From: Salinivenus sp.
GTDB lineage: Bacteria; Bacteroidota; Rhodothermia; Rhodothermales; Salinibacteraceae
Assembly (NCBI GenBank): GCA_018609755.1
Contig: JAHENZ010000144.1
Span: 1-36,948 of the forward strand
DNA: 36,948 bases
Direction: 5' to 3'
Translations under genes and position numbers: made by a program
In this document: positions 1 through 36,948 of the stretch, piece by piece
How positions within the stretch are numbered: the first letter of the stretch is position 1
Layout: each line of letters opens with the position of its first letter
The notes under the pieces: model-generated
Database searches by the model: none
What the model saw: the letters and a program-made list of their open reading frames with translations, nothing else
What the model was told of the DNA's origin: nothing

Positions 1-1123
1 CGTCTTGATCATGGCCGCCGTCTTCGTGCATCCGGCGGTGCTGGCGACGCAGGTACAGTTGTCCCCCGACGACCGCTACGGAAACGACGTTCATCCAGAA
101 GGTGTAGTCGATCTTGAACTGGGTGAGGCTAGCAATCTCCCGCGCGCCCTGCGGCGTCCAGCCGGCGATCGCGAAGGTCCCGTCCAGCAGCAGTGCCGTC
201 GCCACGATGCTCACGAACATGATTCCGGCAATGTAGAGGGCCACGCGCCAGCCGTAGTATTTTGCGTTGGCCGCGACGAGCGGGGGCACCATCAGGTCGG
301 AGTAGATGAAGCCCATGATGCCGGCAAAGAGGACCCCGTTCGACGCCAGGACGGTGGCCAGCGGAATGTTGCCCATCGACCCGATGAACGTGGCTGCCGC
401 CACGAACGGCGCGACAATAGCGTTTTCAAGGGCAATCAGCCAGGCGGGCAACTGGCCCTGGAAGTTGGTGAGGAAGAGCGCCTCCCAGAACGATTGCGGC
501 ACGAGGACGGCGACAAATCCGGCCACGGTAAATCCGATCAAGATTTCCTCCCACACCATTTTCCATTCGTCGACGAACGACTTGCCGACCATGTGCCAGC
601 CCATCCGGCTTCGAATGCGCTCTTTCCAGTCGAAGTCCTCTTCCATCTCCGGTGCTCCCTCCTCGGCCTTTTTCCGGGCGGCGTCGAGCCAGTCGGTCGG
701 ATACGTCCACCGGATGAGCAGGCTGGAGATGGCGATGAGCACCAGCCCACCCACAATCTCGGCGGCGAGGTACTGCGGCCCCAGGAAGATGAGAATCAGG
801 ATGCCGAGCTCGATCACGAGGTTCGTCGAGGCAAACATGAACGCCACGGCACTCACGAAGTGGGCGCCCTTCGCCACCAGCGATCGGGCCGCGGCCAGGG
901 CCGCAAAGGAGCAGGACGACGATGCCACGCCGAAGATTGTGGACAGCCCGATGCTCTTCGCATCCGGGGCGCCCATGTACTTCGTGAGCCGTGCCTTCGG
1001 AACGAACGACTGGATCATGGCGCTGATGGTGTATCCGAGCACGAATGCCCAGCCGCTCTTCCAGAAAAACCCGACGGCGGTTTTTGCTGCCTCACCGTAC
1101 CAGGCCCAGAACGAAGCGCTCAT
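1..1123 (-). CDS. PF03773-type permease (ArsP_1/SO_0444-like), 3' end outside window
   Basis: Polytopic inner-membrane permease, 374 codons visible, with the C-terminus beyond the left edge. Translation from the ATG at 1123 begins MSASFWAWYGEAAKTAVGFF and shows about eight hydrophobic segments. They fall in two halves separated by a charged cytoplasmic loop (around residues 165-215, rich in Glu, Lys and Arg). The motif GVASSSCSFAAL, with one Cys in a Ser-rich run in the first half, and the related GSMGNIPLA in the second half resemble the duplicated signature of the predicted permease family PF03773. Members export metals, organoarsenicals or act with sulfur-handling proteins; the substrate here is unknown. 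The visible C-terminal tail is His-rich (RRQHRRMHEDGGHDQD). There is no SD. A CsoR/CstR-like operator lies about 65 nt upstream, suggesting control by copper or persulfide. The family call is by motif memory; no search was run. Confidence 0.75.
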   Translation of the reverse strand, partial: MSASFWAWYGEAAKTAVGFFWKSGWAFVLGYTISAMIQSFVPKARLTKYMGAPDAKSIGLSTIFGVASSSCSFAALAAARSLVAKGAHFVSAVAFMFASTNLVIELGILILIFLGPQYLAAEIVGGLVLIAISSLLIRWTYPTDWLDAARKKAEEGAPEMEEDFDWKERIRSRMGWHMVGKSFVDEWKMVWEEILIGFTVAGFVAVLVPQSFWEALFLTNFQGQLPAWLIALENAIVAPFVAAATFIGSMGNIPLATVLASNGVLFAGIMGFIYSDLMVPPLVAANAKYYGWRVALYIAGIMFVSIVATALLLDGTFAIAGWTPQGAREIASLTQFKIDYTFWMNVVSVAVVGGQLYLRRQHRRMHEDGGHDQD

Positions 1124-1185
1124 TGTGGGGATTGGGATTGTCAGGGATATCGGTGAGAATGAACGGAGGTGCGTTTGTCTCAACA

Positions 1186-1217
1186 CATATACCCCATACC
1201 CCTAGGGGGTATATATG
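1186..1217. promoter_or_regulatory. CsoR/CstR-like G/C-tract operator
   Basis: The sequence holds two direct ATACCCC copies (1189-1195 and 1196-1202). The second forms a near-perfect inverted repeat, ATACCCCTAGGGGGTAT (1196-1212), flanked by CATAT and ATATG. An inverted C-tract/TA/G-tract with AT-rich flanks is the usual operator shape for the CsoR/RcnR/CstR/FrmR repressor family. It lies between the permease start (1123) and the convergent end of dtd (1382), so the permease is the only gene it can plausibly control. No repressor gene is in the window. Confidence 0.6.
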
Positions 1218-1381
1218 TTTCGGTTGCTCTTCCTAAAATGAAACGAGAGATGCTTGCGTCCTCCGTTCGTCCGCGAGTGGGGGAGTGTCTTCCGCCCGCT
1301 CTGTCGTCGTTACGGAAGGGCGTATTTGCCTACGGTTACTGCGATCTGGGGAGCGACTGGCGTACCCCCTCGCCCGAGCGG

Positions 1382-1834
1382 TCACGTATCGGCCCGTTGC
1401 TCCACCCACAGCGTCACGGGTCCGTCGTTCGTTAGGTGCACGTCCATCATCGCGCCGAATTCGCCCGTGGGAACGGAGCGTCCCAGTTCGGTCTCCAGTT
1501 CGTCAACGAAGTGTTCGTAGAGGCGCTCGGCGTGGTCCGGCGGGGCGGCTGCGTCGAACGACGGGCGATTGCCGCGGTGCACGTTGCCGTACAGCGTAAA
1601 TTGCGGCACCACGAGGGCGTCCCCGCCCGTGTCGAGCAGGGATTCGTCCATTTTGCCGTCACTGTCGGGGAAGACGCGCAGGTGGGCGCATTTCGAGGCG
1701 CACCATTCGCTTTCGGCCGTCGTGTCGTCCTCGTGGACGCCGAGCAGAATGAGCAGGCCGTCGTCGATTGCGCCGACCGTTTCGCCGTCGATGTCGACAG
1801 ATGCGTTGGAGACGCGTTGTACCAGGGCAACCAT
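1382..1834 (-). CDS. dtd: D-aminoacyl-tRNA deacylase
   Basis: Full-length (150 residues) cytoplasmic DTD, which hydrolyses D-aminoacyl-tRNAs and Gly-tRNA(Ala) as chiral proofreading. The start MVALVQRVSNASV is the standard N-terminus. The family's SQFTL motif appears as PQFTL (residues about 77-81), followed by the NRPSF segment. The C-terminal Gly-cisPro motif that recognises D-amino acids is present as NDGPVT near residue 135. The Ser-to-Pro change before QFTL is a mild deviation. The protein is rich in Asp/Glu, in keeping with a halophile. It lies 66 nt downstream of the rdgB stop, but a strong terminator sits between the two genes, so it probably has its own promoter within or after that hairpin. 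No SD is visible before the ATG. Confidence 0.95.
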   Translation of the reverse strand: MVALVQRVSNASVDIDGETVGAIDDGLLILLGVHEDDTTAESEWCASKCAHLRVFPDSDGKMDESLLDTGGDALVVPQFTLYGNVHRGNRPSFDAAAPPDHAERLYEHFVDELETELGRSVPTGEFGAMMDVHLTNDGPVTLWVEQRADT

Positions 1835-1857
1835 ATCTGGAAGGGAGGAGGGTGGGG

Positions 1858-1890
1858 GAAGAAAAGAGGCGTCCCGCCGGGACGCCTTTA
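1858..1890 (-). terminator. Rho-independent terminator after rdgB
   Basis: A perfect 9-bp stem, AGGCGTCCC (1867-1875) against GGGACGCCT (1879-1887), has a 3-nt loop. Read on the minus strand it is followed by CTTTTCTT. It stands just after the rdgB stop codon (1901) and before the dtd start (1834), so it should end rdgB transcription. Confidence 0.85.
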
Positions 1891-1900
1891 CGGGGAGAGA

Positions 1901-2494
1901 TCAGGCGGTGTGGGCCAGGAAGGAGCGCAGGGCGTCGAGGGCCTTGCGGCGGTGGCTGATCTCGTTTTTGGCGTCCGGCGGCATCTCCGCAAACGTCTGG
2001 TTGTAGCCGTCCGGCCGAAAGAGCGGGTCGTAGCCGAAGCCGCCGTCGCCGTGCGGGGCGGTGGTGATGGTGCCCTCACAGATGCCCTCGAAGGTGTGGA
2101 CCGTGTCGTCGTTCACGAGCGCGACCACAGTGCGAAAGCGGGCGCGCCGATCCTCCACCCCCTCCATCACGTCGAGGAGCTTGTGCTTGTTGTCGTCCGG
2201 CGTGGCGTCGGGGCCGGCGAAGCGGGCCGTGTGGACGCCGGGTCGTCCGTCGAGGGCCGCCACCTCCAGCCCCGTGTCGTCGGCGAGGGCGGGCAGTCCG
2301 CTGTACTGGTGAAAGGCGCGGGCCTTCTTTTCCGCATTTCCGGCGAGGGTGTCGGCATCTTCTACCACGTCCGGCGGCGCGTCTAGGCTTGAGGCCGGAA
2401 CGAGGTCGATCGAGAGATCGGCGAGCAAGGCCTGAAGCTCGTCCACCTTTCCGGGATTTCCGGTGCCCAGGACGAGGCGGAGAGGAGAGGGCAT
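1901..2494 (-). CDS. rdgB: XTP/dITP diphosphatase (non-canonical purine NTP pyrophosphatase)
   Basis: Ham1/RdgB family enzyme of 197 residues. It removes XTP, dITP and ITP from the nucleotide pool. The diagnostic N-terminal TGNPGK loop (residues 10-15) is followed by the NAEKKARAF segment, the catalytic-base region ALADDTGLEV, then GRPGVHTARFAG, the GFGYDPLF motif and the C-terminal SHRRKAL. I chose the ATG at 2494 because the family starts only a few residues before TGNPGK. An upstream in-frame ATG at 2560 would add 22 residues lacking family character. There is no SD. It is transcribed toward dtd but closed by its own terminator. Confidence is high because every family motif is visible. Confidence 0.95.
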   Translation of the reverse strand: MPSPLRLVLGTGNPGKVDELQALLADLSIDLVPASSLDAPPDVVEDADTLAGNAEKKARAFHQYSGLPALADDTGLEVAALDGRPGVHTARFAGPDATPDDNKHKLLDVMEGVEDRRARFRTVVALVNDDTVHTFEGICEGTITTAPHGDGGFGYDPLFRPDGYNQTFAEMPPDAKNEISHRRKALDALRSFLAHTA

Positions 2495-2632
2495 GAAGAC
2501 CGATCGGATTGATGGGAAAAGAGTGCAGGACGGAAGAGGGGGACGGCGGAAAAGAAACACGACCCCGCCCCCTCCCGTTTATCGTGCGCGCCGAAGAACT
2601 CAGGCGTCTACACGCAAACTTACATAACCAGA

Positions 2633-2653
2633 CTCCTCAAGGAGGGATCCACG
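2633..2653 (+). promoter_or_regulatory. Perfect Shine-Dalgarno of rpsU with small SD-masking hairpin
   Basis: AAGGAGG (2639-2645) stands 8 nt before a TTG start codon at 2654. It is the only strong SD among the start sites in this window. CTCC (2633-2636) can pair with GGAG (2641-2644) across a TCAA tetraloop, which would mask part of the SD. This site decides the rpsU start. Confidence 0.75.
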
Positions 2654-2866
2654 TTGGCTGTTGGTGTTAAGGTTCGAAACAACGAAGACATTGATCGCGC
2701 ACTCAAACGCTTCCGGCGCCAGGTGAACCGGAGTCGTATTCTGCAGGAGTACCGGCAGAACATGGCGTACATGAAGCCGTCGGAGGAGAAACGGCTCAAG
2801 AAGAAAAAGGCGCGCCGGCGTCGCCACCGCGAGCGCAAGCGGGGCAATAACCGGAAGCGGCGTTGA
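2654..2866 (+). CDS. rpsU: Small ribosomal subunit protein bS21 (TTG start)
   Basis: Ribosomal protein bS21, 70 residues, beginning MAVGVKVRNNEDIDRALKRF with the first codon TTG. The conserved core RRQVNRSRILQEYR and the MKPSEEKRLKKKKARRR tail are both present. The C-terminus is extended by a very basic stretch (RHRERKRGNNRKRR) that would contact rRNA. The start is fixed by the AAGGAGG box 8 nt upstream, which is exceptional here because neighbouring genes lack SDs. In Bacteroidia ribosomes, bS21 with bS18 and bS6 helps occlude the 16S anti-SD, and rpsU is one of the few genes that keeps a strong SD. Autoregulation by free anti-SD is therefore the likely reason. The gene is monocistronic: two terminator hairpins follow directly. 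Confidence 0.97.
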   Translation: MAVGVKVRNNEDIDRALKRFRRQVNRSRILQEYRQNMAYMKPSEEKRLKKKKARRRRHRERKRGNNRKRR

Positions 2867-2872
2867 CATTCT

Positions 2873-2899
2873 GCGGGCACCCGTTCGTGCCCGCCATTT
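2873..2899 (+). terminator. Terminator 1 after rpsU
   Basis: GCGGGCAC (2873-2880) pairs with GTGCCCGC (2887-2894) across a CCGTTC loop, followed by CATTTT. It begins six bases after the rpsU stop codon. Confidence 0.75.
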
Positions 2900-2913
2900 T
2901 GCTGCGATGAATG

Positions 2914-2944
2914 AGGGACGGACCCGCGAGGGCCGTCCCTTTTT
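2914..2944 (+). terminator. Terminator 2 after rpsU
   Basis: AGGGACGG (2914-2921) pairs with CCGTCCCT (2933-2940). An inner CCC/GGG extension and a GCGA tetraloop close the hairpin, and TTTT follows. This is a stronger intrinsic terminator than the first and acts as a backup. It also argues against starting the downstream sigma factor gene at the in-frame ATG at 2907. Confidence 0.85.
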
Positions 2945-3131
2945 CAGTATGAATGCTCTTCTGGGCTACGAGGAGGAACCTGCGGAATTTCCGGCTGCGT
3001 CCCAACGATGCACCCGAGCGAGGGCTGAGTCCGGTCCCATCGGACCAAGACATAATAATTCGGGCAGGGAGCGCGTTCGTCAAGACGCCATGCCCGGCAC
3101 AAGTTCAGAACACTCACGGAGTGGACCGCGC

Positions 3132-3737
3132 ATGCAACCATCCGACGAGGCACTGGTGACCGCTTATCTGGAGGACGGCGACGAGGAGGCCTTCCGCCGA
3201 CTCGTGGAACGGCACCAGGACCGTATCTTTGGCTACCTGATGGGCATGGTGAAGGATCGGGCGACGGCCAACGACATCTTTCAGGACACTTTCGTCCGCG
3301 TAATCAACGCCATGCAGGACCCCGACGGGGCCTACTCGCACGAGGGAAAGTGGCTGAGCTGGGTCATGAGTATCGCCCGAAACGCGGCGATTGACCACAT
3401 CCGCAAACAGAAGAAGTGGGCGGACATGCCCCACGATCCGGACGACGGGCGGTCCTTTTGGGACACGCTGGAAGATGATTCGCCCTACGCCGATGAGGAG
3501 TTGCACCGCGCCGAGCAGCGGGAGTGGCTCGACGAACACATCGAGCAGCTGGCCCCCGAGCAGCGCGAGGTGCTCCTCCTCCGGCAGGAGACGGACCTCA
3601 CGTTCCGCGAAATTGCCGAACTGCAGGACGTATCTATTAATACGGCCCTCGGTCGCATGCGCTACGCCCTCAAGAACCTTCGCAAGATGATGGAAGACTC
3701 CGACAAGGCCTCCCTTGCGGGCACAAAAGACTCATGA
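3132..3737 (+). CDS. ECF-type RNA polymerase sigma factor
   Basis: Sigma-70 family, ECF-type, about 201 residues. Region 2 spans about residues 10-95: the FRRLVERHQDRIFGYL helix, DIFQDTFVRV (core binding) and SWVMSIARNAAIDHIRKQ (-10 recognition). An acidic linker follows, then region 4 (residues about 135-190) with LAPEQREVLLLRQ, FREIAELQDVSINTALGRMRYALKNLR, which is the -35-binding helix-turn-helix. I prefer the ATG at 3132, where region 2 begins after eight residues. The frame is open back to 2907, but that start lies inside the rpsU terminators and the added sequence has no sigma features; an ATG at 3090 is a lesser alternative. The stop codon overlaps the next gene's ATG by 4 nt, the usual layout for a sigma factor and its cognate anti-sigma factor. 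Confidence 0.9.
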   Translation: MQPSDEALVTAYLEDGDEEAFRRLVERHQDRIFGYLMGMVKDRATANDIFQDTFVRVINAMQDPDGAYSHEGKWLSWVMSIARNAAIDHIRKQKKWADMPHDPDDGRSFWDTLEDDSPYADEELHRAEQREWLDEHIEQLAPEQREVLLLRQETDLTFREIAELQDVSINTALGRMRYALKNLRKMMEDSDKASLAGTKDS

Positions 3738-4363
3738 GAGGCCCACTGATTCGTCGCATTCAGACGACTGCTGCATCCATGGACGATTCGCTACGCCTCA
3801 TTCAGTACCTATACGGCGAAGACGTAGACGACCCTACGTTTGACCGCCGGATCACGGACGACGAGGAGCTTCGGGAGGAATACGAGCGCCTTCAGGAAAC
3901 GAAGGAGGCATTGGACCGTCGCTCGTCGCCGTCGCCCGACGCCGACGTCGTGGATCACGTCGTGGCGCAGGCCGCCGATGCTGCGCAGAGCGGCACCGCC
4001 TCGGACGACCGGCCGGAGCGCGCCTCCGACCGTGCGGCCCGGGCGCCGGACCGGGCGTGGACTCGACGCTTCCGGGCCGTCAGTACGGCCCTGGCCCTGC
4101 TTCTAATCGTGGGCCTCGGCTGGTGGCAACTCCGCTCAGGCGATCCGGCGACGACCCCGAGCGCAGGGGAGACGTCAACCCAGCAGCAATCTGCCTCTGT
4201 TGCGGCGGGCACGGAGGAGGAGCAGAGCGCAGAATCCATGCCCGAGTGGGACGATCGTGACGAAGTGGTGCGGCTTCATCAGCGCATCGAGCAGGTTCGG
4301 TCGCGGAGTCGCACGAACGCCTGGGGCGGCGACCCCCAAACCGTGGACCAGACGAGTCCCTGA
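3734..4363 (+). CDS. Putative one-TM anti-sigma factor
   Basis: Protein of 209 residues with an acidic cytoplasmic N-terminal region (about 1-110), one membrane span (about residues 115-132, VSTALALLLIVGLGWWQL) and an extracytoplasmic tail of about 75 residues rich in Ser, Glu and Gln. The N-in topology is suggested by Arg residues just before the span. No HxxxCxxC zinc anti-sigma motif is present, so it is not a ZAS-type protein by sequence. Its role is inferred from translational coupling (ATGA overlap) with the ECF sigma gene. An internal ATG at 3779 (MDDSLRLIQYLYGED) would give a more typical anti-sigma N-terminus and could be the real start. The next gene follows after 36 nt. Confidence 0.7.
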   Translation: MRGPLIRRIQTTAASMDDSLRLIQYLYGEDVDDPTFDRRITDDEELREEYERLQETKEALDRRSSPSPDADVVDHVVAQAADAAQSGTASDDRPERASDRAARAPDRAWTRRFRAVSTALALLLIVGLGWWQLRSGDPATTPSAGETSTQQQSASVAAGTEEEQSAESMPEWDDRDEVVRLHQRIEQVRSRSRTNAWGGDPQTVDQTSP

Positions 4364-4399
4364 ACCAGCCGGTATCCTTTGCGATCCCTTCGTTGTTGA

Positions 4400-5134
4400 A
4401 TGATGATCCCCGTACCTCTGATGACGCGTCTCTCGTCTCTCGTCTGCAGCCTTCTTCTCGGCACACTCCTGTGGACCGCCTGCGTCCCGACTGCCACGGC
4501 ACAGCAAACGCGCACCCTCACGATTCGGGACGGCACCATCTTCGTCGACGGACAGCGGCTGACCAGCGACCAGCTGCCGGCAGATCTTGACCTGGAGGGC
4601 GTGACCGCGCAGTACCAATTCGTTGGCATCCAGCGGCCCGTCATTGAGCTCAACGGACGGCTCTTTGCCGTCGAAAACGGCCTGAGTCCCGTCTCGGAAG
4701 AGGAGGTGAACGGCCAGGAGTCGTCCGTCATCCTACAGGAAATTTCTGCGCGGCCCACTGCGGCACAGGGGCAAGCGTCGGCCTCGTCGTCGGATCCACA
4801 GCGACAGTACCTGAATGACGTGCAGAAGGCCAACCGTGAGCTCTACAATCGCCTCCTGCGTGAGCGAACGATGGAGCAGCAGGCCCAGAATCTTGCTCAC
4901 GCCATTCGCGTGCTGCCCGAAGATAGTGACCAGCGGCAGGCCCGGATCGATACGCTCCGCACTCTTCTGAATGAAATCTTCGATCTCAAGCAGGAAAACC
5001 GTCGCCGCGAGATCGAACGACTCCAGCGAGAAATTCAAAACCTGCAGCGTGGTCTTCAGAAGCGCCGCCAGATGCGCGACCGGATGATTGAGCACCGTCT
5101 TCAGCAGCTTCTCGGCTCCGCTTCCAAGCGGTAG
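4400..5134 (+). CDS. Exported coiled-coil protein of the sigma operon
   Basis: Protein of 244 residues with a signal peptide (hydrophobic stretch about residues 10-27, likely cleavage after ATAQ at 35). Residues 36-110 look beta-rich (RTLTIRDGTIFVDGQRL, then YQFVGIQRPVIELNGRLFAV). A low-complexity Ala/Ser linker follows, and from about residue 130 a long alpha-helical, heptad-like coiled coil runs to the end, full of Gln, Arg, Glu and Leu. I recognise no named family. Position, as the third gene behind an ECF sigma factor and one-TM protein with a 36-nt gap, suggests a periplasmic partner or sensor of the anti-sigma factor, by analogy with three-gene sigma/anti-sigma/sensor operons such as cnrYXH. 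That role is inference; it could equally be a regulon member. Confidence 0.65.
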   Translation: MMIPVPLMTRLSSLVCSLLLGTLLWTACVPTATAQQTRTLTIRDGTIFVDGQRLTSDQLPADLDLEGVTAQYQFVGIQRPVIELNGRLFAVENGLSPVSEEEVNGQESSVILQEISARPTAAQGQASASSSDPQRQYLNDVQKANRELYNRLLRERTMEQQAQNLAHAIRVLPEDSDQRQARIDTLRTLLNEIFDLKQENRRREIERLQREIQNLQRGLQKRRQMRDRMIEHRLQQLLGSASKR

Positions 5135-5582
5135 AAGGCGTTACGGTCTCTCAGTCGCGAGTAAACTCGTACATTTTCTGAGCGTCACTGTCGGTGTGGA
5201 GAGCCGCGGCACGTGAATCCAGGACAGCTTCAACTCTTGTACGTTGTGCTTCGGGCTTCATGGGGTGGAGACCAGAACACAGAAATGGGGGGAGTCCACA
5301 GCTTTCCCGCCTGAAACAGCTCGTTCTCTTCCAGAGGGATCGTCATTGGCCAGGTACGACCACCCGGAGGCAGTGGGCGACGCTTCCACCAATGGACGAT
5401 TTTTCTCTCCGCTTCGGGAGCACGTTATCACCTCGAGCTTTACTTTAAGTGCGATGGTCCTCATCATGTAAGGGCCACTTTTCTGAAGGGGCTTCATCTG
5501 TGTCCGAGTTGGCACTGGAATTGCGGTTGTAAAGAGCGGTGAGGTCCATTTGCGGTATTGCGCGTGAGTCGTCTACAATTCT
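5135..5582. other. Intergenic, no gene seen
   Basis: 448 bases between the coiled-coil protein and the amidase. Base composition is visibly less GC-rich than the flanking genes. Short open frames occur but have no start context or protein-like composition. I see no tRNA, convincing terminator or repeat. It presumably holds the amidase promoter. Confidence 0.5.
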
Positions 5583-6842
5583 ATGTACTGTTCACTCTCT
5601 GCTGTGTGTGATCGAGGACTGCGGGGCCTCGTCGTGCCCTTACTCTTCGGGATTCTCGGCGTTCTCGTGCTGGCCGGACAGCAGCCGGTGCAGGCGACGG
5701 CGTTCGTAGAGGACGTGATGTTTACGGCTCGGTCGGACGGAGAGGGCTACGTCGTTCGCGTTCGCACCCCGGATACGATTCGGGCCTACGGGATGCCGCG
5801 ATCGGTGGGCGAACATCAGATTGAGTGGGTGCTCTACAACACGGCTCTTGCCGACAGCTACCAGAAGAGTGCGCCGAAGGGACCGGTGCAAGAGTACACT
5901 GCGACCGCACAGAGAGGACATCTTATTCTTCGTTTTCGGCTGGATCCAGATCGGCCCGTTACCGCACAGGCGTATCGGGACGGGGCCTCCAACGATCTCC
6001 TTCTCAATCTGGCATACTCCGAAGCCGGACAGCGAACCGTGGCTGATGCGGGGGGCTCGTCACAGTCCTCCAATGTGATTCAGCAAGTGTCGACGGGCGA
6101 AACGAACTCGGATGGGGCGTCGAGGGCCGCACGGGAGCGATGGAAGCTCGACACGGTCGTTATCGACCCGGGGCACGGCGGCAAGGACCCCGGGGCGGTC
6201 GCAAACGGGCTGCACGAGAAAGACATCGTCCTCGGCGTGGCTCACAAGCTTGGGGACTACATTGAGAATCGGCTCGACGTCGATGTCGTCTATACGCGGA
6301 AGGATGACCGATTTATTCCGCTGGAGGAGCGGGGGCACATGGCCAACAAGGCCGGGGCAAAGCTCTTCATTTCTCTCCACGTGAATGCAGCCCGCGCCCA
6401 TGCGGCCGACGGTACAGAGACGTATTTCCTCGGTCCGTCCAAGAGTGAGGCTGCCGAGAAGGTGATGGAGCGTGAGAACAGCGTGATTAAGTACGAGGAA
6501 AACACCGAGAAGTACGAGGATTACGACGAGCAGGCCCTCGTGCGGCAGACGCTCACCCAGAGCGCCTACATGCGCCAGAGCGAGAAACTGGCCTCGCTGG
6601 TCCAGACCCAGTTTGAAGATCGGGTCCAACGCGACAATCGGGGCGTGCACCAGGCCGGCTTCTACGTGCTCTGGAGTGCGTCGATGCCCTCAGTGCTCGT
6701 CGAACTCGGCTTTCTGACCAATCCTCAGGAGGCGCGTTTCCTGAACAGCGATCGAGGCCAGACGCTCCTCGCGAGTGGCGTCTTCCGCGCCGTTCGGGAC
6801 TACAAGCAGGTGTACGAAAAGGGCATCTATCGGAGCGAGTGA
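5583..6842 (+). CDS. N-acetylmuramoyl-L-alanine amidase, exported (Amidase_3)
   Basis: Zinc amidase of 419 residues that cleaves the bond between MurNAc and the stem peptide in the periplasm, for daughter-cell separation or wall remodelling. An N-terminal signal/anchor (about residues 14-32) is followed by a beta-rich, AMIN-like region (about 40-150) and a Ser/Thr linker. The catalytic Amidase_3 domain starts near residue 187. Zinc and catalytic residues are visible: His198 in DPGHGG, Glu212 in LHEKD, His266 in SLHVNA, and Glu374 in VELGFLTN. A charged insertion (about residues 285-325, KVMEREN to EDYDEQ) precedes the final helices, as in AmiA/AmiC-type enzymes where a regulatory helix blocks the site. 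The start ATG has no SD. It stands alone, with long spacers on both sides. Confidence 0.93.
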   Translation: MYCSLSAVCDRGLRGLVVPLLFGILGVLVLAGQQPVQATAFVEDVMFTARSDGEGYVVRVRTPDTIRAYGMPRSVGEHQIEWVLYNTALADSYQKSAPKGPVQEYTATAQRGHLILRFRLDPDRPVTAQAYRDGASNDLLLNLAYSEAGQRTVADAGGSSQSSNVIQQVSTGETNSDGASRAARERWKLDTVVIDPGHGGKDPGAVANGLHEKDIVLGVAHKLGDYIENRLDVDVVYTRKDDRFIPLEERGHMANKAGAKLFISLHVNAARAHAADGTETYFLGPSKSEAAEKVMERENSVIKYEENTEKYEDYDEQALVRQTLTQSAYMRQSEKLASLVQTQFEDRVQRDNRGVHQAGFYVLWSASMPSVLVELGFLTNPQEARFLNSDRGQTLLASGVFRAVRDYKQVYEKGIYRSE

Positions 6843-7158
6843 CCGGCCGACCCTCTGTTGAGTACTGAGCAGGACGCTGTGCTGGTACTCATTGGTTCCA
6901 TGGCGTCCCATGAACTTTGGGGAGCTGTCGGTGTATCTGCATGTCTACAGTGTGCCCTGAGCAGCGGCCAATTCCCGCTCGGGTGAGAGGCGATTTCTGA
7001 AAGCAGTGTCCATCTGCTCGTACCATCTGTGAGCAGGAAGGGACAACCTGGAGCGCCGTTGGATTTCGGCGGGGCTCCCGTAGGGCACCATTTTTGTCTC
7101 TTCTTCGGTGGACATCTATTCAGTCTCCGACACGATCCTCTTCTTGTAGGCCATATCC
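6843..7158. other. Intergenic, no gene seen
   Basis: 316 bases between the amidase and the lipoprotein gene. There is no credible open frame, tRNA or strong hairpin with a T-tract. It probably contains the lipoprotein promoter. Confidence 0.45.
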
Positions 7159-7719
7159 ATGAAAAACGTCCTGCCTCTGCTTCTTTCCGCAATTGTTTTT
7201 CCTCTCCTGCTCGTAGGATGCGACTCGGTGGGAACGGAGGACACAGCCGTCTTTAACGCCGCCTCGCCGATTCCTCCGGTCGTGGAGTACGATTTTCGCT
7301 ACACGTCGGAGGACGTCAATGGACAGCAGGTGGAGGTGGTCTCGAACGCCACCGACAATTTGGGGAGCGTGCTCGATCGAAACGGGTTCAGTCGGGCAGA
7401 CGTGGTGTCCGCGGAAGTGGACAGTGTCGTTCTTCGTCGACAGTCGTCGCCCGCGCTAATTCAGCCAAAGGTATTCGACTATTTGCGGGGGGCGGAGGTA
7501 TACCTCGGAACGGACGCGAGTGGGACACGGATTGCGGATGACGAGTTCGCGACGACGCAGCAGGAGGTCTCCCTGCGTGTGAGTACGGCGGACGTGACGT
7601 CGGACGTGAAGAACGGAAGTACGAGAGGCTTCCTCCGGCTGGATGTCAGTGAAGACGTGCCCGGCGAAGACGTCGTGGACGTGACGGTATACTACAGCAT
7701 TGAGGTGAGTGGAGTGTAG
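7159..7719 (+). CDS. Hypothetical lipoprotein
   Basis: Protein of 186 residues. The N-terminus MKNVLPLLLSAIVFPLLLVGC has a lipobox (LVGC, lipidated Cys21), followed by Asp22, which in some systems signals inner-membrane retention but has unclear meaning in Bacteroidota. The remainder is acidic, with alternating hydrophobic residues typical of a beta-sandwich. No catalytic motif or named domain is recognised. The gene ends two bases before the convergent ridA stop codon, so the two transcripts overlap unless ended bidirectionally. No SD. Function unknown. Confidence 0.75.
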   Translation: MKNVLPLLLSAIVFPLLLVGCDSVGTEDTAVFNAASPIPPVVEYDFRYTSEDVNGQQVEVVSNATDNLGSVLDRNGFSRADVVSAEVDSVVLRRQSSPALIQPKVFDYLRGAEVYLGTDASGTRIADDEFATTQQEVSLRVSTADVTSDVKNGSTRGFLRLDVSEDVPGEDVVDVTVYYSIEVSGV

Positions 7720-7721
7720 CC

Positions 7722-8120
7722 TTACCGAACGGCGATGCAAGAGATCTCCACCCGGGCGTTGCGGGGCAGGGCCTCAACCTGCACGGCCTGACGGGCCGGC
7801 GGCTGCTCGTTAAAGTAGCGCCCGTACACCTCATTGATCTGGGCGTAGTCGTTGACGTCGGTCATCACGACCTCGCAGCGCACCACATTTTCGAAGTTCA
7901 TGCTGGCGGCCTTCAGAATCGCGCCGATATTGTCGAGCACGCGCTCGGTTTCTTCCTCGATTGTCCCGTCGACCATGCTCCCTGTCTCGGGGTCAATTGC
8001 GATCTGGCCGGAGATGTAGAGTTGGTCGCCCACGAGGATGCCCTGGCTGTATGGGCCGATGGCGGCCGGGGCAAGGGGCGTCTTCACAGTGCTGCGGGAC
8101 GTAGAGGTCGAGGTAGACAT
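7722..8120 (-). CDS. ridA: RidA family 2-iminopropanoate/enamine deaminase
   Basis: YjgF/YER057c/UK114 family protein, 132 residues, which hydrolyses reactive enamine/imine intermediates released by PLP enzymes. Recognisable segments are APAAIGPYSQG near the start, GDQLYISGQIAIDP, the ETERVLDNIGAIL helix and the C-terminal signature PPARQAVQVEALPRNARVEISCIAV with the substrate-binding Arg. I chose the ATG at 8120, which places PYSQG about 23 residues in. A Ser/Thr-rich lead (MSTSTSTSRSTVK) is slightly longer than usual. The frame remains open up to 8255 but the extension looks non-coding. It is divergent from mnmA, with a phased direct repeat in the spacer. Confidence 0.95.
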   Translation of the reverse strand: MSTSTSTSRSTVKTPLAPAAIGPYSQGILVGDQLYISGQIAIDPETGSMVDGTIEEETERVLDNIGAILKAASMNFENVVRCEVVMTDVNDYAQINEVYGRYFNEQPPARQAVQVEALPRNARVEISCIAVR

Positions 8121-8512
8121 ATGCGAAGTCGAAGGCACGCGGGGGGACACGACACCCACTAAGATCCTCGTCCCTGGCCCGTGGTACAAGCAAATATTGT
8201 CTGAAGACACGCGAATATTGTCTGAAGGGAGGGCTCCCTTAACATCGGGGGGCACGGCGCTCCATCCGTCTCGGCGTTGCCCCTTTCGTTTTGTCGGAGC
8301 ACGTCCTCCGAACGCTCCGTCTCACGCTTGCATGGAAGAAGCGGCCCCTGCTTGGAACAGCCCTCCGCCTGAGCGGAGGCTCTATGGATCGCCGCCGAAT
8401 TTTTGTGCTGGTCGGGCAGACGGGTTCAGAGGGCGGAACGCCCCGCTGCGAGAGTGTGTTTTTCTCTATCTGTATTCCCAATACCCATTCCGGAAGCGGA
8501 CCTGTATCCACT
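8121..8512. other. Divergent ridA/mnmA intergenic region
   Basis: 392 bases that must hold both promoters. It contains the phased direct repeat at 8193-8227, annotated separately. A hairpin in front of mnmA pairs CCTCCGC (8362-8368) with GCGGAGG (8373-8379) around a CTGA loop and has no T-tract. The mnmA frame is open back to 8291, but that stretch lacks family similarity. Confidence 0.5.
8193..8227. repeat. Two 14-bp direct repeats spaced by two helical turns
   Basis: AATATTGTCTGAAG occurs exactly at 8193-8206 and again at 8214-8227, a 21-bp period. Each copy contains the AATATT palindrome in otherwise GC-rich DNA. Two identical sites on the same helix face, between divergent promoters (73 bp from the ridA ATG), suggest a binding site for a dimer of dimers or tandem activator. 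No regulator is identified. Confidence 0.6.
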
Positions 8513-9664
8513 ATGAGTACGAAGGGACGTGTTCTCGTTGCGATGAGCGGGGGGGTCGACTCCTCTGTTACTGCCGTCTTACTGAAAGAGCAGGGCTACG
8601 ACGTGGTCGGTCTCACCATGAAGACGTGGGATTACTCCACCAGTGGCGGCCGCAGCGACAAAGAGGTGGGCTGCTGCTCGATTGAGTCGATGAACGACGC
8701 CCGGGTGGTTGCCACCAAGCACGGGTTTCCGCACTTCGTGGTCGACCTTCGGGAGGAATTTGGCGACTGGGTGATCGAGCGCTTTACGAACGAGTACCTC
8801 TCGGGCCGCACGCCCAACCCCTGCGTTCTCTGCAACACCCACATCAAATGGGACGCCTTGTTACAGCGGGCCGACGACCTGGACTGTGAGCACATTGCCA
8901 CGGGGCACTACGCCAACGTGCGCTACGACGAGGAACTGGAGCGTTACGTGCTAAGCCGGGGCAAGGACCCCAACAAGGACCAGAGCTATGCCCTCTGGGG
9001 ATTGCCGCAGGAGCATCTGGCCCGGTCCATTTTCCCGCTCGGCGCCTACGAGAAGTCCGAAATCCGCGAGATGGCTGCCGACTTTGGCCTTGACAACGTG
9101 GCCGACAAGCCCGACTCCTACGAAATCTGCTTCATTCCGGACAACGACTACCCGCGCTTTTTGAAGGACCGCGTCGACGGGCTGGAGGAAGAGGTGAGTG
9201 GGGGCAAGTTTGTTACGAGCGACGGCACCGTGGTGGGAGAGCACGACGGCTATCCCTTCTACACGATCGGCCAGCGGCGCGGGCTGGACCTGGCACTCGG
9301 CGAGCGGGTCTACGTGACGGACATCGATCCGGAGACGAATACGATCACGGTAGGGCCGAAGGAAGAACTCATGGAGCAGACCCTCACGGCCCACGAGATC
9401 AACCTCGTGAAGTACCCCGAGATTGAGGAGGAGCGCCCGGCGTGGGGGACCATTCGCTACAACGATGACGGCGCGGGGTGTCTGGCGTGGCAGCCGGACG
9501 AGGATACGCTGAAGGTGGCCTTCGCCGAGCCGAAGCGGGCCATTACGCCGGGGCAGAGCCTCGTGCTCTACGAGGACGACGACGTGCTCGGCGGGGGCTG
9601 GATCCACGAGGTGGGCACAGCCGAGTCGGAGGCCACGGACGAGACGACTGAGGTTCCTGCGTAG
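8513..9664 (+). CDS. mnmA: tRNA-specific 2-thiouridylase
   Basis: MnmA, 383 residues, makes the 2-thio group of s2U34 in tRNA-Lys, -Glu and -Gln. The PP-loop SGGVDSS is at residues 12-18. The catalytic cysteine pair is Cys104 (in NPCVLCN) and Cys206 (in SYEICFIPD). The tRNA-binding and beta-barrel regions follow: TGHYANV, KDQSYALWGL, GQRRGLDLALGERVYV. Length matches the family, with a short acidic C-terminal tail. The ATG at 8513 gives the standard start (MSTKGRVLVAMSGG); upstream in-frame codons are ignored. A CC dipeptide (residues 54-55) in the loop after the PP-motif is also present in other MnmA proteins. The gene is monocistronic. Confidence 0.97.
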   Translation: MSTKGRVLVAMSGGVDSSVTAVLLKEQGYDVVGLTMKTWDYSTSGGRSDKEVGCCSIESMNDARVVATKHGFPHFVVDLREEFGDWVIERFTNEYLSGRTPNPCVLCNTHIKWDALLQRADDLDCEHIATGHYANVRYDEELERYVLSRGKDPNKDQSYALWGLPQEHLARSIFPLGAYEKSEIREMAADFGLDNVADKPDSYEICFIPDNDYPRFLKDRVDGLEEEVSGGKFVTSDGTVVGEHDGYPFYTIGQRRGLDLALGERVYVTDIDPETNTITVGPKEELMEQTLTAHEINLVKYPEIEEERPAWGTIRYNDDGAGCLAWQPDEDTLKVAFAEPKRAITPGQSLVLYEDDDVLGGGWIHEVGTAESEATDETTEVPA

Positions 9665-9740
9665 GGACGTTTCCGGCGGGGCTGGACGGCGGGGCGTTTG
9701 AAAGAGCTACTTGTTCTCTCCGCTTGGTCGATTCGAACTG

Positions 9741-9826
9741 TGGTTCAGGGTACTCTCACGAGCGTGGGGGGAACACTGAAATTCCCCACTCGGTTCAAAT
9801 CCACTAGAGTGCTGCTCCCTGAACTA
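9741..9826 (+). ncRNA. Candidate structured RNA or rtcB leader
   Basis: 86 bases that can close on themselves. The outer stem is TGGTTCAGGG (9741-9750) against CCCTGAACTA (9817-9826), with one G-U pair. An inner stem pairs ACTCT (9752-9756) with AGAGT (9806-9810). A third hairpin pairs GTGGGG (9764-9769) with CCCCAC (9784-9789). A tRNA T-loop-like string, GGTTCAAATCC (9792-9802), sits in the 3' part but lacks a T-stem, so this is not a tRNA. It ends 60 nt before the rtcB ATG. It could be a free small RNA, an mRNA leader element or a fortuitous fold; orientation is assumed from the gene. Confidence 0.35.
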
Positions 9827-9886
9827 ACAGAGACGTAGCGCCAAGGACTGTGCGAACGGTCCGCTTGCGCGCGTCGAGCCGAATAC

Positions 9887-11323
9887 ATGGAACGTACAGA
9901 CTTGACGCGGATCGACGACTTCACGTGGGAAATTCCGGGGTCGTTCCGAGAGGCGATGCGCGTTCCGGTGCGCATTATTGCAAACGAGGAATTGATAGGA
10001 GACATCATTCGGGGAGAGGCAATAGAGCAGGCCATCCAGACGGCGATGCTGCCCGGACTGGTTGGCCATCTCGTCGTAATGCCTGACGTGTACAGCGGGC
10101 AGGGAGCGCCGGTCGGCATTGTCGCAGTGTCGAAGTGGCCGGTGGGAACGATTGCGCCTGGGGCGATCGGGCACGACATCAATACCGGCGTGCGGCTTCT
10201 GGGGTCGGACATCGACCTTGAGGAGGCGAAAGGGAACTTCGACGCCCTGGCCGACGCGCTCAAGGCCCACATCCCGAGCGGCTCGGACGCGGAGGGGTCC
10301 ATCCAGATGAGCAAGAGCGAGGTCGACCACGTGGCGCAGTCGGGCGCGCAGTGGGCCCTGCGGAAAGACATGGCCCAGCAGGATGATCTGGTGCGAGCCG
10401 AAGAGGGCGGTCGCCTCAACGACGCCGATCCCGGCAAGGTGAGTGAGGCCGCGCGCTCGCTCGGATCTCAGCAACTCGGCACGCTCGGCGGAGGGGAGCA
10501 CTTCATTGAGATCCACAGCGTCGAGGAGGTCTTTGATCGCGCTGCCGCCGTTACGATGGGGCTCAAGGAGGACACCCTCGTGGCCCAGATTCACTGTGGT
10601 TCCCGCGGGTACGGGCGCCAGGTGTGTACCGACTACATCGAGAAGTTCCAAGAGGCCGCCTCCTCGTACGACATCACGCCCCCGAATCCGAATCTTGCCT
10701 GCGTGCCCCTCGACTCCCGGGAGTCGGAGGACTACATGGGGGCCATGAAGGCCGCGGCCAATTACGCCTATGCCAACCGACAGGTACTGGCCCATCGGGT
10801 CCGAGAGGTGTTCGACGACGTGCTGGACGGGGCCGGGCAGCGGTTGAAGACCGTGTACGACGTGGCTCACAACCTTGGGCAGGTCGAGATGCATCAGGTA
10901 GAGGGCAAGCACATGCGATGCTACGTGCACCGGAAGGGGGCGGCGCGTGCCTTCGGCCCGGGGACGCCCGGCATCTCACTTCCGTATCGTGCTCTGGGTC
11001 AGCCGGTACTCGTGCCCGGCAGTATGGGCGAGACCTCCTGGGTTATGCTCGCCACGCGCGAGAGCATGCAGAAGAGCTTCGGCTCCGCGTGCCACGGCGC
11101 GGGGCGAACCATGAGCCGCCACGAGGCCAATCACCATGCCGAGCCGGTGCCGCTCGACGAAGAGCTTGAAGGAAAAGGCGTGCCTGTGCGGGGCGAAAGC
11201 TCGCCGTCCGCGGGCGGCGTAAAAATCAAGGAGAACATCGATGCCGTCGTGGAAACCGTTGCGGGCGCTCGACTTGCCAGCAAGGTGGCGCGGCTCAAGC
11301 CCGTTGCTGTGGTGCATGGGTAG
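9887..11323 (+). CDS. rtcB: RtcB-type RNA-splicing ligase, active-site variant
   Basis: RtcB-family protein of 478 residues, aligning end to end with the archaeal/bacterial 3'-phosphate/5'-OH RNA ligase. Conserved features: Asp97 in GHDIN, His205 in GEHFIEI, His236 in IHCGSRGYG, His328 in DVAHNLG, the HRKGAARAF segment and the guanylated histidine His403 in ACHGAGRTMSR. Deviations: the usual DINCGVR reads DINTGVR, so the Mn-binding Cys becomes Thr100; MPDxHxG reads MPDVYSG (Tyr69); GNHF reads GEHF (Glu204); GSMGTASY reads GSMGETSW; and the C-terminal guanine-contacting Lys in ..AKG is His477. The protein is intact, so this is a diverged paralogue rather than a decaying one. No rtcA, archease or RtcR is adjacent. 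Whether it still ligates is unknown. Confidence 0.9.
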   Translation: MERTDLTRIDDFTWEIPGSFREAMRVPVRIIANEELIGDIIRGEAIEQAIQTAMLPGLVGHLVVMPDVYSGQGAPVGIVAVSKWPVGTIAPGAIGHDINTGVRLLGSDIDLEEAKGNFDALADALKAHIPSGSDAEGSIQMSKSEVDHVAQSGAQWALRKDMAQQDDLVRAEEGGRLNDADPGKVSEAARSLGSQQLGTLGGGEHFIEIHSVEEVFDRAAAVTMGLKEDTLVAQIHCGSRGYGRQVCTDYIEKFQEAASSYDITPPNPNLACVPLDSRESEDYMGAMKAAANYAYANRQVLAHRVREVFDDVLDGAGQRLKTVYDVAHNLGQVEMHQVEGKHMRCYVHRKGAARAFGPGTPGISLPYRALGQPVLVPGSMGETSWVMLATRESMQKSFGSACHGAGRTMSRHEANHHAEPVPLDEELEGKGVPVRGESSPSAGGVKIKENIDAVVETVAGARLASKVARLKPVAVVHG

Positions 11324-11566
11324 TGGAGGTGGGCCGCGGGTTCACCGATGGAGGAGGGGAGTTTCCACCATTTCTCCCCAGCTCCACTCGATGGGGGTCC
11401 TGACTTTGAGGTGAAGTCTCGTTCCGGGTGAGGATGTTTCAGGACCGTCACAGCGCTCATGCGGCGGAGAAGGCACTTTTCTCCACATCCTCCGTTCGAG
11501 CAGACTCCGGTTCTCGCTTGTTAGGACCGGTCTCGTCATTTCACCTCTAATCTTGGCGCCGAACCT

Positions 11567-12304
11567 ATGCCCGACACCGAACAGGGTCCCCATCTCCTCC
11601 TCGTCGAGGACGACAGTGAACTCAGCACGAGCCTCGTCCTTTATCTCGAATCGGAAGGATACGAGGTTACGCTGGCCGAAAACGGCACGGACGCGGAAGA
11701 GGAAGCCACCCGCCTGCCCGGGTATGATCTCATCGTCCTCGACGCCAAGCTTCCGGATCAGAACGGCTTTGAAGTGCTGCGACAGGCGCGGGAGGAAGGC
11801 GTCCGAACCCCCGTCCTCATGCTGACGGGCCTCGGGGACCACGAGCACAAGATGCGCGGCTTTCAGGTGGGCACGGACGACTATCTGACCAAGCCCTTCG
11901 AAACAGAAGAGCTCCTGGCTCGCATCGACGCTCTGCTCCGCCGCGAAGCACAGGTGGAGGAGGAAGGAGGCGTATTTGACGTCGGCGGTCTTCGGGTGGA
12001 TCTCGACAATGACGAGGTGACGCGGGAGGGCGAGCCGGTCAAGCTCACGGACCTTGAGTACAAACTGCTGGCCTACCTCCTCCGGCGCCGCGGCCGCACG
12101 GCGACCCGCGAGCAAATCCTCCGCGACGTGTGGGACTTGCCCTCCGCGGTGGAGACGCGCACGATTGATCGCCACGTAAACGCTCTCCGCGACGTGATGG
12201 ACGGGGAGGGAGAAGACGAGTGGGCCATCCAGAGCGTGTACGGCATCGGGTACAAGCTGGAAGGGGCCGACCGGATCGAGGAGGCCGCGACGAGTACCGT
12301 GTGA
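11567..12304 (+). CDS. OmpR/PhoB-family response regulator
   Basis: Two-component response regulator, 245 residues. The receiver domain (about 8-122) has the acidic pair Asp15/Asp16, phospho-acceptor Asp59 (in LIVLDAKLPDQNG), Thr87 (in LMLTGLG) and Lys109 (in YLTKPF). A winged-helix DNA-binding domain (about 130-235) shows LTDLEYKLLAYLLRRRGRTATREQIL, the recognition-helix region TRTIDRHVNALR, and the terminal hairpin IQSVYGIGYKL. A histidine kinase would be expected next door, but the following gene is convergent LOG and the preceding gene is rtcB 243 nt away. It is therefore an orphan regulator in this window. The target genes cannot be inferred. The short acidic C-terminal tail is typical of this genome. 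Confidence 0.95.
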   Translation: MPDTEQGPHLLLVEDDSELSTSLVLYLESEGYEVTLAENGTDAEEEATRLPGYDLIVLDAKLPDQNGFEVLRQAREEGVRTPVLMLTGLGDHEHKMRGFQVGTDDYLTKPFETEELLARIDALLRREAQVEEEGGVFDVGGLRVDLDNDEVTREGEPVKLTDLEYKLLAYLLRRRGRTATREQILRDVWDLPSAVETRTIDRHVNALRDVMDGEGEDEWAIQSVYGIGYKLEGADRIEEAATSTV

Positions 12305-12335
12305 CCTCCGATCTTGGGCGTTTCAGTGCGGCGTG

Positions 12336-12899
12336 TCAGGATGCGAAGCCGTCCTCAGAGGCGACCACCTCGATCCGGTCCAGCGCGGCTTCGGCGGTAG
12401 ACACTACGTGCACGAGGTCCGTAATGGCCTCTCGGGCAAACCGGCCGTCCCGAAGCTCCTCGAAGAAGTCCAGCAGCGTGTCGAAAAAGCCGTCGACGTT
12501 GAGGATGGCGAGGGGCCGGTCGTGATAGCCCAGCTGCTTCAGGGTGAGCACCTCCATAAATTCCTCCAGCGTCCCAAATCCGCCCGGCAGTACGACGAAC
12601 GCGTCGGCACGCTCGTACATCAGCTTTTTGCGTTCCCGCATCGTCTCGGTCACGAGGAGTTCGTCAGCCTCGTAGGCAATGCCTTCGCGATCCTGCAGCT
12701 TCGCAGGAATCACGCCGGTGACGGTGCCGCCTGCTTCGTGGGCCGCTTTGGCCATCACTCCCATGAGCCCTACTGCGCCGCCTCCGTAGACGAGCGTATG
12801 TCCGCGGCGGGCAATCTCTCGCCCGAGCGCCTCGGCTACGGGCGGGTAGGTATCGGCAATGGCGTTGCTGGAGGAGCAATAGACGCAGATGGACGGCAT
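12336..12899 (-). CDS. LOG-family nucleoside 5'-monophosphate phosphoribohydrolase
   Basis: Lysine-decarboxylase-like (LOG) protein, 187 residues. The family releases nucleobases from nucleoside 5'-monophosphates (cytokinin-activating in plants; in bacteria often AMP or related nucleotides). The Rossmann core opens with ICVYCSSSN; GGGAVGLMGVMA follows at about residues 39-50. The diagnostic MRERK (87-91) and PGGFGTLEEF (105-114) motifs carry the catalytic Arg and Glu. The ATG at 12899 puts the Rossmann strand at the very start as in homologues; the frame is open to 12995 but that is not needed. It is convergent with the response regulator (31 nt between stops) and about 110 nt downstream of the third DUF5687-like gene. 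Confidence 0.93.
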   Translation of the reverse strand: MPSICVYCSSSNAIADTYPPVAEALGREIARRGHTLVYGGGAVGLMGVMAKAAHEAGGTVTGVIPAKLQDREGIAYEADELLVTETMRERKKLMYERADAFVVLPGGFGTLEEFMEVLTLKQLGYHDRPLAILNVDGFFDTLLDFFEELRDGRFAREAITDLVHVVSTAEAALDRIEVVASEDGFAS

Positions 12900-13007
12900 A
12901 AAGGGGGGGCAGGTGAGACAAAAGCGTGTAGCGGTCGCCAAACCTAACCATCGGTTCGGAAAAATGCGACGGCGGGCCGACCGCATTTGCGTCAATTTTC
13001 GTGCCGT

Positions 13008-14504
13008 CTACCACGTCCACGTGTCGGGCGGGAGCCATGGCCCCCGAAAGCCTCGGAGCACCGCGTGACGCTGGCGCCGCAGCGACAGTTCCAGGCGCGG
13101 GAGCCAAAACGGAATTGTCCCGAGGCCGACGAGTCCAATCCCCGCTACGCTGCCCAGTACCGCCGGAAGGCTCCACCGGACGCTCATCCAAATCGGGGGT
13201 GCGCAGAGCAGGAAAAAGAACACGAGCCCCCGCACCGGTCCTCCCCCAAACCAGGAGAACCGGCTCTGCTCCGGATTCACCCACCGCCGATTCCATCGCA
13301 CGGCCGCCCACCCCACGAGGGGCACGGCAACCCCTGCGTTGTAGACGGCAAACGCCAGCATCGGAACCGCCAGAAACGGCTCCGCCCACAGCACCACCGG
13401 CAGCGCAGCCAGCGCCGGACCAACGGCGAAGATGAGCAGAACCACGAGAGCTGCCCGCACGAGCTGACGGGACGATCGGTGAAGCAGCAGCCCGTCGAAG
13501 TATGCGCCGTGCCACGCAAACAGAAACTGGCCGTATCCAACAGTCAGAAGCTGGCCGAAGAAGAGCGGGGCCATCACGTACTTGAATGCGGCCAGCCGTT
13601 CTCCTCCCGTCATCATCGCGGCGAAGGCTCCAATCGTGATAACGCCGGCAAAGACCTGCTCTCGGGGCCCTCGGTTTCGGAGAATGAGCTTCGCCTCCAG
13701 CAGCACGAGCGACGAGAGCGAATCCCATCCCCCGGCGCTGAGCATGGGTCCTGATCGTGTCCCCTGCTCCGCCCCGCCCTCAACCCAGTCGTACGTCCAG
13801 CGGCGCAAAGCGGCGGTGGACGCGAGGCCGAGACCGACGGTTGCCGCCGCAAGCACGACCATAGGGAGGACAGCCCCCGCCTGCAGTCCCCCGAAGAGCC
13901 ACGCCGATGCCGCTCGGACGCCTCCGATCCCGAGAATGTCCGCGCCAATCAGGCCGACGATTCCGACAGCCGCTCCGCCGATGACCGCCCACCGTTGTAA
14001 GCGCCACGCCGTGCGCAGTCCCACGTTCGCGACGTGCGTCGCGGCAATCATGAGCATAGCGCCGACGGTCCAGAGCGCCGTTCCCGCCGTCGTCGAGGTT
14101 GGGGCAATCGTGCTAGTGGCTAGGGCTCCCACCCCCACAAGCGGCAGTAGAGTGAGCAGGCTGAGGGCGGAGTGGAGTTGCAGGGCTCGCGCGAGCGGTT
14201 TCCGCCCCACCGGCAGCACGAGGGCCGGACGCCACGACTGCCCCACCGACCGCTGCAGCAGAAACCGGAGAACGACGAGGGCCGCAAAGACACTCAGCAG
14301 ATGCTCATTGAGCACCTCATGAGGCGCCTCCTGAACGCCGTTCTTGGCGAGGGTCTCCGGAAACACGAGGCCGATCCAGCCGACGTACAAGCCGGCGACG
14401 GCCGCGATCAGCGTGTACGCGACCCCTCGCTGGAGCAAGCGCGTCCGTTCGTGGCGCCACTGTTTCTGCCAGTGGAACTGAAGAAGCCTGAGAACCGTCG
14501 CCAT
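13008..14504 (-). CDS. DUF5687-like ABC permease, copy 3
   Basis: Polytopic membrane protein of 498 residues with about 12 hydrophobic segments. It is homologous to the two permeases at 15572-17056 and 17096-18592: same N-terminal plan (LLQFHWQKQWRHE, then a first TM), the same ..FLLQRSVG..W.P.L.LPV.R..LAR.LQ block near residues 80-115, and the mid-protein motif FAWHGAYFDGLL. Length and motifs match the Bacteroidota family I know as DUF5687, treated as ABC-2-type export permeases. Unlike copies 1 and 2 it is separated from the ATPase by two plus-strand genes, so it needs its own promoter or a distal read-through. Its ATPase is presumably the shared one at 18641. Substrate unknown. Confidence 0.8.
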   Translation of the reverse strand: MATVLRLLQFHWQKQWRHERTRLLQRGVAYTLIAAVAGLYVGWIGLVFPETLAKNGVQEAPHEVLNEHLLSVFAALVVLRFLLQRSVGQSWRPALVLPVGRKPLARALQLHSALSLLTLLPLVGVGALATSTIAPTSTTAGTALWTVGAMLMIAATHVANVGLRTAWRLQRWAVIGGAAVGIVGLIGADILGIGGVRAASAWLFGGLQAGAVLPMVVLAAATVGLGLASTAALRRWTYDWVEGGAEQGTRSGPMLSAGGWDSLSSLVLLEAKLILRNRGPREQVFAGVITIGAFAAMMTGGERLAAFKYVMAPLFFGQLLTVGYGQFLFAWHGAYFDGLLLHRSSRQLVRAALVVLLIFAVGPALAALPVVLWAEPFLAVPMLAFAVYNAGVAVPLVGWAAVRWNRRWVNPEQSRFSWFGGGPVRGLVFFFLLCAPPIWMSVRWSLPAVLGSVAGIGLVGLGTIPFWLPRLELSLRRQRHAVLRGFRGPWLPPDTWTW

Positions 14505-14619
14505 CCTTCTTCCTGGATGATCTCAGAGACCGACCGATTAGAAACCTGAATACGAGCGTATCGGTAGGTCGTTCTGCTACATCCATCTGACCGAATCCAG
14601 AAGTCTCATCTAAGCCCCA

Positions 14620-14988
14620 ATGTCTGCTGCCGACGCTGCCCGTACGCACCTCCTCGACAAGCTTCGACGCCACGACCCGGATGTTGCAAAGCAGCTCTCC
14701 GACAATTTGGACGCTTCCCTCCTCAAGCGCCGGCTTGGCGAGCTGCGACGCTGGGCGACCGGGTGGCGGAAGTGGATCTGGATTATCGCGATCGCCGTGG
14801 GGCTCGGGTTTCTGGCGGCCCCGGTTGCGACGGAGAGGATTGGAGAAGGGGGTGCTCTGGGCGGCATGGGGTGGTTGATGGGAATAACGGCCATGGGGAT
14901 TCAGTGGCGTCGGAAGTGTGAGATCTACGAACTGCTGACAATCCTGGCCGATCCGGAATTTGAAGCAGAGACGAACGAGGAGGAATGA
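14620..14988 (+). CDS. Small two-TM protein A
   Basis: Protein of 122 residues: a charged, helical N-terminal half (about 1-50, rich in Asp, Leu, Arg), TM1 about 52-70, a Gly-rich turn, TM2 about 77-94, then WRRKCEIYELLTILAD and an acidic tail. No named domain is recognised. It starts 115 nt from and divergent to copy 3 of the DUF5687-like permeases. It is followed in the same direction by another small two-TM protein with the same plan. ATG start, no SD. Protein-like hydrophobicity, codon use and the paralogous layout support it as a real gene; function is unknown. Confidence 0.65.
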   Translation: MSAADAARTHLLDKLRRHDPDVAKQLSDNLDASLLKRRLGELRRWATGWRKWIWIIAIAVGLGFLAAPVATERIGEGGALGGMGWLMGITAMGIQWRRKCEIYELLTILADPEFEAETNEEE

Positions 14989-15123
14989 GGATCCTGTCGG
15001 AGCTAAGCGAAAACACGCTCCATCAAATCGTTCATCTTGCAGAAAACAAGAATAGCCTGCCCAACTGGTCAGTCACGGAGATAGAGTCTCCCAACCGTTC
15101 TGGACACAAACCCGAAAAGTTCA

Positions 15124-15558
15124 ATGCTCGAACAGCTCTGGTCCCGGTTTGACGATGAGTCCGGGTCATGGGTCTATGATCCGGCCATGCATTTGAGCTA
15201 TCATGACCGGAAGCGAATCACGGATGGGCAGTCGGCCGAGGTAGCAGAGGAAAAGCTCACAACGATCGCCCGGAGCCTTCGAGGACTGAAAACGGCCGCC
15301 GCGGCGGGACTCGTGCTGCTGTTGGGCGGTGCCATTCTGATGGCCCTGTCTGTTCTCGACGTCGTGTCCATTTCGACGCTGGAGGAAATCGTTTCTCCCC
15401 TGTCGATCGCTTTTTCGATGGGAGCCGGGACACTGGCGGGGCTGTGGAGAGGGCTGAGGCTGGAGCGGCAGAAGCTGCTGTGCGAACTGGTGCTGGCGTA
15501 CTCCGAAGAGTCACCGGTCAGTGAGTCCCCGATCCCTGAGAGCGAGCCGGCCCCGTAG
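15124..15558 (+). CDS. Small two-TM protein B
   Basis: Protein of 144 residues with the same architecture as the preceding gene: a charged N-terminal helix (about 25-55), TM1 about 57-79, TM2 about 88-108, then LERQKLLCELVLAYS and an acidic, Pro/Ser-rich tail. The shared pattern of two TMs followed by a basic stretch and an ..ELL..LA.. helix suggests that A and B are distant paralogues. It ends 13 nt before the convergent stop of DUF5687-like copy 2. No named family is recognised. Location inside an ABC export locus suggests an accessory or unrelated insertion; neither can be decided from sequence. Confidence 0.65.
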   Translation: MLEQLWSRFDDESGSWVYDPAMHLSYHDRKRITDGQSAEVAEEKLTTIARSLRGLKTAAAAGLVLLLGGAILMALSVLDVVSISTLEEIVSPLSIAFSMGAGTLAGLWRGLRLERQKLLCELVLAYSEESPVSESPIPESEPAP

Positions 15559-15571
15559 CCCGAGACTGTGT

Positions 15572-17056
15572 TCACAGATCCGTTGCCCGGAAGCCCGCGG
15601 CCAGGGTGTAGCGTTGTCGGTGAAGCAGTCGGCCCAGTCCTCTCATCCAGATCGGGGCGGTGCCCAGTCCGAGCAGTCCGAGTCCCGCGAGTATCCAGAG
15701 CGCCGGCTCGAGCCCAACGCCGAAGAAGAGCGTGAGGGGAAGAGTAATGAGCGCCGCGATTGAGATCATGGCGAGGGACGTGTTGCCCTGGTGGTTAAAA
15801 AACGCCGTTTGGTTGACAGCGAGTGCTGTGCGGTTCCACGTGCCCAGCAGAAGAAACGCAGGGGCGCTGACGCCGAGGTTGTAGAGCAGCAGGGCGGCCA
15901 ACGTGTCCAGAAGACCGGGTGCCTGCCACGCCACGATCGGCAGCACCGTGAGGACCGAACACAGGCAGAGTCCGGCGAACAGAGCGAACTGAGACTGGAT
16001 GAGCGTTCGAGGGATCGGGGGGCGAGCTAAAAGCACGTCGAAGTGGTTCCCGTGCCAGGCAAGTCCGCCAAACTGGAAGTAGGGGGAGGCGAGTGAGGCG
16101 GTTAGCAAAAAGCCAAAAAGCATTTCTAGAAAGGGGTCTCCGCTGAGCTGTGGCCCCATAAAGACGACCAGCCCAATGGTGAGTGGCACGTTCAGGAGGA
16201 GCATCTGGCGGGGACGCTTGTTGCGCAGGATGAGCATGATGCTCAATTGGACGAGGGACGCCGTCTGTCCCTTCAGGCCGAGCTCCCGCAGTCCCGTCAG
16301 CCGCGGCGTCACCCGGGCGCCCGTGCTCGTCTCCTCCCCAACGGCGTAGAGACGGGTCCGCAGGGCCTGATGGGCTGCCCACCCCGCCGCGACGGCACCG
16401 GTCGCCAGTACGATGAGGGGAAGCGGCCGCCCGGTGCTCAGCCCGTCAAAGCACCACGCCGACGCGAGACGGAGACTCCCGAGGCCGAGTGCGTCCAGCC
16501 CGAGGCCCGCAGCGAAAAGCACGGCCGTGCCGAGTACGACGCTCGGATTCCGGTCCCAGGCGACCCGCAGCAGGCTGTTCGCAAACTGGCTGAGGATTAA
16601 AACCAGCAAAACTCCCGTTGCCCAATACGCCATTCCGACCGCAGAGGCCGACGGCCCGACCGTGCTCGCCCCGAGCGCTCCCAGGAGCACGAGGGGCAGC
16701 AGATTGAACAGGCTCAGTGCCGAGGTGACCTGCAGGAGGCGTGTGAGCCGCCCCTTCGGGATCGGCAGGGAGCGGTATGGCCGGACGGCACTGCCCGCCG
16801 ATCGCTGTAGGACAAACCGGCCGACAGTGAGCATAACCATTCCGTGAAGCAGGTACGCATTGAGCAGTCGAAGGGGATCCCGCTCGGGTGTCATCTCCGC
16901 CACGACGTCGGGATAGAACCAGCCGAGGCCGACGAACAACACGCCGAAGTACACGGCGGCGATGGCGAGAAAAATCGTCGTCACGAGGTTGCGGCCCCAG
17001 TTTGTTGAGCGCCACTGCTGGGTCCACTGGTGGCGCAGCGCATCGAGGAGGGTCAT
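15572..17056 (-). CDS. DUF5687-like ABC permease, copy 2
   Basis: Polytopic membrane protein, 494 residues, about 12 hydrophobic segments. It begins MTLLDALRHQWTQQWRST and shares with copy 3 the FVLQRSAGSAVRPYRSLPI block and the motif LAWHGNHFDVLLARPP in the middle. Together with copy 1 (39 nt upstream) and the ATPase it forms a minus-strand operon, which would make a heteromeric exporter or two alternative permeases served by one ATPase. The 13-nt gap to the convergent two-TM gene leaves no room for a private terminator. The DUF5687 assignment is from motif memory; substrate unknown. Confidence 0.8.
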   Translation of the reverse strand: MTLLDALRHQWTQQWRSTNWGRNLVTTIFLAIAAVYFGVLFVGLGWFYPDVVAEMTPERDPLRLLNAYLLHGMVMLTVGRFVLQRSAGSAVRPYRSLPIPKGRLTRLLQVTSALSLFNLLPLVLLGALGASTVGPSASAVGMAYWATGVLLVLILSQFANSLLRVAWDRNPSVVLGTAVLFAAGLGLDALGLGSLRLASAWCFDGLSTGRPLPLIVLATGAVAAGWAAHQALRTRLYAVGEETSTGARVTPRLTGLRELGLKGQTASLVQLSIMLILRNKRPRQMLLLNVPLTIGLVVFMGPQLSGDPFLEMLFGFLLTASLASPYFQFGGLAWHGNHFDVLLARPPIPRTLIQSQFALFAGLCLCSVLTVLPIVAWQAPGLLDTLAALLLYNLGVSAPAFLLLGTWNRTALAVNQTAFFNHQGNTSLAMISIAALITLPLTLFFGVGLEPALWILAGLGLLGLGTAPIWMRGLGRLLHRQRYTLAAGFRATDL

Positions 17057-17095
17057 GGCAACGCGTGAATGCGTTCAGAGAAGAGCGACGATGGC

Positions 17096-18592
17096 TCAAA
17101 TTGGCTCGTTTTCCCGAAAGCTTTTGAGCATTTCGTACCGGTTGCGATCAAGGCCGGAGGCAAGTGGGGTTTGCGTCCAGACGTGAACGAGGAGACCGAC
17201 TAGTCCAAGCCCGCCCATTCCCGCGGACATCCTCCACCAAATTCCGGAGCCATCGGCGATTGTAAATGCGGTCATAGGGAGAAATGCTAGAAGAAGGGCT
17301 GGCAGGGCGTGGAAGTCATTCCTGAACGAGAAGTGTGAGGCCGACAGGTCCACGGGCTTCCGTATATACAAGCCTATCCAGACGAATCCGGGAATGGTAA
17401 TCCCCCACCACCAGACGACACAAGCAGCGAGAAATCCCGCTTTATGAACCGGGAAGGCCGAACTGATGATGAGCAAGAGAACCGTTCCCGGCACTGCACA
17501 GATCCACAGTGACACGAGCTTTGATACCACCAGGTCCTGAAGTCGATGCGGTTCAGTAAAGAGGCCATCGGCATGACTGGAAGAGGCCCCAAATATGATG
17601 GGACCCAGTCCGAGCGAAGGACCTGGAATTCCAGCGGTACAGGCTATAATGAAGAAAAGTGAGTCAGAAGGGGGCTTCGCGAAGAGAATCGAGGCGATTC
17701 CCCAAAGGTACAAGCAGGCTAGTAGGAAAAGAGTATAGAGTGTCATGCCCCGCAGCCGGCGTGTGCGGAGAATTTGTCGCAACTCCAGCGCCACGAGGGG
17801 GCCTGCCGGGAGGTTCTGCGCGACCCAGCGGTAGGCTGCTCGTCCCCACCGTGAGGGCCCGCCGATCCGCCGCGACGTGCGCCGATCCACCTCCAGCCGC
17901 ACCTGCATCGTACGAAACAGCGCCGCGTACGTCGCCCCTGTCGCCCCCGTCGTGACCACGAGCCCAATGGCCGGCGCGCCGAAGACAAACCGGGACGCCG
18001 TTCGAAAAAGATCCGGCCCCGCCAGTGCGTCGACGGCAAAGAGCCCGGCACTCCCGGCCAGCCCGGCGAGCAGCCATCGCGGCCGACGGCCCAGCAGCAG
18101 ATGAAGGAGGTTCGCCCCGTAGCTCGGGAGGACCACTGCCAGCAGGAGGGCGGAAGCGAGCCACGCGGCGGCCTTGACCGGCGACACCGCCGCCACCACC
18201 TCGCCCGCCCACACCGGCCCCACCAGCACGACGGCAAACAGCGTATGGAGCGAGAGCAGCGACAGCGCCGCCTGCCCGTGCAGCAGGCGGGTCCGCGAGA
18301 TCGGCAGTGAGACGTACGGTGCCACGCGCTCCGACGGCGGTGACTGCAGAAAGAAGCGGCTCGCCGTCAGGGCGGGCACCAGGTACAACATCGCGCCGTT
18401 GATGAGGCGCAAGGCGCTGGCGTCCGGGTACAGCTCGCGCAGCACGTCGCCCAGCACGTAGCCGAACAGCCCCAGCGGGAAGAGCAACAAGACCAACAGG
18501 GCCAGCAGCACGATCTGGCCGGCTACGGTGCCGGTGCCCCACGATGGGCAGCTCGTGACGCGGTGCCGGAGCAGGATGCGTAGGGCGCACAT
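17096..18592 (-). CDS. DUF5687-like ABC permease, copy 1
   Basis: Polytopic membrane protein, 498 residues, first permease after the ATPase (48 nt gap). It retains the family block FFLQSPPSERVAPYVSLPISRTRLL but is the most diverged copy. The WHGxxFD motif of copies 2 and 3 is here replaced by ASSSHADGLFTEP. Base composition changes inside the gene: the N-terminal half (about 17760-18592) is near 70% GC while the C-terminal half (17096-about 17740) is near 50%, by counting sample lines. The reading frame is intact across this step, so it looks like a recombined or domain-swapped gene rather than a broken one. Confidence 0.78.
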   Translation of the reverse strand: MCALRILLRHRVTSCPSWGTGTVAGQIVLLALLVLLLFPLGLFGYVLGDVLRELYPDASALRLINGAMLYLVPALTASRFFLQSPPSERVAPYVSLPISRTRLLHGQAALSLLSLHTLFAVVLVGPVWAGEVVAAVSPVKAAAWLASALLLAVVLPSYGANLLHLLLGRRPRWLLAGLAGSAGLFAVDALAGPDLFRTASRFVFGAPAIGLVVTTGATGATYAALFRTMQVRLEVDRRTSRRIGGPSRWGRAAYRWVAQNLPAGPLVALELRQILRTRRLRGMTLYTLFLLACLYLWGIASILFAKPPSDSLFFIIACTAGIPGPSLGLGPIIFGASSSHADGLFTEPHRLQDLVVSKLVSLWICAVPGTVLLLIISSAFPVHKAGFLAACVVWWWGITIPGFVWIGLYIRKPVDLSASHFSFRNDFHALPALLLAFLPMTAFTIADGSGIWWRMSAGMGGLGLVGLLVHVWTQTPLASGLDRNRYEMLKSFRENEPI

Positions 18593-18640
18593 GTCGAGGG
18601 GAGCGACTTGGAAGGACCGACGAGCGCTGACGTTGGTCCA

Positions 18641-19369
18641 CTACGCCTCCGCGGGCTCCGTTTCCTTCGGCCGGATCGTATCGCGGAAGTAGGTGGTGAG
18701 GTCCTCCAGCGTGTCCGGGTCGGTCGGCTCATCGCGCACAATCTCGCCGGCTTCGAGAATCGCAATTCGGTCGCTCACGTCCGTTACGTGGCCGAGGTCG
18801 TGGCTGGAGATGAGCATCGTGGCGTCGCCCCGCCGCTCCTGCAGCAGCTCCTTCAGTTGAATCTGCGAACGGGGATCGAGGCTCGCAAACGGCTCGTCGA
18901 ACACCAGCAGGTCCGGCTCCGGTAGAAGAGCGGCGATCAGGCCGGCCTTGTTCTTGTTGCCGGTGGAGAGATCCCGAATGTACTTCGTGGTGTCCCCAAT
19001 CGGCTCGTCGACGTAGAAGTCCGTAAAAGACTGGAGGCGGTCGTTCACCTCCGCTTCGCTCAGGTCGTAGGTTTGCCCCACGAAGTGCCAGTACTCGTCC
19101 GGCGTCAGGAAGTCGATCAGGAACGACGGGCCGAGGTAGGAGCCGGTGCGCGTCTTCCAGTCGAACGTGTCGGCCACGGCCTCCCCGTCGAGTTGCACGG
19201 TGCCCGCGTCGGCACGAATGAGGTCGAGGACGAGACGGAGGAAGGTCGTTTTGCCCGCTCCGTTGTTGCCGACGAGGCCGAAGGCGGTACCGGCGTCGAT
19301 GGAGAGGTTGGGGAGCGAGAGTTCGAAATTGTCGTAGCGCTTCGTGAGATGATCGGTCGTGAGGTGCAT
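18641..19369 (-). CDS. ABC transporter ATP-binding protein (ABC-2 exporter type)
   Basis: Single-domain ABC ATPase, 242 residues. Walker A is VGNNGAGKTT (33-42), followed by the Q-loop region. The signature reads LSTGNKNKAGL (134-144), a non-LSGGQ variant common in ABC-2 export ATPases. Walker B is LLVFDEP with catalytic Glu159, then the D-loop SLDP and switch His190 (SSHD). The ATG at 19369 gives the normal family start a few residues before the first strand; upstream codons in frame reach 19627 but lack family sequence. It is the first gene of a minus-strand operon with two permeases. It is the only ATPase in the window for three homologous permeases. The C-terminus is acidic and unstructured. 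Confidence 0.93.
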   Translation of the reverse strand: MHLTTDHLTKRYDNFELSLPNLSIDAGTAFGLVGNNGAGKTTFLRLVLDLIRADAGTVQLDGEAVADTFDWKTRTGSYLGPSFLIDFLTPDEYWHFVGQTYDLSEAEVNDRLQSFTDFYVDEPIGDTTKYIRDLSTGNKNKAGLIAALLPEPDLLVFDEPFASLDPRSQIQLKELLQERRGDATMLISSHDLGHVTDVSDRIAILEAGEIVRDEPTDPDTLEDLTTYFRDTIRPKETEPAEA

Positions 19370-19836
19370 GGTGCGAAGGAGGGTTCTGGAGAAACGAATC
19401 CTGTACGGGACAGGGCGATCGCATGTTAATAGCTCCTTCGAGCGATGGAGACTCTGCTGTGTCTGGTTCGCAGGTAAAATGCCGAGAATGTACGGGCGAA
19501 AGGGGGAACGGGAGTGTGGGGGCACTGACAGTCTGCCCTCTGTAAACGGGTGCAAGCAGCCGTCGTCGTTAAGATGCGATTGCCGTACGGGAGGCAAGGA
19601 CCATCCCATGCGAGCATTACAGGCCAAAAATGGCGCTAAAACAGCGCTTCATCAAGCCCCTCTGCCCAGTGTGGATTTTCCAGGTTCGGGCAGCGGCCCT
19701 CGTTCTGAGGTTGAGAACGATGCATGGCATCGACGTAACCATCGTGTTGGTCACGGGACTGGAGGGAACGGAGATTGCCGTCGAGCGTGCAGCATACGTT
19801 GCACCTAAACAAAACTCTACCTAGACATCCTTCGAC
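19370..19836. other. Divergent intergenic region, no gene seen
   Basis: 467 bases between the ABC ATPase and the sugar dehydrogenase, which are divergent, so it must hold both promoters. Open frames crossing it have atypical composition (many Cys, Arg, Trp) and no start context. A short hairpin (GCGCT..AGCGC near 19632-19646) is the only structure noticed. No tRNA. Confidence 0.45.
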
Positions 19837-21030
19837 ATGACGTCAGTTCGAATATCCCGTACCTTCATCCTTCTTCTTGCCTTCGTGCTGGGGGCCTGCA
19901 ACGCGAGTGGCGACGCCGAGTCGGACCAGAATGCCTCGTCGCCGCCGGGTGAGAACGTGGTGCTGGAGAAGGTAGAGTCGGAAGAGGCGACCTTCCGTGT
20001 CGTCCAGACGGTGGACAGTCTTTCGCACCCGTGGGGCGTCGATTGGTTGCCGGACGGGCGCATCCTCATCACCGAGCGGGGGGGCACGATGTATCTCGTG
20101 GATGGCGATCAGCGCACGGCGCTCTCCAACGTGCCGGACGTGTGGGCCGAGAACCAGGGCGGACTGCTCGACGTGCGCGTCGCGCCGAACTACGAAGAAA
20201 GCGGATGGATCTACTTTACCTACTCGAAGAAGGAGGGGGACAAGGGAGGCACCGTGCTCTCGCGGGCGAAGCTCGACGGCACGTCGCTCACCAGTGTCGA
20301 AGAGGTGTATCGTCAGACGCCGTTCCTGGAGCCGAACTACCACTTCGGGTCGCGGATTTCCTTTCTCGACGACGGTACGCTCGTCGTATCGATGGGCGAG
20401 AGGGGGCAGCGTCGAGAGCGAACGGTTGAGATTCCCACGCCGACCTCTTCTGTTGGAACCACGGTTCGCCTCAACATGGACGGCTCCGTGCCCGAGGACA
20501 ACCCGTTCGTAGGGAGCGACGAGGGCCTCGACGAGGTGTACAGCTACGGGCACAGGAATCAGCAGGGCATGGCCGTTCATTCGGAGACCGGCGCCATCTG
20601 GCAGAACGAGCACGGCCCGCACGGCGGCGACGAGCTGAACCTGGTGGAGGCCGGCAACAACTACGGCTGGTCGGAGGTGTCGTACGGCGACACGTACTCG
20701 GACCAGACGCCCATTGGAGGGGAGACTGCACCCGGCATCACGGATCCGGTGAAGTACTGGGATCCCTCGCCCGCCCTTTCGGGCATGACGTTCTACACAG
20801 GCGATAAATTCCCGAACTGGCAGAATCACGTTTTCATGGGTGCTCTTGCGCACCAGAAAATTCTCCGCCTCGAGCTCAACGACAATAATGAGGTGGCCCA
20901 CGAAGAGGTACTCCTTGAGACCGAAATCGGCCGCATTCGCGACGTGGCGACGGGCCCGGACGGCCACCTCTACGTCCTCACCGACATGCCGAATGGCGGC
21001 CTCTACCGACTGGAGCCCGTCGAATCGTAA
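19837..21030 (+). CDS. PQQ-dependent sugar dehydrogenase lipoprotein
   Basis: Soluble-aldose/glucose dehydrogenase (GSDH, YliI-like) family, 397 residues, a six-bladed propeller that oxidises sugars with PQQ. The N-terminus has a lipobox (LGAC, Cys21) and a Ser/Asn/Glu linker to about residue 50. Propeller motifs follow: HPWGVDWLPDGRILITERGG, NYHFGSRISF (His169/Arg173 region), the YSYGHRNQQGMA loop at about 236-246 and EHGPHGGDELN at 258-268, which in the family form the active site with the catalytic His and PQQ-contacting residues. The protein is full length. PQQ biosynthesis genes are not in the window. An unusually long terminator follows. No SD before the ATG. Confidence 0.92.
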   Translation: MTSVRISRTFILLLAFVLGACNASGDAESDQNASSPPGENVVLEKVESEEATFRVVQTVDSLSHPWGVDWLPDGRILITERGGTMYLVDGDQRTALSNVPDVWAENQGGLLDVRVAPNYEESGWIYFTYSKKEGDKGGTVLSRAKLDGTSLTSVEEVYRQTPFLEPNYHFGSRISFLDDGTLVVSMGERGQRRERTVEIPTPTSSVGTTVRLNMDGSVPEDNPFVGSDEGLDEVYSYGHRNQQGMAVHSETGAIWQNEHGPHGGDELNLVEAGNNYGWSEVSYGDTYSDQTPIGGETAPGITDPVKYWDPSPALSGMTFYTGDKFPNWQNHVFMGALAHQKILRLELNDNNEVAHEEVLLETEIGRIRDVATGPDGHLYVLTDMPNGGLYRLEPVES

Positions 21031-21072
21031 CCCGCTCTATCCTCATAGACGGCTTCCGAGCCAGCAGGAAAT

Positions 21073-21142
21073 GCCAGCTGTCGATGGCGGAGGACCCAGA
21101 GGGTCTGGATCTTTCGCCATCGACAGCTGGCTTTGTATTTTT
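21073..21142 (+). terminator. Very long perfect-stem terminator after the sugar dehydrogenase
   Basis: GCCAGCTGTCGATGGCG (21073-21089) is exactly complementary to CGCCATCGACAGCTGGC (21115-21131), a 17-bp uninterrupted stem. The loop holds its own small stem (GACCC/GGGTC), and TTTGTATTTTT follows. It is 42 nt after the stop codon and 62 nt before the next gene. Confidence 0.88.
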
Positions 21143-21203
21143 CCCAGATTTATGCGTAAGTTTGCGCTTCTGAGTCTCCTTCGGACGATCTATTTCTGAC
21201 GTC

Positions 21204-22520
21204 ATGCGGCTTTTTCGAGGCAGCCTGGTCGCGCTTTTGCTCGCCACCACTCCCCTCGCGTCTCCCGCTCAAGACCTGCTGAGCCACTACACGTTCGACG
21301 CCGGGCCGGCCAGCGGGACGGACTATCAGGATGGAGCAGTGATCCCAGATCAGAGCCCGAACGGACACGACCTGACGGTCGTCGGGTCGGGGCTCAGCTG
21401 GACCCCCGACGGCCAGGTGGAGGGGGCCATCCAGTTCGACGGAAGTGACGGCTTTCTCGAAGACGCCGACGCCGAGAATTACCTCAACGGCCGGACTGCA
21501 CTCACGGTCGTCGTCTGGGTAAAGTCCAACACGACGGGCACCAACAACGGCATCCTCACGAGCGAGCCTCCTGACAACGACGATCAGAACTGGTCGCTCC
21601 GGTACGATGCGGACGGCGACTTTGGGGGGGAGATGAACGTAATCAAGGGGGGCATCAACACCGAGGGCGGCAAGCAGGAGTACGAGAGCGCGTCCGACAT
21701 CCAGACGACCAACTGGCAGTTTCTGGCCCTCGTGTACGAGGATGGCGAGCCCCTTCGACTGTACGTCAACGGAAGCTTCAGCGCCCCGACGTACAATCCG
21801 GCGAATGCGAGTGGGACGACCACCGGGGCCACGACGCTGCGCATCGGGCAGGGGGCCAAGCAGGCTGGCGACCTCTGGGACGGGCGGATCGACGACCTTC
21901 GGATCTACGGCTCTGTGTTGAGCGAGACAGAGCTCGACCAGGTGTACGACACGACCCTGCCCGTGGAGCTAAGCCGCTTTCAGGTGCGGGCCGCCGGCGC
22001 CGATGCCCTCCTGCGGTGGGCGACGGCCAGCGAGACGAATAACGCCGGGTTTCGGGTTGAGCACCGGAGACCGGGGGCAGACGCGTGGACGCGCCATCAA
22101 TTCGTGGAGGGCGCCGGCACGACCCGCCAACCGCAGGACTACGAGATGCGAGTCCAGAATCTCCTGTCCGGCACCCACCAGTTTCGCCTCGTACAGGTAG
22201 ACCTGGACGGCACGACCCACGTCCACGCCTCAAGGTCGGTCACGATACGGCCCAATGACGGCGTCTCGCTGCGCGTGCGTCCCCATCCGATCCGCCAGCA
22301 GGGCCACGTGTCTCTGCACGCCTCGCCCCGAAAACCGGTGACCGTTGCCCTGTACGACGTGCTGGGGGAGCGCGTCCGGGTGCTTCATGAAGGTCCCCTC
22401 GGGGCCGGTGGTCACCTCCGGATTCCCGTCCCGGCGGCCTCACTCGCGAGTGGCACGTACTTCGTGCGGGTCGTGTCGGCGGAGGGGACCTACACGAGAC
22501 GCCTCGTTGTGACCCGTTGA
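21204..22520 (+). CDS. Secreted LamG-domain protein with C-terminal sorting-type domain
   Basis: Protein of 438 residues with a signal peptide (cleavage about residue 22, SPAQ). A LamG/concanavalin-like jelly roll spans about 24-245: HYTFDAGPASG, GAIQFDGSDGF, ALTVVVWVKSN, the WQFLALVYEDGEPLRLYVNG strand pair, GRIDDLRIYGSVLSETEL. It is joined by LPVELSRF to a fibronectin-like segment (LRWATASETNNAGFRVEHR), the usual linker in secreted Bacteroidota proteins. A last domain of about 80 residues (residues 355-438, VTVALYDVLGERVRVL to GTYFVRVVS) resembles the FlgD-Ig/T9SS type A C-terminal domain. It is likely exported to the cell surface and binds carbohydrate. It is convergent with the oxidoreductase, 22 nt apart. 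Confidence 0.85.
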   Translation: MRLFRGSLVALLLATTPLASPAQDLLSHYTFDAGPASGTDYQDGAVIPDQSPNGHDLTVVGSGLSWTPDGQVEGAIQFDGSDGFLEDADAENYLNGRTALTVVVWVKSNTTGTNNGILTSEPPDNDDQNWSLRYDADGDFGGEMNVIKGGINTEGGKQEYESASDIQTTNWQFLALVYEDGEPLRLYVNGSFSAPTYNPANASGTTTGATTLRIGQGAKQAGDLWDGRIDDLRIYGSVLSETELDQVYDTTLPVELSRFQVRAAGADALLRWATASETNNAGFRVEHRRPGADAWTRHQFVEGAGTTRQPQDYEMRVQNLLSGTHQFRLVQVDLDGTTHVHASRSVTIRPNDGVSLRVRPHPIRQQGHVSLHASPRKPVTVALYDVLGERVRVLHEGPLGAGGHLRIPVPAASLASGTYFVRVVSAEGTYTRRLVVTR

Positions 22521-22542
22521 CGGGCAGGTCCGGCGCGCCCCT

Positions 22543-23784
22543 CTACGGTGTCCACGTCCCCTGCTGCACGGCGGGCACGAAACTGTCGAGATTGTCGGGC
22601 TTCCACTCTAGGGTGCGCTCCTTCTCTGCGCTCATGTAGCAGGTCATGAGGAGCTCCACCACCTCCAGGCCGCTGTGGAAATCGAGCTTCGGCTGCGTGC
22701 CGTCGAGGAAGTGGCGGACGAAGTGCCGGTTTTCGCCCTCATAGCCGTAGGCGTCGGCCTCGTTGCCCACCACCGGCATGAGGCCCTGCTCGGCATTCTG
22801 CTTCTCGACGAGGTCCTCCCCGGCCTCCCCTTCGACCTCGCGGCTGAAGAACACCTCCGTCTCGGACTGCAGGGAGTTGTTTTCCATCGAGTACTCCGGT
22901 CCCAGCAGCTCCGATCGCAGCCGTAGACCCGCCCCGACGAAGGCCCAAGACGTCGTGGTTTCGCTGATGAGGGTGTTGCCCTCCTGGTCCTCGTACTCGA
23001 TCGTGGCGCGGGCGAAGTCCTCCGACGGTCGCTTCCGATAGTCGACGTCGCTCCCGTATCGCTCCTGGAGCAGGTCGGCATACTTGTCGCGCGTCCATTT
23101 GAGGCTCGCGATCTGGGCGGACACCTTCGTGGGGCGAATGCTGTCACGGGGCGCGCCCGGCTCGGTGAGCAGGTAGCGGGCGACCTCCACGCTGTGGCAC
23201 ATCATGTCGTTGAGGACGCCGCCGCCCTGCTGGTCCCCCTTCCAGAACCAGGGGGCGTGGGGCCCGCTGTGCTCCTCGGCGGCTCGTGCCAGGTACGGAC
23301 GGCCCGTGAGTGCCGCGCCGCGGTCCCAGATAATTTCCCGACCGCGTTGCAGGCCCGGAGAGAAGAGCTGGTCTTCGAGATAGCCGTGCAGCACGTCCGC
23401 CTCCTCTACGAGCTCTACCATGCGCTTCGCTTCCGGCACGGTCCGGGCGAGAGGCTTCTCGCAGGCAATGCCCACGAGGTTCGCTCCGGCGTCCAGCGCC
23501 TCCACGATTTCCTCCATGTTCTCGATGCGGGCGTGGTTGGGCCCGGCAATCCAGATCGCGTCGATCTCCGGCGCCTCTACCATCTCGCCGATCGAGTCGA
23601 AAGCCTGTGCGTCGCCCACGCGCTTTTCCCGCGCGAGGGTAGCGGCCTCTTCCGCGTGATCGCGATTCGGGCTCCACACGCCCCGCACGTCGGCGTCGCG
23701 CACCGCCTGCCACGAGTCGATGTGAAATTGGGCAATGAAGCCACTACCAATAAAGCCGATGCCGAGCCGCTGACGGTCTGCCAT
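22543..23784 (-). CDS. Gfo/Idh/MocA family oxidoreductase
   Basis: NAD(P)-dependent sugar/polyol dehydrogenase family, 413 residues, cytoplasmic (no signal peptide). The Rossmann fold opens with LGIGFIGSGFIAQFHIDSW (GxGxxA type), then IDAIWIAGPNHARIENM and the family motif CEKPLART near residue 108. The C-terminal domain holds GGGVLNDMMCHSVEVARYLL, with the HS.E.A.Y pattern that carries the catalytic His. Substrate cannot be read from sequence. It lies 107 nt downstream of a perfect LacI-type palindrome and next to a secreted alpha-L-fucosidase, separated from it by a stress-protein gene. A role in sugar (perhaps fucose) use is therefore an inference from context. Confidence 0.9.
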   Translation of the reverse strand: MADRQRLGIGFIGSGFIAQFHIDSWQAVRDADVRGVWSPNRDHAEEAATLAREKRVGDAQAFDSIGEMVEAPEIDAIWIAGPNHARIENMEEIVEALDAGANLVGIACEKPLARTVPEAKRMVELVEEADVLHGYLEDQLFSPGLQRGREIIWDRGAALTGRPYLARAAEEHSGPHAPWFWKGDQQGGGVLNDMMCHSVEVARYLLTEPGAPRDSIRPTKVSAQIASLKWTRDKYADLLQERYGSDVDYRKRPSEDFARATIEYEDQEGNTLISETTTSWAFVGAGLRLRSELLGPEYSMENNSLQSETEVFFSREVEGEAGEDLVEKQNAEQGLMPVVGNEADAYGYEGENRHFVRHFLDGTQPKLDFHSGLEVVELLMTCYMSAEKERTLEWKPDNLDSFVPAVQQGTWTP

Positions 23785-23882
23785 GGGGTGGGAATGTTAG
23801 GAGGAAAAAGAAGGAACGGGATTACCGATAATTGGCAGTGGGGGCGACAGAGTCAAGAGCGCGAACGCAGAATCGACCGAAA

Positions 23883-23898
23883 TTGGAACCGGTTCCAA
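23883..23898. promoter_or_regulatory. LacI/GalR-type operator palindrome
   Basis: TTGGAACCGGTTCCAA is a perfect 16-bp palindrome with a central CG, the form typical of LacI-family repressor sites. It lies in the 160-nt gap upstream of the Gfo/Idh/MocA gene, whose ATG is about 100 nt away. A second partial copy (GGCCGGTTCGG) follows at 23904-23914. No lacI-type gene is in the window. Confidence 0.65.
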
Positions 23899-23944
23899 CA
23901 GGGGGCCGGTTCGGTATTTTCGCTGAGGGAGCCGTTCAGTATTC

Positions 23945-24856
23945 CTATCGGTTGGGAGCCGCTTCGGCGGTGGCAGACGGCACCAGCGATTTCTGGTCGG
24001 GCTTGACGATAAAGACGGGGGTGGGTGCCTGGCGAATGACGCGCTCTGCTACGCTGCCCAGCAGCATGCGGTCGAGGCCGGTGCGCCCGTGGGTGGCGAG
24101 CACGATCAGGTCGACGTCGTTTTCCTCCACGTAGTCGAGAATCGTGAGTGGGGCGTATCCGATCCGGGCCGAAACCTGGACGTGCTCGTAGCCGATATTC
24201 TCGCGGGCGATGGTGCCCAGGGCCTTTTCTACACGGGTCACGACATTCGACGAGGAGACGAGCGGCGGCTCGACGCCGTACGCCGACGGGTAGGCCACTT
24301 CTTCCACCACGTGTAGCAGATCGATCTTCGCCCCGTAGGTCTGCGCGATTTCCGTTGCGTGCTGAACGGCGATTTCGGAGGCCTCCGAGAAGTCGACCGG
24401 CACAAGGATCCGGCGGATGGTCTGTTTGGGGGGCTCCTCTTCGTCCGTCCGAACCGTGAGCACGGGACACGGCGCCTTCCGCACCACTTCCTCCGTCACG
24501 CTGCCCAGCAGCATGCGCTGTACGCCGCGGCGCCCGTGGGTCCCCATCACCACGAGGTCAATGTCCTGGTCTTCGGCGTACGCGACGAGGCGCTCCGGGG
24601 GCGCGTCGGACTCGACCTGGTTCTGGGAAATGGAAAGGGCGTCTAGGGAGACAGATGCCGGCGGCGTCCCGAGCCAGTCCTGGAGCGTGTCCCGGGAGAC
24701 CGGAAGGGTCGTGTCAAGCTCGTCGTGCGAACTGGCCACGTGCACCACGTGCAACTCTGCATCGTGCCAGTCCGCAAGTTGAGCGGCCTGTGGAAAGGCA
24801 CGGGCGGCACCGTCGGAAAAATCGGTTGGGAACAGGATGCGGCGGATGGTCAGCAT
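23945..24856 (-). CDS. Tandem universal stress protein (two UspA domains)
   Basis: 303 residues. Two UspA domains: residues about 1-145 (MLTIRRILFPTDFSDGAARA to APCPVLTVR) and 150-290 (RRILVPVDFSEASEIAVQHA to APTPVFIVK). Each has the ATP-binding motif GxxGRxGxxRxxLGS: GTHGRRGVQRMLLGS and THGRTGLDRMLLGS. It is therefore of the nucleotide-binding, non-UspA-sensu-stricto type. No membrane segment or signal peptide. The start ATG at 24856 begins directly at the first beta strand. The frame is open far upstream but only as an antisense shadow of the fucosidase gene. It lies between fucosidase (194 nt) and the oxidoreductase (160 nt), so it may or may not be cotranscribed. Confidence 0.95.
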   Translation of the reverse strand: MLTIRRILFPTDFSDGAARAFPQAAQLADWHDAELHVVHVASSHDELDTTLPVSRDTLQDWLGTPPASVSLDALSISQNQVESDAPPERLVAYAEDQDIDLVVMGTHGRRGVQRMLLGSVTEEVVRKAPCPVLTVRTDEEEPPKQTIRRILVPVDFSEASEIAVQHATEIAQTYGAKIDLLHVVEEVAYPSAYGVEPPLVSSSNVVTRVEKALGTIARENIGYEHVQVSARIGYAPLTILDYVEENDVDLIVLATHGRTGLDRMLLGSVAERVIRQAPTPVFIVKPDQKSLVPSATAEAAPNR

Positions 24857-25050
24857 GGGTGGGAAGCGGGCTGCAGTTGGAGGGTGAGATGTAAGGTCGG
24901 GACGTACGGTTGGGAGAAAGGACAGGGACTGCCGACGTGCCTTGTCGGGGAAAAGGGCAGCACCGCCGGGGAGATTCGCGTAGGAGCGTGTGGGGAAAAC
25001 CTGCAGACGCAAAACGGACGGATTGCCGTGCCGCTCATTATCCCCGACGC

Positions 25051-26486
25051 TTACCTCCGCATCAGGCGCCACGGTCTGGGCGTAATGCGGAGTGCATGAG
25101 CGGGGCGATCCGGAAGCGTGTCGGGAAGCGTGACGCGAAGGCCCTGCTCCGTTGCCGTCCACTCCAGCCTGCCGGAGTGGCCGCAGAGTCGGATCTCTGT
25201 GTCGTCCACAACCTGAAGACGAGGAATTGTGATGGTGGAGGACGGGGGTGTGTCCAACAGGAAGGCGTACACGGAATTTTCCTTCTGCGTAAAGCGCACC
25301 CGGAGGGAGTCCTGGAGGGTCGTGCCGGTGGCCTCCACCCAGGGCCGCGTGCCGTAGATGCCCTCGCCGTGCACGTCCAGCCATTGACCGAGTCCCGTCA
25401 GCAATTCGCGCTGCACCTCCGGAATTGTGCCATCAGCCTTCGGGCCCACATTCAGCAGTAAATTGGCGTTTTTGGAGACGTTGTCGACGAAGAGGTCCAC
25501 CAGGGCGTCGAGGCTCATGTAATCCTCGGCGGGCTCGTTGGCATTGTAGCCGAACGAGTGGCCCATGCCCCGCGTGTTTTCCCACTTGTGGCCGATGAGA
25601 CGGTCGATCACGTCGTACTGGTACTCCTGCGTGTAGAAGTCGCCGCGCTTGCCGCGCGATTTGCCCCAGCGGTCGTTCACCGCCACGGCCTGCTCGTGCT
25701 CCGCCGCCTGGTTGTAGTAGTAAGCGATGAGCTCTTTGGAGTGAAACTGCTCCGGGGTGCCCGTCCAGTCGCCGTCCAGCCAGAGGATCGACGGCTGATA
25801 CTCGTCGATCAGCTCGCGGGCCTTCGTGTTCATGTAGCGTACGTAGTCCTCACTTAGGTAGGCCGGGTGTGGGCCGGAGTACTTCGGCGTGTAGTAGTTG
25901 AGCATGGCGTGGTAGGAGGCGCCGAAGCGCATGTCCTCGGCCCGAACCGCCGCCGCGAGGTCACCGATAATGTCCCGCTTCGGCCCCTTGTCTGCCGCGT
26001 CCCACTCCGTATAGCGGGAGTCCCACATCGGAAAGCCGTCGTGGTGCTCGGCCACGGGAATGACGTAGCGTGCCCCCGCCTCTTTGAAGAGCTCGGCCCA
26101 GCGTTCGGGATCCCAGTTTTCAGCCCGGAAACGAGACACGAAATCCTCGTACTCCACGTCGTGTCCATATGTCTCGTTGTGGTGCTCGTAGGTGGGCGTG
26201 CCGGGCTCGTCGTAGCGCTCCGGGTACCATTCGGCGTACTCCCCGCGCGGGGCCCAGGCCGGCACGGCGTAGACGCCCCAGTGGATGAAGATGCCGAGCT
26301 TCGCGTCGTGGAACCACTCGGGCGTTTCGTGCTCTCCCAGCGACGCATAGGTGGCCTCGTAGGGGCGTCCGGTCTCCTGCGCCCCGGCCGGAGGAGCAGA
26401 AAAAGACCTGCAAGGAGGACAGTGGCCGAAGACAGACCGGATCGCCGGGTTCGTTCTTTCAGAGAGGCATCACTTTCAGAAGGCAT
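25051..26486 (-). CDS. Secreted alpha-L-fucosidase (GH29) with apparent frameshift
   Basis: GH29 enzyme that removes alpha-L-fucose from glycans. From 26397 downward the frame reads APPAGAQETGRPYEATYASL, then EWFHDAKLGIFIHWGVYAVPAWAPRGEY, the family start, and VAEHHDGFPMWDS. SILWLDGDW holds the nucleophile Asp, and a C-terminal beta domain follows to 25051. The expected start is ATG at 26486 (MPSESDASLKERTRRSGLSS, then the hydrophobic ATVLLAGLF). That signal-peptide frame runs out of register at a run of five T (26400-26404, A on the plus strand). One more T would join them as ..LLAGLF-SAPPAGAQ.., a perfect signal peptide. As written, the only in-frame start is GTG at 26265, past the conserved GIFIHWG. 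So: sequencing or assembly error, phase variation or pseudogene. Confidence 0.85.
26400..26404. other. Homopolymer at the fucosidase frameshift
   Basis: Five A on the plus strand (five T in the coding strand). The signal peptide and catalytic domain of the fucosidase are in different frames on either side of this run; a sixth base restores a continuous protein. Confidence 0.75.
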
Positions 26487-26727
26487 GGGCAGAAGAGAAT
26501 AGAAAGTTGGACGGCAGAAGGACACAAAAATACGAGGCCAAGACGGAATGTGAAAGACGATTGGCCAACTGTGTAGGGGTTTCGCGCGTGGTGGAGCGTT
26601 CGTTCCGAGCGTGCTGGTCTTGTTTCCTGTAACGTGTTTGGCACGTAAGGCGGCTACAGAATGCACGGCATAGAGGGGTCGGTAGGATCCCGCGGACCGT
26701 CACTCCGTTTCAGCGAGCGTACAGATT

Positions 26728-27405
26728 GTGTTCAAAGGATGTGTGCTCGTGCCCCGCTTCCTTTTCTGCCTTCGCCGTGCTCTCGTGCTGGTCGGTTTCC
26801 TCCTGGTCTTCCCCCTGTCGGCACCGGCGCAGGACTCCCCGCAGTTCGGCCTCACGTTTGGTCTCAACGTGGCCACGCTGGAGGCGCCCGGCAATCTTGG
26901 CACTCGGCAAGTGGTCGCGGGTGGGGTGGTGATGCAGGTGCCCGTGGCGGGTCCGCTGTCGGTGCAGTCCCAGCTCCTCCTGAGCCAGAAAGGAACGCTC
27001 GTGAAGAGTCGGGAGGGAGGAATTCGCTATGGGGCGGGGTACGTCGGCCTTCCGGTTCTTCTCCGCCTCCAGTTGCCGCGGCTCGGACCGGTGACGCCCT
27101 ATGGATTGGCCGGAGGGTTTGGGGCCGTCAAGGTATTTGAGCAGCAGCGGTCGGGCGGCGACTTCAGCCTCCCGCTTCCCGATGAGGGTATTTCGTTTTT
27201 CCGGCGTACAGACGCAGGGGTGACAGGGGGGGTAGGTGGCACGATCACGTTTGGACGCGACCGTCGCTTCAACGTCGTCCTTCGCTACGAGCACGGAATG
27301 GTAGACGTGGCCCGCCCGGTCGAAGAGCAGCCCTACGAGCAGGCACCGTTCCCCGAGACGGCCAAGACGCGAACGTTGTCCATCATGCTACGGCTTGGCA
27401 TCTGA
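26728..27405 (+). CDS. Small outer-membrane beta-barrel protein (PorT-like)
   Basis: 225 residues from a GTG start (26728). The N-terminal Arg pair and hydrophobic segment (RRALVLVGFLLVFPLSAPAQ) form a signal peptide, cleaved around residue 36. The mature part begins with a barrel strand (FGLTFGLNVATLEAP) and continues as alternating hydrophobic/polar strands with Gly-rich turns: GPLSVQSQLLLSQKGTLV, YVGLPVLLRLQLP, TPYGLAGGFGAV, and a last strand ending LSIMLRLGI. This is the plan of Bacteroidota outer-membrane beta-barrel (OMP_b-brl_2/PorT-like) proteins. GTG codons at 26743 and 26749 are alternative starts. It is divergent from the fucosidase and 58 nt before the thioesterase. Confidence 0.8.
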   Translation: MFKGCVLVPRFLFCLRRALVLVGFLLVFPLSAPAQDSPQFGLTFGLNVATLEAPGNLGTRQVVAGGVVMQVPVAGPLSVQSQLLLSQKGTLVKSREGGIRYGAGYVGLPVLLRLQLPRLGPVTPYGLAGGFGAVKVFEQQRSGGDFSLPLPDEGISFFRRTDAGVTGGVGGTITFGRDRRFNVVLRYEHGMVDVARPVEEQPYEQAPFPETAKTRTLSIMLRLGI

Positions 27406-27463
27406 TTCGATTCGGTCTCGGACTCCAGCTCCGAACAGTCCCGATCACAGTTCTGGTCCAGCC

Positions 27464-27886
27464 ATGCCGTCGTCCGACGATGATTCCTCGATCCTCCGTA
27501 CAGAAGAAGACGTCCTGCGCCCGATGAAGGAGCGGGCACGCGGGACCGACCTGCGGATCCCGCCCCGCTGCTTTGAGGAGATGAATGGGGAAATACAGCG
27601 CTACGACCCCGAGGCGCAGACGCTTCAGGTCCAGTTTCCGGTGGAGACGCGCTACGAGAATCCGATGCGCGTCATGCAGGGGGGCTTCCTGAGCGCGGCC
27701 CTCGACAATGTGTTAGGGCCTCTCAGCTACCTGGTGGCGCCGCCCAGTGTCACCACCCGGCTGGACGTGCGGTTTCTACGGCCCGTGACCCGTGAATACG
27801 ACACGATCACCGTCAGTGGGACGGTAGAGGACCGGACCGACGACACCCTCGAACTAGTGGTGCGTCAAGTTTTCCATGTCGAGTAG
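27464..27886 (+). CDS. PaaI-type hotdog-fold thioesterase
   Basis: 140 residues. The hotdog-fold signature is YENPMRVMQGGFLSAALDNVLGPLSYLV (residues about 63-90), where the central helix carries the catalytic Asp (ALDN) and the usual HGG is QGG. Beta strands TTRLDVRFLRPVT and ITVSGTVEDRTDDTLELVVRQVFHV follow. Such enzymes hydrolyse acyl-CoA or aromatic-CoA thioesters. The replaced His in the HGG loop is a mild anomaly. Start at ATG 27464; the frame is open to 27395 but that overlaps the beta-barrel stop region. It ends after VFHVE, slightly short of typical length. Confidence 0.85.
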   Translation: MPSSDDDSSILRTEEDVLRPMKERARGTDLRIPPRCFEEMNGEIQRYDPEAQTLQVQFPVETRYENPMRVMQGGFLSAALDNVLGPLSYLVAPPSVTTRLDVRFLRPVTREYDTITVSGTVEDRTDDTLELVVRQVFHVE

Positions 27887-28149
27887 AGTCCCGATCAACG
27901 AACGGTATTCAGGCCGTTGAAGCGTCATTCAAGCGGCCGTATTCAATTCGGTCCCCGACACCTTCGGCTTGACTGACCACTAGCGGGTACGGTACGGGCG
28001 CCGACCGAAGAAACGGTCGCGACGTGCACGGCGACGTGCCGAATTCTAGACCAGCCTCTCTCGGAGGAGACGGCGTAGTTCCCCGGTCCGTCCGCTGGGG
28101 CATTTCAGGCGTTGGCCACTGCGTCGCGTGCTTTTCTTGGGGGGGCGTC

Positions 28150-28671
28150 TCAACTCGACGCTCGTTGGTCCCCGCGGGTGAGACGCTCGATGAGGGACGC
28201 GTGCTCGGGAAATTTCTTTGTGAGGGTCGTCCGGTCGGCTAGCTCGAAGTCTGCAAAATCGAATGCCGGGGCCGTCGTGCAGCCCACGAGGGCGTATCCG
28301 TCGTCCGCCTCGACGGTGGCGCCGAACCACGTACCGGCGGGCACCACGGTCTGCAGGTGGTGACCCTCTTCCACTGATCGGCTTAACGTCACTGTAGAGT
28401 GGGTGCCATCCGGGGCGATCTGGTGCAGCGTGACCGGGGCACCGTCGTAGAAGTGCCAGGCCTCGTCCTGCTGGATGCGGTGGAGGGCCGAAAACGAGTC
28501 GCCCGGAAGCAGGAAGTAGATGAGCGCCGATACGTTGCGCGGCTCATCGAACCGGTCGGGGAGCCCGTCGGCGGGAATCGAATGCTGCGTCCGGTACGTT
28601 TCGCGGTAGTATCCGCCTTCCGGGTGTGCCTCCAGGTCCAACCGGTTGATCCAGGTTTGGGCGTCTTCCAT
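28150..28671 (-). CDS. DUF985-family cupin
   Basis: 173 residues, cupin_5 (DUF985) family, a small beta-barrel. Characteristic segments: LEAHPEGGYYRETYRT, ALIYFLLPGDSFSALHRIQQDEAWHFYDGAPVTLH (His/Asp/Glu metal-site pattern), VVPAGTWFGATV and GYALVGCTTAPAFDFADFEL. Function is not established for the family; sugar or acyl binding is guessed in the literature. It lies about 100 nt downstream of the mannose-1-phosphate guanylyltransferase stop, same strand, so it may be cotranscribed. No SD. Confidence 0.92.
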   Translation of the reverse strand: MEDAQTWINRLDLEAHPEGGYYRETYRTQHSIPADGLPDRFDEPRNVSALIYFLLPGDSFSALHRIQQDEAWHFYDGAPVTLHQIAPDGTHSTVTLSRSVEEGHHLQTVVPAGTWFGATVEADDGYALVGCTTAPAFDFADFELADRTTLTKKFPEHASLIERLTRGDQRASS

Positions 28672-28770
28672 TTGTGGACTGATGAGACATAAGTTGGTGA
28701 CTCAAACACGCAGGATTCAGGCATTCCGGACGCAGGGTTGCCTTCATCGGACGGGAAGGGCAGTCGCCGG

Positions 28771-29844
28771 TTACACGTAATCCTCGAACTGGTGGGCGTG
28801 CAGATACTCGACGACCTGCTTCACCTGCTGGGCACTGTCGCGATTGCAGACGAGGACGGCGTCGTCGGTGTCGACCACGACCTTGTCGTGTAGACCCACG
28901 AGCACGACGAGGCGGTCGCCGGCTTGGACGTAGCACCGACTGGAGTCTTGCATGATGACGTTGCCTTCGATGACGTTGCCGTGCTCGTCCTTCTCGCTGA
29001 GGTCGTACACGGCACGCCAGTCGCCCACGTCGTTCCACTCGAATGATCCGGGCACGACGTAGACGGTGTCAGCCTGCTCCATGACGCCGTAGTCGATGGA
29101 GATCCGCGGGCTATTCCGGAAGGCCTCCGTCAGCGTGTCCTCGTCCACCCCGTCGCCGGCCTCGCGCACCGGCGCAAAGGCCTTGTGCGCGTCCGGCAGG
29201 TGCCGTTCCACCTGCTCCAAAATCGTGTCGGCCCGCCAGATGAACATGCCACTGTTCCACAGAAAGTCGCCGCTGTCGATGAAGCGCTCGGCGGTGGACT
29301 GGTCCGGCTTTTCGGCAAAGGTGCGGACCGGGTGGGCCTGCGGGGCGTCATCCTCATCGCTGCTCTCCCCGTCGTACTGGATGTAGCCGTAGCCGGTGGC
29401 GGGATACGTCGGCTCGATGCCGATGGTGACGAGCGCGTCGGGCTCCTGGGCAGCGTCCAGCGCCACCTCCAGGGTCTCGTGGAAGCGTTCGACGTTCCCG
29501 ATTACGTGGTCGGCCGGGAGCACGACCATTGTGGCGTCCGGGTCGCGGTCCGCGAGGGTCGTGGCGGCGTAGGTGATGCAAGGCGCCGTGTTGCGGCTGA
29601 TCGGTTCGGCCAAAATGTTTTCCTCGGGGACCGCCGGCAACTGCTTCTGGGTCTGCTCCACGTAGCGATCGTGGGTGACGATGAGGCAGCGCTCCGGCGG
29701 GATGAGGCCCTGCAGACGGGCGACCGTATTCTGGATGAGGGTGCCGTCGCCGAACACGTCGAGAAACTGCTTCGGGCGTTCCTTGCGACTGGCGGGCCAG
29801 AAGCGGCTCCCAATACCGCCAGCCATAATCACGGCGTAGTCCAT
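28771..29844 (-). CDS. manC: Mannose-1-phosphate guanylyltransferase
   Basis: 357 residues, single-domain GDP-mannose pyrophosphorylase (no fused phosphomannose isomerase). It makes GDP-mannose for surface glycans or GDP-fucose. The N-terminal signature is YAVIMAGGIGSRFWPASRKERPKQFL (nucleotide-binding loop, residues 3-28), followed by EPISRNTAPCI, VVLPADHVI, GYGYIQY, TFAEKPD, FLWNSGMFIWRAD and the metal-site region SFEWNDVGDWRA. Start at ATG 29844. The GDP-mannose route and the nearby secreted fucosidase may both relate to glycans, but there is no direct gene cluster. Upstream is a 361-nt spacer divergent from the cold-shock gene. Confidence 0.96.
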   Translation of the reverse strand: MDYAVIMAGGIGSRFWPASRKERPKQFLDVFGDGTLIQNTVARLQGLIPPERCLIVTHDRYVEQTQKQLPAVPEENILAEPISRNTAPCITYAATTLADRDPDATMVVLPADHVIGNVERFHETLEVALDAAQEPDALVTIGIEPTYPATGYGYIQYDGESSDEDDAPQAHPVRTFAEKPDQSTAERFIDSGDFLWNSGMFIWRADTILEQVERHLPDAHKAFAPVREAGDGVDEDTLTEAFRNSPRISIDYGVMEQADTVYVVPGSFEWNDVGDWRAVYDLSEKDEHGNVIEGNVIMQDSSRCYVQAGDRLVVLVGLHDKVVVDTDDAVLVCNRDSAQQVKQVVEYLHAHQFEDYV

Positions 29845-30205
29845 GTGACGAAGAGAAGCTCATGAAAGGAAGATTCGCGAAGCGGTACAACATAGGCGTT
29901 ACGGTGAGAAGTTGCACACGTAGACTGGGGAGAGGGAGAATGAGAGCATGAGGGGCGCGGGCAGAAGCGGTGGAGGAGGGTCGGTATTTCTGCTCCCGTT
30001 CCCCCACTCCCCTGTGCGCTCCGGCTGTCTGGCCGCTCGTGTCCGATATTGAGAAAATGACGAGACACAAGAACGGGGGGAGAACACGTGCATAGGACCC
30101 TCGTTGTAGATCTGCGTCATACGCCCTTCGGTACCTTCTCTCCTTTGGGGAGAGGTTGCCGAAGTGATCATCGAACAAGAAAGAAGACAAAGACTACCCG
30201 GAATC
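29845..30205. other. Divergent intergenic region and csp leader
   Basis: 361 bases between divergent manC and the cold-shock gene, holding both promoters. A strong nested hairpin (30126-30164, annotated separately) lies 41 nt before the csp ATG. No open frame is convincing. Confidence 0.5.
30126..30164 (+). promoter_or_regulatory. Leader hairpin of the cold-shock gene
   Basis: CTTCGG (30126-30131) pairs with CCGAAG (30159-30164), and inside it CTCTCC pairs with GGAGAG around a TTTG-containing loop. It lies 41 nt before the ATG. Cold-shock genes often carry temperature-sensitive leader structures; this hairpin could serve that purpose. It could also terminate a transcript, but no T-tract follows. 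Confidence 0.45.
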
Positions 30206-30415
30206 ATGGTGCAAGGAACCGTTAAGTGGTTCAGTCCTGCGAAAGGATATGGATTCGCCGAACCCGACGAAGGAGAGGACGATGTCTTTCTCCACCACAG
30301 CGAGGTCCCCGACGAGGATCTCGAGGAAGGAGATCGGGTCGAATTTGAAATCGAAGAGACCGACAAGGGATTGAGCGCGATCGGAGTTGAGCGCGTCACC
30401 GAGCGTCAGTGGTAA
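30206..30415 (+). CDS. Cold-shock domain protein (CspA family)
   Basis: 69 residues, one cold-shock domain, which binds single-stranded RNA and DNA as a chaperone. The start MVQGTVKWFSPAKGYGF holds RNP1 (KGYGFAEP) and RNP2 is DVFLHHS. The acidic middle EVPDEDLEEGDRVEFEIEET is more negatively charged than in E. coli CspA, as expected for a salt-adapted proteome. ATG at 30206; the frame is open to 30164 but the added residues are not csp-like. No SD. A hairpin lies in the leader. Downstream, GCGGTCCC (30425-30432) can pair with GGGACCGC (30449-30456), a possible 3' hairpin without a T-tract. Confidence 0.95.
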   Translation: MVQGTVKWFSPAKGYGFAEPDEGEDDVFLHHSEVPDEDLEEGDRVEFEIEETDKGLSAIGVERVTERQW

Positions 30416-30876
30416 ACTGACGACGGCGGTCCCTTCGTCGGGTGCGCTCGGGACCGCATCCCTACATTTGTGGCGTCTACGAGTCGGGCCGAGCTCGTCC
30501 GCAAGGAGCCCCGCCGGAGCATTGGCGCACCCGTTCCGAGGGGGCTCGGCTCCGATGCGTGGCATTGGGTCGCGCGGGTTCGGCTCGCCGACGCCTTCTT
30601 TTCTTTGCGACGTTCTCGTGTCCTTGTTTTCTCTCCAAAGGATACGGACTCGCGCTTGTCTTTCCCGGCCCAGTCGCGGCCGTCCCAAAGACGAAAGCTG
30701 GGATTTTGCCCGGCTTATGGGAGGTCCATGCGAAAAGCAGACATTTCGGTCGGAGTCGTTCTGTGTTCGCTGCTCCGAGGATGGCCGGCGGTGCTTTTTT
30801 ATTTTGTACTTGGATGCCTGCTTTTGTACTAAGGGGACGGAATGCTCGATTGCATCTATGACAGTGCTACGTCGAT
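30416..30876. other. Intergenic, no convincing gene
   Basis: 461 bases between csp and the SMP-30 gene. Several overlapping open frames occur but show a cysteine/arginine-rich composition foreign to this genome. A string KGYGLA in one frame (near 30644) recalls the csp KGYGFA motif but the surroundings are not a cold-shock domain. The hairpin at 30425-30456 is the only structure of note. Confidence 0.45.
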
Positions 30877-31821
30877 ATGGGTCGCTTTCACCGTATGCTT
30901 GCCCCCTACCGGTTAACGGGTGGAGCGTTTGCGAAGGGGCTGTGGGGATTGGGAGTCCTTCTCTGTCTCATGGCCTTGGCCCCTGCGACGGCGCAGCAGC
31001 GCCCCGTTCCGAAAGGGGCGACTGTCGAACTCGTGGACGACGGATTTGAGTTTACGGAGGGGCCGATCTGGTATCAAGACGCGCTCCTTTTCTCGGACAT
31101 TCCGGCGAACACGGTGTACCAGTGGACGCCCGATGGGGGCACGGAGGCCTTCATGAAGCCCTCCGGCCACGCCAACGGCCTCGCGATCGACACCTCTGGG
31201 CACCTCCTCCTCGCTCAGCACGACGGGCAGGTCGGACGGCGCACCCAGGACGGCTCGGTGGCGGTGCTCGCCGACACCTATGGCGGCAAGCGACTGAACA
31301 GTCCCAACGATCTGACTGTAGCGTCGGACGGTACGATCTACTTCACCGACCCGCCCTACGGCGTGGACGAGGAGGAGCGCGAACTCAGCTTCTCGGGGGT
31401 GTACCGACTCTCGCCGGACGGGGATTTGAGCCTTCTCACCAAGTCCTTTACACGCCCCAACGGCATCTGCCTGTCTCCGAACGACTCGACGCTGTACGTC
31501 AACGACTCGCAGGAGACCCTCATTCGGGCGTACGACGTGACGGAGAGCGGCGACATCAGCAACGGGCGCCAGTTTGCGGCTCCGACCGACGAGGATGCCC
31601 AGGGCAGTACCGACGGCATGAAGGTGGACGCCGAGGGGAACCTCTACACGACTGGACCGGGAGGGGTGTGGGTGTACGGGCCCGACGGTACGCAACGGGC
31701 CCGCATTGCTGTGCCCAAGGCCCCCACGAATCTCGCGTTCGGAGGACCGGATCGGAAGACGCTTTACATTACGGCTCGCCCTCACGTCTATCGCGTCCCG
31801 GTGAACGTGCCGGGCGAGTAG
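30877..31821 (+). CDS. SMP-30/gluconolactonase family protein, exported
   Basis: 314 residues. A signal peptide spans about residues 18-40 (hydrophobic GLWGLGVLLCLMALAPATAQ). A six-bladed propeller of the SMP-30/gluconolactonase/LRE family follows. Metal-site residues are visible: Glu in FTEGPIWY, Asn in LNSPNDLTVASDG, and the Asp pair in STDGMKVDAEG; PNGICLSPNDSTLYV is the other conserved loop. It probably hydrolyses a sugar lactone in the periplasm, the product type made by PQQ sugar dehydrogenases such as the one at 19837, though the two genes are 10 kb apart. ATG at 30877; an internal ATG at 30895 is possible. The SDR gene follows after 152 nt. Confidence 0.9.
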   Translation: MGRFHRMLAPYRLTGGAFAKGLWGLGVLLCLMALAPATAQQRPVPKGATVELVDDGFEFTEGPIWYQDALLFSDIPANTVYQWTPDGGTEAFMKPSGHANGLAIDTSGHLLLAQHDGQVGRRTQDGSVAVLADTYGGKRLNSPNDLTVASDGTIYFTDPPYGVDEEERELSFSGVYRLSPDGDLSLLTKSFTRPNGICLSPNDSTLYVNDSQETLIRAYDVTESGDISNGRQFAAPTDEDAQGSTDGMKVDAEGNLYTTGPGGVWVYGPDGTQRARIAVPKAPTNLAFGGPDRKTLYITARPHVYRVPVNVPGE

Positions 31822-31973
31822 GGGAGCGCGTACGTCTCTCTGCTGTGGTTCTCCCCATGGCCGGCCGCGCGGGAGCGGAAGGATGCTCTGTGCTTCCCCG
31901 AAGACGCGTTCACGAGCCACGCCGAGGCCACATTCCTCGACTCGTTCTTTCTCGCACATAGATTGTCCAAATC

Positions 31974-32573
31974 ATGAACGTACTCGTCGTTGGCGGCACC
32001 GGCACCATCGGAAGTGCCGTGGTAGAGAACCTTGAGCGCGACCACGACGTCATCGTCGCTGGGCACAGCAGCGGAACGGTGCAGGTCGACCTCGCCGACT
32101 CGTCGTCGATCGAGCAGCTCTATGCGTCGGTTGGGGCCGTAGACGCGGTGGTGTCCTGTGCTGGAGACGCAGCGTTCGGAGAGCTGGAAGAGTTGACGGA
32201 CGAGGACTTCGACCTGAGCCTGTCGAACAAGCTGATGGGACAAGTCAATCTCGTGCGCCACGGCGTTGACGTTCTGAACGACAATGGCGTGTTCACCCTC
32301 ACGAGCGGTGTGCTCAGTCAGGAGCCCGTGCAGGGAAGCGCGGCCATCAGTCTCGTCAATGCCGGCCTGGAGGGGTTTGTCCGGGCGGCGGCGATCGAGT
32401 TGCCTCGAAACCTTCGCATCAACGTGGTGAGCCCGCCGTGGGTGGACGAGACGCTTGAGGAGATGGGGGCCGACTTTTCGCCGAGCCTTCCGGCAGCCAC
32501 GGTGGCGGAGGCGTACCGGGCGAGCCTCGAAGGATCGCAAACGGGCGCGACCATCGATGCCCGGGACGTGTAG
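31974..32573 (+). CDS. Atypical short-chain dehydrogenase (SDR)
   Basis: 199 residues, cytoplasmic, compact SDR. The Rossmann motif GGTGTIGSAVV is at about 7-17, with VVSCAGDAAF (the NAG-equivalent) near 60. The active-site Ser is in FTLTSGVLSQEP, but the usual YxxxK is absent: the aligned region reads GSAAISLVNAGLEGF. The PPWVDETLEEMG segment follows. This matches a small SDR subfamily with the same Tyr/Lys loss, so it is likely a real gene with altered chemistry or a ligand-binding role, not a broken one. It is convergent with the DUF2231-like gene (168 nt, with a hairpin). Confidence 0.85.
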   Translation: MNVLVVGGTGTIGSAVVENLERDHDVIVAGHSSGTVQVDLADSSSIEQLYASVGAVDAVVSCAGDAAFGELEELTDEDFDLSLSNKLMGQVNLVRHGVDVLNDNGVFTLTSGVLSQEPVQGSAAISLVNAGLEGFVRAAAIELPRNLRINVVSPPWVDETLEEMGADFSPSLPAATVAEAYRASLEGSQTGATIDARDV

Positions 32574-32650
32574 CTCACGGTCTGGTAGGGGACGAGCGTA
32601 GAGGGAACGCCGTCGGTCTTCGGGCTCTCTGTGGGTATGGATGTGCGAAC

Positions 32651-32700
32651 GTGTGAAAGTATCCATCCCCCGGATCATGTCCGGGGCAAGCTCTTCACAC
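32651..32700. terminator. Nested hairpin between convergent genes
   Basis: GTGTGAA (32651-32657) pairs with TTCACAC (32694-32700), enclosing CCCCGGA (32668-32674) paired with TCCGGGG (32680-32686). It lies between the SDR stop (32573) and the stop of the minus-strand membrane protein (32742), so it could end transcription from both sides. No strong T-tract; the call is by position and shape. Confidence 0.5.
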
Positions 32701-32741
32701 TTCCAACCCTACATACGCCCACGCAGCTTGCGGGATGGGGC

Positions 32742-33239
32742 TTACTCCTCCTCGTGATCGACCTCATTCGGGGCTTCATTCTGCATGGTCGACGCGGACT
32801 CGCCCCGGAGCTCCGGGTGGCTAATCTTGCCGCCCAGGTTGGCGGTGTAGCCGATAAGCCCAGAGGATACCACGGCGAGCGCGAGCGTGAAAATCACGGT
32901 CCAGCGGGCGAGATGCTGCCGGAGATGGGCGTACACCAGCGCCCCAAGAGCGGCGAGTCCAGTTGCGAGTCCCCCGACGAGTGCATAAATGCCAAGCTCC
33001 TCGTGGGCCTCGATGGCGTCGTGGGAGACGCCCGCCAGTCCCTCGACCATTTCTTCCGCGGGCTCGCCCGTGAGGTACACGGCAAGGGCCGACAGGCCGG
33101 CCACGGCGAGCAGACCGAGGCTTGCTTTCTGCACGTCTTCTTGGCTCTGCCAGTGGCCGTAGCCTAGAAGGGCCGCCCCGAAAAGGAGGCCGAGAAGCGG
33201 AATGTGGTTGAGTATGAGGTGGAGGTGAGCAGTGCTCAT
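32742..33239 (-). CDS. Four-TM membrane protein with conserved-looking histidines (DUF2231-like)
   Basis: 165 residues, four hydrophobic segments (about 9-27, 40-57, 82-102, 112-130). Histidines sit near membrane faces: HLHLILNHIPLLG at the N-terminus, SHDAIEAHEELG before TM3, and HP in the C-terminal tail. This spacing resembles small DUF2231-type or cytochrome-b-like membrane proteins thought to bind heme, but the assignment is tentative. The C-terminus is acidic. It is 30 nt downstream of a YceI gene and probably the last gene of a YceI-YceI-membrane protein operon; some bacteria pair YceI lipid/quinone-binding proteins with b-type cytochromes. Confidence 0.7.
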   Translation of the reverse strand: MSTAHLHLILNHIPLLGLLFGAALLGYGHWQSQEDVQKASLGLLAVAGLSALAVYLTGEPAEEMVEGLAGVSHDAIEAHEELGIYALVGGLATGLAALGALVYAHLRQHLARWTVIFTLALAVVSSGLIGYTANLGGKISHPELRGESASTMQNEAPNEVDHEEE

Positions 33240-33269
33240 GGCGACGGGGGAGAATGTTTAGGCGACGGC

Positions 33270-34022
33270 TCAGAGATTTCTTTCCATCAGGGGGCAGGAC
33301 GGCGCTTCGTTGATGGTGATCTCGTCGAACGAAGTCTCCTGCTGCGTCTCCACGGTGTGAGCGAGCAGGTCAAACTGCACCTCGATCCGATCCTTGACCT
33401 TGATGAGCCCGAAGGCCTTGGTCGGCGGCTCGATGTTGAAGTGCGTCATTCGGATGGGATGGCAGCCCCGAATCCGGAACCGATCTTCGTCGAGGGCCCG
33501 GCCGAGGGCCGAAAGACTGGTGACGCGCTTCGTCCCGGCGACCGTGAGGGCCCCGAGCACCTCCACCGGGCGCCACTGCTTGGACGTGTCGATGGGAGTC
33601 CCCACTCGAGCGTCGATCAGCTCGAACCGGATGTTCGGGTGCTTCTCCATTTTCAGCGTCTCTTTCAGGTCGTTCGTCATCGGCCGGTTCCCGCAGTCGA
33701 AGGAGCGAACCGGGACGGTGACCACCACGGTCGTTTGCTCGTCCTTCGCCTCCTTCGGGATCGAGTCTTGAGCGGCGGGAAGCTGGGCTGTGCCGTCGAC
33801 CGTTTCGACCTGGCAGGTAAACGAGTGGGTCGTGGCTTTTCCCTGAATCCAGAATTGGCTTTTCGAGTGGACGGTGAGCCGTTTGGGGGGGGTCTGGGCC
33901 GAAGAGCTCAGCACCCCGATTCCAAGCACGACGAGCACGACGAGGAGCCAGCGGGCGAGGGCCCGCGGCGCCACCCAGACGCGGTGTAGAGCCGCGTTCA
34001 CTTCGTTGTGGGTCCGCTTCAT
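33270..34022 (-). CDS. YceI-like secreted protein, cysteine-containing
   Basis: 250 residues. A long positively charged N-terminal part (MKRTHNEVNAALHR) precedes the export signal (ARWLLVVLVVLGIGVLSSSAQ). The mature part is a YceI-type lipocalin barrel: FWIQGKATTHSFTCQVETVDGTAQL, VPVRSFDCGNRPMTNDLKETLKMEKHPNIRFEL and a last strand DRIEVQFDL. Four Cys in the mature region (FTC, FDC, RGC, PSC) are unusual for YceI and could form disulfides. I chose ATG 34022; ATGs at 34028 and 34061 are alternatives. It is 74 nt downstream of a second YceI gene, likely cotranscribed. Confidence 0.82.
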   Translation of the reverse strand: MKRTHNEVNAALHRVWVAPRALARWLLVVLVVLGIGVLSSSAQTPPKRLTVHSKSQFWIQGKATTHSFTCQVETVDGTAQLPAAQDSIPKEAKDEQTTVVVTVPVRSFDCGNRPMTNDLKETLKMEKHPNIRFELIDARVGTPIDTSKQWRPVEVLGALTVAGTKRVTSLSALGRALDEDRFRIRGCHPIRMTHFNIEPPTKAFGLIKVKDRIEVQFDLLAHTVETQQETSFDEITINEAPSCPLMERNL

Positions 34023-34096
34023 ATACATCGGGGAGGGCGCGTTTGCAGAAGGGGGGGGCACGCCGTGTCCGACGGGTCGTTTGGGCAGCGCGTCGG

Positions 34097-34720
34097 TTAT
34101 TTCGTGCCCGCGGTGCTCGTCTGCGGGGCAAGGACGACGTTGAACCCAATGCGAATGGGGTCGTCCACCTTGATGGCGCCAAACATCAGCGAGGGGCGTT
34201 CCACGTCGTACGTACTGAGCTTGAGCTCGTGCTCGCCGACGACGTTGAGGGTGTCGTCCGACTGCTGGGCCCCTTTGGCTGTTAGTTCCACGGCCTGCGT
34301 GTTGCCCTTGATGGTCATTTTGCCGCTGGCGACGACGGAGAAGGAGTCGGCCTCGGCCTGCGTAACCTGCACGTCGGACGAGGAGAACGAGATCATAGGG
34401 AAGTCCTCCTTGTGCAGGGCCTCGTGGGCGTGCCGTTGCAGGCGGTCTTTGTCGGACACCATCTGCTCTACGGGAATGTCCACCCGGATTCGTTGGATGG
34501 ACGGCATCTTCTGATTCGTGGCGCCGAGTGTGACCGAGCCGTTGATCTGCGTCACGTCCATCGTCCAGTCGCGGACGTTGGAGGAGCCGTACACGGTCAT
34601 CGTGCTCTCGGCATTGTGAAACTGGTAGGTGGCCGAGTCGGCTGGAGGAGGGCCTGGGTCAGCCGTGGTTGGGGGCACGATGAGGCCCAGTGTGAGGAGG
34701 AGGGAAAGAAGAAACGTCAT
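34097..34720 (-). CDS. YceI family protein, secreted
   Basis: 207 residues. A signal peptide (MTFLLSLLLTLGLIVPPTTA) is followed by a YceI lipocalin-like barrel that in known members binds polyisoprenoids or other lipids in the periplasm. Features: STMTVYGSSNVRDWTMDV (the S-N-x-x-D-W strand), NGSVTL, MPSIQRIRVDIPVEQM, ALHKEDFPMISFSSSDV, GKMTIKGNTQAVEL and RIGFNVVLAP. It is the first gene of the probable operon with the second YceI protein and the four-TM protein. The porin upstream is separated by a strong terminator, so its promoter lies at 34721-34741 or it depends on read-through. Confidence 0.9.
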   Translation of the reverse strand: MTFLLSLLLTLGLIVPPTTADPGPPPADSATYQFHNAESTMTVYGSSNVRDWTMDVTQINGSVTLGATNQKMPSIQRIRVDIPVEQMVSDKDRLQRHAHEALHKEDFPMISFSSSDVQVTQAEADSFSVVASGKMTIKGNTQAVELTAKGAQQSDDTLNVVGEHELKLSTYDVERPSLMFGAIKVDDPIRIGFNVVLAPQTSTAGTK

Positions 34721-34741
34721 GGCTAGATCGCGGCATTTGTG

Positions 34742-34809
34742 AAAAAATACTGCCGGTCCCCGAGCGGGCTGGATCCGGAAGACCCAGCCCGTCGGTTGTA
34801 GACCGGCAG
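34742..34809 (-). terminator. Terminator of the porin-like gene
   Basis: CTGCCGGTC (34750-34758) pairs with GACCGGCAG (34801-34809), enclosing CGGGCTGG (34765-34772) paired with CCAGCCCG (34784-34791). On the minus strand this is followed by TATTTTTTC (A-run at 34742-34747). It begins 23 nt after the porin stop codon. Confidence 0.9.
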
Positions 34810-34831
34810 CCCTCGGTGGACTCGGAGGCGG

Positions 34832-36109
34832 TTAGAAGGAGACGACGCCTTCGAGCATGACGCCATCGAACTCAGCGCCCGCCTGCGGCGTGCCGGTGGG
34901 ATAGCCGCTGTAGGACTGTGTCACGTACTCGGCTTTCACCAGGATATTCTCCGTCATGAACCAGCCGGCACTCACCTGCCAGCGATCGATCGAGGTGTCG
35001 GTAACCCAGTTCGCCGGCTCGTTGTAGGCACTAAGGTCCAGGTCGGCGGTCATGGTGTTGTAGCGAGCGCCGACGAACAAGTCGTCGTTTGCGAACCGGT
35101 AGATGGCTTCCCCGGCGTACTGGGTTGCGCTTCCGTCGCTGAGCCCGGCGCCTTCTCCGCCGATCGATTCAATCGTGCCGAGCAACTCAAGCCCGCCAAT
35201 TTTCAGGAAGGGATTCACCATGTAAGCGGTGGTCTGCTCGCCGAAGTTGACGCGGGCGCGGCCCGACCAGTCGCCGCCGCCCACCACGTTGTAGTATCTT
35301 CCACCAGCGCGATCGCCCGAGTGCAGTTGCCCGCTATTGTTCTTGGCGGTGTAGTACACGGAGCCGGTGAGCCGTACGCGCACCAGGTCGTTAATCTGCG
35401 AATCGTAGCCCAGCTTGCCGTGCCAGGACGGGGCGCGGTCGTCCGGATTCATCACCGTGGGGTGCAGGGCTCCGCCAAAGCCGGCTACGGCGAGGAAGCC
35501 GTTGGACTGAAAGGTTGCTTCCGCTCCCACTTCCGTCGTAAAGGCGTCAATGACCGTGTTGCCGACGAAGGGGTTGTGGATTGCGTCCGCGTTGTCGCTG
35601 CGCCGGAAGTGCGTGTCGCCGTAGTTGGGCATAAAGTGCCCGGCGCGGATCGACAGGTTGCTCATCAAAGCGTCAACCGCGGGGCTATTAAACATCGGAA
35701 GCTCGTCGACCTTCAGGTACCCGCCCTTTACCCACGCTTCGTTGTGGTGACGAGACGACAGGTAGGTGCGCACGTGAAGCTGAACGCCTTCCGCCATCTG
35801 CACGTCGAGGTCGAGATTGGCGGTCGCGAGGTTGAAGCCCCGGCCGATGTCAGGGAGGTTTCCAGCGTCGTTGCTGTGATCGATGGCCTGCAACTGCTGC
35901 GTGAAGGCCCCGCCGAGCTTCACCGCAAAGCCATTGTAGGCCGTCGTGTCTTCTACGGGGGGCTCAAACATCGTGGCTCCTGCCTGTCCGGATGGACGGT
36001 TGTACTGAATGTCGTCCTGTAATGGGACCTGTGCCACGGTGGTTAATGGCAGGGCGGCTGCCAGGAGAAGAAAAACGAAGGATCGTATTATTCGAGGCAA
36101 AGTATTCAT
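34832..36109 (-). CDS. Outer-membrane porin-like beta-barrel
   Basis: 425 residues. Signal peptide MNTLPRIIRSFVFLLLAAAL.. cleaved near ..TVAQ (residue 27). The mature part is made of amphipathic strands with aromatic girdles: LDVQMAEGVQLHVRTYLSSRHHNEAW, LSIRAGHFMPNYGD (like the GQFKPPFG region of phosphate-selective porins O/P), ATFQSNGFLAVAGFGGAL, VRLTGSVYYTAKN, FVGARYNTMTADLDLSAYN, WQVSAGWFMTENILVKAEYVTQSY. It ends in Phe (VVSF), the terminal residue that directs barrel assembly. Substrate unknown. Monocistronic, with its own terminator; a G/C-tract palindrome lies about 195 nt upstream. Confidence 0.85.
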   Translation of the reverse strand: MNTLPRIIRSFVFLLLAAALPLTTVAQVPLQDDIQYNRPSGQAGATMFEPPVEDTTAYNGFAVKLGGAFTQQLQAIDHSNDAGNLPDIGRGFNLATANLDLDVQMAEGVQLHVRTYLSSRHHNEAWVKGGYLKVDELPMFNSPAVDALMSNLSIRAGHFMPNYGDTHFRRSDNADAIHNPFVGNTVIDAFTTEVGAEATFQSNGFLAVAGFGGALHPTVMNPDDRAPSWHGKLGYDSQINDLVRVRLTGSVYYTAKNNSGQLHSGDRAGGRYYNVVGGGDWSGRARVNFGEQTTAYMVNPFLKIGGLELLGTIESIGGEGAGLSDGSATQYAGEAIYRFANDDLFVGARYNTMTADLDLSAYNEPANWVTDTSIDRWQVSAGWFMTENILVKAEYVTQSYSGYPTGTPQAGAEFDGVMLEGVVSF

Positions 36110-36301
36110 AAGGATACCGAGGAATATCTTTTAGGTAGAATGTCAATCGTGTCAACCTCCTGCGATCCGAGTGTCGGTCGCTCCCCCATGGGGTTGACGG
36201 TACTCAAGGTGCTTCTCAAAGCGGGCGGCGTTCGACATCGCTGCCCTGGCAAACGCCCCGGGGATTCTCGTAGACCCACGACGGGAAATGCTCCAGAAGA
36301 G

Positions 36302-36318
36302 GTAGGGGGTACCCCTAC
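36302..36318. promoter_or_regulatory. G/C-tract near-palindrome upstream of the porin gene
   Basis: GTAGGGGGTACCCCTAC, an inverted repeat with five G against four C. It is similar in content, but with the halves in the opposite order, to the CsoR/CstR-like site at 1196-1212. It lies between the stress-protein stop (36340) and the porin ATG (36109), 193 nt from the latter. Weak evidence. Confidence 0.3.
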
Positions 36319-36339
36319 GTCAGGTCAGCTGTATCAGCG

Positions 36340-36948
36340 CTATTTGGCTGTCTCGGGTCCCGAGGAACGGGCATTGTGGGGCGACCGGACGAGCAGAACG
36401 GGACACGTGACTCGCCGGAGCAGGCGATCGGTTTCCGGGTCCAAAGAGTCGGGAGAAGACGGGTCGCTTTTCGGGGACAGGACGAGCAGGTCCACCGCCT
36501 CTCGATTGACGAACCGCCCGATTTGGTCGGCTGGTTCGCCATACTCAAAGTGGAGATCGACGGCCGAAGTGCTCAGCGTGCTTTTGTCGAGAAGAGTGGA
36601 GAGCCGACGGCGGGCCCGATGCTCCGGAACGGACGTGGTACTGAGCGAGAGCCGGTCGACGGGCGTGAGGGCCACGTACGGTACGGTTTCAATGACGTGA
36701 AGCAGATCGACAGCGGCGTCGTAGACCGAGGCCAGTTCCGCCGCACAGTTGAAGACCGTCGGGGCGTTCGCCGAGAGGTCCGTAGGAATGAGCAGTCGAC
36801 GAATAGAGGCGGGATCGGCATTGTGGCCCACTACGAAGAGAGAGCACTCAAGCGAGTTGACGAGGGCCTTCGTCGTCGAGGCCGCGAGCGGCGGTACGGG
36901 GCCGCGGTCCGACGGCGTGTCGGTAATGACGAGCGTCCCCCGGTTCGC
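36340..36948 (-). CDS. Tandem universal stress protein, 5' end outside window
   Basis: The frame is open from the right edge to 36340 (202 codons plus stop). The first 40 or so residues, ending in NSLECSLFVVGHN, look like the end of a first UspA-type domain. The second domain starts ASIRRLLIPTDLSANAPTVF and continues AAVDLLHVIETVPYVAL, EYGEPADQIGRFV, VDLLVLSPKSD and VTCPVLLVRSP. The Gly-rich ATP-binding loop (GxxGR..) is not preserved (SPKSDPSSPDSLDPETDRLLRR), so this domain is probably not nucleotide-binding. A GTG at 36831 could be taken for a start but the frame clearly extends beyond it. Confidence 0.85.
   Translation of the reverse strand, partial: ANRGTLVITDTPSDRGPVPPLAASTTKALVNSLECSLFVVGHNADPASIRRLLIPTDLSANAPTVFNCAAELASVYDAAVDLLHVIETVPYVALTPVDRLSLSTTSVPEHRARRRLSTLLDKSTLSTSAVDLHFEYGEPADQIGRFVNREAVDLLVLSPKSDPSSPDSLDPETDRLLRRVTCPVLLVRSPHNARSSGPETAK

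Follow-up and report, generated by a model that had tools for sequence, protein, structure and literature searches.

The window, the whole stretch of 36,948 nucleotides of Salinivenus DNA analysed here, carries a gene for an RtcB-like protein in which residues that RtcB uses to hold metal and guanine nucleotide are replaced. Does this protein still join RNA, and if not, what has the RtcB scaffold been kept for? The first-pass annotation, made from the letters alone, had read it as a diverged paralogue, maintained by selection, that had changed its metal use or its nucleotide specificity or had taken a role other than ligation.

The annotation's starting point, an intact RtcB-like protein of 478 residues, agrees with what was found. 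The frame runs uninterrupted for 478 codons and a stop, encodes a full-length RtcB, and scores 463.7 bits against the RtcB Pfam family PF01139, where the cut-off is 27. In phmmer, residues 6-478 match the RtcB of P. horikoshii (PhRtcB) with an E-value of 5.6e-121, and the best solved relatives are the structures of that enzyme. Residue equivalences between the two proteins were taken from the phmmer alignment and from MAFFT tables, and positions given by number alone (98, 202, 451, 480) are those of PhRtcB. A structure was predicted from an alignment of 57 rows (the window protein, 11 variants and 45 viral RtcBs), with a mean pLDDT of 90.3 and a pTM of 0.92. VIA-align superposed this model on 4dwq, the RtcB-GMP/Mn complex, over 471 residues with 42% identity, a Z of 57.0 and an rmsd of 1.7. 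The variant is predicted to have the RtcB fold over its whole chain; the sole run of three or more residues with pLDDT below 50 is 439-446, in the C-terminal lid. The features of the locus are collected in Table 1.

Table 1. Features of the RtcB variant locus, in window positions, with the residues found at the same place in variant and canonical rows.
Feature	Position	Strand	Basis or census
mnmA, tRNA 2-thiouridylase (ORF as listed)	8291..9664	+	lies upstream in many relatives
Promoter-like element, conserved: GGAACACTGAAATTCC-N6-GGTTCAA, -117 to -89 relative to ATG	9770..9798	+	intergenic
rtcB-variant gene, 478 aa, RtcB fold (PF01139)	9887..11323	+	ORF, profile, predicted model
Asp67 codon (PhRtcB Asp65)	10085..10087	+	alignment; kept in variants, Asn in two g9 rows
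Tyr69 codon (PhRtcB His67)	10091..10093	+	variants Y16 H2 S2
Asp97 codon (metal ligand Asp95)	10175..10177	+	alignment; kept
Thr100 codon, place of metal-bridging Cys98	10184..10186	+	variants T10 A7 S2 V1; canonical C 49/49
Leu192 codon (PhRtcB Arg190)	10460..10462	+	variants L15 I3 A2; canonical R 48/49
Glu204 codon, place of triphosphate-contacting Asn202	10496..10498	+	variants E17 Q1 A2; canonical N 49/49
His205 codon (metal ligand His203)	10499..10501	+	alignment; kept
His236 codon (metal ligand His234)	10592..10594	+	alignment; kept
His328 codon (metal ligand His329)	10868..10870	+	alignment; kept
His403 codon (guanylated His404)	11093..11095	+	alignment; kept
C-terminal lid, remodelled (residues 439-449; Lys448 for Tyr451 among them)	11201..11233	+	census, model
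His477 codon, place of guanine-contacting Lys480	11315..11317	+	variants H17 S2 R1; canonical K 47/47
OmpR/PhoB-type response regulator	11567..12304	+	downstream neighbour in many relatives

In the available text of the literature, the residues in question are central to RtcB. Both Mn ions are held by the active-site Cys, and putting Ala in its place makes the ligase dead in P. aerophilum (Cys100), E. coli (Cys78) and human (Cys122) RtcB (PMC10630183). PMC12263435 calls this Cys invariant and the catalytic centre around it strictly conserved. The PhRtcB mutants N202A and K480A are each inactive alone, and archease rescues K480A but not N202A (PMC3973293). Among the matches listed from the literature on RtcB, the available text held no description of a Cys-less RtcB. 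Searches of the literature for Salinibacter ruber with RNA ligase, and for RtcB with pseudoenzyme, found nothing; RtcB with Salinibacter gave only a gene table of the BJ1 virus that lists RtcB, and in its available text Salinibacter appears merely in a reference.

The replaced positions were counted in 20 variant rows and in 49 canonical rows, whose near-duplicates and truncated rows mean that the counts are not independent. The canonical rows are from Bacteroidota, haloarchaea, Streptomyces, Thermomicrobium, Paenibacillus, the BJ1-virus record, Thermus, Pyrococcus and human. An RtcB of another type (L057) and a frame-split variant (L076) were left out, and two rows of the homologues labelled g9 are shown apart. 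Viral RtcBs were the control: the best 80 of 450 loci for a canonical query were fetched, a choice that leans to canonical forms, and gave 76 alignable proteins after L139, L154, L174 and L184, whose letters were not in the RtcB frame, had been dropped.

Every replacement that the annotation had named falls where it was placed. Thr100 aligns to the Mn-binding Cys98 of PhRtcB, Tyr69 to His67 in the MPDxHxG motif, Glu204 to Asn202 before the metal-binding His, and His477 to Lys480, the C-terminal Lys that contacts guanine; GETSW stands in place of GTASY. The Thr/Tyr/His combination was found in none of the 49 canonical rows and none of the 76 alignable viral RtcBs, so it is not a common form of active RtcB in this sample. 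For Thr100 the reading is refined by the relatives: Cys is absent from all 20 variants, and since Thr itself varies among them, the conserved fact is the loss of Cys. Several forms of the Salinibacter group, including that of S. altiplanensis (L068), naturally have Ala at position 98. Asn202 is likewise missing from all 20 variants, with Gln in G015 and Ala in the Longimonas rows, and both Cys98 and Asn202 are present in 76/76 of the viral control. A designed substitution of Thr or Glu for Cys is weakened as a candidate by this spread (T/A/S/V at 98, E/Q/A at 202), and the idea that Glu204 replaces Cys as a ligand is weak because Glu204 is not universal.

The guanine site is changed as well. 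The window protein has Lys448 and His477 in place of Tyr451 and Lys480, and the lid position 451 is Tyr in 48/48 canonical rows versus Lys in 19 variants and Gln in one. Beyond the residues first noticed, the changes at positions conserved in at least 95% of canonical rows are this Lys448 for Tyr451, the loss of Glu445-Glu446 from the lid, Leu192 for Arg190 and Gln332 for Lys333. The loss of Arg190 counts for less because that residue is variable among the viral RtcBs. Judged from the aligned residues, the loss of the GTP site in the variant is well supported.

The remaining catalytic residues are in place. The guanylated His403 and the metal ligands Asp97, His205, His236 and His328, rightly listed as kept by the annotation, align to His404, Asp95, His203, His234 and His329, and the partner of the guanylated His, Asp65, is present as Asp67. 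No full-length variant row has lost His404, Asp95, His203, His234 or His329, and only g9 has lost Asp65 and Arg238. Asp67, Asp97, His205, His236, Arg240, His328, Lys350 and His403 are invariant in the 57-row alignment, and 80 of the 106 columns that are at least 95% conserved in canonical rows are kept in at least 90% of variants. The set Asp65, Asp95, His203, His234, His329, His404 and Arg238 is invariant together with the viral RtcBs, which argues for a catalytic or metal-binding role. Two other guanine contacts, Phe204 and Glu206, are also kept in the variants. The Longimonas rows have Thr at Asn330 and one g6 row is without Arg408, losses that would fit a decay of catalysis in some of the clade's members.

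Where the variant came from was examined in a quick tree, from which rows shorter than 380 or longer than 560 residues, duplicates and the pre-intein parts of intein-bearing copies were dropped. The variants and the g9 homologues form one clade of 23 rows, the frame-split L076 included, on a long stem of 2.11 changes per column (SH-aLRT 100). Its exact sister is unsure, since the tree program gave a warning about the meeting of long branches, of which g9 is one. A recent duplication of the family's canonical RtcB is rejected, since these canonical copies fall together with the order's canonical RtcBs (21 rows, SH-aLRT 100) and the variant clade stands apart. Transfer from haloarchaea is unsupported: the RtcBs of three haloarchaeal plasmids and of the BJ1-virus record are canonical at 98, 202, 451 and 480 and branch elsewhere (the ORF extracted for Haloarcula L108 does not have the N-terminal part in frame).

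Gene order is shared widely. MnmA is upstream of the variant in 13 of the 15 loci of a genome contig scan, and 11 of those 13 also keep the order on the downstream side, with a match to the window's response regulator at 72-88% identity. In L073 and L076 the sole response-regulator match is one of 41-44% on the opposite strand; L074 and L075 gave no match to either gene. Six further stretches were compared: the genes of both g9 stretches and of G003 lie between MnmA and the response regulator, G015 lacks a match to MnmA but has the response regulator, G023 has MnmA and a weak response-regulator match, and Longimonas has neither. The g9 RtcBs are about 46% identical to the window RtcB, and because MnmA and the response regulator flank both, the g9 protein is taken as the positional homologue of the variant. 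It differs in its residues (L055, L026; G020, G026): Cys98 is kept, and the changes are Asp65 to Asn, Asn202 to Gly, Arg238 to Ala, Tyr451 to Asp and Lys480 to His. Elsewhere in the window, a Rid-family deaminase gene (TIGR00004; 7722-8255, minus strand) lies between an unknown gene and mnmA and was matched in 11 of 15 relatives, at 63-92% identity, and 13008-19627 on the minus strand holds three consecutive DUF5687 genes adjoining an ABC transporter ATPase gene.

The annotation's view that the gene is held under selection is borne out, with the variant or its g9 homologue in 14/14 near-complete family genomes. Compared pairwise with ten relatives, the window gene gives dN/dS values of 0.020-0.118, at a dS of 0.9-1.5 that is near saturation, and the full-length variant matches in other family genomes have no internal stop. 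One relative, L076 (MAG QS_9_68_14; the same gene as G025:C57), has the variant split in two frames and is a pseudogene or an assembly error. The variant is a stable RtcB subfamily of a halophile family, Salinibacter and kin, and is probably old and vertically inherited.

Named hits in this family, as the genome tool draws it, include Salinibacter, Salinivenus and Longimonas; in the NCBI taxonomy Longimonas belongs to Salisaetaceae and the other two to Salinibacteraceae. PF01139 was searched in 27 family genomes, of which 14 are at least 90% complete. Thirteen of these have the variant and one (G026) has the g9 homologue. A canonical RtcB is found besides the variant or g9 in eight of the 14 (G000, G001, G005, G006, G009, G012, G016, G026). 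The variant is the only RtcB found in the other six (G003, G004, G007, G010, G014, G015), which include S. altiplanensis AN15 (G007) and Longimonas halophila KCTC 42399 (G014), and so it is no helper of a canonical partner there. The window's genome is one of the eight with two copies, which supports the annotation's term diverged paralogue there.

The second, canonical rtcB that the annotation had suggested looking for is present in the window's genome (G000), on contig C124 at 6185-9154 of the minus strand (loci L001 and L003), with the Cys, Asn, Tyr and Lys in place and with an intein. The intein, of about 510 codons, sits right before the metal-binding Cys, between GYDIN and C, which makes Cys98 the first residue past it. 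The RtcB match is split at the same site in G009 and G012 of the family and in G028 and G042 of the order.

Outside the family the variant was not met in what was searched. In a draw of 395 genomes of the phylum, the variant profile scored at least 944 bits in eight, all of the Salinibacter family, and the next score was 501; 22 newly fetched loci from the next-best profile matches are canonical at 98, 202, 451 and 480. The genome contig scan used two variant-specific peptide patterns, which distant forms would escape, and its 15 loci have titles of Bacteroidetes MAGs, Salinibacter, Salinivenus, Longimonas or Rhodothermaceae. Viral contigs scanned with the variant profile and only two peptide patterns gave no relative, and thus no sign of phage carriage.

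Archease (PF01951) follows the canonical copy. It is found in 12/12 family genomes with an archease-linked canonical RtcB versus 1/15 without (Fisher p 7.5e-7, shared ancestry uncorrected); the exception, G018, has it near the start of its contig. Two of these 15, G019 and G023, have another distant RtcB match, and the G019 copy (L057) is the RtcB of another type mentioned above, with Cys98 and Asn202 kept and Met at 480. A search of the six near-complete genomes that have only the variant found no archease, and the variant does not show the adjoining or co-occurring archease of an archease-RtcB operon. Archease and canonical RtcB are thus kept or lost as a pair, of which the variant is independent. 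Because Cys98, Asn202 and Lys480 are all changed and archease was not found where the variant is alone, canonical GTP/Mn ligation by the variant is unlikely. The variant probably does something other than ordinary RNA joining.

The gene seems to have its own promoter-like element. Of 22 upstream regions, some of them from genomes represented twice, ten match the element perfectly or with a single mismatch, another six have 3 to 6 mismatches, and the other six (L070, L073, L076, L189, L190 and L194) are poor matches with at least 9. A degenerate form, allowing two mismatches, occurs once per genome in 6/6 genomes and always upstream of the variant, versus one match of a reversed-pattern control across all six. 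The presence upstream of the variant is by construction, since the pattern was derived from those regions, and the informative part of the search is the absence of other sites. In shape the element is reminiscent of ECF-sigma promoters, and an ECF sigma factor may read it. A gene at 2907-3737, upstream of the variant, encodes sigma-70 regions 2 and 4 and is of ECF type by its size. A possible anti-sigma gene follows it (the pair spans 2907-4363), with only 36.8 bits against NF052375, where the cut-off is 100, and in several relatives the sigma and possible anti-sigma pair lies upstream of the mnmA-rtcB region.

What could such a protein do? Our leading explanation, held tentatively and at less than even probability, is an old subfamily in which GTP/Mn2+ ligation was dismantled and the remaining centre was kept, processing phosphate-bearing RNA ends without GTP. 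By comparison, the variant has lost the metal-bridging Cys, the triphosphate-holding Asn, the guanine-contacting Lys and the lid Tyr and has retained the rest of the catalytic centre. On this reading the canonical RtcB-GMP intermediate would not form efficiently, and there would be no ordinary GTP-dependent RNA ligation. Less certainly, three His and one Asp, with Glu204 too in most members, might hold a metal ion without a thiolate, and the Asp65-His404 pair might still attack or activate a phosphate. RNA ends with a 2',3'-cyclic phosphate or a 3'-phosphate could in this way be processed without GTP, the phosphate being opened or removed, perhaps under stress control. Several observations count against this explanation: the kept Phe204 and Glu206 would fit a nucleotide that is still bound, the further losses in Longimonas (Asn330) and in one g6 row (Arg408) would suit a protein without catalysis, and the g9 homologues have kept Cys98 and lost Asp65 and Arg238. 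The more complete version, an RtcB-derived enzyme with new GTP-independent chemistry that combines a thiolate-free metal centre, the former guanylated His as nucleophile, RNA-end processing, a dedicated promoter and service as the sole RtcB in some species, is possible but on balance unlikely.

The alternative that survives best is that the variant is a non-catalytic RtcB, a pseudo-ligase that binds RNA ends or another protein and whose His and Asp residues hold a structural metal ion. A scaffold of this kind could tolerate Thr, Ala, Ser and Val at position 98, a remodelled lid that is the sole stretch below 50 pLDDT, the loss of Asn330 in Longimonas and of Arg408 in one g6 row, and the loss of Asp65 and Arg238 in g9. 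Yet the metal ligands and His404 are kept in all full-length variant rows, and Asp65 and Arg238 in all but g9, which is unexpected for a pure scaffold; we regard this alternative as a minority possibility.

It is doubtful, too, that the variant is still an RNA ligase or nucleotidyl transferase that works with another metal, as one ion or two held by carboxylates, and with a nucleotide other than GTP. The kept His404, Asp65, Phe204 and Glu206 would suit such an enzyme, and losing the Lys can ease ATP use, since PhRtcB K480A with archease makes about twice the wild-type product with ATP in the available text of PMC3973293. The same text reports no rescue of the Asn202 loss by archease, however, and the variant has lost that residue in genomes where archease was not found, along with the thiolate that bridged both metal sites.

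An oxidation-proof RtcB, which has given up its oxidisable Cys in order to keep ordinary ligation going under aerobic, salty conditions in the cell, is improbable. The upstream element, with its presumed resemblance to an ECF-sigma stress promoter, would suit it. The active-site Cys is a known weak point for oxidative inactivation, as the available text of PMC12263435 and PMC10630183 has it, but Asn202, Tyr451, Lys480 and Arg190 have also changed, which oxidation resistance does not require, and eight of the 14 near-complete family genomes keep a canonical copy with its Cys. That the gene is an ordinary pseudogene or an assembly error, as the split frame of L076 might suggest, is practically dismissed by the lack of internal stops in other family genomes, the dN/dS of 0.02-0.12 and the conserved gene order.

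An RtcB variant kept under such strong selection, in some named strains as the only RtcB found, would mean one of two things: the bridging thiolate is dispensable for the chemistry, or the RtcB scaffold serves another function as well.

Four known systems come closest to the variant. With P. horikoshii RtcB (1uc2, 4dwq) the variant shares the predicted whole-chain fold, the guanylated His, Asp65, Asp95 and the three metal-binding His, and it differs at Cys98, Asn202, Tyr451, Lys480 and Arg190 and in its remodelled lid. The family's own archease-linked canonical RtcB (L034-L044; intein form L001) belongs to the same Pfam family and is 42-44% identical to the variant but, unlike it, keeps the canonical residues, comes with archease in 12/12 genomes and forms a separate clade. 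Engineered Cys-to-Ala RtcBs are changed at the same position, whereas the variant is natural, has further changes and is strongly conserved. RtcB2-PrfH ligases are likewise distant bacterial RtcB paralogues; the variant falls outside their family (TIGR03073), with 122.8 against a curated cut-off of 271.8. Overall, the variant is an RtcB by fold and descent and, by three defining residue features, is not a canonical GTP/Mn ligase.
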